This document shows positions 1-64,000 of a DNA stretch of 64,000 nt, in pieces. Under the pieces are notes generated by a model that worked only from the letters and a program-made list of their open reading frames with translations, ran no database searches and had not been told where the DNA came from. Position 1 is the first letter of the stretch. Each line of letters begins with the position of its first letter. The stretch spans positions 744,001-808,000 of the forward strand of contig CP126200.1 of assembly GCA_030272155.1 (NCBI GenBank), in the 5' to 3' direction. The DNA is from Tetradesmus obliquus (Eukaryota; Chlorophyta; Chlorophyceae; Sphaeropleales; Scenedesmaceae). Both the position numbers and the translations under genes were made by a program.

Positions 1-107
1 ACCTCCTTGCTGGCCCAGGGGCCAACACAAAAGGGCTAAGAACAAACAGCCGTATAACATCTGGTCAACGTCTGGTCAACATCTAGTCAACAGCTGGTCA
101 AGCGCAC

Positions 108-1594
108 CTGGGCAGCCGGTGCAGGTCAAACAGCCCCGCCACCACCTCCTTGCTGGGCCAGGGGCTGCGGCTGTACACTCCCTCCAGCGTGCGCAGCACC
201 TCAGCAGGAAGCCGCCGGCCCTTGCGGCTGCTGCCGCCAGCAGCAGCAGCAGCGTCGCGGCGCGCAGCAAAGGGGATGTATCCCGTGTCTGGATTAGGGT
301 CGCTGAAGGGGAGCGCAGCAGGTGCAGCTGCTGCTGCACCGGCCCTGCTGCTGCTACTTGGAGATGCCCAGAACGGATCTGCTGCTTCCTGCTGCTGCTT
401 TGATTGCTGCTGCTGCTGCTGCTGCTGTATCTGCTGCTGCAAGGGTGCCAGCAGTCGTGCCTGCTCCTGCTTGGGCCTGCCCCTGAAGGCTGCCACCCAG
501 GCCAGCACCTGTGACCTGTCTAGGCCTAGGTCTGTCGCAAGCGCCTGCACCTGCAGCACAACAGTACGATGCATCACATGACATCACACAAAGTCAATGA
601 CAAAAGTTCAGCAGCAATAAGAAAAAGCCTCCTGAAACTTTCCTTTGGCTATTCAACTACCTTGGTCACGCAACGCGTGGCTTCCACACGACATTGCCGC
701 CGCCGCTGCTGCTGCTGCTGCTGCTGCTAGCTGGGGTGTGGCAAGGATCGCTCATTACAGTGCATCATACTACTATGAATACTACTATTCATATATATAG
801 GGTTTAGGGTTTAGGGTTTAGGGTTTAGGGTTTAAGGTTTAGGGTCTAAACCCTATATATATACCACTGCTAGGCCTTCTTAAGCAAGCCACTTGCTGTG
901 CCCTTGTTGGCAATTGCCACCGTCCCACTCAACAGTTATCTGTTCGTATAGCCTCAGCCAGCCTGCAGCTGTTCCTGCTTAGAGCTTTGTTGCTGTTGCT
1001 GCTGCTGCGAACTCCAGGGCTCCTGTGATCAGCAGTGCACCAGACAACTGCGCCACTGCCAGTTTACCACAAGCAAGCCCATGCAGTGCAGCCTGCTGGA
1101 CTTCTCTGAGCTCGCCACCACTACAACACCATCCAGCCTCAGCCAAAGCCAGTGGCAGCCTCACCTGCATCTTCTTCTTGCTGCCTGCAGCAGCCAGCAG
1201 CAGCCGCTCCTCCTGCCAAGGCAGCAGGTCCATATCATCGCTGCTGCCTGCTGCTGCTGCCGCCTGCTGCTGCTGCTGCTGGGCTCTTCTCACTTCACGT
1301 GGCACTTCCCACCAGCCTGGTCCGTTTTCATCATCTTGATGGTCTTCTTCATGGTCATTTTCTCTGTTATTTTGATACCGCGGACGGCTTGATGGTGCCG
1401 TTTCACTGCCATGCTTGCCACGCTTAGGAGTTGTGTCATAGTAATGCCTGCTGCGTTGGCGCTGCTGCTTGTCGCCGCCAGTGCTGCTGCTGCTGCCGCT
1501 GTTTGAGCCAGAGCCGCCGCTGCTACTGCTGCTGCGTGATGTAGACTGCTCGTACCAGCTGCTGCTGTTTGGCGCAGCAGCAACATGCACGCAC
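108..1594 (-). CDS. Homeodomain-like protein, partial (3' part lies before the window)
   Basis: Two exons can be supported. The first runs from about 1594 (after a CTGCAG acceptor) to 1165 and carries Ser/Gly-rich, charged and poly-Q tracts. The second runs 550 to 108, and a good donor (CAG|GTGCGC) at 108 shows that the gene continues outside the window. The second exon has two helix-turn-helix-like stretches: one around LGLDRSQVLAWVAAF, and one near its end (LPAEVLRTLEGVYSRSPWPS, then KEVVAGLFDLHRLPR), which resembles helices 1-2 of a homeodomain with helix 3 expected in the next exon. A poly-Q tract lies between them. The intron at 551-1164 holds the telomere-like array. A start codon could not be fixed; an in-frame ATG at 1854 exists but the sequence there looks intronic. 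The plant OCP3-like homeobox family is a possible relative, but this is a guess from helix pattern only. Confidence 0.4.
551..1164 (-). other. Intron of the homeodomain-like gene, with telomere-like array
   Basis: Bounded by an AAGATGCAG|GTGAGG donor and a TGCTGCAG acceptor on the minus strand. It contains CTG repeats near 700-728 and the TTTAGGG array at about 799-870. Confidence 0.5.
795..872. repeat. Interstitial TTTAGGG array in an inverted-repeat setting
   Basis: About six head-to-tail copies of the plant-type telomere unit TTTAGGG, one of them degenerate (TTTAAGG). The array is entered through TATATATAGGG and left through CTAAACCCTATATATATA, so the two flanks are complementary and could form a hairpin with the array in the loop. 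The array is far too short to be a chromosome end. Confidence 0.85.
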
Positions 1595-1859
1595 CTGCAG
1601 GAACACAGCAACGGCAGCAGCAAGATGCATGAATAAGCGCACGTGGCAAGAACAGTACAACACGCAGCTGCTTCATTGGCTATGAAATAACGGCATCCAA
1701 TGACCAACGTGCAAGGACCGGACATTGCTGGTGTCGGCAGTAAGGTTGGCCACAACATACCTGCTGGTGTGCTGCAGGGTTGTGGTGGGCCTGAGCTGAG
1801 GCCTACATGTTGAAGTGCTGCTGGCAGCCTTGTAACCAGCCTGTCAGAAAACAAAGAAC

Positions 1860-4800
1860 ATTAGTTCTAATTTGACCTCTGCTTTGTCTAGAGCATTGCG
1901 TGCTTCATGGTACTCACTGCAGTCTTTCGGGACAACAAGCTGTGGCAGCTCGCCATCGTTAGGGCGGAAGCCTAGTCAAACTGAATATTGTCTAGCTAGC
2001 GTACATGATGCTTTCGACCTTTATAAGCCTATGTATGAAAAGCACGAAAGGCTGTGTGCCGGCAACTCTTCTCTGTGCAGTCCACGGCGGGGCTAACATA
2101 TCGATGCTTCGTAGCGGCATCCAAAGGATGGCGATGGTGTTCAAGTATCGTACGCACTTCCTTCACACGCTGTCACATGTCTGTCAGTGACAGTCACTGA
2201 CCAACTGGGTCAGCAGTTGCAGTGCAGCCACCAATTCCCTGACGGCAAGGCCAACGGCGCTGCTGCTGTTGCTGCCTTCTGTTACTGCAATGGAGGCCAA
2301 CGTTTGAGGCCGCTTTTCACCACCCCTGTAGCATGGGTAGCATAAACAAAACTGATCACCACACTGGTGTTACACGACGGGAACACAGCCCGTGTTTGCG
2401 CCAGTGACAGGCTCATTGAGCAAGCACCGAATTCACCATGCGAAGCACGAAAATACGCAGTAGCTACACAGCTGTGCATTTACAAGCAAAGCTGGACTAG
2501 GAGACCCTTATGTCATGTTATGCCATGCACGGCGCCCTGCCATCCACAAGGAATGCATCATGATGCATTCATGGTCGTGATAGCCATTGCGATGCCAGGA
2601 CACTTCTGCTGACCAGCTCAGAATGTGGATGATGGCACGACACGATACTGCAAGCTTTTGATCATCGGCATGAGCATGCAGCAGGGTCCCATGGACATCA
2701 AAATCTCGGCACTTTGATGCACAAGCTGCAGACACCTGGTGCTGACACACCCGCCTGTCACCTGCCATGTGCCAAACCAGGTGACACCCACAACTGGCAG
2801 TGATGCACATGTTATGGACTATATCTGTCAGCAGCAGCTGCTGCTCCGCACAACATTACGCACATGATGACCAGCATGGTATTTGCACCGCTGGCACATG
2901 ACGCCTGGCACTCTGCACTCGGCGGTTCGGCAATGCACTTCTGCAGTAATCGATCAACTTGCCAGCTGCCAATGCAGGAATCCTGCAAGCTGAACACTGG
3001 CGCGCTCAATTCATCCATCCTTGCAAGGCGCTGGCCTCAACATGCCGCAGAAGGCAATCAATAGGCAGTGATCGTAAACCCATCACAACCGATCCCTTCA
3101 AGGAGCACACCCAGACTAGCTGCTGCTTGATCACCAGCCAAACATATGGCTGATCAAGCAGACAGTCCAGTGCGCCTGCCGCATAATATCAACATTTCCA
3201 ACAGCTGCCACGGAACACGAGTGTCCAAGCAACTCCCAAGCATGTCACCCGTTTCCTCGAAGTGTGGGCCAGGCGGCCAATGGCAGAGCCACTGCAGCTG
3301 TGCAGACCGGCACACCTGCAACCTCTTTTGCGTTGAGCCTGCCACTCCCTCCCTATCACCACGAAGACAACACATGCATATTTTGTCACTTTGTCAAGAG
3401 TGTGCAATGGCCTGCCAGCCTGCATCTCGTACAATGCAGCAGGCAGAGGGCGCTGAGCCCAGAAGAGGGTCAAGCCATCGGCCTGACTGCTAAACCCGTG
3501 CTTTGGCACTGCAGGCGTGCACAGCGACGCACGGCGTTAAAATCGTGGTGGTTTCAAATGCTACACAGCGGCTGCCGCTGATCAGCAAGGCTGAAAGACT
3601 TACTCTCAGGCCAGCTGCAAAATCTATCAGCCTTTGCAGCAGCAGTTGCTGGCTGCTGACTCGAGGCCTCCTCGTCGAGATGCATTGACAACCAATGCAT
3701 CAGTTAAGTATGTCTGCCATTGGCACGCACAACACAGGCTGTGTCAACATCGTTATTGCCTTCCATGCATTTGCCCATGCATCAGCAATGCCAGACAGCA
3801 GCTGGCCCGTTCAATGCAATGCAAGTCCCCAGTCCACAGCCAAACAACACATCTAAAGGGGTTGTTGCTGGCATGATAACAGTGCTGCACACCTCGACAG
3901 CAGCAGGCCTGCTAGCCCCGCCGTGCATGGTGCGCAGCATGTACGTGCTTGCACCCCTTCCCATACAACAAATGTGCGGCTATGACAAGTACATTCACTG
4001 CTGTTGCTGTTGCTGCTGCCACGATGATGATGACAGCAGCTGCTGGAGATGATGCAGTCAACCAGAGATCTAGGCGAAAGTAAGCAACATAGAGCGCCGT
4101 CGTTTACGAACAAAGGCGCGTCCACTCCTGCTCAGCATGATGCTCAACACCGTAACAGAACCTCACTCGTCAGGCAATCAAGCCACCATCGTATGCATGT
4201 GAGCCGAACAGAAGCAACACCCCACAGCAAAACCTCCAGGCAAAACCTTCAGGCGATCAAGCCCCCACGTGCATGGATCAAGCAGCATCACCCTGCGCAA
4301 CAACCCCTGAGCAATCAAGCCACCAAATGCATAACTTCTGAAGCAGCACGACACACAATGCATGACGCCCGGCGATGAAGCCGCCATATGCATGAGTCAA
4401 GCAGCAGCACGCTTTGTGAGAACGTCTGGGCAATCAAGCCATGAAATGTTACGAGCTCTAAAGCAGCACGTCAGCACAACAACCCATGAGACACCCCTGG
4501 GAGATGAAGCTTCCATACGCATGAATTAAACAGCAGCTCGCTTTGTAAGAACCGCTGGGCAATCAAGCCATGAAATCAACGAGATCTGAAGCACAGCACG
4601 TCAGCACAACAACCCATGAGACACCCCTGGGCGATCAAGCCGCCATGTGCATGTATCAAACAGCAGCACGCTTTGCAACCAACCTCTGGGCAATGCAGCC
4701 AAATGCACGGGCCCTGAACAGCATGCTGGCACAATAACGCATGACACACAGCTGGGCAAGTAATCCCACATATGCAATCAAGCAGCGCAGCAGGCTTTGT

Positions 4801-6253
4801 AACAGCTGTTGACGATCGAGCCATGAAATGAGCAAGCCCGGCAGCAGACGCCGGCGGAACCACACACGACAAAACACAACCCTGGGCAATAAAGCCGCCA
4901 TACGCGTGCATCAAGAAGCAGCACGCATGTATCAGCGCTTGGCATTCAAGCCACCAAATGCAAGAGCCCTGAAGCAGCACTGAGGCGCGCAAACATGCAT
5001 GACAAAGCGCGCCAATATATGCATGGATCAAGCAGCAACATTCCCTGGCGATCACGCCGCCATATGCATGACAAAAAATCTGCCAGCACGCAACCAGTGG
5101 CAGCCCAGCTGTTATAAACCTGTGTTATGCAGCAGGCACGCCGCCTGCTGCTCACAGCAGCCTCAGGCTTTTGCGTCAAGCCTGCCCGCAACGCCCACGA
5201 TCCAGCTGCAATCCTATCAAAACATGGGCTTTGACCCCAAAAGCGAACGCTTGCAGAAACACCAGCAGCACAAAAAGGCCGCACATTCTGCATGCCTGTA
5301 TAAAGCTGTAAACAACAGCAAAGCTCACATTCTGCACGGCCACGCACGGCAGCTGCCGTTGCACACCCTCTGTTGCTATAGTGTAGGCACCTAAGCACCA
5401 CGTCAAGGCGCAGGGCAGCAGTGCTGGCATGCACTGTTGCTCGACATAGTGTGCAGCTGCTGTGATGCACATGCACAACTGTTATGCACATGCTGCGATC
5501 CAAGCATGCATATTCTGGTGCAGCATGGTCAGCTGGTGGTAGCATGGTGGGTGCTTGCTGCAGCATTTCAGCGTTGATTCCTGCCAAGCAGAGCGTACAC
5601 GGCAGAACCAATGTTCACATTCCTGAGCTCTGCCATCTTCAATCATGAACAGGCCAGATAAATCACCTCTTGCGCTGTGATACCGCCACACACATGCAGG
5701 GTGTGACAGCTGCCCTACAGAGAGGGAATCTGCACCGCTGCAACATTGGAAGCAATGCTTGTTTGAATAAATGCTGTGTACATAAGCACAGCTGTGTACT
5801 GAAATCCTGAAAACCGAATCTGTTGTGGGTGTAATGCAGTCCATGCTGTACATGCAAACATCAATTGCCCATGGTGCCTGCTGGTGAATAGGCGATGCAG
5901 GCTCACCCTCAAGCTTCACACTGGCACATGTTCCTGCTGTGCAGATGCAGGGACAAACTCACGTCATAGTACGGGTTATGACAGCATAATATGGAACATG
6001 CACAACCGTTCATGTGCACCAGACAAATGCATAAATGCATGACGAAATAGTAGTAGTGTATTGCATAGTAGTAGCAGCAGCAACACGGACGAAGACCAGC
6101 TGTAGAAGACCACCAGCAGCACAACAGCTGCAGCACATTTCCATGAGGGCAGTTTCAGTGGGTGCTGTCGGCAAGCCAACCACCGCTTGAGCTGCAGGAT
6201 TCGTCCATGTTGTTTTGAGGCGCTTGCCACGTGTCCTCGAATGGCCGGCTATG
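1860..6253. other. Region without a recognisable gene
   Basis: No exon with recognisable family motifs or consistent phase was found on either strand. Apart from the satellite at 4.17-5.08 kb the sequence is unremarkable, with scattered CAG/CTG runs and short chance ORFs. Promoters or UTRs of the flanking genes may be here but no site can be pointed to. Confidence 0.5.
4170..5080. repeat. Degenerate tandem satellite, about 62-bp unit in two alternating types
   Basis: A core of the form GCGATCAAGCCGCCATATGC followed by ATG-ATCAAGCAGCA recurs about fifteen times at roughly 60-bp steps (starts near 4171, 4253, 4312, 4372, 4430, 4501, 4559, 4631, 4691, 4755, 4811, 4887, 4943, 5003 and 5047). Many successive units alternate between a CCGCCATATGCATG type and a CCATGAAATG/CCACCAAATG type, giving a higher-order repeat of about 125 bp. 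Copies are diverged, so the array is old. Confidence 0.75.
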
Positions 6254-6986
6254 TCAGCGCGCTCGGTAAGCGCGCCACTGCTGCACCATGCGCCTCTTCT
6301 GCCCGGGCGTGAATGAGTTGACGCACCTGCAGGCACACATGGGCGACATGCAGCAGGTCAGCACAGCATACACAGCATGCAGCCGCTGATGCACAGCATA
6401 TACAGCATGCAGCACGTCACCACAGCAAGCACAGCATGCAGCAGGTCAGCACAGCACACCCAGCATGCAGCCGCTGATGCACTACTGCAGCATGTGCTGT
6501 AGCTGTCAGGTGGCTGGCACTTCTCTTGCAGGCTCCTTGCTTGCGCTGGCATGCAGCTTGCAGGAACCTGCTATTGCTGGCTTGCAGGAAAGGGGCTTGC
6601 AAGAAAGCGGCTTCCAGGAAGGCGACTTGCAGGAAAGTGGCTTGCAGGAAAGCGGCTTGCAGGATACCAGCAGCCGGCGCACCTGTCATCTGTGTAGTCC
6701 TGTGGTGGGGCCAGCAGCAACAGCAGCGGCAGCAGGGCATGGGCACAGCCGCAGCAGAGAGCATCAGCAGACGTATAAAAGCGAGTGCTGAAGAAAGCAA
6801 CACATCTGTCAGTCAAGTGCCTGCAAAAGGCTCCTGCTTCTCTGCGCAAAGCTGCTTGGCAGTGCTGCAGGCAAGGCTCATAACACGCCAGCAGCAGGCA
6901 GGGTGTGTCGCATCACATTCGCTGCACCACTTCAAACCTAGGCAGCTTCAAGCACAGCGCAACCTCCGGAGCCTCGTCCCACACAT

Positions 6987-7023
<37 letters not shown>

Positions 7024-10000
7024 CACCATGTAGTTCTTCACCAGATCTGTGCCAGGCAGGTTGGGGCAGGAGTCCACGCGCACACACTTGAAGTTGGGGG
7101 AGGCAACTGCTGGTGTGTCTGCCACAAAGTCACCACCGTTGGCAGCATTCTTGGAGCAGCCACCCTGCAACATTGCACGGTGCAGCACATGTCATGGTGT
7201 GAAACACTGTCGATAGTAAACGTCATGTTCTGTCAGTGCCAGCACCGCATGTTGATGCAGGCAGACCACCTTGCATTTTTAGAGCATCCACCCTCGTAAC
7301 CACGCACGACGCAGCACGCGGCACTGTTTGAAGCTGCCACACATGTCAATGCCAAGAGCACCTCATCACAGCCAGGTTACTAACGATTAGGTCGCAGATG
7401 AGCCAGCATAGTTGACAGGATGACATTGCGGGCATGGCTGAGACTGCAAGAGTGGCTCGCCTGAAACACGTGGTACAAGCCCAGCTGTTGCAGCGCAGCA
7501 GAAGAAGCAGCGATAAATTGCACACGTGCAGCCAGAGGTTAGTAACCGCCGGCAGCAGCCACGTGCGTTGGGGCTGCACACGAGTAGCAACGTAACAGCA
7601 GGGCTGTGTACGACGCATTGCACAAAATTGCTGGGTGCTGCGGGGTGTGGCCTCCCATACTCAGTGCTGTACCAGGTTGTGCAATTTGGCAGGCTGTCAA
7701 GCTGTGCGTTGAAGAGGTGTATGCTGCAGCTCACAGAGCAGCAACACTGCGCACGTGTCTGTACCATTGTCCTAAAACAACCAGACACAGCGCTAGCCAG
7801 CAGCATGTGCATATGCATGCTAGACTGCATTGACAGAGCAGCAGCACAAACTCACCCAATGGCCAACCTGGGAGGAGCGATTATGGCAGGGCAGGAGCAA
7901 CGGCAGCCGGCAGCACAGGCAGTGTGCATGTCAGCACCTGGTTTACCGTCGCATTGACACAGAACCTGCAGCAAACTGCCTGAATGCGCTGCATGTGTGC
8001 CACTGGCCGTGGCGGTGGCTGCAGTGCAACAATACTGTCAAGCGGTTGTATCAGAGAGGCAAAGCACATGCATGTTGAAGTCAAGCAGGCGACAATAGCA
8101 GCAACAGCAGCAGCAGCAGTGAAGTGTAGGTGCCATCCTTCATACAACAGCAGCAGCAGCAGCAGTAGCGCAAACTCAGGGGCCCACCTCATGCACCAGC
8201 GTGTCGCCTTGGGCGTAGGCTGGATCGCCGCCACCTGTTATAACGGAATGCAGGATGACCTGCAGCAGCGACATGAAAAGGACCAGCAGGAATATTGCAG
8301 CAGGCTCCGACACAGCTGACAGAGTGACAGAGCGATGCACAATCGCGGTGAGTGGCGCCCACATTTGCTCTAGCGCAAGCTGCAGCAGCATTTGTACAAC
8401 ACTATTGTACTCACAGCTGAGCCATAGACATTTGTTGGCACATGGCACCTGACCGTCCGTTTTCGATTTCAAAAAACGGACAGCTACGTAACATGTCGGC
8501 TGCTTAATAGCATGTTTTGAATGCAAGCTGGCAGCGCTCCCTCACCACGCCGTCCCTGTCAGGCGTGTCCACAAACCAGTCAGGCATGGTGGCCCAGCCC
8601 AGCACGTCTTGACCAGGCTACATTCAATAGGGAACAGTAGGGGCAGGGAGGGTGCGAGATGTAAAGAGGCACAGGTGAGCGACAAATGTTGATGGTGCGC
8701 AGAGCTCTGACAGTTGGGCATGGCGGTCCAGCCGAACTGGTCATGATCGGACCGCCTTGAATGAGATAGCAGGAGCGGGGACAGATGTGAGAAGGCACAG
8801 GGTGAGCTCTAGGTTTTGAACTTGCACAGTGCATTGACAGTCGAGCATGGTGGCCCAGCCCAGCACGTCTTGACCAGGCTGCATTGAATGACAACAGCGA
8901 GGGCGCATAGGATGTGAGGCGGCACAGGGTCAGTGTGATGTTGATAATGCGCAGTGCGCTGCTGAGTCTTGCATGGTGACCCAGCCCATACACCAACACT
9001 ACATGTGGTGGTGTGTTGACTACATGGGTGAAAGCAAGAGGTGTTTGTGTTGCATGGCTGCTGTGCTGAGGAGCTACGCAGTTTAGCAGTATGCCTGCTG
9101 TGGTCCTGCGTCTGCCAAATTTGGTTCGGTCAAATGAGGAATAACAGCAGCAGCTATGGGTGCCGTACAGCTGATGGCAGCACGGCAGCACACCAGGACA
9201 CATGCACAACACCACTTCCTGCACAACTGTTGCTGCCAGCAGCAGCTACACATCTATCAGGTGCTGTCACGACTTGCAGCACAAAGCAGCGCCCACCTGC
9301 CATGTGTATAGGTTGAGCACTGATGCAGCGCCATTGCCAGCGCGTGCACAGATGGATGTTTTCACCTGCATGCACAGCAGTGGACGCTGTAAGTTAGCAG
9401 CAAGCACGCTGACCCGCCACAAGGCTTGGGCCTGCTCAGGGGTGGGCTTGGCGGCACGCAAAAATCCATTTGGTCTTGGGGCCACGGCAGCTGCCTGGCT
9501 GGCACACAACAGCCAACAAACACACAACTGCTTGTTGGACATGCAGCATGTTGTGAACTTTTGCAACTGTGGTGAAAGCACGTGGGCTGTTGTGAACTTT
9601 TGCAACTGTGGTGAAAGCACGTGGGCTGTTGTGAACTTTTGCAACTGTGGTGAAAGCACGTGGGCTTGAGCAAGAAGTGCACACCTGCCGCTCCGTTGCG
9701 GAGCTCTGCCCCGCGGTGAACAGGTACCCCCTGCTTGTGGTATATCACTGCACGCTACGCAGGCTGAAACTGAACTGCAAGCACCTAAGGCTACCTTTGC
9801 TGAGCTGTGGTTTGCAGCTGCATGCCGAGCTTCTGTGCTGCTGCACACAGGCAAAGCTGCCTGCTTCTGCTTGGTTCCATCCCTGCTATGCACCGCGCAA
9901 CCTTCCAAAAACTGTTAAAGCCCACCAACCACTAATTCGCACCAACGCATATGGCACCTACCTGTCGCTCCGTTGCAGAGCTCTGTCCCGCGGTGAATAG

Positions 10001-11515
10001 GTACCCCCTGCTTGTGGTATACCACTGCACGCCACGCAGGCTGAAACTGAACTGCTGCCCATAGGCTGCATTCAGCAGCCGCATCTGCTGGTCGATGCGG
10101 TTTTGTGACACGTAGCCCAGCAGCCTGAACACGCCTTGGGTTCTGTTGACCGGCTGTTTGTACTGCAGGATGTGGAAGAAGACCTGCGAGGGGGCAGCAC
10201 AGCAGTGCGCAATTGCCTTAGCAGGGAACTTTGACTGGCTAGGGCTCTGTTGACCGGCTGCTTGTACTGCGAGATGTGGAAGAAGACCTGCAAGCAGGCG
10301 GGGCAGGGCAGCGCGCAATTGCCTTAGCAGGGAACTTTGACAGGCTAGGGTTCTGGCCGGATGCTTGCACTGCAGGATGTGGAAGAAGACCTGCAAGGGG
10401 GCAGCACAGCAGCACACAAGTGCGCTAGCAGATAATGTTGACTGGCTAGGGTTTGGTTGACCGGCTGCTTGTACTGCAGTATGTGGAAGAAGACCTGCAA
10501 GGAGGTGTGCAAGGCAGCAGCACAAGTACATCAGCAGAACTATAGAGGCACACACAGCAGGCCTAGGGGCTTGCAAGCAGCAGGATGTGGAAGAGGACCT
10601 GCGAGGGGGCAGCCCACGTGAGTACATCAGCTATTATGTTAGGGCATGCACAGCAGGCCCTTGCAAGCAGCAGGCTGTGGAAGAAGACCTGCGACGTGGC
10701 GTGCAGGGCAGGGCGCATGTGCCTCAGGCAGCGACTGTAAGGACATGCACAGCAGGGGCTTGCAAGCAGCAGGCTGTGAAAGAACACCTGCGAGGAGGTG
10801 TGCCGGGCAGGGCGCCAGCGCACCATAAGGATCAGACAGCCACCCACAGTAGGGTTGGGACAGGTCTCAAGACTTGGAGGCTGCAAGGGGTAGGGCTGTC
10901 TCTGCATTGCGCCATGCGCAGCCGTTGTCATGCAGCTTGAGCTGCCCGCTTGAAGGCGCTTGCGCTCAAAGCACTCCTCTAAAAAAGCATTCCCGTCATC
11001 CCACCTTGATGTCTGCCACTGTGCCTGTAGCTGCTGCCTCCACTCCATCATCACCACCACCAGCACCTCCACCCTCTGCCGCCTCGCTGCTTTGCACCTG
11101 CAGTGCTTGCAGGCGAGCCTGAAATCGCTGCTCAGCTGCTGCCCGCTGCTCCGAGCTGCCTGCTGGTGTGCCGCACCGCTTGCGGCCCTGGTGACTAGGC
11201 AGGTCGCTGGCATCGGGTGCCCTGTTGCCGTATGGTTTAGGGTCTATTGTAGAGCTGCTATCTAGCAGCTCGTTTATGGCATCGTTTAGGTCCGCATCGT
11301 CGCTGTTTGGCGCTGCAAGGTCTAAAAGGGCTGCCTGCTCTGGCGTGTTAGTTTGCACGACGTCGGCGTCTGCTGTAGAGACGGGGCCGGCAAGTGTGCT
11401 GCCTGCGTTACTGCTGCTGCCGGGATTTGCTGGGTCCAGGGGTGTTGCTGCATCAGCTTGATCAGCTGAGTCCAGATTTCTTGTGGGCTGCAGCAGCTTG
11501 CGCCGCTGCATTGTG

Positions 11516-11590
<75 letters not shown>

Positions 11591-11772
11591 CAATGCTGCT
11601 CAGCTGAAGCAGCAGCAGCTCCTCGTGATGCTGCATCATCTGGCTCCTCTTGTTGCACCTGCTGCTGCTGTTGATGCTGTTGTGCAGCATTGGCTGCTGC
11701 TGCTTGACAGCACCCTAAACGAGCCAGGCCCAGCACTGCTACCAGCACAGCCAGCCGCGTGCATGCTGACAT
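6254..11772 (-). CDS. Secreted M43-type (pappalysin/cytophagalysin-like) zinc metallopeptidase
   Basis: Eleven exons on the minus strand: 11772-11005, 10183-9962, 9431-9414, 9365-9297, 8617-8546, 8259-8188, 7867-7856, 7484-7461, 7164-7027, 6699-6683 and 6326-6254, giving 494 aa. The start is the ATG of a signal peptide ([20 protein letters not shown]). Next come a poly-Q tract of about 20, a KLLQ motif and an RCGT motif typical just before M43 catalytic domains. The domain starts at [11 protein letters not shown] (residue 257). The zinc site H406-E-V-G-H410-W-L-G-L-Y-H416 (HEXXHXXGXXH) is assembled over three exons. A Cys-rich loop follows ([19 protein letters not shown]), then the Met-turn NYMDYTDD (M465). 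Such enzymes cleave extracellular or wall proteins. The 18-nt exon 9431-9414 is the least certain; it fits phase but has little family support. The intron after 7461 uses a GC donor. Confidence 0.82.
6540..6672. repeat. 15-bp minisatellite (GGCTTGCAGGAAAGC-like)
   Basis: About eight imperfect copies of GGCTTGCAGGAAAGC in tandem, next to the 17-nt exon of the metallopeptidase and inside its last intron. Translation products of this tract are repeat artefacts. Confidence 0.8.
9550..9666. repeat. 39-bp tandem repeat, three identical copies
   Basis: The unit begins TGTTGTGAACTTTTGCAACT and ends AAAGCACGTGGGC. Three perfect head-to-tail copies lie in the intron between 9962 and 9431 of the metallopeptidase gene, which implies recent expansion. 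Confidence 0.9.
10250..10800 (-). repeat. Six decayed copies of the metallopeptidase exon-2 start
   Basis: The real exon 2 starts at 10183 with acceptor plus [11 protein letters not shown]. Upstream in intron 1 the same acceptor and about 30-45 nt of coding sequence recur, with acceptors near 10291, 10397, 10500, 10604, 10692 and 10795, at roughly 100-bp spacing. Later copies lose the reading frame or the conserved residues. Only the copy at 10183 continues into the rest of the exon. Confidence 0.8.
11518..11582 (-). repeat. CAG tract encoding poly-glutamine in the metallopeptidase
   Basis: About twenty CAG codons in a row (CTG on the plus strand) within exon 1. They encode a poly-Q linker between the signal peptide region and the catalytic domain. 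Confidence 0.95.
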
Positions 11773-13601
11773 TTGTCACAATTTTCTATTGTTCTATTTG
11801 TGCATGGCAGAGCGAGGCCTGTACGGCCCCAATGGTGCAGCTGGCCAAGGGAAGTAAGCAGGAAGTTTGCCGGACCTTTACTTTCGCCGGCTTTACGTAC
11901 ACGTTATCACCAGTACGTACTGTAATCAAATTGTCAAAGTTTCAGCGCTGTGGTGCTTGCATTGTACACCTCAGCAGGTTTCGGATGGGCGACCAGCTTG
12001 TGTGCCGGTGCGGCGTCTGCTGCACGCCGCAAAGGCCATTGTGTGCACAGTGATTTTAAAGCTACAGTTTCTATTTAATAAACGTCCGAGTCACTCGGGG
12101 GCACGAAACGTTGATGTCACCTAACAGTACTTGCAGCCTGCAGGTACTACCTGTAGTACAATGGCAACAGGGACAACCATCTCATCGCAGCCCTCTTCGT
12201 GGCGAAGGCAATACTACAGGAGCATCACATCAATTTCAGAGAGCCAAAAGCTTCGGCTGTACACTCCTGCCAGGTGTACCAGGCCAGTGAAAGGTCTCTG
12301 CCTGCTTACAAAGCTCAGGCTGGCCAGCCCATGGCCCCTGAGGGCTCCAGCTGTGGGGCCTGCAGCACATTTGCTGCGCGCCCACTACTCCATGCCACAT
12401 TTGTTAACGAACCCCCGATTGCAGCAACCAAGCAATTCAAGCAACCAAGTTGACATTGGCCGGCACGCTGCAACGGAACAGCAACATACCAACACACTTC
12501 CTGCAGCCGATGCTGTGTGCAGCAGACTCAGGAGACTCAAGGCATGCTGTGGGCACCAGTTGTGCCAGGAATAAACAACCACACTGCTTCCAGTGACCTG
12601 TGACATCATCTGTAATACAATAGAACTATGATATCAGTAATGTGTGCTATGCCATGTGCCTTCATGCAGTGCCACCAAAGCAGCTGGCACCTGCAGCATG
12701 TGCAGCAGGTGGCACATTAAACGGCCAGCAAATCAGACACCAGCAGAGGCAACAAGGAGTTCAAAGTAAAGATGGACAGTCTAGCATGACAAAAGCAAAG
12801 AGCACCTTCATGCAAAGCTCGGCCAGAAGACCCCCCGCCCTGGGTCCTACGGTGCCGTTCTTTGTGGTGGCACCCGTCAAACTGTAATGCAATTCCTGTG
12901 TGCAAGCACACCTGCTTGCTCCGCTAAGTGGCTGGCAAGCACGAGGCAGCTTACACAGCACGCACTGTATGTTGAAAACACCAGCACTTGATCCTCGGAA
13001 AGGCACATGAGCCCATCAGTGATGCACTTGATCCTCGGAAAGGCACATGAGCCCATCAGTGATGCAAGAGGCCATGCGCTGCAGCGCAGCTGCACATACG
13101 CCTCGCCGCAGCCCAAACCGGGGCGATATTGCTGTAACACTGCACTGCAACAGATGCAGCTTTGACACAAGCCATATAAATCCCCGCCACATTGCGCACT
13201 TCACCTCACTTGAGCAACGCTACCAACAAACACTCACAGCCACTTCCTGCAACTGGACACATACTCGACACGAACATGACACCCTCGCTCATGATACGCC
13301 GTGCAGCTGATGACAGCCACCCAACTTACTCGACTGTGTGGCGCCAACCTGTGCACACTGTTAGATCAAACTTGCGTGCAGCAGCGTCCCTGCAAGCGGC
13401 CGCCATGATGCAATTGCAGCAGCACCGTACTGCCGACTCCATATGCCCCTCACATGGTCCTGCTGTTCTCGCCAGAAAGATGGAAAGAATCAGCAGGCGG
13501 CGTCAACACACACGCCGTCACATGGCCGTCACATGGCCAACCCCCAGTGCTCTCAAGTTGAAAATACAACCACCAGCTGGTGGTGTACAGCACATGTGTC
13601 C
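11773..13601. other. Intergenic region between HYDEF 3' end and metallopeptidase 5' end
   Basis: Both neighbours run on the minus strand, so this should hold the HYDEF 3' UTR and the metallopeptidase promoter. A 39-40-bp tandem duplication (CTTGATCCTCGGAAAGGCAC...) sits at about 12987-13066. No exon with recognisable motifs was seen. Confidence 0.5.
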
Positions 13602-14671
13602 TCACATGTCCACGCCCCAGGGCTCCAGCACGCGCCGCATCGCCTCAGGGGCCTGCACCCAGCTCAAGAACAGCCCGTAGTTGGTCACCGGCACGCCTGC
13701 GGCAGCAGCAGCAGCAGCAGCAGCGGCAGCAGCAGGGGTGATGCTCTTGCAGGCACAAAAGTCCAATAAACAAGCACGGCGGAGCGGCTCTACAGCAACA
13801 CCGCACAGCAAGAGCGGATGTGACCAGGTAAGAGCCAGTGTTGCTGGCGCTGACCAAGCACGCCTATGCTCATGCTGATGACGGCAGTGCCAGTGAACAT
13901 CACATGCATGCAGAGCATAAGAGGACATGTGGAGCAGCACCGCCTGCCCTGTACCTGCATCCTCCATGTCAGCAGCGGCAAGCGTGATCCTCTTGCACGG
14001 TGCAAGTGATGCTGCTCTGCAGAAGCTATGGGGCTGTGTTGCTAGTGCTGACAAAGCAAGCCAATAAAGGGCACACACTGACGCAAGCACTGCTAGTGTG
14101 AAACATTAGCACGCTAAACAGAACAGCACAATAAAGAGAATGCAGCAGCCCTGTACCTGCATCTTCCATGTCAGCAATGCGTGCCCGCATCTTCTGCGCA
14201 TCGATCATGCAGCCGCCGCAGTGCAGCGCCAGCTTGAACTTAGGCTGAGCAGCACCGCTGCTGCTGCTGCTGCTGCCCTCCTCTGCTAGGTCTGGGTACT
14301 CCCTGCGCAAGCAGCAGCCCAACACAGCAGCAGCCGGGCAAATCAATACACGCTGATCAGCGTTCACCATAATGCGCACACAAAACGTCAAGCGCGTATG
14401 CACCAGCTAAACCCAGGATTCTCGAGCACAAATGCTGCAAAACACTACAGCCTTGCCGCTAGCTCTCATGCAGTGAGCTAGATCGTGAACCAGCCACTGG
14501 CAGCGCAGCCAGCTCACACATGTGCTGTAAAATGGCCCTGTGGCTTGCAACTGGCGGCAAAGCAGTGCAAGAAGAACTATAAATGCAGCTGCACAGCGGC
14601 CTCACCTGCCGAAGGCGTGCTCCAGCTGCAGACCCTTGCCACACAGCCGCTCCAGCTTCTGAGGAATCTGC

Positions 14672-14713
<42 letters not shown>

Positions 14714-16276
14714 GCATGTACATGTCAGTGGCTGCTAGTGGCCGGCTGCACGCTCAACATCCTTCCGTGATGGATGGCCTCAGCAGCCGCACACAGTACT
14801 GCCGGTGGATTACACCATTATACACAACACAACATTGGAAATATAGCGAATGCAAAGTCACCCTGAACCAAAAAGCACCCACCTGCACGATGCGGATGTC
14901 GTTGCGTCATTTGCAGCGCAGTGGTGTGTGTTGTGCAAAGCCAATGCACATGTTTACAAAATCTATCGCATGATCATCGCACCTGCACCATGCCGATGTC
15001 GTTGCAGTGGTCTGTGATGCGGTTGTGGTTGCAGGCCTCCGCAATCAGCACACGGTCGCCCGGCACCAGCTGCTGCAGCGCCTTGATGCCCTGCAGGCGG
15101 CAGCAGCAGCAGCAGCAGCAGCGGCAGTGGCAAAGCACACATGTTGGTGTCAGTTGTTTGTTGGGCATATTCTGCACCCGGTCGCCCGGCACCAGCTGCT
15201 GCAGCGCCTTGATGCCCTGCACGCGGCAGCAGCAGCGGCAGCGGCAAAGGATGCAGGCGGGCAGTGTTGATCATCTGCTGAGGTAGTTTCAAGCATGCAG
15301 TGAGGATGCACGGGATAACCTGGGGCTGCACATTTGACAGCCCCTGTCAGACAAAGTTGCGTCATAGGGCTGACAAAGTTGCGTCCAGGTTGATGCACAG
15401 CGCAGGGTTTCTGCAAAAGCAGCCAGCACTGCGCAGGTCATTGGCACGGAGCAGCCCCATTGCCCAGCCTCCAAAGCTAAAGCAGGCCAGCCAGTGCTGG
15501 CCTCACCTCCACAAACAGCGGCAGTGTGCCTCCAGACTGCCTATGGATCATGGCAATGCTGAAAGTGCGTTGTGAGCAGCCTCGCTGTACCACCCCTACC
15601 CTGAACAGCCAGCTGGTGCTGCTTCACTCACCTCCACGAGCAGCGGCAGCTGGCCGCCTGTGGATCATGGCAATACTGATCATGGGTTGTGAGCAGCCTC
15701 AATGCGCATCCCCATGATTCCAGAGACATAAACATTGAGCTCACCTCCACAAACAGCGGCAGCTTGCCGCCCGACTGCCTGTGGATCATGGCAATGCTGA
15801 AGGTGGTGATGGGCAGCAATGGGCGGCCCGACGCATCCAGCGTCCAGGGGTGCACGATGTCCATGGCCTGGCAAAGCAGCAGCAGCAGCAGCAGCAGCAG
15901 GGCGGCGGCAGCGGGTGTGCCGTTTCAAACTGAAAACATTACTGGATGTGTTACAAGCTGCGATGGACAGCAGCAGGACATGACAGCACAAACCTCATCA
16001 GCGCAATCAGGGTGCAGACAGCAACATACAAGGGCGCCACAGGCCTCCGCCTCACCTGGGAGTTTTTGACCAGCAGATTGTGATCCTAAACTTTAAACTA
16101 TCAAGCAGCGAGATGCAGCACATGCAGCTGCAGCACATGTCACACACCTGTGAATCTGTGACCAGCAGCTTGGGCCCGTCAGCCTGCAGCAGCGGCTGCA
16201 GTGCGCGCATGAAGCGCTGCCGCTCACGCTCTACAGCGGACGCGTCGCTGCTGCGCGCTGCCGCAAGGTCCATCCT

Positions 16277-16328
<52 letters not shown>

Positions 16329-19300
16329 AAGCAGTAGCAGACGGCCTTACTGAACGGCACGCCAAATGACACACAAACAGGATCACAGGCACACCGCACC
16401 CACACAGTGACATGCTGCCGCACCTGTATGTTGTAGTGATGGCCTAGTAGTGCATGGCCTCCTCCTGAACAGCAGTTTACATGACATGCAGCAAGATATC
16501 ATGCACACCACAGCAACACAGTGAAACACACTGCCGCACCTGTACGCAGTAGTGGTGGTCCAGTAGCGTATGGCCTCCTCCTGAACAAGCGCTTGGCAAT
16601 ATGGCTGCCAGGGAGATCTCAAAGATTTTCAAATCAAAGTACATCTGCTACACTGTTATGTAGGGTGTTAAATGTGATGTAATGGCAGAGCCGCGCCGCA
16701 CCTGTATGCCGTGGTGGTGGCCCAGTAGCGTATGGCCTCCTCCTGAACAAGCGCCTGCGGCCGCAGCAGCCGCATGCTGGGCGTTTCAGCATCCATGGGA
16801 ATGTTGAGGAACACTGAAGCCTCGGGCGTCAGCGCCCAGTCTGGCAGGCTGCGCGTTGCTGGGCGCTTGCGGCTGCGCGTGACGCCGTCCTGCGATGCGG
16901 TGTGATGTGGAAGGTGCGGACAGGGTGCAGGTTGAAGTGGAGATGGCAAAGAGAGAGCACAGAGTCTGCGGGGGTTGCACTGCAGCCCTTCCTGCAAGCA
17001 GCAGTCTAATTAGAGGGTGGGCCGCATGCTGGGCGTCTCCGCGTCCATGGGGATGTTGAGGAAGACTGAAGCTTCAGGGGTCAGCGCCCAGTCTGGCAGG
17101 CTGCGCGTGGCGGGGCGCTTGCGGCTGCGCGTGACACCATCCTGCAAGTGCCACAGCAAGCAAGGGACATACAAGGTGAGAAAAGGTTTAACAGGTATAC
17201 ATGGGGACTGCAGTGCAGTCTTTCCTGCAGGCGTTGGTTGGCCAGGGCTGCTAAGGTAAGAGATCAATGAGCGCTGCAGTGTGCACCCAAGCCAAGTCTA
17301 GGCAGTGGCAAACGTGGTCCTCCGCATAGCACAGTAACACGTAGGCCTGACATGCCATGCAACACAGCAGCTGCTGGACAAGGGCAGCAGCCTGGCAGCA
17401 GCAGCTGCCTCACCTGCAGGAATGACGCCACGCGGCCTGGCACGTCTGCTGCTGCATCGTGCAGGTCCAGCGTCAGGCTCAGCTGCCCTCCAGACGGGTC
17501 CAGCACCCCCTGTGGATCCATGCACAGCAGACAAGGCACAATGGTAAGCATATAACTATGACAGAAAGATACAGCAGGTGGGATGCATAGTGAGGCTCAG
17601 CTGCCCACCAGAGGCGTCCAGCACCCCCTGTGGTCCACAACGAGAGGCAGCGCAGCGCAGTATCAATCTGCCATGCAGACGCCCATTTTAACATGATGCT
17701 GATTGCCTGTGCGTTGAGATGCAACAGATATGATTGCACACTGGGCTGCACAATGCACCACATAACAGGTGGTCAGGTGCCCTGCGGCAGCTACCCACCG
17801 GGGTTGCTGGCAGCAGGGCCTGCATGTCAGGGCTAGCATGTGCAAACATGACGAATGCCTGCCAGTCAGCTGCGGTGCAGGTGATGCTGGCTGCGTTGCG
17901 CCAACCAGCACAATTACATAATGCCTTGCTGTTACTAACAAATGCTCCTCCTGCCCACCCACCTGGACAGCCCGCACCAAGGCCTGTGTGTCAGGCCCCG
18001 GCCTGCACCCCTTCAGGTTGAGCAGCAGCAGCGGCACCACCCCGTAGTGGCCCGCATCCTGCAGCACGCCCTGCTCCCACTTCAAACTTTCCTGCAAGTG
18101 CCGCTGCAGCGCCTCACTGCTGCTGCTGCTTTCCTGCAAGCTTTCCTGCAAGCCAGCGCCGCGAAGCAGCGCCTGCTGCCGCTGCACATCGACCACCACG
18201 ACGCTCACGTCGCACTCTTTCAGTGCTGAGAGTGTTTTGCGGCGCTTCTTTTCGCCGAGCTGGCCTGCCTCGTCTATGCCTGCTGTGTCGAAGAGCTTGA
18301 CCGGGCCCAGCTCGTGCAGCTCCATGAGCGACACCTTGACGTCTGCAGCTCAACAGCAGCGCAGAAGGGTTTAGGGGTGCACAGGGGTTAGGGTTTAAGG
18401 CAGACATGTTTGGGGGGCTTTGATTGCAGAGGCGCCAGGTTGCATTGCAGAGGCAACAGGTGCCTGCTGTGTCGAAGAGCTTGACCGGGCCCAGCTCGTG
18501 CAGCTCCATGAGCGACACCTTGACATCTGCAGCAGAGGTAGATGGTGGCAGTCACAAGGGACGCTTTGTGGCTTACAGGGCTTGCTCTTACATGCACAGC
18601 TGGTAAAGCATCATCACGTACTCCACCAGGTCACGCTCATGTTTGAGCCTTTGCCTGGTGGCGCCGCAGTACACAAACAGCACACCCACGCACCCGGGTG
18701 CTTGGTGCGGCGTCCGCCACCACACAACAAAAGAACCACACCACACAGCAACCCAACCTGCGGTGGTGCCTGGCGTGGCGTCCACGATGCTGGTCTCCTG
18801 GCACATCAATGGAAGATCTGGGATGCTGCTTTGGCCTGCTTGCATGCAACTGATGCGATTTCTATGTCAACAGCATGCACACCTACACCTCCACATGCAT
18901 TCTCGCTGTCAAACATAAACATACCTGCAGTGGTGCCTGGCGTGGCGTCCACGATGCTTGTCTCCTGGCGCGTGATCGCGTTCATGAGCGTCGACTTGCC
19001 CGCATTCATCACACCAAACACGCCAATGTTGATGCGGGGCACGTCGCTGCCTTTCCCGGGGCCGGGAGGCAGTGCGGCGTCTGCTGCTGCTGCTGCTGCT
19101 GCTGCTGGCTGTGCTGCTGCTGAGCTGTAGGTGCGTGCAGAGGTGTGGTAGCTGCGGGCGGCTGCAGCAAGACAAGGGAGATGCGGGGTTGGGAGGTGGG
19201 TGGAGGGCAGGGCAGCAAGACAGAACATAGCGGTGGAGTGAAACGCCAACATGCATGGCTTGATGTTGTGCACTTGTAGCAGTGGGACCGCCAGGTGTAG

Positions 19301-22300
19301 CATGCATGACGCTGGCGGGCTGGCAGGCTGCTGCGTGCCTGATGCTGGGCGGCTAGATCATGCAGGAAGTGCGAACCGTAAAAGTACACGCTGCCGTTCA
19401 TTCTGCAAAGCCTCGCGTTGTACTAGCACCTTCCTCCCAAGCAGCTGTGCTGTATGTGCATACGCCTTGACGGCTTCTATGCAAGCACCTGGCATGCACG
19501 CCCCAAACCTGTTGGCACAAGTTTTGCACATACTCGGGAAATCTGCTCCATCGGGCAGAGAAAGAGGGCTATCTGTTACATAAGCTGCTGCAGACAGAAG
19601 CTGCTGCAGACGCCACCGAGAATAAATGGCACAACGCAATTTCATGCACTGTTGTTTGTGCCACTGCTGTTTGTGCCACTGCAACAGAGGGCTGCGCTCA
19701 CACCAACAGTGCCTGGAACAGGCGCATGCCAGTGCACCACACAATCCGACCCATAAACCTGGCAGGAAGTCAAGGGTTGTGTGGAACAGTGGGCAACCAC
19801 AACACAGCACAAACAAGAAAAAACCCACAATGCTGCATCCTGCAAAAGACATGCTGCACATGTTACTTGCAATAAGCTCGGCCAGCAACCTCCTATTGAA
19901 AGAAAGACTTGGCCCCTGTCCTGCACTGCAACACTGAAGCCGACGCCAATGCCCACACCTGCCCTTCTGAATCGAGTTGATGCTGCAGGCGATATCAAAG
20001 TAGGGTGATGCCTGCCAAACGTACCCCATGACACCAAAGCATGGCCAGATTGTCAACAACTATAATGAGCAGCTGATTAGGCGAGCCACATGCAGTGCCG
20101 GCCATGCTGGCTGCTTGGGCCACGCACAAAGCAGCAAACAAGATAATGTGCTTGCCGCACAGGTTGGTTGCAGCTGGTCCTGAAGTGCTGCCACACCCGC
20201 ACACACTTGCCATAACTCAACCACTGTGGCAGTGAATGCTCTCTGTCAAAGTGCTGTCGACTGATGCTGCTTGCGCATCTGCATGCCCGAGGTGAGCACA
20301 GGGCCTGCGCCAGCTGCAGTGCGCAGCAAAGCAAATCGGCGCCACCACCGCAACAAATCAACGCCTGGAAAAGCCACTCACAGATGTGAGAGGGCGCACA
20401 GAAGCCATGAGCAGTAGCGTGCCACGGCAATGTCAATCCCCCCACAAACACAGCCATGCCCCTTCTCAACACAGCGCAGCTCAGCGTCTCAGCGGTACAA
20501 CACCTCAACTTCATCAGGAGGTGAAGCTTACACTGCAAAACGCTCCCCACTCCACTCATCACCACGGGAGCTGTCTGTTCTTCAGTGTGGGCAAAATTAA
20601 ACAAGAGCAGGCGACTCACGCACATGAGCCCGCCCCCGCCACGCGCGTCTGCTGCAGCGCCCGCACGTCCACGCCAGCCACTGCTCACAGCCATAACCCA
20701 TGCGCCATGCGCCACAAATCACGCCTCAGCTCGACACCCAACGCAACACCCTGAACGCCTGCACCACTGCCTCCATGAGCCGCATAACTAGTGGTGCAAA
20801 GCGAGCTCATCAGTCAAACTGCTGCCACTCCGGCTGCTGGCTCACGCACCTGAGCCAGCGCCAGCCGACTGCGCCTGCTGCAGCGCCCGCACACCCACAC
20901 CAGCCACAGCCATGGCGCAATGCTCACCCACAGCTGGCATCACCTCAACGTGACAAGAACTGCATGCACGTGGTGCAAACTGCAACCCTGGTGATACACG
21001 CGCAGCTGCGTGTGTCCCCAGTCGGCTAGGGCTAAGGCTGCCACTCCGGCTGCTGGCTCACGCACCTGAGCCAGCGCCCGCCACGCCAGCCGACTGTGCC
21101 TGCTGCAGCGCCCGCACGTCCACGCCAGCCACCGGGGCCAGGAAGTTGGGCGGGTCTCCCCAGGCGCCCTGGCGCAGGCGCTTGCCGATCATGGACACGC
21201 GCGCGTTGAGGCACTTGCGGCACTCCTCCGCTGTGTCGGTGATGCAGGGCTTGCCCTCGTACAGCTGGTAGTGCTCGCGGTACCTGCATCAGAGAAGAAG
21301 CATAGAATGTTGTGGTACAATGAAGGGGGTTTAGGCAACTTCTCCGCTGTGTCGGTGATGCAGGGCTTGTCCTCGTACAGCTGATGGTGCTCGCGGTGCC
21401 TGCAGCCGCAACGAACAAGAGTAGGGTTTTGTGTATAATGGAAGGCGGTTGAGAAACTGTTCAGTTGTGTCGGTGATGCACGGCTTGCCCTCGTACAGCT
21501 GGTAGTGCTCGCGATACCTGCGGCAGAGCACGGAGCAAGGGTTTTGTGTGAAGGGAAGGGGTTTCAGTCATTCTGCTGTGTCGGTGATGCAGGGCTTGTC
21601 CTCGTACAGTTGGTAGTGCTCGCGGTACCTGCAGCCGCAACGAACAAGAGTAGGGTTGTGTGTGTAAAATCAAGGCGATTTAGGAAGTGTTCAGTTGTCT
21701 TGGAGATGCACGGCTTGCCCTCGTACAGCTGGTAGTGCTTGTGGTACCTGCAGCAAGTGGTGGAGGGATATTCAGCCCCAACATCCAACAAACCTGCGCT
21801 GCAACATATCACTGCAGGTATAAAGATGCACGCGAGCGTCAAACACTGTTGCAGCTCCACCTACCACAATGATGCACATAGCACACATGGCCAAGTAGTA
21901 CCGCACGCACTTGGTGGGTGTGAGGATGAGCATGAGCACGTCAAACGACAGAGCATGCAAGCACATCAACAGCCCGTTGCGCCGCTTGCCGTCCTTCACC
22001 AACACAGGCTTACTTGTGGCCTGCAGCTTTTACTCACTTGGTGGGTGTGAGGATGGGCATGAGCACGTTGCAGCCGCGCCGCAGCGCAATCTCCCGCCCG
22101 TTAGGCTCTATCGCCTGCAGTGCCGTTGTGGCGCTGATGTTGGCTGAACCCACCACAATGCGAGCCAGGCTGTTCATGCGCGTGGTGAGGTCAAACATGG
22201 CCTTCATGTGCGACTTCTTGTCAACGTGCCCAAACATGGACTCCCACATGTCCGCCACAGGCGTGCCGGCCTCTGTAGGATAAAGCAGCAGCAGCAGGAG

Positions 22301-22950
22301 CAGCAGCCAAGGGTTGTGTGACGACAGACGCGTGAGCGTGCGATGGTTTGCGGGCCATGCATGCGTGTGCGCACCTGCAGGCAGAACTTCACAAGGCCAG
22401 ACCAATTTCGTTCATGATGTTGCTGATGGTTACGCGCTGCGCACCTGTGATGTATGGTCCCATGCCGATCATGTTGGCGTTCAGCTCCTTGAAGAAACAG
22501 TGCATATGCGTATGGTGTGTTTGGACATGACCCTGGTACCCCCACCGCCACCAAACCCCAGGGACACCTCCCAGCGCCAGCATCTGTGCAAAACTGTACA
22601 AGAAAAACCACGCCAGGCTTACCAACTCCGCCGACAAATGTCAGAATCCGCTGACGCATGTCATAAATGACGTTCCAGCCACGCACCTGTGATGTACGGC
22701 CCCATGCCGATCATGTTGGCGTTCATCTCCTTGAAGAAGCGGATGTCGCCCGCCAGGTCGCGCAGCGTCTGGCCAGGCAGGCCCACCATGACGCCAGTGC
22801 CCACCTGCACAGCAGCAGCAGCAGCAGCAGCAGGGACCACATGAGACATGTTCGCATCGCTGCTAGCTCAGCCGTAGTGCGGCTACACTGACTCAAAGGT
22901 AGCACCAAGTGCGGCCAGGCAGGCCCACCATGACGCCAGTGCCCACCTGC

Positions 22951-22991
<41 letters not shown>

Positions 22992-25900
22992 GACCACATG
23001 AGACATGTTCGCATCGCTGCTAGCTCAGCCGTAGTGCGGCTACACTGACTCAAAGGTAGCACCAAGTGCGGCCAGGCAGGCCCACCATGACGCCAGTGCC
23101 CACCTGCACAGCAGCAGCAGCAGCAGCAGGGACCACCTAAGACATGTTCACATTGTTGCTGGATCAGCCATAGTGAGGCTACACTGACAAAGGTAGCGCC
23201 AAGTGGCGGCCAGGCAGGCCCACCATGACGCCCACCTGCACAGCCGCAGCAGCAGCAGCAGTGCCAGGATCACAATAAGACGTGCGAGCAAGCTCAGCAC
23301 TGCTGCTTGCAAGACTGCAGTTGCAACAAAGTAACAGCAACCGACTGCAATGTTAACAGCTTGCAGAGCAAATAAGCATCCTAAAGGCAAACGCGTCGAC
23401 CACTGCGCCATCACCGCTTACACTTGTGAGCAGGGCAAGACAAACTCACATTCCTTGCAGTGGACAGAATTTTACCAAGGCAACCATCAGCAATGCAGAA
23501 AGCAAAAAAGCACCCTGATTCTAGTCAATCGCCTTAACCACTCCGCCATCACCGCCACCGTGCTAGCGGTTTGCGCCACTCTGTAATAGAATATATTTCA
23601 TGCCTTCACTTTGCGGTGAACAGGATTTGAACCTGTGCGGGAACTCCCAATTGATGTCAAGCAGGTGCTGCTGCTGTATGAGCACTACACCACAGAAACA
23701 TCGCAAAAAAGAACCCCAAAGTCAGTTCCCCACACCGCGGCCGGTGGGGGAGACCGCCTCCGTGTAACAAATGCAATGCAATGCAATGCCGCGGCCAGCG
23801 ACAGCAACTAGTAGCACAGGTGGCATAACACATCACATTGGCAATACCACTGTTGCGCTGCTTACACTCAACAGCACAGGACACAAGGCGGATTACATGG
23901 GAGGGGAGCAGCCGCCGCCCGCCACCAGCCCCACCTTCCTGACATTCACACTCAATGACACAAAATAACACAGCAAAGTAACAGCCCACCATGTATCCAA
24001 TCTTCTTGAGGCTGTTGAGGCAGTCCACGCGGCGCTGCCAGCTCATCGCGTCCGGGTGCAGCGCCGCCGGCAGCCAAAACCCCATGCTTGGTGAAGGACC
24101 ACAATAAAAGTACCTTCATAACACATAAGAGTTACAGCCCACCATGTATCCAATCTTTTTGAGGCTGTTGAGGCAGTCCACGCGGCGCTGCCAGCTCATC
24201 GCGTCCGGGTGCAGCGCCGCGTACAGCTCAGGGTTGCTGCTCTCAATGCGCAGCAGGTAGCGCCGCGCGCCCGCATCATACAGCTCCTGCAGCATGACAA
24301 ACCCATGTACGTGTTGTTTGATATTGAATTGGATGCTGCTTTTGAAATTTTCAATGTGCAGCAGGTAACGCTGCGCGCCCGCATCCTGCAGCTGCTACAG
24401 CATGTCACGGTAATATACCGTTCAGTCTAAAGATTTGAGAGCGCGGTTCTCAATACGCAGCAGGTAACACTGCGCACCAAGAATACATGTGACAGCAGGA
24501 ACCAGAAGAACAATGCAGCACAATTTGCCCTGCCCTGCATGTAGCAGCCAGTGGTGCGTTATGCCGCTGCTGCGCACCTGGTAGCTCCTCAGGCAGCTCC
24601 CCGACTGACAGCGCTGAGCACTGCACACCAGCCCTTTATATACACAATCACAGCACATTGTTGAACCTGCCGCTGCTGCGCACCTGGTAGTGCTCCTCAG
24701 GCAGCTCCCCCACTGACAGCGCCACGCGCAGCCCCAGCTCGCCAGCATCAGCAGGAGGAGGCGCCTGCAGGGTAGCAGCCAGCACAGCACAGCAGCATTT
24801 GAAACATATGACGCAGCCCTTGCACTCATAAACACAGCCCTTGCCAGCAAGTGATGCAGCCCCAGCTCGCCAGCGTCAGCAGGAGGAGGCGCCTGCAAAG
24901 GCAGCAGCCAGCACAGCACAGCAGCATTTGAAACATATGACGCAGCCCTTGCACTCATACACACAGCCCTTGCCAGCAAGTGATGCAGCCCCAGCTCGCC
25001 AGCGTCAGCAGGAGGGCGTCACCAGGAGGGCGTCAGCAGGAGGAGGCGCCTGCAGGGGCAGCAGCAGCACAGACGGCAGCCACAGGGCCTGGTGTAGTTA
25101 ACAGACAGAGGCCGAGGAAGCGTGTGCCAGCATCAAGAGCGGTCGCACGATGCACCTGTGGGCGAGCGAAGATACCACAAACGGGCACGCCTCCCACGCA
25201 CGCAGCAGCAGGCATAATGCGCAACATAAGCCGATCACTTGTGCACCTCAACATCAACATTAACGCTGACAACACCCCTGGAATATCCCCAAAACCGCAC
25301 CTTGGGGTCCAGCCCGCGCTGGGTCATGTCCAGCTCCAGTGTTTCCTGGTGCACACGCGCCACCAGCTCCTTCAGGTAGGCCAAGCGCTGAGGGGTGGGA
25401 AGCTCACCTGCACAGCGCCAGCCACATGAAACATGTATACACAAGCATTAGTTGTCTGGAGTAGCAGCAGTGTGATGCATCTGCCACATAGGCTTGAGGT
25501 AGGCCAGGCGCTGCGGGGTGGGCAGCTTGCCCACAGTAGCCAGACGCGCAACACAGGCCCTTCAACAACAGCATTGTAATCAGCAGCAGCGCAATGCATA
25601 TGCGGGATACCAGCTCCTTCAGGTGCGCCAGCCGCTGAGGCTTGGGCAGCTTGACTGCAGCCAGTGATGTGAAAAGGTTGCGGGTGGGGCATTGCAGTGT
25701 CAAGCATGTGTTTTAGCAGAGTGCATGCAAGCAGACGCACGACCCACCATACATTAAGCTGGCGGTATGCAATGTCCATGAGTGTATTGACTGAGAGTTG
25801 ACGCATGCGGCCTCAGCCACTCACCCGACTGCAGCATGAGTGTGCCCATGCGGTTTTCAAAAGCCCACTTGGCCACTTCTACAACTTCATCGATGGGGAT

Positions 25901-27319
25901 GGTGTAGCGCTTGACGCCGCCCATGTGCTTGCGGATGCCGCAGTAGCCGCAGTCGTTCACACACACGTTGCTGAACTCCACAATGCCCCTGCAGGTGGTT
26001 GCATGGATACGTTGCAGCAGCACCATTGTATTTCAGTGACGAAAACACAGGCATAGCCACTGGCACTGCATGCTATAGTTAAACCCGTCACACGCTTGCT
26101 GCAAGGCACACGTTGCTGTGATCGCCACCCGCCCACCTGTAGTACACCGCGTCGCCGAAGAAGCGCTGCGTGACTGCGTCTGCGTGGCTGAACAGCGCCT
26201 TCTCCAGCGCGCTGTCGCCCTTGTTGGTGGTCTCCTCCAGGATGCCTGCAGGAAAGCAACATGTCCAGTCAGAAGTTCAGTCGAATGTTCAGTCAGTCAG
26301 ATGTTCAATTACATGTTGCGCAAAGATTTAGACTGGAATGCTGCAGCTGGCTGTTGCCCTTGTTGGTGGTCTCCTCCAGGATGCCTGCAGGTGTGGGCGC
26401 AAGTCAGTGGGTGAGGACATCATAAAAGCATACAGATACATGTGCTCAGTCACAGGCAAGCTTGTGGGTGGAACAATTCTCATCATCCAGCACGAGCTGC
26501 GGCACCCCCAGGCAGGCGCCCAGCAGCAAACACCACTAGGCAGCTGAACCATCAGGAAACGCTTGCCACCCTGACTCACCTGTGATCTGGTCAATGTCGA
26601 GGTCCAGCACTGCAGCAGGCTCCAGGTTGGGTACCCCCAGGTAGCTGCCTAGCACTGCTGCTGCCTTGTCAGCAGGCATGTCCACCTCCCAGGGCAGCTT
26701 GGCAAAGTCCTGCAGCAGCAGCAGCAGCAGGTGAGGTGCGCTTCTGGGCTTCACAGTGGCGATGAGTCACTTGCGGCGATGTGTGTCGGCATGCGGATGT
26801 CCAAGGCAACGGCAGTGTTGCCTGTACACGTGCTGGGCATATGCTGTTGAGAGATTCCTGGCTGTCCTATCCCTGGCTGTCCTAACAAATCCAGACCGTC
26901 AGGATATGTATCTGGATAATGATGCGACGAAACTTGCCACACGCAAGTATATGAGTCAACATTGCTGCTCTGTTGCAGGCCAGCGACCAGCAGCAGACAT
27001 CAGCAACACCATGCAGCACTAGTTGCGACACTCAACAGATATCCACCAAAACAAAAATTGTTCATCTTCCAAGTGCTGCAAGCCTCTGTGCACCCACCTT
27101 GAGGTGCTTAGTCACCCTGCTAGCAGGATCTTCTCTTTCTGCTGCACCTCCAGCAGCAACCCCTGCTGCTGCTGTATCTGAGCTGAAGCCCCGCATGCTG
27201 CAGCCCGCAAGGACTTTTGAAAGACGGAGCATCGAGGGGCCGCCTGCAGCTGCAAGCAACTGCAGCCCTGCGCCCTGTGCAGCGATTGCAGGCAGCATGC
27301 TGCTGGTTCCTGCTGACAC
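13602..27319 (-). CDS. HYDEF: [FeFe]-hydrogenase maturase HydEF (fused HydE and HydF)
   Basis: Twenty exons (minus): 27319-27098, 26709-26580, 26245-26137, 25988-25825, 25407-25301, 24764-24684, 24286-24143, 22804-22687, 22272-22038, 21283-21066, 19161-18925, 18342-17963, 17509-17414, 16889-16702, 16274-16148, 15867-15745, 15090-14983, 14667-14606, 14302-14157, 13696-13602. They total 3090 nt, 1029 aa. Residues 1-70 look like a plastid transit peptide. HydE follows, a radical-SAM enzyme with C163-X3-C167-X2-C170 (CVNDCGYC), then GVMVGLPGQTL and EGKPCITDTAEECRKC. After about residue 510 comes HydF: P-loop GVMNAGKST (about 555), switch motif LFDTAG, and cluster ligands CNH (C913, H915) and HCGGC (C978, C981). 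HydE helps make the dithiomethylamine bridge of the H-cluster; HydF is the GTPase scaffold. The fusion is known from Chlamydomonas. Phases agree at all 19 junctions. Confidence 0.95.
15500..15690 (-). repeat. Two decayed copies of the 3' end of HYDEF exon 16
   Basis: The last 50-60 nt of exon 16 with its donor (CTCACCTCCACAAACAGCGG on the plus strand) recur near 15505-15560 and 15625-15680 in the following intron, with substitutions. Confidence 0.8.
17014..17141 (-). pseudogene. Truncated duplicate of HYDEF exon 14
   Basis: It repeats the acceptor and the first 120 or so nt of exon 14 (16889-16702) with few changes (DGVTRSRKRPATRSLPDWAL and onward to AETPSMR), then breaks off with no donor. 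The genuine exon continues to LLRPQALVQEEAIRYW. Shorter copies of the exon's other end lie near 16540-16600 and 16436-16466. Confidence 0.75.
18463..18535 (-). pseudogene. Partial duplicate of the start of HYDEF exon 12
   Basis: Near-identical copy of the acceptor and the sequence encoding DVKVSLMELHELGPVKLFDT in the intron upstream of the real exon (18342-17963). It ends after DTAG without a usable continuation. Because it carries an intact acceptor it could be mis-spliced. Confidence 0.75.
20615..20925 (-). repeat. Two partial copies of the HYDEF exon-10 3' end
   Basis: Sequence like the last 60-80 nt of exon 10 (CTGCAGCGCCCGCACGTCCA on the plus strand) recurs near 20640-20690 and 20840-20925 in the intron that follows exon 10. 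Confidence 0.7.
21330..21755 (-). repeat. Four copies of the HYDEF exon-10 start
   Basis: The real exon 10 starts at 21283 (YREHYQLYEGKPCITDTAEE). Four upstream copies of the acceptor plus about 55 nt lie near 21343-21400, 21463-21520, 21578-21630 and 21700-21750, spaced about 120 bp. Each keeps most of HYQLYEGKPCI. None continues into the second half of the exon. Confidence 0.85.
22905..23245 (-). repeat. Three copies of the HYDEF exon-8 start
   Basis: Acceptor, (CTG)n tract and the codons for VGTGVMVGLPG recur near 22910-22990, 23070-23130 and 23210-23260 with lengths of flanking intron. Unit length is about 150 bp. Only the copy ending at 22804 leads into the full exon. Confidence 0.85.
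23392..23417 (-). pseudogene. Partial copy of a tRNA 5' half
   Basis: On the minus strand GCGGTGATGGCGCAGTGGTC followed by GACGCG repeats the acceptor strand and D-arm of the neighbouring permuted tRNA-Ser, then diverges before the anticodon. No matching 3' half is near it. Confidence 0.5.
23504..23509 (-). terminator. T6 run, likely RNA polymerase III terminator of the permuted tRNA
   Basis: Six consecutive T on the minus strand, 10 nt after the end of the 5' tRNA half. This is where Pol III would stop if the 3' half were transcribed first. Confidence 0.6.
23519..23655 (-). tRNA. Candidate circularly permuted tRNA-Ser(AGA)
   Basis: On the minus strand the 3' half comes first (23655-23613: anticodon-stem 3' strand TCAAT, a variable arm with GGGA/TCCC, T-arm ACAGG-TTCAAAT-CCTGT, acceptor TCACCGC). 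A linker of 57 nt follows, then the 5' half (23555-23519: acceptor GCGGTGA, D-arm, anticodon stem ATTGA, loop CTAGAA). Joined in the normal order the halves give a 7-bp perfect acceptor stem, a 5-bp perfect anticodon stem, anticodon AGA and a class II variable arm, about 81 nt, as expected for serine. Leader and trailer share GCACC/GGTGC complementarity, which would allow a bulge-helix-bulge splice structure. A T6 run follows the 5' half. It lies in HYDEF intron 7 on the coding strand. Oddities are a D-stem G12-G23 mismatch and A rather than G at the discriminator. Permuted tRNA genes are known in red algae and prasinophytes. Confidence 0.75.
23990..24075 (-). pseudogene. Partial duplicate of the 3' end of HYDEF exon 7
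   Basis: About 85 nt nearly identical to the end of exon 7 (LHPDAMSWQRRVDCLNSLKK) with its donor, lying downstream in the intron. It lacks the upstream part of the exon. Confidence 0.8.
24845..25060 (-). repeat. Tandem copies of the HYDEF exon-6 start and its intron flank
   Basis: A unit of about 120 bp carrying the exon-6 acceptor and the codons for APPPADAGELG recurs near 24858-24893 and 24985-25052. The first two units, including the intron flank with CATATGACGCAGCCCTTGCA, are nearly identical, so at least one duplication is recent. Confidence 0.8.
25495..25660 (-). repeat. Two copies of the HYDEF exon-5 start
   Basis: Sequence like LPTPQRLAYLKELV with its acceptor recurs near 25495-25535 and 25610-25655 in the intron between exons 4 and 5; the genuine exon starts at 25407. 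Confidence 0.75.
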
Positions 27320-27925
27320 TAGGGCTGTGACGGTTGCTCCACCACGCGCCTCACTAGCTGCTCATGTGATTCGATCACTGTCTTAACAGTGTTTCTGCCA
27401 CTGTTGACGAGTATGCCGCTGGTGGCCTCCTGTGTCGAATCTGGAAGTTGTGCCTAATGAAGAACACTAGCAGCCCAAGCACATGTACATAAGTGAAAGT
27501 TGTTTGTTGATGTGCAGTGAGCGGCACAGGGTGAAGAAAGGAAAACGGAACTGTACACGTCTCGTCTCACGCGCGAAACCGGTGTGCTAGCTTTCACCTC
27601 GATGTCTTGCGACCTTCCGTTGAAGACAAGTAGTTCAATCACTTTCAAAGCCTGCCGATATGGCGTTCATGCCTGCACAGCCGATAGTTAGGGCTCTCCG
27701 TTGTCAACGGGAGCTGTCATTGTCAGTGCACGCGGCTTCACGCCTCTACGTATCTCACAAAGCAAACACCTACTTACGTAGTTTGTTTTTGACCGCTTGG
27801 ATGACGCCGTTCACCCACACAGCATCCCGCTCTTATTGTAATCGTCTCGTACAGTGACGTGCTTCTTCAACAGATTTGGATATAACTATCATAGACTGGT
27901 GTAAATATTTGATAGCGTTGCAGCC
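27320..27925. promoter_or_regulatory. Shared upstream region of the divergent HYDEF/HYDG pair
   Basis: 606 bp separate the two start codons, so both promoters and 5' UTRs must lie here. CAG repeats are almost absent, in contrast to the flanks. Three GTAC cores are present (27485, 27553, 27849). GTAC is the core bound by the SBP-domain factor CRR1 that drives anoxia and copper-deficiency genes in Chlamydomonas. About two would be expected by chance in this length, so they are not evidence by themselves. No clear TATA box was identified. Confidence 0.6.
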
Positions 27926-28401
27926 ATGCTGCTGAACAGCCTGGCCACGGCAGGGCGGGCGGGACAGCTGCTGGCTCCAGCAGCTTGCTCTCTGTTGCCC
28001 AAGCTTTCCCAGCAGTTTCACCAAGCACGAGGGATGCTATGGAGTGTCGAAAAGGAGCAAGGCCACAAGGTTGGTGTCGCAGCTGCACATAATGGGCTTT
28101 CGACGTTTTGCCATGGCAGCTCGGTTGATGCCCACGCTGATGCCGTGACTCCGTGTGTGGCGAATGTGACTGCAGTACAAAGACGTTGACAGCATCATCA
28201 ACCACAAAGAGATCAACGCAGCGTTAGAGAGCACGAAGAAGGCATCCCAGGACCCAGTGGCAATCAAGGCTATCTTGGAAGCAGCCAAGGAGCGCTCGTT
28301 CTTGACAAACTACACACCTGGTGCGTTTTACATGCTCTGGTTGTTGCATGGCCGCTAGCGGTGCCTGTACTTGGCCGGTGGTGCCATGTCCAGGTAGCAC
28401 C

Positions 28402-28435
<34 letters not shown>

Positions 28436-29392
28436 GCTGTGCCGGTTGCTGTGCCGGTTGCTTTGTTGTGTGTGTCTGCACTGTAAGGCGCTGGAGAAGC
28501 AATCTAATTATCCTTTAAGCACAGCTCTGACAGCAGAAACTTGCTTTCGCAGGGCTTGCCTTCATGCACATGGCATACATCTTCTACGTACTCCGCTTCC
28601 TCCTCATGTCAACATGTCACCAATCCAGCCATAGGAATGACGCCCTCCGCCCCGCGCCACTGGAGCAGCAGAAACAGGGGCAGCAGCAGACGAAACAGCG
28701 ACCACTGCTCCATGGTAACCCGCTTTCTGATCTGCTGATGTCCCTGCATGTGCTCCTGCTGCTGCTGCTGCCTTCAAACTGTCCTGCAAACTTTCCTGCA
28801 AACTTTCCTGCAGGCAAGTCGGAGTACGTGCAGGGCCTCACCGTGGAGGAGTGCGCCACACTACTCAACATCGACGCCAACAATGCCGACCTCATGGACA
28901 TGGTGTATGATACAGCCTTTGCCATCAAGAACCGCATCTACGGCAACCGCATCGTGCTGTTTGCGCCGCTGTACATCGCCAACTACTGCGTGAACAGCTG
29001 CACCTACTGCGCCTTCCGCGCGGGAAACAAGGGCTTGCAGGTGTGAGGGGGTGTGGCAGGGGTGTGGTGGGGTGTGAGGGCAGGCGTGTGCCAGTGCAGC
29101 GGCGGTAACGGCAGTAGCTGCGCCTTCCGCGCGGGGCAGCACGGGCCTGCAGGTGTGAGGGGGCGCATGAGCAGCAAGTAAACCTATGGTGACATGCGCA
29201 ACAGATCCGCTGGCAGCAGTGGCAGCCGTTCTAGTGCTGCTATGGGTGCTAGCCGCTGGGGCCGGCAGCAGTTGGCTATCATGTGAACATAAACAGTGGC
29301 AGCATGCAATACGCGCGCAGAGGGTGACTCACACGCACACACATAGGCCAGCTGCAGCATGTGCATATGCAAGCATCATCTGATGCAATTGG

Positions 29393-29426
<34 letters not shown>

Positions 29427-32096
29427 GCTGCAGCGCACCGCATTGTCAGCTGACGACATCCGTGAGGAGGTGGGCGCACTGGAGCGGCAGGGCCACCGGC
29501 GGCTGCTTGTGCTGACGGGCGAGCACCCCAAGTACACCTTCGATCAGTTCCTGCACGTGAGTTTGAGAACAAGATTGCTTTTTTTGTTTGTGTTGGAACC
29601 CAAGTAGACATTGGAACGCAAGTAGACAAATGGTTGCGTACGGGGCAGTGCAGATCACGTTGCAGGGCCACCTGCGGCTGCTGGTGCTGACGGGGATCAC
29701 CCCAAGCACACTTGACCAGTTCCTGCACGTGAGTTATAGCGAGAAACTGCTTTTTGTGTTGGAAACTAGGCCAGCAGGGAGGTTTGCAAATGCTTATACG
29801 GCAGTTGCAGATCACGTGCCACCAGTGGTTGGGCAGCAGCAGCACTGCAAGTCATGCCTTTGCTCTACAACAGGCGCTGCTTGTCATGAGCAGCGTGGAG
29901 ACCGGTCCCTGCGGTAGTTCTGTGCGCTGACCGCTATGCGGCTTCGCATACTGCTGTGCCTCGTTTGCAACATCGTCTACTGCTCCGTGCAGGCGCTGCA
30001 CGTGATTAACAGCGTGAAGACTGACCCCTGCGGCAACATTCGGCGCGTCAACGTGGAGATCCCCACACTTTCCGTGTCTGACATGCGGCGGCTCAAGGCC
30101 ACCGACTGCGTGAGCAACGTTTTGCGTACTGTGCTACGAATTATAGTATAGCTACTTGCACAGCAGCAGCAGCAGCGGCGGCAGTAGCAGCAGGTCCCAT
30201 GCTGCCTGTGTCTGACATGCGGCGGCTCAAGGCCACAGACTGCGTAAGCATCTGTGCTTCATTTGCGGAATTGCGTTGGGTACTGTGACATACGCTTGGG
30301 GGCAGCAGCGTTAGCAGCGGAATTGACGGCAGCAGGAGGAGCAGGGGCAGCAGCGGCAGCAGCAGGGGGTGTTCGCATGCGGACTGCATCTCTGGCATCA
30401 GCAGCGTTGAAAGCATTGCAAAGTCCTCGTGGCAGTATCACTACAACTGCAGCTGGGCTTGCAGCAGCAGCAGGTGGTCACAGCCCTGCAGCGCGCACTC
30501 ATCTACATATTTGGCCCCCCTCTTCATCAACATCGGCATGTCACCATCAAAGCCATGGACCGTCAGTTTGACGTGCGTGACGCTTGTGCCTAGACTTTGA
30601 ATACTGAAACCCTGTGTTATCTGTTATGTTATGCTTGCAGGTGGGCACCTTCACGCTGTTCCAGGAGACGTACCACCGCCCCACCTTTGCCAAGATGCAC
30701 GTGAGCGGGCCCAAGTCCGACTTCAACCACCGGCTGCTCACACAGGACCGAGCCTTCAGGGGGGGCATCGATGACGTGGGCATCGGCACACTCTTCGGGC
30801 TCTACGACTACAAGTGGGTTGGGTTGTTTGTGTTATGTTGTTATGTATGTGTTATTTTTGGTGACATGCATTTGATGACGTGGGCATTGACACCCTCTTT
30901 GGGCTGTACGACTGCAAGTGGGTTTATCTGAAAGGTGCATGATGTTGTGTAATAGGAGTGACATGGGAGGGTAGCACCACACCTGCTGTGCTGGCATCAT
31001 TTTTGCTCCATCCATCGCAAGGGCGGAGCATTTGTGATGCCAGCACATCACGTGTGGTGGCGGTTGCTTGAGGGGGATCACACTGTTGCTACATGCTTAC
31101 GCATGGTTGTGTGCGTGGTGAGAAGGGGTGCGAGGCATCAACCACAGGTTGCTCACACAGGACCGCGCCTTCAGGGGCGGCATTGGTTATGTGGGCATCG
31201 GCACACTCTTCAGGCTGTACGACTACAAGTCCGTGGGGGCGTGTTATTTGTAACGGGAGAGTTTTCATTTTACATGTGTGTTATGTTAGTGTTATCTGGG
31301 CGAGGCATTAATGACACGGCATCTGCACGCTCTTTGGGCTGTACGACGACAAGGGGGTGTTGACATAGGTGAAAGTGCCTTTTGTACTGCGGCAGGGGTG
31401 AGGTGCTGGCGATGCTTTAGCACAGCAGCCACCATTGCCAACACCAACCAGTGGTTGTGCCCATTGTTGTAGCACAGCTGCATTGTCCCACCTCTTTGCG
31501 CCTAGTATGATGTACGTCCGCGCAGGTACGAGCTGCAACCCAGGCTGCAGCACTGCAACCCACTGGAGGTAACACAACCACCCAGAATGATGCGGAATAC
31601 CTGGTTTTTATTGCATGCGCACTGGCTGCAGGCGTGAGGTGCTGCCCATGCTGCAGCACTGCAAGTACCTGGGGCGGGGTTGATCCTTGGACACTTATCA
31701 GAACACTTTTCACAATACTGCGTGAACGACTTGCCTTTGTCGCAGGTACGAGGTGCTGGCCATGCTGCAGCACAGCAACCACCTGGAGGCGGAGTACGGC
31801 GCGGGCCCGCACACTATCAGCGTGCCGCGCCTGCGCCCAGCAGACGGCTCCGACCTCTCCATACGGCCGCCCTACGAGGTGTGTTTCAGGCGATGTGTTT
31901 GCAAGTTGATGCAGCAGTGGTTGATTGACCTACAGCACCGATAGCTGCTGTGCCTAGGGGACCGCTCCAGACGCGGCTGCTTTGCAAGGTACCTCAGCGT
32001 TGTTTGTATTCTACGCGTGCTGCAATGCGCCGGCCACTCAGACATTGAAACAGTGGTGCAGCACACATACCAAGTTATACACACTAAAAGCAAACG

Positions 32097-32141
<45 letters not shown>

Positions 32142-32872
32142 ATAATTGTCCAGGTGGATGACGCCAACTTCAAGAAGCTGGTGGCCATCATCCGCATCGC
32201 TGTTCCCTACACTGGCATGATCCTGTCCACGCGCGAGTCACCGCAGATGAGGGACGAGCTGCTGCAGGTGCGGCGGCTGACTTGTCTGCTTTTTGGTTAA
32301 ACCAGTTTCATCAGCATGTTACCCATCAAGCCATAGCATCAACGCCATCGGCCCCGCGCCCCAAACCAGTTTATGTGTATGTTTGGATGAGCTGCTGAGG
32401 GGCCTGCATGCGCGAGTCGCCGCAGATGAGGGACGAGCTGCTGCAGGTGCGGCGGCTGAGGCAGCTGTATGCTGCAAATAGTTTCACATGTCGTTATTTA
32501 TGGCTTCAGGGATGCGCTGCTGCATGTCAGCACCTGCTGTATACCTGTCTGCTGGTTTGCTTGTCTGTGAGTTGGATGAGCTGCTGAGGGGAGCTGCATG
32601 CTGCAGATGAGGGACAAGCTGCTGCAGTTGAGACGTGCATATGCACAGCACCTAGCCTTGCTTGGCGCGGATAAACCAGCTGTGTCTCGGACAACTGGCA
32701 TTGCTATGCACCTCCCTATCTTGTCTATTGTGCTGGATACATTGTGTTACCTTGTTTTGCTGCTTGTGCTGTCACCACTTCTGTTGCGTCACCAGGTGGG
32801 CATGAGCCAGATGAGCGCAGGCAGCCGCATGTGAATCGCATCACCCTCTGTATTTCACAATCACCAACACTC

Positions 32873-32905
<33 letters not shown>

Positions 32906-34702
32906 TGCCACTGCCATTCTCACGTGGGCATGAGCCAGATGAGTGCAGGCAGCCGCACCGACGTGGGCGCCTACCACAGGGACGACACCTCGACACTCCA
33001 ACACACTGTCCTGCTGCTGCTGCTGCCTGTGTGTCAACTACTGGTTGGCAGGTTGGCATGAGCCAGATGAGTGCGGGCAGCCGCACCGACGTGGGTGCCT
33101 ACCACAGGGATGACACCTTGACACTCCAACACACTGCCCTGCGGCTGCTGCTGCTGCTGCCTGTGTGTCATCTGTTGCGTCACAAGGTGGGCATGAGCCA
33201 AATGAGTGCAGGCAGCCGCACCGACGTGGGCGCCTACCACAGGGATGACAACGAGGCCACTGAGAAGCACCTGGGAGACCTCAGCGGGCAGTTCAGCCTC
33301 ATGGACCACCGCACAGCCAGCGAGGTGCGGCATTTGCATCTGTACCGGTCACTCTTAAAGCCTTTTTTGATCCTTTTGAGCAGCGGCCAGTTCAGCCTCG
33401 TGGACCACCGCACAGCCCGCGTATTACTGTTCGTGCTACTACCATCAGCAACAAGCATGTAGTGTCACTTTTCTGTTAGTATCAGGGGCAGCAGGCAGCT
33501 CAGCCGCAGGAACTCGTTGCATTGCCAGCCAGGCAATTCCATGAGCTCTGTCGTGCGCCTGCCCGCTTGCCTCACCTCACGCAGGTGGTGAAGGACCTCA
33601 TGGCCAAGGGCTACGTGCCCAGCTGGTGCACCGCCTGCTACCGCAAGGGCCGCACGGGCGAGCACTTCATGAAGATCGCCAAGGCGGGCAACATCCACAA
33701 CTTCTGCCACCCCAACAGCCTGCTCACGCTGCAGGTGGGTGGGGCTGTTTTAGCTGAACTTCTTGTTGAAAGATAGTTGCCAAGCATGATATCTGTACAT
33801 CATAGGTTGTGTGTGCTGGAACTTCTGCCACCCCAACAGCCTGCTCACGCTGCAGGTGAGGCGCAGTTTTCTGTTATAGTTATAGTCTTTGGTTGAAGAT
33901 AGTTGTGTGTCATGATACCTTCGAAGGAATCCTTGTGCCATACAGGGGTGTAGTGTGTGCTGGCATCGGTTCAGGCGGCAGACCGGCAACCTCAAGCCAG
34001 GAACTGCTGCCACCCCAGCAGCCTGTTCACCCATGCGCGGCCTGCAGCACCTCAGCGCACACTGCGGTTTCACATGTTTCACCTGCTGCGTCGCCCCCCA
34101 CCCCTGCCCTCCCCACCCCTTGCAGGAGTACCTGAACGACTGCGGTGATGAGGAGGCGAAGAAGATCGACGAGCAGCTCATCGCCAAGGAGGCGGCTCAA
34201 CTCACGGGCTGCTCTTATGTCTGTCCCACACACATACGTTTGTTTCAACTGCTCTCGGTCCTTTCCATTTGTCTCTTGAACCCCTTACAGGAACACAGAG
34301 TATCATGAGCATAGTATATGTTCTAACTGCTCTCCGTGCCTTTCCATTTGTGCCTTGAACCTTTTGCAGGAGAACCTCAACGACTATGGTGAACAGGCGG
34401 CCAAGAAGATCCGCGAGCAGCTCATCACCGGAGGCGGCTGAACTCAAGCGCGCTCTGTATGTCTTTCCCACACAGAGTATCGCGGACATAGTATATGTTC
34501 CAACTGCTCTTCGTGCCTTTCCATTTGTGCGTTGAACCCCTTGCAGGAGTACCTGAACGACTACGGTGATGAGGAGGCCAAGAAGATCGGCGAGCAGCTC
34601 ATCGCCAAGGAGGCGGCTGAGGGGCTCAGCGACAGCGCCAAGCGCATGCTGTCGCGCAAGATGGCCAAGGTCAACGCGGGCGAGCACGATGTGTACATCT
34701 AA
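27926..34702 (+). CDS. HYDG: [FeFe]-hydrogenase maturase HydG (tyrosine lyase)
   Basis: Eleven exons: 27926-28069, 28176-28320, 28814-29040, 29434-29556, 29993-30109, 30641-30813, 31746-31878, 32154-32267, 33187-33324, 33585-33734, 34547-34702. They total 1620 nt, 539 aa. The first 40 residues resemble an organelle transit peptide (MLLNSLATAGRAGQLLAPAA). HydG is a radical-SAM enzyme that splits tyrosine into p-cresol, CO and cyanide for the H-cluster. The SAM cluster motif is C155-X3-C159-X2-C162 (CVNSCTYC). The C-terminal auxiliary cluster is C453-X2-C456-X22-C479 (CTAC...NFC), the exact family spacing. TLFQETYH, GIDDVGIGTLFGLYDYKYEV and VGMSQMSAGSRTDVGAYHRD are further family signatures. 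All phases agree. The acceptor of exon 9 is AAG rather than CAG. It is divergent from HYDEF, and partial copies of most internal exons litter its introns. Confidence 0.96.
29650..29740 (+). pseudogene. Partial duplicate of HYDG exon 4
   Basis: Repeats GHLRLLVLTG and the end of the exon (DQFLH) with the donor GTGAGT. A change breaks the frame in the middle. The real exon is 29434-29556. Confidence 0.75.
30860..31672 (+). repeat. Series of partial copies of HYDG exon 6 end and exon 7 start
   Basis: Exon 6 ends (GIDDVGIGTLFGLYDYK) recur at about 30868-30922, 31138-31235 and 31300-31350. Exon 7 starts (YEVLAMLQH) recur at about 31392-31420, 31525-31565 and 31630-31672. Copies of the upstream exon come first and copies of the downstream exon second, so each set is anchored to its own exon. 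Confidence 0.8.
32390..32630 (+). repeat. Two copies of the HYDG exon-8 end
   Basis: The codons for SPQMRDELLQ with the donor recur near 32405-32455 and, more decayed, 32576-32630. Confidence 0.75.
32793..33120 (+). repeat. Three extra copies of the HYDG exon-9 start
   Basis: VGMSQMSAGSRTDVGAYHRD is encoded by the real exon at 33187 and almost perfectly at about 32926 and 33054, and in part at 32796. Spacing is about 130 bp, each with a CTG tract upstream. Two copies keep an open frame through HRDD and then run into intron sequence. Confidence 0.85.
34126..34440 (+). pseudogene. Two partial copies of HYDG last exon
   Basis: The first (34126-34210) keeps the frame through EYLNDCGDEEAKKIDEQLIA. 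The second (34370-34440) begins ENLNDYGEQAAKKI and then frameshifts. Only the third copy (34547-34702) carries the C-terminal residues and a stop codon. Confidence 0.8.
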
Positions 34703-36216
34703 AGCGTGTGCACATGTGTGTTCACATCATGTGCACACACATGATGTGTGTGCACATGATGTGTGTGCACCTGTGTTGAGCCAGTGGCCCGCACCGCCTG
34801 AGGCACATCTGACGCCATACAGCGGAACACAGAGGCCGCCTCAATTTTCAGGTGGAGGTGCAGTGCCGCTGTATTCGAACAAACACGGAGAATTGACGAG
34901 CGTGCTCACATGCGCGGGTCCCTGCAAGCTTGCCCTCTCTCTTTGATGTTGTGGTTGTCTGCGTTGCGGTTTTGGCACGAGCTGCGCAGCGGCGGTTCTG
35001 TATCATGCAGGCCTTCAGTGAGCCCCCAAAGCACTGCGGGGCAGTGGCAGCCCTCAGTGCCTTTTTTGTTACCAGGGGGGACGGAATCCTACTGGCTCTC
35101 TACCACAGCACAGTTGAACAAGCCCAATTGCCGGGAGCGGGAGGCAGTGCCTCAGTGCCATGACCGCTGCCGATTGTTTCCTGCAAGCAGCTCAACATAA
35201 CTTTGCTGAACTTGTGCTCTCAAACAGTCCTTTCTTGTGTTTGAGCTTGGCATGCGCGCAAGTGGGTGTCGACAGGCTCTGCGCCTGGCTGTGTGTTGTC
35301 AGTGTTTTCAAAAGCGAACCCAGCAGCAGCAGCACTTGCTGGCTGTGCTGAGGCTGCTTGTCCTGCAGATCTGTTATGTTAGCTATCATCACAACTATGC
35401 CGGCAACCGCAACCACAGTGATGGTTAATCAGCAGTATATTCCTGCAGGAGATGTGTGCTGCACTTGCAGCTTGTGCAGCGCTTGTGCAGTGCACACTGC
35501 AGGGACATGGCTCGCCAGCTGTGCCAAGCACGCAGCTGCAACTCTCCCCCACAGATTATGCATTTACCTGCCAGGAACATCACTGAGGCGATTATGCTAC
35601 ATATTAGCCTGTTTGGCAATGTCTTTTTTGTCTCACCAGTGGTGGCGGCTGTGATGGGAGAAGCGCCTGGTATCCTGGTATATTTCCTCTTCCTCAGGGT
35701 GGCTTGCTTCCCAGGCTGGCAGAAGTTGCAGTATGTTTAAGGCCCTGCTGCTTACAGCTTATAGTGGGGTAGGGGGTTCTCACCTTCCTTGCAACATTAT
35801 GGTTTGGCCTGTGTGGCCACCTACAAAGGGGCAGCTGCAAAGCTGTGGCTTGTGACAACATAGTGGTTGGGCTAGTCACTGTAGTGTGGTTGTTTGCTGT
35901 GCTGGTATGCACGTTGAGGTCTTGTGGTGCAGCCTGGGGTGTGGTGGCGTGTGAGCGCGTAATACGAACGCGTGTGAGGCGCATGCTTCTGGCTGGGAAA
36001 TTCATGTGGGGCGTCAGCAGACCTGGGCACTGTGCCAAAACCCTGACGGGTGTCATCTGACGTGTAACACGTTATTCTCTTTCCGCAGCATCGCATGCAC
36101 TTTTGAAGCAATTGAACCTGGCAACGTATGAAGCTGTTTGACGTCAGCTGTGCATACGTGCACTAGTTGTTGTCATTGGTTGTGAACGTTGAAGTGTTGC
36201 CGTGGCCCTCGATCAG
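34703..36216. other. Intergenic region downstream of HYDG
   Basis: Begins with a short GTGCACACATGATGTGTGTG repeat (34706-34772). No exon with recognisable motifs was found. The HYDG 3' UTR and the promoter of the next gene should be here. Confidence 0.5.
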
Positions 36217-37494
36217 ATGCCACTTAAGCTCATCAACGCGGGGGGCTCGCTTACTTTTTCAGCAGTTGTGCTTGCGGCCCTGTGGGCTGTAAAATCAATT
36301 GCGGCCGCAGCACGACACAGGCAGAACACAGCAGCGAGCAGCAGCACGCAGCAAGGTGGTCACGCCAGCAAGTACGCCTTCAGCATAACCCCAACAGCGT
36401 TGGCATGGCTGGTAAGCTGTTTGATTGGCTAATGATTAAACAAAAGAGCCACGCTCAGCAACAGCAATGTGCCAGCACTGCTGTTCCTGCCTCTGACTTG
36501 TCACATCTGTCACTCCGCACACACCCCTGCAGGTGCAGTTGCAAGCTGTCCCTTACTTTGTGGTGGATGTTAGGCAAGCAGAGGATGTTGCAGGCAATCA
36601 CCTGTCCAATTGGCTGCAAGGGGCACTGCATATACCTGGTGGGTGACGCTGAGGTGCTGCTGCATGTCATGCTGCAACAGAAAACGCCAGCAGCAGGAAA
36701 CAGCAAGCGTGCCCTCACATTCAAACAGCGTATGCATGCATAGAAGCAAAAGCAACACAATCTTTTGGTTACAATAAAATGCGTGTAGGTCACCCTTCAT
36801 CCTTTTGTAACAGCCCCATGCAACCCCTGGGGTGTCCGTGCCGACCGGCTGCCTCCCTGCAGAGTCACAGCTAGCAGGCGCACTGTCAGCACCCTTCGCT
36901 GCCTGGACCAGCGCAGCAGCAGCAGCAGCAGCAGCGGCAGGAACAGCCGGACCAGACAATGATGGAGACAGTGCAGGTCAGCTAGGCAGCCTGGTCCCCA
37001 CACCGCACCATTTGCTAGTCTTGATAGCACAGAACGAGCAGCAGCAGGCAGCAGCGGCAGCCAAGGCAGCAGCAGCCGGTTATGACAGAGTTGCTGTGCT
37101 GGAAGGGGGTGCCAGCTCACTGCAGGAGGCCACACAGCATGCTGCTGCAGGTGAAGCAGCAATGCAAGCGCAGCAAGTTCTACATAGAGATGCATCGGCA
37201 CTGCTGCTGGACTTGGCGGCATTGCCAGAGGACCTGTATCTGCAGCTGAGCGACAGCCTAGCGCTGCAGCTGCAGCAGCAGCAGCAGCAGCAGCCTGGCT
37301 CTCCCTGTGCTGCCGAACATGAGGAGGCAGCCGCAGCAGATGGTCCTGCTGCCAGCAGCAGTGAGGCAGCAGCAGCAGCAGTGCCTGTGCTGCAGGGCCG
37401 GCGCGTGCTGGTGCTTGATGTGCGGCGACACGACGAGCGCACCCTGTATGGAGCCATCCCAGGCGCACTGCACCTGCCAGGTTGGTGCGGCTGC

Positions 37495-37533
<39 letters not shown>

Positions 37534-38538
37534 GCAAGCGGACGCGGCATACACCGCCAGGGTCTTGCACTTGCCTTGCGGTATGGAGCATGTGCCAGCA
37601 GGTGATCTTGCTGACTGTAGCTCCCATGGCGGCTGCCGCTGCAATTGCTGCTGCTGCTGCCTTGTCTGCTGCCGCAGTCGACGAGCTGCCATCTGCGCTG
37701 CTGCTGCCAGCCAGCCACTTTAGCCGCCGCTACCATTTTGAGCAGCCTGGCTGCGGGGATGTGCTAGTGTTGCAGAGCAGGCAGAGTGCAAGAGCGCACT
37801 GGGCAGCGCAGCTGGCTCGTGATGCTGGCTGGAAGCAGTGAGTGAGGTGCAGCGGCGTCGTTGTGCTTGCCTGCTGAGTCTGGGAGCATTGTCCAGCGTG
37901 TGTGGTGGCATTGGGAGTTGCTGAACGCTACAGGGCAGTGCTATCTGTGGGGCTGGGGTTGCAGAAGGGCTACATCATCTGCCAGCACCTGCATGCGGAT
38001 GCAAATCAGTCTGAGCATCCCATTTGCTCTCATGCCTCACGAGCATTGCTGTCTCTTTGCTGCCACGTTGACTGCGGCTGCTGCTGCCGCTGCTGCTGCT
38101 GGTGCAGCGTGTTTGTGTATGCTGGTGGCGTACGCAACTGGCAGCTCAGCCTGGCAGTGCAGGCGTACCCAGCTTACCAGCAGGTGAGGCTGCAATGCTT
38201 GATGCCTGGCTGCCCGGCTGTAGCTAGCCAGCTACAGCAGCTGAAAGGTTTGGTTTGCAGTGGCATGTTTTCCTGCACCCGGCAAGCCAGCTCTGCTGCT
38301 CTTACAACTGAGCCTGCCAGCCAGGTTTGCTGATTGTCCGTTGTGTTTCGAATGCCGTCCTGTCGAGTCACATTACGTTCTGCACCTGCGTCGTGTGCCC
38401 TGCGTTGGCAGCTATCGCGAGGGCTTGTGCATCTTGTGCCATGCTAGCAGCCCATCATCCCAGCTCCGTGTGATGTGGATAGCACACATCAACTTGCACG
38501 ATCACCCACCGCCCCATTCCTGTTACTGCTTGCATTGC

Positions 38539-38585
<47 letters not shown>

Positions 38586-38716
38586 AGTGGCAGCCGCCGC
38601 CCGACCCCGAGCCGTTCGTGCCCTGCCAGCCTGACGTGGCAGCAGGCGCAGCGCAGCTGCAGCAGCTGGGGCTGGCAGCGCTGCTGCTGGAGCAACATGC
38701 GCCCCTGCAGCAATAC

Positions 38717-38750
<34 letters not shown>

Positions 38751-38752
38751 GA
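36217..38752 (+). CDS. Tandem rhodanese-like domain protein without catalytic cysteine
   Basis: Six exons: 36217-36411, 36533-36638, 36863-37480, 37678-37837, 38108-38183, 38588-38752. They total 1125 nt, 374 aa, all in phase. A hydrophobic N-terminal stretch (SAVVLAALWAVKSIAAAA) may be a membrane anchor or part of a targeting peptide. Rhodanese-like domain 1 begins YFVVDVRQAEDVAGNHLSNW (about residue 72) and ends YDRVAVLEGGASSL. Domain 2 begins RRVLVLDVRRHDERTLYGAI (about residue 280) and ends HVFVYAGGVRNWQ. The loops where active rhodaneses have Cys read LIAQNEQQ and LQSRQSAR, so sulfurtransferase activity is unlikely and a binding or structural role is more likely. The C-terminus ends in poly-Q. 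The last exon is supported by phase and a CTG-rich acceptor only. Function unknown. Confidence 0.65.
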
Positions 38753-38849
38753 CAGTGCTGGTTAAGGCGGCTGGCTTGGTGCAGCACCTGCAGCAGTTGG
38801 GGCTGGCAGCGCTGCTGCTGGAGCAGCACGCGCCGCCGCGGCCGCGGCC

Positions 38850-38905
<56 letters not shown>

Positions 38906-40580
38906 CAGCATAGGGCGGCTAATGCTGCTGTTGATGCTGAGCACGGGGCATCATTAGGCAATGCAGCGGCACTGTGGGTGATGCCCACCATGTGCAGCAG
39001 CATCAGCTGCGCAGCACCTGTGCAGCTGACTCAGCTAACGCCTGCGGCACAGTTGCGGCACACCACTGCGTGCTGTGGTGCGCGCCTTGCGCACAGCCGC
39101 AGCAGCACACGGAGCAGAAGCAGCAGCAGCAGATGAGCGCTATAGCACAGCTGGGTGCAGGCGGCGCCCCTGTGCACTTCACGGCACCAGTGGCAGCCGC
39201 AGCTGCATCAGCAATGGAGGTTGCTCTGTAGGCCTGGGCCATGCGGCCGCCGCAGCAGCAGCACTTGCGCAGCTGGCTTCAGGCCTGCTGCCTTCTAGAT
39301 GGGTGCGTCTATCAACAACAAGCTATGCCCGCGTTGCAGCAGGCTGCACCGCAGGTCGTGTGATGCGGCCGCTGCAGCTCAGCCGAGCTCAGAAAACCAA
39401 GGGCCTTGCACAGCCTGGTGATACCATGTTCAAGCTAACGGTTCGAAGGGCTTGGCGGACGAGCATCTGACAGTTTATTTCTTTTCACCACAAACGCTAA
39501 CCGTTGGATGGACCGGCAACTTTCTTTACATTGGATCTACGATTCGGCATACCGGCACTTGACAGTGACGTGTGCAGCACCCTGACGGCCCTGACCAGCC
39601 TGGCGGGGGTTTGTCGTCTAAACCCCCTACTTCGATGCCTCGGTGTGACAATACAAGTAAAAAAAATTTATTCAAAATATAAGTATATAAAAAATTTATT
39701 CATAGTATAAGTTGTGTATGCAGCACACCTGACTGCGCACAGCACATATACACTGGCATGCTCGTTCACACTCACCTAATCCTGCGGTACTAATCCTGCG
39801 TTGTAGCAAAGGCCTACACTCCTGACATCTATTCTTTTGACCAATGGTAGCAGTCTACCCGTATCATCTATTTTGTCGATCGATTCTTCCATTCGCAGCT
39901 GATCATACACACGGGTGCAGCCAACACCCAGCCGAGCCCGTTGCAAGGTGCGTCCCGTGCTTCGATCGAAATGCAGCAAGGACAACCGGACACTTGATTT
40001 ATCACTCAGCCCTTTCATGCAGAAATGCTGCCACGGAACACGTGAGATGCTCAAAACACCATTGATTCTGGTGACTCTGTCACCAAGCCCTATGGAAGCA
40101 CGAATCATCTGACAACCCTCATTGCTTTACCACACACTAGGTTTGAGCATGAGCCCTCTGCTATGTTGTCCACGCAATTCCTGCTTTGTGCTGCAGGGGG
40201 GCGGTTGTCTGCAGCAGTTGAGCAGCAGGTGGAGGCAGCAGTGACTGCGCAGACCCTTCCCCAGAGCTAGAGAGGACTTGAACTGCGAGCAGAGAACTGC
40301 GGCAGAAGCCGCGTTTTGCTGATAGAAAAGAAGAAGAGTCACAGCTATTGCAGCAGTTCAAAGTGCTGCAGGAGAGAGGAGCGCAGCTGTTACAACCATA
40401 CGCGCTACTGGTGCAGCAACAAAAGCGGGCGACTGCAGGTGCGGCTGTGATGAACAAAGCAGCCGCAGTGGTGCCTGCCTGATGCCTATAGGCTGCCTGT
40501 CACTCGGGCACTCAGTCTCAAAGCTGCATGCATACCTGTGTCACGCAAGTCCTTCTCAACTTTGTGCTGCAGGAGGCAGG
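38753..40580. other. Intergenic region with a partial copy of the preceding exon and an AT-rich island
   Basis: 38763-38912 repeats the sense of the rhodanese gene's last exon (LQQLGLAALLLEQHAP) and ends in a long CAG tract; it could be an alternative 3' exon. An AT-rich stretch lies at 39655-39715. A 110-codon minus-strand ORF (40108-39776), unusually poor in CAG, matches nothing I recognise. A decayed copy of the next gene's first exon lies at about 40195-40445. Confidence 0.45.
39655..39715. repeat. AT-rich island with an imperfect direct repeat
   Basis: AAAAAATTTATTCAAAATAT followed by a second copy AAAAAATTTATTCATAGTAT. It is the most AT-rich stretch in a GC-rich window. It could be a 3' processing region, an attachment region or inserted organelle DNA; none is supported further. 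Confidence 0.6.
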
Positions 40581-42181
40581 ATGTCTGCAGCATTAGACGA
40601 AAAGATCGCAGCACTAGCGAGTCGCCCAGGCGCCTCTGAACTTGACAAGGCTTGCCATGCAAGCAGACAAGTGATGGCGAAGCTGCGGGATGCTTCTGGA
40701 GAAGACGAATGGCAATTGCTGCAGCAGTTGAAACTGCTGCAGCAGAGACAGCTACTGCTGCTGGAACCGCACATGCGGCAACAGGGTTCCACAGGTGAGG
40801 CTAGATGGAGAACAGCAGTCAGGGTGATGTCCCCTGGTGCGCATGGACAGCCTGTCAGTTAGGCTGTCCACTAGGCTTTCCATAAGCCACTAGGCTTTTC
40901 ATAAGTCATTAAGCTACATGCATGCATTGCCATGCCAGTCCGCGCCTACACACCTCCGAAAATGGCCATACAATGCAAATGGCAAGGAGAAAACAGCAGC
41001 ACGAGCGCTGGTAAACCTGGCGCAACAGCAGGTATGCTGCAGGGTTGCAAGATGCTGCTGGCATACCCTGCTGACCTGGCATTGTAGCCTTTATTAACAT
41101 ACATTGGTACCAAATTGATTCACCAGGAGTATTATAGAAGTGCAACCTTATCGGGTGCTGAGATGCTATTTTAGTGTGTTGACAGTAACCACAAGCCTAC
41201 ACGACAAGCTTTGATCCTTTGATGCCACACAACGCAACACAACATTCTGTCTCATTGTTGCTCGTCCACCATGCATGCATGGTGTACACATGGCCTGCTC
41301 CCTGCTGCAGGCGGCAGCATGTCAGCAGCAGCTGAAGACAAGCGAACTGCGGCATCAACGGCTTACCCCTATCGAGCCGACTATCGCTATCACTCAGAAC
41401 ACTATCAAGAACTAGACAGGGCTTACCTTGCAAGCGATGAAGTGCTGAAGAAGCTGCGGTATGCTGCTACTAGAGCAGACAAGCGGCAACTGCTGCAGCA
41501 GTTGAAGCTACTGCGGCAGAGACAGTTGCAGCTGCTGCAACCCTATCTGGAGGTGCTGTGGCAGCGGGATCGCATAGGTGAGGCAGGATGCTGAACAGCA
41601 GTCAAAGTGCTGTCCGCTGGTGCTCATGGACAGCCTATCAGTCAGGCTATCAATCAGCCACAAGCTGCATGCATAGTGCCATTGCCATGCCAGTCCGTGT
41701 CTGCAAGGAGGCAAGCAGAAACAGCTACACGAGCGTGTGTACACCTGGTGCAACAGCTGGTTTGCTGTCAAGTTCGCTTGATGCTGCTGGCATATCCTGC
41801 TGACCTGGCATTGCAGCCTGGAGTCTGCATGTGACAGATACATGTTGCAGTCCTCGCAGGCTGGCAACAAATAAGGTCATGGTGGCCTAGCAATGCCGTT
41901 CAATTACTTGTTGCTTACGCGAAAGGGACTAACTCTGCAAGCAGCGACTGCCATGGTGTACTTACGTTAGGCCTTGCGGGTGGCATCCGGCCTGCATCAT
42001 CACTTTGACTATGAGAGACGCAGCCCAAGCAACAGCATCATGCGCTGCTGTCATGGGTGCTACATGCTACTGTCAACATGGCATGCAAGAACTCTCCAAA
42101 CCCTTTGCTGTGTGCGCTGCCTGCGTGTTGCTGCTTGCATTTTGCATATCTACTGCTTGGAACTCAATTCCATCGTACAGA

Positions 42182-42212
<31 letters not shown>

Positions 42213-44090
42213 GGTGAGGCCTCAATGTGCTGGCGGTGTTGCGTGTTGGAAGGCCCCGCAACCTGCGCAGAGTGGCATCCCACAAGCAGCAACCGCAAGC
42301 ACCTATCAGCACCTATCAGCAGCAGCTGTCATGGTGGTCAGCACCACATTGCTTTCACACCAGGTCTGGCTGAATTGTACGCTAGCAAGTCTGACATGTC
42401 ATGTTCGCGACAGATTACCGTGTTTCAACCACCCCAGCTATCTCAATGGTCCATGTTGTGTGGATATTCTTTTGCTGCTTGTGCCAGGGTCGCAAGTGCC
42501 TGGCGTTTGCGAGTTCGATGTCGACACCATGCAGATCCCTGATGAGATGACTGCACTGCTGGAGCCCTTCAGGCCGGCCAAGCAGCCCAAGCTGGTGAGC
42601 ACTTGAGCAGGCTGGCCTCCCTCCTACAACACAACTGGTTCATTCCCGCTTTGGCTCGAATTGCGGATGCATTGTCGTGTTGAGGCTCTGCAGGAACTGT
42701 GCATGGATGTGTCGCCATGTGCTACTATGACCTGCAGATGTATGTGGCCTCCTTACCAACGGTTGCGTATGAGACTTGGTTGCTGCCCGCCATGCTGTGC
42801 AGACTTGGTGGGCCCGCCTCTTCCAGCACAGCAGCCAAGGCATGACAAAGGTGAGCGCTTGATGGTGGCCTCCTGTGAATAACCCGGCTGAACAATTCTG
42901 TTAACAGAACAAACGTTGTTAACAGAACAACGTTGTTGCAGTCCTTGCTGCAGGTCTGCTTGTCCTGCAAGTGTGCTGGCAGCCAATGTACTGCCATAGG
43001 CCATGATTGCCAGCGGATTTATGTCGGCTCCTTCAACCGCTGAGAGCTGTGACTTGGTTGTTTCACGCCATGCTATGCAGACGTGGTGGGCCCGCCTCTT
43101 CCAGCGCAGCAGCTAAGACATGATGAAGAAGACACAGTACTGCATCTGACGGCCGGTGACAGGTGCACCAGTTGCCGCGACATAGGGCAAGGCATGGCAA
43201 TCTTGACACAGAGATTCCAATTTGTTGCTTGCAAGCAGGCTATGCGGTGTGCAGATGCTGGGACCCGCGCATGCGCTGCTATGCAGAGCCTACCACAAAG
43301 TTTTCATAATGGAGACCGCCTTGGTTTGATAGCGCCTATCCCAACCTTGTCATCCCAGCCCCTTCCAAACACACCAGGGCAGGGCACATGCATCACCGCG
43401 GCCCGGCATGATGTTCAGCTTGGCGGAGGTGCAGCAGCGTGGCAGTTTCACACAGAGGGCATTGTACAGCAGTGAACAGGCAGTGCCTTAATTGGTTGGT
43501 GATTGTATACTTAATTGGTACATTGGTGATGACAGGCAGTGCCTCAGGGTGCAGCAGCAGGCTGAGCTGGCCCTGGGCAGCATTTGGGTCCGCCAAATGC
43601 ACCCCCGGGGTGTCGGGGTGTTCCTCCAGAAGAAGGCCAGCCTCAGTGCACGCAAAGCAGTGCATGCAGCAGCTGTGCTGTGCTGCTGTGCTGGCCATGC
43701 ATTGTGGAGCCTCAGTGGCCATGCATTGTGGAGCCTCAGCACGCATCAAGCAGTGCATGCAGCAGCTTTGCCATGCATCGTGGAGGAGGAGGACCTGCTA
43801 GTGATGCGGCAGGTGCCCGCAGGGAATGCACAAACCACCACTGCAGTGCCTGCTGTGCCTGTTTGTACAGTGCCGTCACTGATCAGGTTTTGACAACTTG
43901 AGGTGCCGCCCACCAGCTTTGACCTGTTGCGCCATACTTGCATGGCGCTGGTGCACCTGATCAGGTATCTTGATATGGATGATCTGCACCTGATCCTGAT
44001 CTGCACCTGATCAGATATCATGATATGGATTATCTGCATGCATCGTGGAGGAGGAGGACCTGCTGGGGATGCTGCAGGTGGGGCCAGGAA
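40581..44090 (+). CDS. Unknown protein; gene with duplicated alternative first exons (partial model)
   Basis: First exon 40581-40794 starts MSAALDEKIAALASRPGASE and ends in a Leu/Gln-rich helix (QLLQQLKLLQQRQLLLLEPH). A paralogous first exon at 41319-41577 (MSAAAEDKRT..., QLLQQLKLLRQRQLQLLQPY) ends in the same phase. Exon 2, 42488-42594, encodes PGVCEFDVDTMQIPDEMTAL and exon 3, 42803-42850, encodes TWWARLFQHSSQGMTK; both join either first exon in phase. A broken copy of exon 3 with an in-frame stop is at 43081-43115. Further exons probably include about 43537-43690 (ELALGSIWVRQMHPRGVGVF) and about 43780-43812 (CIVEEEDLLVMRQ, copied near 44042-44075), but their phases could not be settled and the end is approximate. 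I do not recognise the family. Confidence 0.45.
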
Positions 44091-46563
44091 GGCACAGTCA
44101 AGTTTTGCACACAACCACAGCAGTGCCGCCACTGATCAGGTTTTGAATCCATGAATCGTCACCACTTAGCTTAAGCCAACTGTGTTATTCTTGCATGGTG
44201 CTGGTGCACCTGATACAGAAGATCTACAGGTGAAGCCAGCAACAGCATTGGTGTGAGGAGGAGCAGCAGCAGGCAACAAGCACACACTTGATGCTGCCGC
44301 TGCTGCGTTAGCACTAACATATTCACAATGCTACAGCCTGCATGTTGGCTGTTAGCAGTAGCAGTATGTGTGCAGCTGGTCCTTGCCAGCCGCGCTGTTG
44401 GGACGCAGGCGTTTGTTCAAGCACCCTGCACTGCAGTCTGGTGACATGTCCGCTTGTTGCGCAGTCTGAGCAGCAGAGTGTGAGTATGTACATAATTTCG
44501 TTTTGCAACTTGTTGTTGTTGTGCCATGGCAAGCATATCTCAGCATTGGTTGGCCAGATTGGTTTGGGCCAGCAGGGAGGCATGCCTTATCAAGCTTGCT
44601 TGGCAGTGGGGCTGGTGCCTGGGGTTGGGTTCAGTTCAGAACGTGTATCGTATTGTATGGTACTGCCAAACAACGAAATAATCATAGTGTAGTGTACTGC
44701 GTTGTATAACATCGTTTCATACTATACAAGTAGTATGGTGTTCTTTGTGGCTAGATTGATGTGCTTGTGGTTCGCTGAACAGTGATGGTGACGAGTGTTT
44801 TGTGGGGCAAGCTGCTGCGCGGCTGCAGCCTGCCAGGCTGCGACAGCAATCACTGGATACAAGTGCAGTTGACGGCATGCATTTGGCTCTCAATTCACCA
44901 TGCATGGGACAATTAGGAACACAACCTGCACAAGATGGGGGTGGTGGTTTCGGGGAACTCAGAATATTCTGCATGCTAGTGCAGGCTATGTAGATGCTGC
45001 CGTTTCCTTTTACGGCTTTCATGGTGTTTTGCACGCTTCTGCTGTGTTCCAGTGTGGTAACGGTCATTCAGCTGCACAGCTTCATGCCGCGTGCAGTATG
45101 CTTGGCTTGAAAGCCTAGCGGCTCGGTCAAGACCGTTCAACGCTGCTTATTTATTGGTCCGGGCGCTGGGCACCTCCTGTATAGGGGTGTTTGCGTGTCT
45201 TGCTGGTGACGACAGTGCCGTAGGCCTCCGGCAGTCAGGTTCGCCTGCTTGCTGTGTATGGCCACCCAGTAGGGTTTCGCTCCCCCTGGTAACATAAAAA
45301 AGACCGTCAAACGCTGGCATCTGCAACATCTGGGGTGACTGCTGTCTGCTCAGTAGCTGTTGCTGGCCGCCAGCTGCTGCCAGTTGCTGGCCACCAGCTG
45401 CTGCCAGGTGCTGGCCACCAGCTGCTGCCAGGCAGCAGGGCATGCTGGAACGGCCGCTGTGCCACGGCTGAGCGGAGGAGCGCTCCTCACAAATCTGCCT
45501 GTGTCGCTGACAACTAGTTGCTTGTTTACTATTCAATCGCTAGACTTTCCATCTTTACAAATCTAGCTTTCAGCGCCTTTGGATGGGGGGAGCATTACGG
45601 ATGACTGCAGAAGCGCACCTCAATGCTAGTAGCTTTGTACTGTTCAGCAAGTTGCAAGTTACTTGCATGCACGCATGGCAGGACAACATATCGCAGCGCT
45701 GCATGACGTCTTGCACCATACTCAGCATAACACAATGCAGCACGCGTTCACAATGACTATGAAACCAAATCTTATCTGTGCCGTGAAAGCTTTTGCACAC
45801 AACATGTCTGTTTGGATATGTTCCAGCTGAGCCAAAGGCTCAGTCTGATAAATAGGTGAAATACAAGCTGTTGGTACGTGTCCAGCAGGGCATGGTGTGC
45901 CATACGCCACTTCCGAAGAGTGCACAGAAATGACAACTGCAACCAGGTGATGCTGGCGCGCTCGGCATGTGCCTGAACAACTGATACACCCAGGACCTGC
46001 AGGACTCAGACTAGTATCACTATTCAGCCTCACACTGTGTGGTGGCAGCACAACAAACCATCGCCCACACAACGTAGCAAGCTGCAACTGCAAGTGCCAC
46101 GACAGCCACCATATGCTGTATCAACATAGCCTTTGCAACTTGTGTCAACTGCTTGTGCAAAACAGCAACGCAAGTTCTTGCAACTATTGCATGCGGGTCG
46201 CTCTGAATTGGTAAAATTATTGCACAACAACAAGACACATGCAAGGTCAAGGAAGGTCACGCAATCCCATTCTGCAAAGGCGGCAAGCAACTGGTAGCTG
46301 TTCTGTTCTCAGCAACTGCATTTGCTTTCATTCATCACTCCCAGGGCAAGGACTGCAAGCAGTTGACCCAGATCGTCATCCTAACACACTTCTCCAATCA
46401 CATCATAGTCTGGCAGGCATCCATGCTGCAGAGCAGTGTTGCGTCTAACACGCATGACGGCGTGCAGCACACAACGGCCACTTGCTGTGCAGCTGCTGCC
46501 TTTGATTCTGGTCTTGCCTGCATAATGAACCGCGTTGTTGGTACCAACCTCACAGGCCGGCGC
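44091..46563. other. Region without a recognisable gene
   Basis: No exon with family motifs was found. A 24-bp unit (CAGCTGCTGCCAGGTGCTGGCCAC-like) is repeated about three times at 45368-45432. The remaining ORFs are short and uncharacteristic. The 3' end of the preceding gene may extend into it. Confidence 0.45.
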
Positions 46564-47645
46564 TTATGCATAGTCCTCCCCAGTCTCTGGGTGCACATCT
46601 GCAGGAGGTGGCTCCCATGTGCCCGCCACCTCCTCCCCTTCAGCTGCTGCAGCCGCCGCTGCTGCTGCTGCCTTGCTGGCCACCGCTGCTGCTGCTGCTG
46701 TCTGCGCAAGCAGCTCGCTGAACTGCTGCGGGTCTGTTGCGGCCTCCAGGTAAATGAAGCCGGGGTTGTCCCTGATAGCATCCTGCAAGCATGCAGCAAG
46801 AGGCAGCAGCAGGGACAGGGTGCGACAGTTAGGAACACCAAGGCCGCAGCTGCTGTGCAAATGGCCTGACATCACCACTTGTGCATGAACAGCATCCGCC
46901 ATCTGCCCGTGCAGGGCACTTGCAACAACCGATCGCACTGCTGGCAGTCATGGCGTGGAACGCCGGCGAGAGCAGCATACCTCGAGCGTTGCGCCCTGCG
47001 CTGCCACCAGCTGTTGCAGCAGCTCCACATACTTGGCCTGGCCTGCCTCTGGGGAGCTGCATCCACAGCACAGCAGGTACCATGAGTGTCGGGAAACAAC
47101 GTGTTAGGCATGTTTATATGCCGAGAGGGCTGCACTGCAGTTGCTTGCAACTTGTCACAGATCAGCGACTGGCAGGGCACTCGTCAGCATCACAGTTTGC
47201 TGCTGGTTGCTGGTTGTGCCCACCTGCCATCTGTGACCAGCTGCTGCAACATCTCATTGAGCCTGGTCATGCAGCTGGAGCTCAGCACCTGCAGCAGCAG
47301 AGCGGCGTGCACAAACGTTGCTGTCAGCGCGCTCCTGGTCTTGCTATTAAGGTACCAGGTGCCATGTTGCTGTATTAAATACTTCCACTGCGTGGCTAGT
47401 GTGCATGGCACTCACAGCCTGCGCTACAGCTGGAGGGGTTCAACATAACTTGTGACACAGTGCAGTTGATGCAAGATGCCGATTGCAGCTTCATGTAGCA
47501 GCGGACATACTGGGGGCTTCGCCATAAGCTGTGTGGTGTGGATGCAGTGCATGGGGAGCAGCGAATCTGTTGGGGCCCCTATCAGCACACGCTGCCCACT
47601 CACAATTTTCTTTGCCTCAAAGTCGTCAAAGAAGTCCTTGGCCAT
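46564..47645 (-). CDS. Unknown small protein, 133 aa
   Basis: Four exons on the minus strand: 47645-47604 (MAKDFFDDFEAKKI), 47288-47224 (VLSSSCMTRLNEMLQQLVTD), 47056-46981 (SPEAGQAKYVELLQQLVAAQ) and 46782-46564. They total 402 nt with agreeing phases and good GT/AG sites. The first ATG has an ACCATGG context. The protein is acidic and mostly helical, with two similar LNEMLQQLV / VELLQQLVA segments, then FIYLEAATDPQQFSELLAQ, an alanine-rich helix and a Pro/Glu-rich tail ending ETGEDYA. No signal or membrane segment is seen. I do not recognise the family. Codon use and helix design argue for a real gene rather than a repeat ORF. Confidence 0.6.
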
Positions 47646-48202
47646 GGTGGTAGTGGTGGTGGTGGTGTCCACTTGAAGGCCCCAGCAGCAGCTGGTTGTG
47701 GTTGGCTGCTTCTGCTCGACCACGCTCAGCCCAGCAACTGCGCTGCTAACTTAAATGGTGGTTGTTTTGAGTCCCTAGCAGTTGACCGCAGCTCAAGTCA
47801 CTCACACGTTCAAACCAGGCGACAGCACCAGGCAACAGCAACTTCCAAAACCGACCACACACCAGAACATACCACCAAGTCGACGGTAGGAAATTGGAGC
47901 ATTGTTTGAAGTATTTGATTTCATACCTGGGCAGGTGCAACCCCGATTGGCATCGTTGCTGTTCAGTGCGTGGTATGACATCTCACTGCGTACCACACCG
48001 TGCTGAAGATCTCACGGATGTTTGCTGGCGACCTTCAAGATTCTTTGTTTGCAGATAACCCACCAGTCTGCAAGCAAAGGACGCTTGCCTAGCAGCTGGG
48101 AGAGGGAAGCCACCATCATCAGATGACGTCGATCCAGCCTCTATACATATTCATTATATCCCATTGACGGTTTTAGAATGATATGGTGATAAAGTTTTTC
48201 GC
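47646..48202. promoter_or_regulatory. Divergent upstream region of the 133-aa gene and the RSH gene
   Basis: The two genes run away from each other here, 557 bp apart if the RSH start is at 48203. The sequence is poor in CAG repeats. No individual promoter element can be named. Confidence 0.4.
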
Positions 48203-51200
48203 ATGCCTCTCACAGCCAGTGCCGAAGCGGGGGGCTTTCACCTGCTGAAGTCGCACGCCCAGCGGGGTCAATTAGTCAAGCAGCTGCCACATATAACATC
48301 TGGTAGCAGCTGCCTTACTAGTAGGAGGTTGCCTGGTGCACCATGTGGATCCACGTCCTCCAGCCACACGCTGCTGCTCTGGCCCAGCATTCGTGCAGGC
48401 TACAGCAGCGGCCAGAGCGAGTCCGAAGGCACCAGTAGTGTCAACCAAGCATTCAGGTCCACTAGCCAGGTGCGTTTGCCATTCTGCTGGCCCTGCTCCC
48501 ACACCCAACTTTCAGCCACAGCAGTGACGCTGCTTTTGACTTGAGCTCACCATGGCTGGCATTGTTGGTGTCCTGCAGGCCAGCAGCGCACAGCATTTAA
48601 GCAATGCATCAGCTCAGGGCAGCGAGCAACAGCAGCCCGACAACCCCAGCGGCATTGTCTCACTCATGCAGGCCTGGGGCCAGCTGTCCACCCGGCTACA
48701 GCAGCCAGCAGCACCTCCAGCAGAGCCTGCAGGAGCAGCAGCAGGACCAGCAGCAGCACGGCCATCCAGTGCGTCATCATCAGCAGAGGATGACGTCACG
48801 CAGCTGATACTGTCAGCGCTGAAGCTCGCAGTGCGCAGCCTGTCTCGTGTGCCTGCCGCAGCTGACGGCAGCAGTCCTGCAAGCAGCGGCCGCACCACTA
48901 GCAACAGGCCTGCAGTGCAGCGCTCGCTGGCGCTAGCAGCAGCACTTGCAGAGCTTTACGCAAATGGCTTGCCGCTGGATGCAGCATCCATAGCAGCAGG
49001 CATAGTGGCAGAGGCTGTGGATGTTGCAGCGCTACACATCCGGTCTGTGCAGGCAAAGCTAGGGCCAGAGGTAGCAGGGCTGGTGCATGATGTGCTGGCA
49101 GTGCGGCATGCGACAGATCGGGTGCAGCTGTACGACGATGCAAACAGCAGGTGGGTTGGATTACGCAGTTTGTCAGATACTCTTCAAGTGGGTGGTGAGC
49201 GTGGCTGATGCATCAGCACCGTGCATTGCACGGGTGATGTGGGCAGCAGCTGCTGGTTGTGCATTGTGACACAGCATAGCCAGGTCAAGCAACAGGCGGG
49301 AAGAATTGTGTACAGCAGCTCCAGTGATGCTGACATGGTCATGCAGCAACAGCAGCAACCAGGCTGCGAAGTCTTTGGAGCATGCCAGCTGGTGGCTTCT
49401 GCGCCATTTTGTGTGGTGCATTGGACAGCAATCACGTCCTGCGAGCCTGTTTATGCGCCTCACATGCCATGTTGCACTTCATCAATCACATTGATGATGG
49501 TCATGCGGCGTGCTTCACGCTGCGTCTCGTAACTTCTTCTGTCTGTTTCCGCAGTGCGCTGCGGGGTTGGCTGCTGTCCGCGTATGATGTGCGCGCCTGC
49601 GCCATCGAGGTGGTGTGGCGGTGGCTGGCGCTGGTGCAGCCGCCAGGCCAGCCGCACCAGCAGCAGCTAGCAGCCATGGAAGCCCTAACCATCTACTGCC
49701 CGCTGGGCCATGCGCTGGGCCTTGGCGGCTGCTCTGCTGCGCTGGAGGACGCTGCTTTCAAGGTGATGAGGCTTTGAATGCTGTGAATCAATTAGTTAAT
49801 GGTGATTGGTGATGTGATGATGGGGGAGGTGATGAGGCAGCAGGAAGCTGTGTATGCTGCTGGAGGCGTGTGGCTCGTGCATACTTCCTGGGGCACGATG
49901 CTCGCTGCGATCTTCAGGTGCTTGCATGGTGCAGTGACAGTCATTGTGGCGCAGGAGCCGGCAATGTGCGATTGCAGCTGACAGACGAGCGAAAGTCGCA
50001 GCGTGTGTCTGATCACTGCCTGTGCTGTTTCTTCTGCCGCCATCGCTGAAACAAACGCTTTTTTGATTTTCAATCGCTGCATCTGCAGGTGCTGTTCCCC
50101 AGCTCCTATGCCAGCACAGCCCGCCACGTGCTGCCTATGTCAGGCGCAGCAGCAGACCTGCTCACGCGCTGCCAGGCATCCCTGCAGGCCGCCGCAGCAG
50201 CAGATGCATCCTTCCAGGCGCTTGCAGGAGGCCTGCAGCTGCTCAGCCGCACCAAGAGCCTCTACAGCATCATGCGCAAGCTGCTGAGGCTGAATGACCC
50301 GGCAGCAGGCAGCCGGCGGCTGGGCGAGATGTTTGATTTGTTGGGCATGCGCGCAGTGGTGCTGCCGCGGAAGGACTTGCCGGAGGATGAGGCAGAGGCA
50401 GCAGCAGTGCAGGCGTGCTATCGGCTGCAGGTGAGGCGGGGCAGTGCAAGAGGTGCTGAGGAAAAGAGGCCCAGATGTTGTGTGCTGCATTGCGTGCTGG
50501 AGTGCTGTAGTTGGCTGGTACGGTACAGCGCATCGCTTGGCTGATTTTTTTTGTGCTGGTGGAGCTCTGACTGCGGTGCTGCCATGCACTTTGTCACTTT
50601 GGTAACAACCGTGTAGCGCATGCCACAAGGACAGTGGCAGCACCGCAAATTTTCATTCACACATCCTGCCAACTCATTTCATCGTCCGCCACGCGTGCTT
50701 CTCCGGCACCTCTGCACCTGAATCCATCACACACCAACCCACAGGAGCTGGCGCATGCGCAGTGGCCTGCTGTGCCCGGCCGCAGCAAGGATTACATCTC
50801 AAAGCCTAAACTCAACGGCTACCAGAGCCTGCACTCCACTCTCAGCATGCAGGCGCTGCAGCAGCTCATGGCCAACAGCAGCAGCAGCAGCAGCAGCGGC
50901 AGCAGCGTGGTGCTGTCGTATCTTGAGCTGCAGGTGCGCACTTCTGCCATGCACGCTGCTGCGGAGGGCGGCGATGCAGCGCATGCCGGCTACAAGGGGC
51001 GGCTGGAGCGGCGGCAGGTGAGAGGCAAGGGTGGCAGGTGCTGCTGCTGCTGCTGCTGCTGGTGGTGGTGGTGTGATCAGCTTGCGTGAGGGTTGGTGAT
51101 TCAAGCATGCTGGCAAGCGCTTGGGCATGCTGTGCGCGTTGAAGGCATGCTGTCAGTTGTCACACGCAGTGGGTGCTTGGCATGCGGGTATCCTGTACCT

Positions 51201-52047
51201 CTTTTGGAAGGCACAGTGCCAGCGTGCAGGTGCATTTCGTGGCATTTACAGGGACAGCACTGCAGCTTTACAATAACTATAACCAATTAAAAGACGGCTT
51301 TGTGGGTGGCTTGTGCGCTTGCTGCATGTGTAGGTGCGGCAGCTGCAGACCTGGACGGCACAGCTGCAGCGGCGGCTAGCAGGCGCGAAGCAGCAGCTGC
51401 TGCTGCCGCTGCCAGTCACAAGCAGCAGCAGCAGCAGCCTGCAGCCAGCTTATAGTGTGCTGACCACCAGCAGCGACGACAGTGACATGGAAGACATCAG
51501 CAGCAGCAGCAGTAGCAGCACCAGCAGGTTGAGCTTTGCTTGCAGTGCTGGAGCGGCAGCAGCAGCGGCAGCAGAAATCGCCCAACATCAGCAGCAGCAG
51601 CAGCAGCAGCTGCTGCAGCAGGATGATGCCATGCTCGACCACCAGCCGGCTGCAACAGCAGCTGCTGCTGCGTCGCTGTTCCACCACCTTGACTTGGATG
51701 GTGATGGTATGCTGAGCTTGTATGAGCTCACAGAGCTTCTATCTGAGCTAGGGGAGGCGCGGCCCGCTGCTGCTGCTGCTGCTACAGGCTCTGGTAGGTT
51801 CCAGCAGCTGCAGCAGCATGCAGCAGCGGGGACGCCCGCGGCAGCAGTGGCGCCAGCGCTTCCGTATGCGCAGCAGGTGTTTGAATCGCTGGACACTAAT
51901 GGTGATGGTTTGATCAGCATGGCAGAGTTCCTAGAGTATTACATGTCCAACACAACACAAGACAGCAGCCAATCAGCAGCAGCAGCAGGGCCCCAGGCGG
52001 CTGCAGGCAGCGGTGGCAGCAGCCGCACATGGAGTGCAGGCGGCGCT

Positions 52048-52084
<37 letters not shown>

Positions 52085-52722
52085 ACATGTCCCTAGACCC
52101 GCTCAGCAGCAGCAGCAGTGGTAGCAGCAGCAACTCAGGAGCTGTGTGTCAAGTGTTCATGCACACATCGTCAACTAGCAGCAGCAGCAATGCGCCTGCC
52201 TCGTCAACCCTAGGCCTGGGTAGCAGCAGAAGCAATGCATTTGGCGCCAGTGCCTTCAGCAGCAGCAGCAGCAGCAGCAGCAGGGCTCGGCAGCACTTGC
52301 GGCCTCCTGCTGTGGCCACATGCGGCAGCTGGCGCTCCAGCAGCAGCAGCAGCAGCAGCGTGACCGGCAGCCATCTGCGCAGCCGTGTCAGGTGCATGGC
52401 TAGTGCACCAGCTAGCAGCGGCAGCATTGCGGCACCAGGAAGCCAAGCAAGCAGTGGCTTAGCAGAGGGTGTAGCACTGCCTGCTAATGGCGGCAGCAGC
52501 AGCAGCAGTAGCATAGAGGGTAGCAGCTCAGTCAATGGGTCAGGCTCCAGCAGCATCAATGGTAGGGCAGCAGCGGTGGCAGTAGTAGCAGCAGCAGATG
52601 TGGGTTCGCAAGCAGCATCAGGCAGCCAGCAGCAGCAGCAGAAGCAGCCTCTGTTCAGGCCGCTGAGGCGACCTACTGAATCTGAGAGCGTTGCTGAGCA
52701 TGGCAGCAGCCCAGCTGCAGCT

Positions 52723-52767
<45 letters not shown>

Positions 52768-55700
52768 ACTGAGCAGCTTCAGCAGGAGCAGCTTGCGGCA
52801 CAGCAGGCTTCCCCAGCTGCAGAGCCCAGCAGTTACGAAGAAGATGCTGCTGCAGGCGGCAGCAGCAGCAGCAGCAGCAGGTTAGACGGCCCCTACCAGC
52901 AGCAGCTGGAAGCTGAGCTGAGTTACGAAGAGGACGAGCAGCAGCAGCAGCGCTTCCTGCGGCAGCAGCAGCGCCAGCTGCCGTCACTGCTGGAGGATGC
53001 AGCAGCAGGCCGTACCCCGCGTTACATCCTTGTGCCCATCGGCAGCAGCAGCAGCAATGGCGCGTCATATGCATCATATGCTGCTGCCGCGCCGCTACTA
53101 TCTGACCGCTTGGGACAGCAGCTGCAGCAGCTAGAGGTGCCCTGCTTGGGCCCTCTGCTGCTGACTAACGCACCGCAAGTCTTTAGGTCTGCTGATGTGC
53201 TTGTGGATGCGCAGGGCGAGCATTATGAGCGGCTAGCACTCAGCTTAGAGCTACTGAAGCAAACTGGCAGCAGTGAGGCCATCTTGCAGGCACGAAACCT
53301 CAGCCGGGTAGTGCGGGGGCACCAAGAATCAGCAGTTGTGCGGGTCAACTATGGTCAAATGACGCTGGAGCCGCACCGGGCAGCAGTAGAGCTGATAGAT
53401 GGAGATGTGCTGGAGCTAGGAGACACAGGGGTGGCGTTTGTGGTGCAGCGGCAGCAGCAGCCGGCTGCGCCCCCTGCTGCGCAGGCCGTGCAGCAGTTCT
53501 GCGGCGTGTATGCGCAGCAGCAGCTCGGGCTGCAGCTGAATGTGCAGGAATCCCTGCAGGCGCTGCAGCAGCAGCAGCAGCAGCAGCTACCCACTGCCGA
53601 AGCCTTGCCTCAACAACAGCAGCAGCCAGGTTGGAATGCAGCAGCAGCAGATGCCATCGAATCAGAGCTGCGCAACATATCGCGGCTGGTGCGCAGCAAC
53701 CCCCGTGCAGCAGAACTGGAGCTGTGCCAGCTGGCAGCAGCACACCCAGAGGCCCCAGGCCCCTGGTTCCTCTGGGCACAGCTGGCAGCCAGCAGCAGGC
53801 GCCACTGGATGGCCCGTGCGTTATTTAGGGCAGCAGCAGTCTGCCAGCAGCAGCAGCTGGAGCAGGTGCTGCGAGCAGGCCCCGCTGCCGCTGCCGACGT
53901 TGCTGCTGCGCTGCAGCTGCCGCAGGACGGCACAGAAGCTGATGCAGACCCAGCAGCAGCAGAGGTAGATGCGGCCGCTGCCACCGCCAGCAGCAGCAGC
54001 AGCATCCTGCAGCAGACCGCGGCTGTGATCAGCAGCGGCGGAGGCAGCAAGGCAATGCGCCGCAAAGCGGACCTGCGCATCAGCGCAGCCAGCCGTGCAC
54101 CGGCCTTCCGGCTGAGTAGCCGTCTGGTGCAGGTGCTGCGTGTGTGGGCTCGATCCGAATGGGAGCAGCGGCTATTTGGCCCTGCCCGGCGGCTGTGGCG
54201 GCTAGCTGCAAATGAGGCGTTCAAATTCCCGTATGACATTGCTGCGGAAGGCGGCGGCGCGGTGCTGCATGCGTGGGCGAGCGCGGAGTTTGAGCGGGAC
54301 AACGTGCTGAATGCGCGCGTGGTGATCGGGGAGGCGCTGCGCAAGTGCCCCAAGGATGCAGCGGTGAGTGGAATCCAGCTGCAGCAGGGCTGGTGCTGCA
54401 TCAGGTTTTCTCATGGATGGCGGCAGAGTTGTGTACAATGACTCATAGTTTCAGCAGGGTTGGTGGTGTGTCGTGTTGCCCGCATGCAGCTGCTTGTCAT
54501 CCTGCTTCACTAACTGCTGCTGCTGCTGCACCACAGGTTGCTGTGCTGGCCGCCAGTATCGAGGCAGCAGCTGGCGAGGTCAACGCTGCTCGTGCGCTGT
54601 TCCTGCGCGCCTACCAACTCAACAAGGCCGACAAGCAGCTCTACATGCAGTGGCCGCGCATGGAAGGGGCCTGCGGCAACATCGAGCGGGCGCGGCTGCT
54701 GTTTGGCTACGGCCTGTCGCTGTACCCCAGCAACACCAAGATCCTGAACCTGTATGCGTGCTTTGAAGAGCAGCAGGGTGAGGTGGAGCTTGCGCGGGAG
54801 CTGCACCAGAGAGCGCTTGGTATTGATGCCGCGAGTACGACATCCATGCACAACAGGTGGGTGCTGCTGTGTTGTAGTGCTGCGGCAGTATGTTTGGTCT
54901 GTATTTGGTTTGTATATAGCCAGGGAGCTGCACCAGCGGGCGCTGGGCATAGCTGCTGCCAGTACGACGCCCATGCACAACAGGTGGGTGCTGCTGTGTT
55001 GTAGTGCTGCGGCCGCATGTTTGTGTCAGGGTTAGCAATTTGCTTTCAATTGGCGAGGAGCTGCACCAGCGGGCGCTTGGGATTGACGCTGCCAGTACGA
55101 TGTCGATGCACAACAGGTGGGTGCTGCTGCTAGGAATGGGGGCCGGATGCAGTTGTTGCATGTGTGGGGCAGGGAGCTGCATCAGCGGGCGCTTGGTATT
55201 GATGCTGCCAGTACGACGCCCATGCACAACAGGTGGGTGCTGCTGTGTGGTGGTGCTGCGGCAGCATGTTTGGTTCAGGGTCTGTATATGGTTTGTATAT
55301 AGCCAGGGAGCTGCACCAGAGAGCGCCTGGTATCAATGCTGCAAGCGTGGCATCCATGCACAACAGGTGGGTGCTGCTGTGTGGTGGTGCTGCGGCAGCA
55401 TGTTTGTGTTAGGGTTAGCAGTTTGCTTTCACATGGCGAGGGAGCTGCACCAGCGGGCGCTTGGGATTGACGCTGCCAGTACGACGTCCATGCACGACAG
55501 GTGGGTGCTGTAGGGATGTGGTGCTGTGGCGACATGCTGTCAGGTGTACATGAGGACAAGTTGAGAACGCTGCTGTTGCGTGCTTCACAGATGTCACCTG
55601 TTTATGATCACTTCACCCAGCTTGCCACAGTGTGTCGCGGGTTGGGTTGGAGCTGTGGGAGGGCACTGCTGTCACCACTGCCTGACACACGATCTGTCTT

Positions 55701-57165
55701 CGCCTGCGTCGTACTAATGCACCTGCTACTGCAGGGTGATCTGGGCAGGGCTGGAGCTGCGGGAGGGCAATGTTCACGAGGCACGGGAGCTGCTCTGCGA
55801 AACACAGTGCTCATGCCGCTGCACTTTTTACTGCACTGCTGCCACATTTCCCCTGTTCAGGGTGTCCTGGGCTGGCTTGGAGCTGCGGGAGGGCAATGTT
55901 GACGAGGCACGGGAACTGCTGCGTGAGGGTCTGGACGCGCACCCCGACTTCCCCGCTGCGCTGCTGCTGCTGGCCAAGCTGGAGAGGTTGGAAGGGCAGC
56001 TGGAGGCGGCTGAGGCGTATGCACGGCGGGCACAGAAGGTGGGCTTTAGGCTTTGGTGGTTTTGTTGCCTTGTGGCAGGAGATTGTAGACTAGTGCAGTT
56101 TGCAGCTGGAAGGGCAGCTGGAGGTGGCTGAGGCGTATGCGCGGCACGCACAGAAGGTAGGGTTTGTGGTTGGGTCTGCCTTGGCACTCGGCTTTCCTGT
56201 GCTGCGGAAGGCATGCCAGCTCGCAGTGGTTGGCTCGTACAGCAACACTCGGCTTGCATTGCTAGCGCTGGACTGAAGGTGCGTTGGCTGGCAGTCGTCT
56301 GTGTTTGAATCCCATTCCACACAGCACAAATCCACGTCCCACACAGCACTCTCGTTCTGCAGCTCATCCTGCATGTGCCTACCGCTGCGGTCACGCGCAC
56401 GCAGGCCAGCCACGCCTTCCCTGTGGCAGCCATAAGCGAGCTGGCTGCCACACTTGGCTCACCCAACACGCACATCTTGGTTTCACTTTTGCTTTGCACC
56501 TGCCGCCACACTGCTTGCAGGCCAGCCACGCCTTCCTGTGCTTGATGTTTGAGCGTTACACACATCAAGCGTCTTCAGTTGCTGATGCTGTGCATGCCTG
56601 CTGCTGGTTTCTGCTTCAATCTCTGCAGGCCAGCCACGCCTTCTCTGTGGCAGCCATGGGCGAGCTTGCAGCCACGACCGTTACACCCACACATCTCATT
56701 TTCGCTTTTGCTTTGCACCTGCCGCCGCACTGCTTGCAGGCCAGCCACGCCTTCTCTGTCGCGGCAATGGGCGAGCTAGCTGCAATCTACGCAGCGCGCG
56801 GCGACACTGCCCTCGCAGCCAACCTGGGCCGGCACCTCAGCAATGTAGAGGCAGCAACAGCCATGAAGCAGTCCGGCAAGCTGCATGGCAACCAGGCGTG
56901 GGCCAGCTACTACCGGCAGAGCGCGCAGCCGCAGCAGCGGCAGGTGATCGAGGCAGCCTGGCAGCGTAAGAGAGATCTGGGGTTGATCCGGCAGCCGCGC
57001 GGAGCAGCAGCAGCAGCAGCAGGAGCTAGGAGGCAGCAGCAGCAGCAGCAGCAGCAGGGTGAGGTGCTTGGGCTGGATTTTGAGCTGGGTGGTGTGGTGG
57101 AGTCGTTTGACTTCAGCAGCGCGGCAGCAGCAGCTGCTGCGGAGCCCCCAGCACCAGAGTTTTAG
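48203..57165 (+). CDS. RelA/SpoT-type (p)ppGpp synthetase with EF hands, fused to HAT/TPR-like repeats
   Basis: Nine exons: 48203-48469, 48579-49150, 49555-49762, 50089-50430, 50745-51017, 51334-54363, 54537-54856, 55861-56038, 56740-57165; 1871 aa. A start at 48552 without the first exon is possible (1791 aa), but the upstream exon resembles a transit peptide and joins in phase. Order: a degenerate HD domain (GIVAEAVDVA where active hydrolases have HD; then ALTIYCPLGHALGLGGCSAA); a RelA/SpoT synthetase domain (LYSIMRKL, GRSKDYISKPKLNGYQSLHS, LELQVRT); EF hands DLDGDGMLSLYE (about 674) and DTNGDGLISMAE (about 741); long Ser/Gln linkers; a segment ending ELIDGDVLELGDTGVAFVV (loosely FHA-like); then from about 1320 half-a-TPR-type repeats (VNAARALFLRAYQLNKADKQ, IERARLLFGYGLSLYPSNTK). 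Plant CRSH ends after the EF hands. The HAT part recalls chloroplast RNA-maturation factors of the HCF107/Mbb1 kind. The EF hands and HAT part share one uninterrupted 3-kb exon. Confidence 0.8.
54918..55505 (+). repeat. Five extra copies of the RSH exon-7 3' end
   Basis: The end of exon 54537-54856 (ARELHQRALGIDAASTTSMH) with its donor GTGGGTG is repeated at about 54918-54984, 55054-55116, 55170-55233, 55303-55368 and 55436-55500, spaced about 130 bp. All copies stay open through MHNR or MHDR. Each follows an AG (GCCAG|GGAGCTGC-like or similar), so some could be spliced as extra exons adding a helix to the HAT region. Confidence 0.85.
55735..55800 (+). pseudogene. Partial duplicate of the RSH exon 55861-56038 start
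   Basis: Encodes VIWAGLELREGNVHEAREL after a CTGCAG acceptor, then diverges. The genuine exon encodes VSWAGLELREGNVDEARELL. A fainter copy is near 55640-55665. Confidence 0.75.
56393..56690 (+). repeat. Three copies of the RSH last-exon start
   Basis: CAGGCCAGCCACGCCTTC and following codons (ASHAFSVAAMGELAA) recur at about 56402-56450, 56520-56541 and 56629-56675; the genuine exon starts at 56740. The intron flank (TTTGCACCTGCCGCCACACT) is copied as well. Confidence 0.85.
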
Positions 57166-58847
57166 GCTGCTGGTTGGGGTTGTGTTTTTGTTGCAGCCAG
57201 CTGCGCATATGGTTCAGAGTCGGCGCTTGCATTCTGTTTTTTGAGCGAAGTGAGGTTGGGCCTATTGCTACGTCAGTGGCACAGCCTGCACAACTTAAAT
57301 TTGCAGTTGCATTGCAGCGTGTTGCATCGCCAGGCACAGCTGGCGCAGTCGTAAGTTTTGGTGAAGGTGCATGCAAGCCTTGCACGGGTGGAGGACTTCA
57401 ACAGGGTTCAGTCGCTGCTGCAGTTTTGGCCACTAGCGCACAAAGTGTTGCTGTGGCATGAGCGGCACAGAAGATTGTCACAACAGCACACAACACATCA
57501 CAACATATCTGGGAGCAGCAGCGCATGGGAAGCGCCCCACCCTCTGTTACATCTGAGAGTCGGTGTTGCGTGGGTGGTGTGTAGACAGCTGTCGACAGCT
57601 GACGTCATGGTGCGACAATGGGTTTGCAAGCCGTCGCTTCTGGGATGTTGGTATGCCTCAAGCCTTTGCAGAGTTTGGTGCTGCGTACAGTGTTGGTAAC
57701 ATCACAATGAACATCACCGCTATGTTCCGACCGTCGATCACTGGCATCAAATAGGTCACGCCAACAATGCATCTAGCATTTCGCCGTTACCATCATGGAA
57801 AAGTAGTGCAGATCTGGATGGATAAATGTGATGCCGCAGCTGACATGGCAAGGCAATGGCAATCCGCTGCTCTGCACGGCAAGGCAACATATGCAGGACA
57901 GCCGCTGCTCATGCATGTGCTGCTGCAGCAGCAACGAGTTTGCCCTGCCAATATGCTATGCATTTGGAGGACAACAAGTGTGTGGTGTACTCTGCAGCAA
58001 AAAGCAGTCACCTCATGGCCAGATGCGCAACAAAACAAGATGCTGCAGAGCATATGCGGCTGCTGCTATTTAGCAGTGGCTTTCCCAGCTGCTGCCTATG
58101 CTGCTTTCCTACATGCAAAGGAGGGGCACCATCATCTAGCTTCCTAAATCACTCCACTAGCATGCACGCTGCTATCACAATGGATCTTGATCAAGACTCA
58201 AGCCACAGGTTGATGCCCAGCATGCCGCACCATGTGACTACAGCTCAGCTGCGGTGCTGAGCAGCATATGTGCCTTGCCCGTCGCCGCTGTAGCATCAAT
58301 CAGCCAATAGATAGCACCCGCTGCATCAGCACGCAGGAACTGCTCAAACCTATTTCTGCTGCAGCAGCATCAGCCGATGGCAACATGTTCAGACCGCATG
58401 CAGCAGCAAGCAACAGCAGCAAGCTGCAAAAACAGCTCCAGAATCAAGACAAGAGGGGCAGTGTGCACATGCGCTGCTCCCGCTATGCTTGCACACTCAA
58501 TCAGAGGCCAGGCAGCAGCTCCACGCACCATAACAGCTTGAGAATGCAGCTGAACTTTCACACGCTACACATGCCGCTGCCGCTACGCGTGCATCTTACC
58601 CAGCTCCCATACCTCCGCTTTTACAAAAAACGAAGTTAGTAGCTGCTTCGTCTTCAGCCCCATCGACATTGCCATATGCAGAGTGCACATAGCCAGGTGC
58701 CAGAACAGCTGTATGATGCACCACACGCAACATCAACACTCACTACGCACGCATGTCATCAAACCCAGAATTCACAGCAGCAGCAGCAGCAGCCCGGTGC
58801 CAGAGCTCCTTGTATGACCATCATCCCTTGGGCAGCCGCCGCTGCGG
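57166..58847. other. Intergenic region between RSH and the small helical protein gene
   Basis: The two genes converge here, so both 3' UTRs should lie in it. No exon with recognisable motifs was found. Confidence 0.5.
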
Positions 58848-59784
58848 TTACGCGTGCATCTCGTTCAGCTCCTTGAGCTCTGCTTTCAGCTGCTCCATTT
58901 TGAGCCCCATCGCACGCTGCAGCTTGGCCTGCTCATCCTCAGGCAGCCGCGCCAGCAGCGCCTGCCAGCGGCCCAGCACCTCACCCACTGCGCTGCGAGC
59001 CTCTTCCGCTGACTCGTTGAAGTAGACTGTCTCAGCGTCCTCCCTGCAGCAATGCAAGATGCGCAACATTTTAGAGGCCAGACGACGTCATGACTCGTTA
59101 AAAGTAGACTGTTTCCGCGTCCTCCCTGCAGCAATGCAAGATGAGCAACATTTTAGAGGCGACAGGACGTCATGACTCGTTAAAAGTAGACCGTCATGAC
59201 TTGTTGAAAGTAGACCGTCTCAGTGCCCTCTCTGAAGCACAGGAGGAGAAGTAAGGGAGCAGTAAAGGGCACTGGAGGTGGGATGGCTGGACTGAGAGCA
59301 GGGTGCATGGGCGGGGCAGCAGGGCAACAGAGCAATTGGACTGTATGTGGCAAGCTGCACACACGTTTGTCGAGATTCGCTGTATCTGCTGCACGGTGTG
59401 CTACCCTGCTGTCTAGAAAAACCGTAGGCTATACCGCAATTTTGCTTGCATGTGTCCAAATGTAACCTCTCTGTCAACATGTACAGGGTATACACAGGTG
59501 ACAGGAATGCCTGTGCAGGCGACCGAGCTGCAGGCTAGTACTTGAATTGTCACGGGCTATGGGGACGGCCACCGCACATGTGCCCTGCTGCTGCTGCTGC
59601 TGCTGCTGTGGGCCCCACAGCTTCACTCACTGCACCGCCTCTGCCGCAGCTCACCGTGCAAACTCTATCTCTTCCCGTGCCTCTGCAAACTTCTCGTTAA
59701 TGGTGTCAACCTGCGGCATGCAAAGTAATGCACAACCCAGCTGGTGACGTTTGCACCTGCATCTGGCGCACGAGGTTGGCATAT
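58848..59784 (-). CDS. Small charged helical protein, 5' end unresolved
   Basis: Two exons are clear on the minus strand: 59710-59655 (VDTINEKFAEAREEIEFA) and 59043-58848 (EDAETVYFNESAEEARSAVG through MGLKMEQLKAELKELNEMHA, stop). Together they give 84 codons in phase. An upstream exon ending at about 59756 with ANLVRQMQ and a GTGCAA donor fits phase 0, but the start codon was not fixed, so the upper coordinate is approximate. The protein is rich in Glu, Lys and Leu and is probably coiled-coil. Its pattern is reminiscent of a short conserved plant protein of unknown function, from memory only. Three decayed copies of the acceptor region of the last exon (AGACTGTTTCCGCGTCCTCC-like) lie at about 59095-59235. 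Confidence 0.6.
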
Positions 59785-60669
59785 GCTGCATTAACAACTG
59801 ATGCGAACAGCAGCACGGGGCTGCTGATGCCTCAGCAGCCAGGCAGGTGTGGTCCTGGGGCACCTGCCAACGCCTTCACATCACATCTGACAGGCACAAC
59901 AGCTGCTTGCCAGCATGCTGCCCTCAGTGCTGACAGATGCACGCTGGTGTTTATTTCAGTCAGTACAGAACATCATGGCAACTGCAGGCGCTGCGTCTGG
60001 CTGGTTATAGCATGCAAACCACCAACACTGCTTGTATGTGTGAGAGGGCTGCAGCTGGTGCAGAGCTACAAGACAGCAGGATCGCCCGCACATTGTTGCT
60101 TTTCGACGCATACTGCATACCGATGCAAGTAACGTTCCTTAGTGCAGCTTTTGGGTGGTTGTGGGGGCAGTGCACACGTGTGTGTTCTCATCTCACCTCA
60201 CTCTCCCAGCTGGCGTCACTGCCTGTGGAGAATGATTGCTGCACTGCACTGCGACCTTGTGAGATGCTTAAGCTGCTACTTGCTATACTACAAAAGCCAA
60301 GTTTCGACAGCAAGCGTCTGCAGGGAGCTAAAAGCATTTTGGATCGTGGCACACAGCAGTGATCAGCTCACACAGGGCAGATAATAAAGTAAGTATTGTT
60401 TATTTCCTTGTATCTGCCCAGGCTGTGCACGTGAGGAGGCCTGGGCGATGAACTGTTATCTCGCAACCCTAATGACGGCTTTTTGCTGTGTTCAAAGGCT
60501 ATGGCGCGCCAGGACATCGTTGAATGTGCAAGCCTGCATGAATTGCTTCTGCTGTTGTAGGTTTTACCGTGGCATCAAGCACCGCAGTCACCAGAGTCAC
60601 TAGGCAGGCACTGCCTACTGCTGCTGTGGAGCTGCTGCTGCTGGTGCTCGCGTCCAGACACTGCCCAGC
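59785..60669. promoter_or_regulatory. Divergent upstream region of the small helical protein gene and PRMT5
   Basis: Should contain the first exon and promoter of the minus-strand gene and the promoter of PRMT5. No individual site could be identified. Confidence 0.4.
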
Positions 60670-61008
60670 ATGCCGCTAGGGAAAAGATCTGACTTTGGGG
60701 ACGCCCGATACGCGGGCGTGGAGGTCAACTACGCCCATGACATAGCTGGAGCCATGCAGGTGCGGTTGATCAGTTGCCAGCTGCTGCGGCTTGTGTACCA
60801 GGCGTTGCAAGCGCCACATGCAGTGCCCCAAGCACCGTCAGCTGCACTACTGTGTCCATACTTGATGATAACTCTGTGGACTGATCAAGGATCTAGCGCG
60901 CGTAACACACCTTGCACAGTACAAGCAGTGCCGTGCTCATCAAGCTTAGCTGCACTGCGCACTTTCGCAGCAACAGGCATGGCATGAAGTGCACTACTGC
61001 ACTTGTGA

Positions 61009-61040
<32 letters not shown>

Positions 61041-62456
61041 AGGAGTACCTGCTGTGTGGCTTTGACTTTGTGCTGGCGCCGCTGGTGCAGCCAGGCCACG
61101 AGCAGCCGGCGCTGCAGCTGCCGCAGGACGGCAGCGCAGTGACGCCGGTGATACGGGAGGAGCTGATGCTGACGTCAGCAACATGGGGCGGCCAGGTGGG
61201 TTGGGTAGGGGAGGGAGGACCTGGAGGGGGCCGGGGTGAGCAGCAGTCAACTGCAGGTTGTGGGCCAAGCATCTGCGCTGTGTCGTTGACTCAATACATA
61301 GCAGCTGGGTTACTGTGAGGTGGGATCAGCTCAAAAGGTTATAGAAAGATTGGATGACCTAGTCCCAGCTAGCAGCTGCCACAGGACGGCAGCATGGTGC
61401 AGCTAGTCATATGCAGGGAGCTGATGCTGACGTCAGAGACCTGGGCCGGCCAGGTGAGTGGGGCTTTACGGATTTTGCCTAGAGCGGTAGTCAGGTGCAG
61501 TGACGGTAGTCAGGTGCAGTGACGGTAGTCAGGTGCAGTGACGGTAGTCAGGTGCAGTGACGGTAGTCAGGTGCAGTGACGGTAGTCAGGTGCAGTGACG
61601 GTAGTCAGGTGCAGTGACGGTAGTCAGGTGCAGTGACGGTAGTCAGGTGCAGTGACGGTAGTCAGGTGCAGTGACGGTAGTCAGGTGCAGTGACGGTAGT
61701 CAGGTGCAGTGACGGTAGTCAGGTGCAGTGACGGTAGTCAGGTGCAGTGACGGTAGTCAGGTGCAGTGACGGTAGTCAGGTGCAGTGACGGTAGTCAGGT
61801 GCAGTGACGGTAGTCAGGTGCAGTGACGGTAGTCAGGTGCAGTGACGGTAGTCAGGTGCAGTGACGGTAGTCAGGTGCAGTGACGAAGATCATCATCGTC
61901 ATGGCATTCATCAAGCCAGCCCAAGTGAGTTGCGTGTATGACTCAGCTACAGGACTGAGCATTTGTGGTCTGTGATGTATCCCTCTTGAGCGGTATATCG
62001 GCTCGCTGGCTAGTGCCTGAGGCAGGTCTGTCCTGTACTGTGGTAGTGGTACCGGTATCGGTATCAACAAGCTCAAGTAGCTCTCTGCAGCACTGGAGCT
62101 GCTGACTCTGCTCAGTAGCATCAGCTACAATAGGGCTGCCAAGTCTTCTTCGGCAGCGTTTGTTCTGCAGACACCGATATGCTTGTACCGGCACTGTACA
62201 TACCCAACTCCACTGCCTGGCCTCATCAGCTCGCCAACAGCCTGGCTGGTGCCCTGGCAGCCTTTCTGCTTTTCACCTGAGTGTGGATTGTATGGCACAG
62301 CCCGCCGCAAGACCTGCAGCTGCCAACACCGCTGCTGCCTGTGCTGCTGCCTTTTGCTTCGCCACTACTGGCACTCATGTCATGCCAGACTATGGGCAAG
62401 GTCAGTTCCTGGATCGTCCCTGACTCACCCGAGCCTGAGCTGGCGCGCCCAACACC

Positions 62457-62505
<49 letters not shown>

Positions 62506-63762
62506 CCTCTGGCATTTGCTTCTTCATCCCCGCAGATTGTGGGCAAGGTCAGCTCTTGGATTGACACTGACTCGCCCGAGCCTCAGCTGGCGCAGCGCAG
62601 CGCAGCAGCACTGCAGCAGGAGCTGTCCTGGGCAGCCTTCCTGGGGCTGCAGGCGGTGCTGCTGCCCACCCCGCAGCAGCAGCACAAAAATGCGTTCAAC
62701 TTTGCACAGGTCGTAAACCAGGTGGGTGTGGTTGAGCTGCCGGGGACTGCTGCAGTAGTCTGATGTGCTTGGCAATCGTTGTTTGGAGCATAGGCGGGGG
62801 CAGGCAGATGAGGCGGGATAGCAGTATGCTTCCAGCAGCCCGCATCTGAGCAGCAGATCGACTGTTATGCATTTAGTTGCAGCTCGCCTGCCCCTGGATG
62901 CTGTGTGTCACACACCTTTCACCCAGAACAGTTGCGTGCTGTCACGTGGATGACATCTGATCGCTGGTCATTGCTGCTGCTGGTGGTGGTGGTGCTGCTG
63001 CTGTGCAGGCCCTGGGAGGCCTGAGCCACATGGCGCTGTGGCTGCAGCTGCCAATGACAGAGCCACCAGCAGCGCAGCAGCAGCAGCAGCAAGACGCCCC
63101 TGACGCCACCACAACCAGCAGCAGCAGCAGCAGCTTTGACTGGTTTGAGTACTGGTGCACGCTGTTCACGCTGTGTGACCAGAGCTCCCTGCTGGGTGTG
63201 GCGCTGGTGGTGCCGCCTGACCTGCCCTGCAAGAGGGCAGTGGCTCGCTGGCTGGCGCAGCCCCTCAAGGCGCTGCTGCTGCCCACCAGTGAGTGACACG
63301 TTCGTGTGACACTCTGCGATATGTTTTGTTGACAATATCGCTGCTGTGCTCACATGTACGTGTGCTGGCTGGCGCAGCCCCTCAAGGCGCTGCTGCTGCC
63401 AACCAGTGCATGCTGCAGCCGCACCTATATGTGTTGGCTGCATGCGCACACACTTCAGCAATGCTGTTGGCTGTGTGTGCTTGCATGGACTTGCTGCAAG
63501 TACGCGTCCAGTTGAAGCTGTATTTGGCCGTGGAACACTTGCTGCCAACTACCCTGTTTGCCAGTACATAGCTGTTAACTGCTGCTCTTTGTCACCCCTG
63601 CTGCTGCCGTCACTGCTGCTGCTGCTGCTGCCGTCACTGCTGCTGCTGCTGTTGCCGTCACCCCTGCCGCCAGGCGTGTTCACCACCAACAAGCGCGGCT
63701 ACCCAATCCTCAGCAAGGCCCACCAGGAGCTGCTGTCAACAGCCTACAGGCACAACGTGCAG
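60670..63762 (+). CDS. PRMT5: Protein arginine N-methyltransferase 5, N-terminal part
   Basis: Five exons: 60670-60759, 61043-61195, 62536-62721, 63009-63288, 63674-63762; the last has a donor (CAG|GTGGGC), so the gene continues past the window. 266 residues are present, about the N-terminal TIM-barrel domain. It starts MPLGKRSD, as plant PRMT5 starts MPLG. Then come YLLCGFDFVLAPLVQPGHEQ, IVGKVSSWIDTDSPEPQL, ELSWAAFLGLQAVLLPTP, FEYWCTLFTLCDQSSLLGVA and TTNKRGYPILSKAHQEL, a string of motifs matching plant PRMT5 in order. A poly-Q/poly-Ser insert interrupts exon 4. PRMT5 makes symmetric dimethylarginine on Sm proteins and histones. The catalytic Rossmann domain would lie downstream of the window. 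Phases agree throughout. Confidence 0.92.
61375..61460 (+). pseudogene. Partial duplicate of the PRMT5 exon-2 end
   Basis: Repeats the codons from LPQDGS to the exon end (ELMLTS, then TWAGQ) with the donor GTGAGT, and immediately precedes the minisatellite. Confidence 0.8.
61486..61884. repeat. 19-bp minisatellite, 21 copies
   Basis: Unit GGTAGTCAGGTGCAGTGAC, 399 bp in all, essentially without divergence, in PRMT5 intron 2. Each unit contains CAGGTG and GTGCAG, which look like a donor and an acceptor. Confidence 0.95.
62385..62450 (+). pseudogene. Partial duplicate of the PRMT5 exon-3 start
   Basis: Encodes MGKVSSWIVPDSPEPELAR-like sequence upstream of the real exon (62536-62721) and then runs into a CTG tract. 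A similar copy of the exon-4 end lies at about 63360-63410. Confidence 0.8.
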
Positions 63763-64000
63763 GTGGGCGGGACCAGACGCATTGGCATGTTGCACACGCA
63801 ATTGCCCTGTTGTGGCTTCTGTGCTTCCGACCGCATGCACGTGTTAGACAGCAGACAGTGTATGCCAATTCAGGCGTGGGTGTGCGCATTGGCAAGGATA
63901 CAGCCTTGAACTGATGCATACCCAACACAACAAGTGGCTGCCCAGGGCACTGCCTGTGCCTCCAACCTGCTGTCAACTTGCAGTAGTAATGCATCAGCCA

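Follow-up and report, generated by a model that had tools for sequence, protein, structure and literature searches.

The window analysed here, a 64,000-nucleotide stretch of the Tetradesmus obliquus genome with a GC content of 56.7%, carries on its minus strand, from position 23655 to 23519, the two halves of a tRNA gene in reversed order: a 3' half of 43 nt is followed by a spacer of 57 nt and then by a 5' half of 37 nt. The features of the locus are given in the order in which the minus strand reads them.

23969..24289, minus strand: stretches matching HydE, upstream of the tRNA (positions 144-196 of the HydE model, with a duplicated piece, 168-199)
23656..23669, minus strand: leader side of the bulge-helix-bulge; G(-3) at 23658 lies opposite C32 at 23524, and GCACCTG is at 23668-23662
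23613..23655, minus strand: tRNA-Ser(AGA) 3' half, tRNA positions 38-72 (A38, anticodon-stem strand, class II variable arm, T-arm and acceptor strand)
23556..23612, minus strand: intervening sequence of 57 nt, the putative loop of a circular intermediate
23519..23555, minus strand: tRNA-Ser(AGA) 5' half, tRNA positions 1-37, with A37 of the anticodon loop as its last base and G-G as pair 12-23
23507..23518, minus strand: trailer side of the bulge-helix-bulge, beginning TCAGGGTGC
23504..23509, minus strand: run of six T residues, a putative RNA polymerase III-type terminator
23381..23492, minus strand: second unit, decayed, with the same reversed layout
22040..22505, minus strand: HydE-matching stretches downstream of the tRNA (model positions 212-233, a weak match with E 0.027, and 241-296)
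17666..19357, minus strand: HydF-type GTPase coding stretches, downstream, identified by a HydF match

The original prediction was of a circularly permuted tRNA-Ser(AGA) gene, and our results support it. The reversed order of the halves is borne out by direct reading and by the measured coordinates. Re-joined, the halves give an 80-nt body that comes to 81 nt with the discriminator (an A at 23612, the base directly after the 3' half), and this molecule has a TTCAAAT T-loop, a class II variable arm and the anticodon AGA. The perfect acceptor and anticodon stems and the length of about 81 nt that had been claimed agree with what we measured (7/7 and 5/5 pairs). The GCACC and GGTGC motifs described on the outer flanks are present, as is the T6 run past the 5' half (23509-23504), and the B box does precede the A box. 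Judged by its sequence, the locus belongs to the 37/38 type of circularly permuted gene and specifies tRNA-Ser(AGA).

HydE-matching stretches occur on both sides of the tRNA and on the same strand, which places the tRNA within an intron. That intron would be about 1.4 kb long if the weak stretch at model positions 212-233 is an exon and longer if it is not. The tRNA had been assigned to an intron of a HYDEF gene: the intron between HydE-matching stretches and the HydF match downstream on the same strand both stand, and a single fused HYDEF gene is suggested by this arrangement. A protein search aimed at HydF relatives returned 21 matches. Just upstream of the tRNA intron, positions 23965-24074 and 24118-24227 form a tandem duplication with a period of 153 and 93% identity; the duplicated piece matches HydE, so part of the coding sequence has been doubled there. 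The intron itself contains imperfect tandem repeats at 22755-23270, spaced at 138-157 bp and with CAG-rich ends, including one identical 157-bp pair.

The window copy belongs to a family. We searched the whole genome (104,662,953 bases in 17 contigs; TTTAGGG repeats are present at seven of the eight contig ends examined, and the eighth reads N) for the 3' end of the tRNA, allowing up to three mismatches. It occurs at six places, four of which are permuted Ser(AGA) loci with reversed halves: the window copy on contig C10, one copy on C8 and two on C2 (C2a and C2b). The other two are an ordinary Ser(CGA) gene and C8:4999983, where no tRNA could be recognised. Used as a DNA query, the re-joined 80-mer matched the same four loci, each as two pieces, together with an ordinary Ser(CGA) gene at 86%, and a pattern for the 5' half (up to three mismatches) found the four loci and Ser(CGA) and nothing further. 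Across the four copies the mature sequence is identical at 76-80 of 80 positions (0-4 differences). Their spacers measure 57 nt in the window copy, 39 in C8 and 62 in each C2 copy, and the three divergent spacer types barely align, at 0.3-1.5 standard deviations above shuffled sequence. The window and C8 copies agree at 43/43 positions in the 3' half and 36/37 in the 5' half and have leaders that are also alike, while C2a and C2b have in common a 232-bp block (94% identity, spacer included) that runs from an upstream element to just beyond the T-run and is flanked by no further long match. Pair 49-65 of the T-stem reads A-U in the window copy and in C8, and G-C in both C2 copies. None of the four encodes CCA, the bases after the acceptor strand being AAA, GAT, GTG and GTG. 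An assembly or inversion artefact, in favour of which we found no point, is extremely improbable given four loci on three contigs and both strands, with unlike outer flanks and three different spacers.

All four loci have the features expected of a processing site in the anticodon loop. The 5' half ends at A37 and the 3' half starts at A38 in every case, so that the junction is placed at 37/38, where the exact cut would fall if the sequence is a sound guide. Leader and trailer pair beyond the anticodon stem in all four. Set in the canonical bulge-helix-bulge register, C32 always lies opposite G(-3), a pairing known as the A-I pair. The middle helix is incomplete, with 3/4 pairs in the window and C8 copies and 2/4 in the C2 copies. 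The outer helix has 7-8 pairs and at most one bulge at all four loci, and was matched by 0.3-1.0% of random flank draws from the same loci in a test whose register and one-bulge rule were chosen after the sequences had been seen. Pair +3/-8 in this region is A-U in the window copy, G-U in C8 and C-G in C2. The T-runs after the 5' half are T6 in the window, T5 in C8 and T4 in both C2 copies, T4 being a weak terminator, and none of the three distinct spacers contains a T4. Folded as whole precursors with RNAfold, the transcripts do not in every case have the full cloverleaf as their lowest-energy structure; tRNAs folded without their modifications often miss the cloverleaf. Two matches to the tRNA-splicing endonuclease domain exceed the family cut-off in this genome, which also contains an ordinary Lys(TTT) gene interrupted at 37/38 by a 16-nt intron. 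A search for the tRNA-ligase family was uninformative because its controls gave no match either.

Standard tRNA searches recognise the gene once its halves are rearranged. ARAGORN calls tRNA-Ser(aga) from the re-joined halves of all four loci, and reads Ser(aga) from the unspliced fragments only if a fragment is treated as a circle. In linear order neither ARAGORN nor Rfam (the latter also at a relaxed threshold on part of the window) called a tRNA in the raw sequence of the window, which is what a reversed gene order would lead one to expect; linear ARAGORN also found nothing at C2a and C2b, and its one call at C8, a tRNA-Ala with a 194-nt intron, is implausible. The rearranged sequence had been proposed to score as a tRNA, and it does so by covariance model as well. 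To build this model we took 21 ordinary tRNAs from the genome, rearranged them around random spacers and left out the permuted loci; ordinary Ser(CGA) and Ser(TGA) belong to this set, so the model is not wholly independent. The window copy reaches 49.5 bits (E 6.2e-13 over 94 kb); the other three loci reach 52.4, 52.4 and 56.6 bits. With a second model, R1, which had three of the real permuted loci in its training set, a search of 68 loci gave 60.8-65.8 bits for the four permuted loci; the best others scored 56.0 and then 34.7 bits. A loose permuted-Ser pattern, composed after the locus had been seen, matched once in the window and in 0/100 shuffles. The same kind of pattern gave no match in the viral_contigs collection with two spacer ranges.

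High scores are also reached by another arrangement. The 56.0-bit match with R1 is an ordinary pair of genes at C2:4001515-4001682, Lys(TTT, with an intron) and Gln(TTG), 7 bp apart, whose inner halves mimic a permuted gene, making it a trap for automatic searches of this type. Two matches in the genome_contigs collection, searched with one spacer range, both proved to be tandem ordinary tRNAs and were then used as negative controls: these two prokaryotic records, picked out by the loose pattern, gave four joins, which scored 28.6-37.6 bits with the first model. The score alone is thus no proof of permutation. The complementarity of the halves does better than the score at telling a permuted gene from a tandem pair. 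When halves of unlike isotypes from 26 tRNAs were combined, wobble pairs being allowed, all 12 acceptor and anticodon pairs formed in 0/614 combinations and 11 of 12 in one, as against 12/12 in the permuted Ser(AGA) loci.

These controls bear on the reading in which two ordinary (intron-bearing) tRNA genes once stood in tandem and lost their outer halves, leaving a locus that is not used as a permuted gene. Such an origin is among those proposed for permuted tRNAs in the accessible text of a review (PMC3978253), and tandem pairs mimic the layout, as the scores above illustrate, but we consider this reading very unlikely. The halves, the outer helix and the T-runs have been kept at four loci while the spacers drifted. 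The end-of-tRNA and 5'-half patterns, with up to three mismatches, revealed no other half next to any locus except the decayed unit in the window, and together with the Ser D-arm/AGA search they turned up no adjoining normal-order copy of which the halves could be fragments. An ordinary intron-bearing gene assembled from the window 5' half and the 3' half of the second unit was tried and rejected: it has 6/7 acceptor pairs and just 2/5 anticodon-stem pairs, 8/12 in all against 12/12 for the inner halves.

Whether the permuted genes are needed depends on the presence of an ordinary tRNA-Ser(AGA), for which a check had been proposed. None was found in the genome by the 80-mer DNA search or by pattern searches at the mismatches allowed, within a tRNA census that is incomplete. 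A pattern for the Ser D-arm plus AGA, with up to two mismatches, found the four loci at zero mismatches, ordinary TGA and CGA genes at one, and no others. The permuted genes could nevertheless be redundant if the tRNA came from an ordinary gene whose body is too divergent for these searches. The ordinary set is indeed partial, since the RNA-family tRNA search scored 63 of 1714 candidates, and a Ser-like 5' half pattern marked 13 places (reversed control, 1), of which six were read. Yet the four permuted loci were the only ones with an AGA anticodon in the Ser D-arm searches and the spliced 80-mer matched no other Ser(AGA), and we regard redundancy as unlikely. Leu-type A-box matches numbered 55 (control 42); 30 of these were read, and all 11 exact matches are ordinary Leu genes.

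In eukaryotes tRNA-Ser(AGA) decodes both UCU and UCC, and for this reason the permuted loci, as a set, are probably essential. With four permuted loci and no ordinary gene found, they are probably the only source of this essential tRNA in the alga, as far as the genome sequence can tell us. The locus in the window is in our estimate (a probability of roughly 87%) a genuine permuted tRNA-Ser(AGA) gene, one of four that are apparently the alga's only tRNA source for the codons UCU and UCC.

The searches also brought up 12 diverged tRNA-like copies called as Thr(ggt), an anticodon that is unusual in eukaryotes (L050-L054, L057, L068-L070 and L072-L074; examples are C5:6563130, C16:409532 and C1:8571608). 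This family is perhaps a tRNA-derived repeat.

Both C2 copies have a 22-nt element upstream, AATAACACTTTTGCGTTYATAT, and elements like it were read ahead of ordinary genes for Ser(CGA), Arg, Leu and Ile. At up to three mismatches the element occurs at 16 places in the whole genome, compared with none for a reversed control. These are the two permuted C2 copies, whose exact matches follow by construction because the pattern was taken from them, nine ordinary tRNA genes, three tRNA-like 5' halves known from pattern match alone, and two places, C5:3628701 and C7:2899303, with no known gene adjoining. From the end of the element it is 41 nt to the 3' half and 146 nt to the 5' half in both C2 copies; to the gene it is 32-87 nt for the nine ordinary genes, and for the tRNA-like 5' halves 25 nt (one) and 92 nt (two). 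The position of the element 41 nt ahead of the 3' half suggests that transcription of the C2 copies probably begins just upstream of that half. The distances 32, 41, 53, 63 and 74 from the element to the start of the RNA are spaced by steps of about one turn of the DNA helix; the fit is poorer for 25, 87 and 92. Upstream of the window and C8 copies the element is missing, the best matches there being 13/22 and 11/22, respectively.

Two of the tRNA-like 5' halves, at C3:4325297-4325327 (minus strand) and C3:4341928-4341958 (plus strand), are Ser-like and do not match the AGA pattern. The element stands 92 nt ahead of each, slightly past the 32-87 nt of the nine ordinary genes and close to the expectation for a permuted gene with a short spacer; these sites are possibly permuted Ser(GCT) genes, or else ordinary ones.

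Two features of the window copy were absent from the original description. Its discriminator is A73, where C8, C2a and C2b have G, and pair 12-23 of its D-stem is G-G. A discriminator G73 together with a long variable arm is listed as the serine determinant in eukaryotes in the accessible text of PMC9976931. The window copy has the long variable arm and, with its A, lacks G73. Also overlooked was the decayed second unit at 23381..23492. The remnant of its 3' half (23476-23457) resembles the first unit at 16/21 columns and that of its 5' half (23417-23385) at 27/33, its trailer agrees at 12/14, and its own stems retain 6/7 and 4/5 pairs. Its model scores of 19.2 and 17.1 bits are not above those of ordinary half-tRNAs, and when re-joined it is not called as a tRNA. 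A73, the D-stem mismatch, the missing upstream element and the decayed neighbour together suggest weak use or decay of the window copy, which on its sequence is probably the poorest and least functional of the four. The case for the permuted family therefore rests mainly on the other three copies.

It follows that the family may be real and the window copy already dead, a relic in an intron, which would be compatible with our main explanation. To this we give even odds. A73 and the G-G at 12-23, the absence of the element and the decayed unit next to it speak for death; against it, the copy has kept its 12/12 acceptor and anticodon pairs, the leader-trailer helix, the C32/G(-3) register and T6, as well as its identity with C8 at 43/43 positions in the 3' half and 36/37 in the 5' half. 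The window copy was once a permuted gene and may still be one, and the two C2 copies are probably the main working genes.

Taking the observed gene order, stems, conservation, outer helix, C2 element and endonuclease-domain matches as a starting point, we infer a pathway of transcription, cutting, circle formation and charging for the permuted tRNA. RNA polymerase III, guided by the upstream element instead of the reversed A and B boxes, would make a precursor of leader, 3' half, spacer, 5' half and trailer, in which pairing of leader with trailer would create the bulge-helix-bulge at 37/38. The splicing endonuclease would cut this structure and a ligase would close the RNA into a circle, from whose acceptor loop RNase P and tRNase Z would excise the spacer, and CCA would be added.

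This kind of gene is already known; what is unusual here is a four-copy family for which no ordinary partner was found. The accessible text of the review cited above (PMC3978253) puts the number of permuted tRNA genes at 34, spread over a red alga, four green algae, a nucleomorph and an archaeon; Ser(AGA) is listed for M. pusilla (64 bp spacer) and B. natans (5 bp). That text, of 2014, states that C. reinhardtii has none. The known intervening sequences range from 1 to 74 bp in the same source, and all four of ours (57, 39, 62 and 62 nt) fall inside that range. The closest likeness is to the type II genes of Ostreococcus, Micromonas and the Bigelowiella natans nucleomorph (tabulated in PMC3978253 after Maruyama et al. 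2010), which share the reversed halves, the 37/38 junction, the short spacer, the leader-trailer helix and a T-run, in our C2 copies a weak T4. Unlike what is tabulated for them, the T. obliquus genes comprise four loci for one isoacceptor, with no ordinary partner found, in a genome of 105 Mb, and one copy lies in the intron of a protein gene with a decayed second unit adjoining. Cyanidioschyzon merolae (Soma et al. 2007, as described in PMC3978253) is alike in layout, proposed circular pathway and, for our C2 copies, upstream promoter, but its junctions are reported at several positions of the cloverleaf, whereas ours are at 37/38 in 4/4. Permuted tRNAs are also reported, in the accessible text of a recent paper, from another green alga, Auxenochlorella (Plant Cell 2025, PMC12636532), where they were found because the tRNAscan-SE set was incomplete; Auxenochlorella belongs to the Trebouxiophyceae, unlike T. 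obliquus, a member of the Chlorophyceae. In the accessible literature that we searched, we found no report of permuted tRNAs in the Chlorophyceae.

A second nucleomorph has permuted Ser(AGA) and Ser(CGA), and two others have none, according to the accessible text of PMC4494063. The occurrence of permuted Ser(AGA) in Micromonas pusilla and in two chlorarachniophyte nucleomorphs as well as here means that it may be an ancient shared trait of the Chlorophyta and not a set of repeated accidents. Our boldest proposal, which we hold only tentatively and think doubtful as a whole, is that a circular RNA is the sole route to the essential Ser(AGA) isoacceptor in this chlorophycean lineage, that the permuted state is ancient in the Chlorophyta and was lost in Chlamydomonas and some nucleomorphs, and that a second Ser isoacceptor, represented by the two C3 sites, may be permuted too.

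The extension of permuted tRNAs into the Chlorophyceae bears on whether such genes have an ancient origin or arose repeatedly. Standard annotation misses them, as plain ARAGORN and Rfam scans did here. The element that the C2 copies have in common with ordinary tRNA genes makes the transcription of permuted genes directly testable, and four copies with drifting spacers are a natural mutational series for the requirements of the splicing endonuclease. If RNA confirms these findings, a green alga that is in culture and has a chromosome-scale genome would need circular RNA processing to decode two serine codons.
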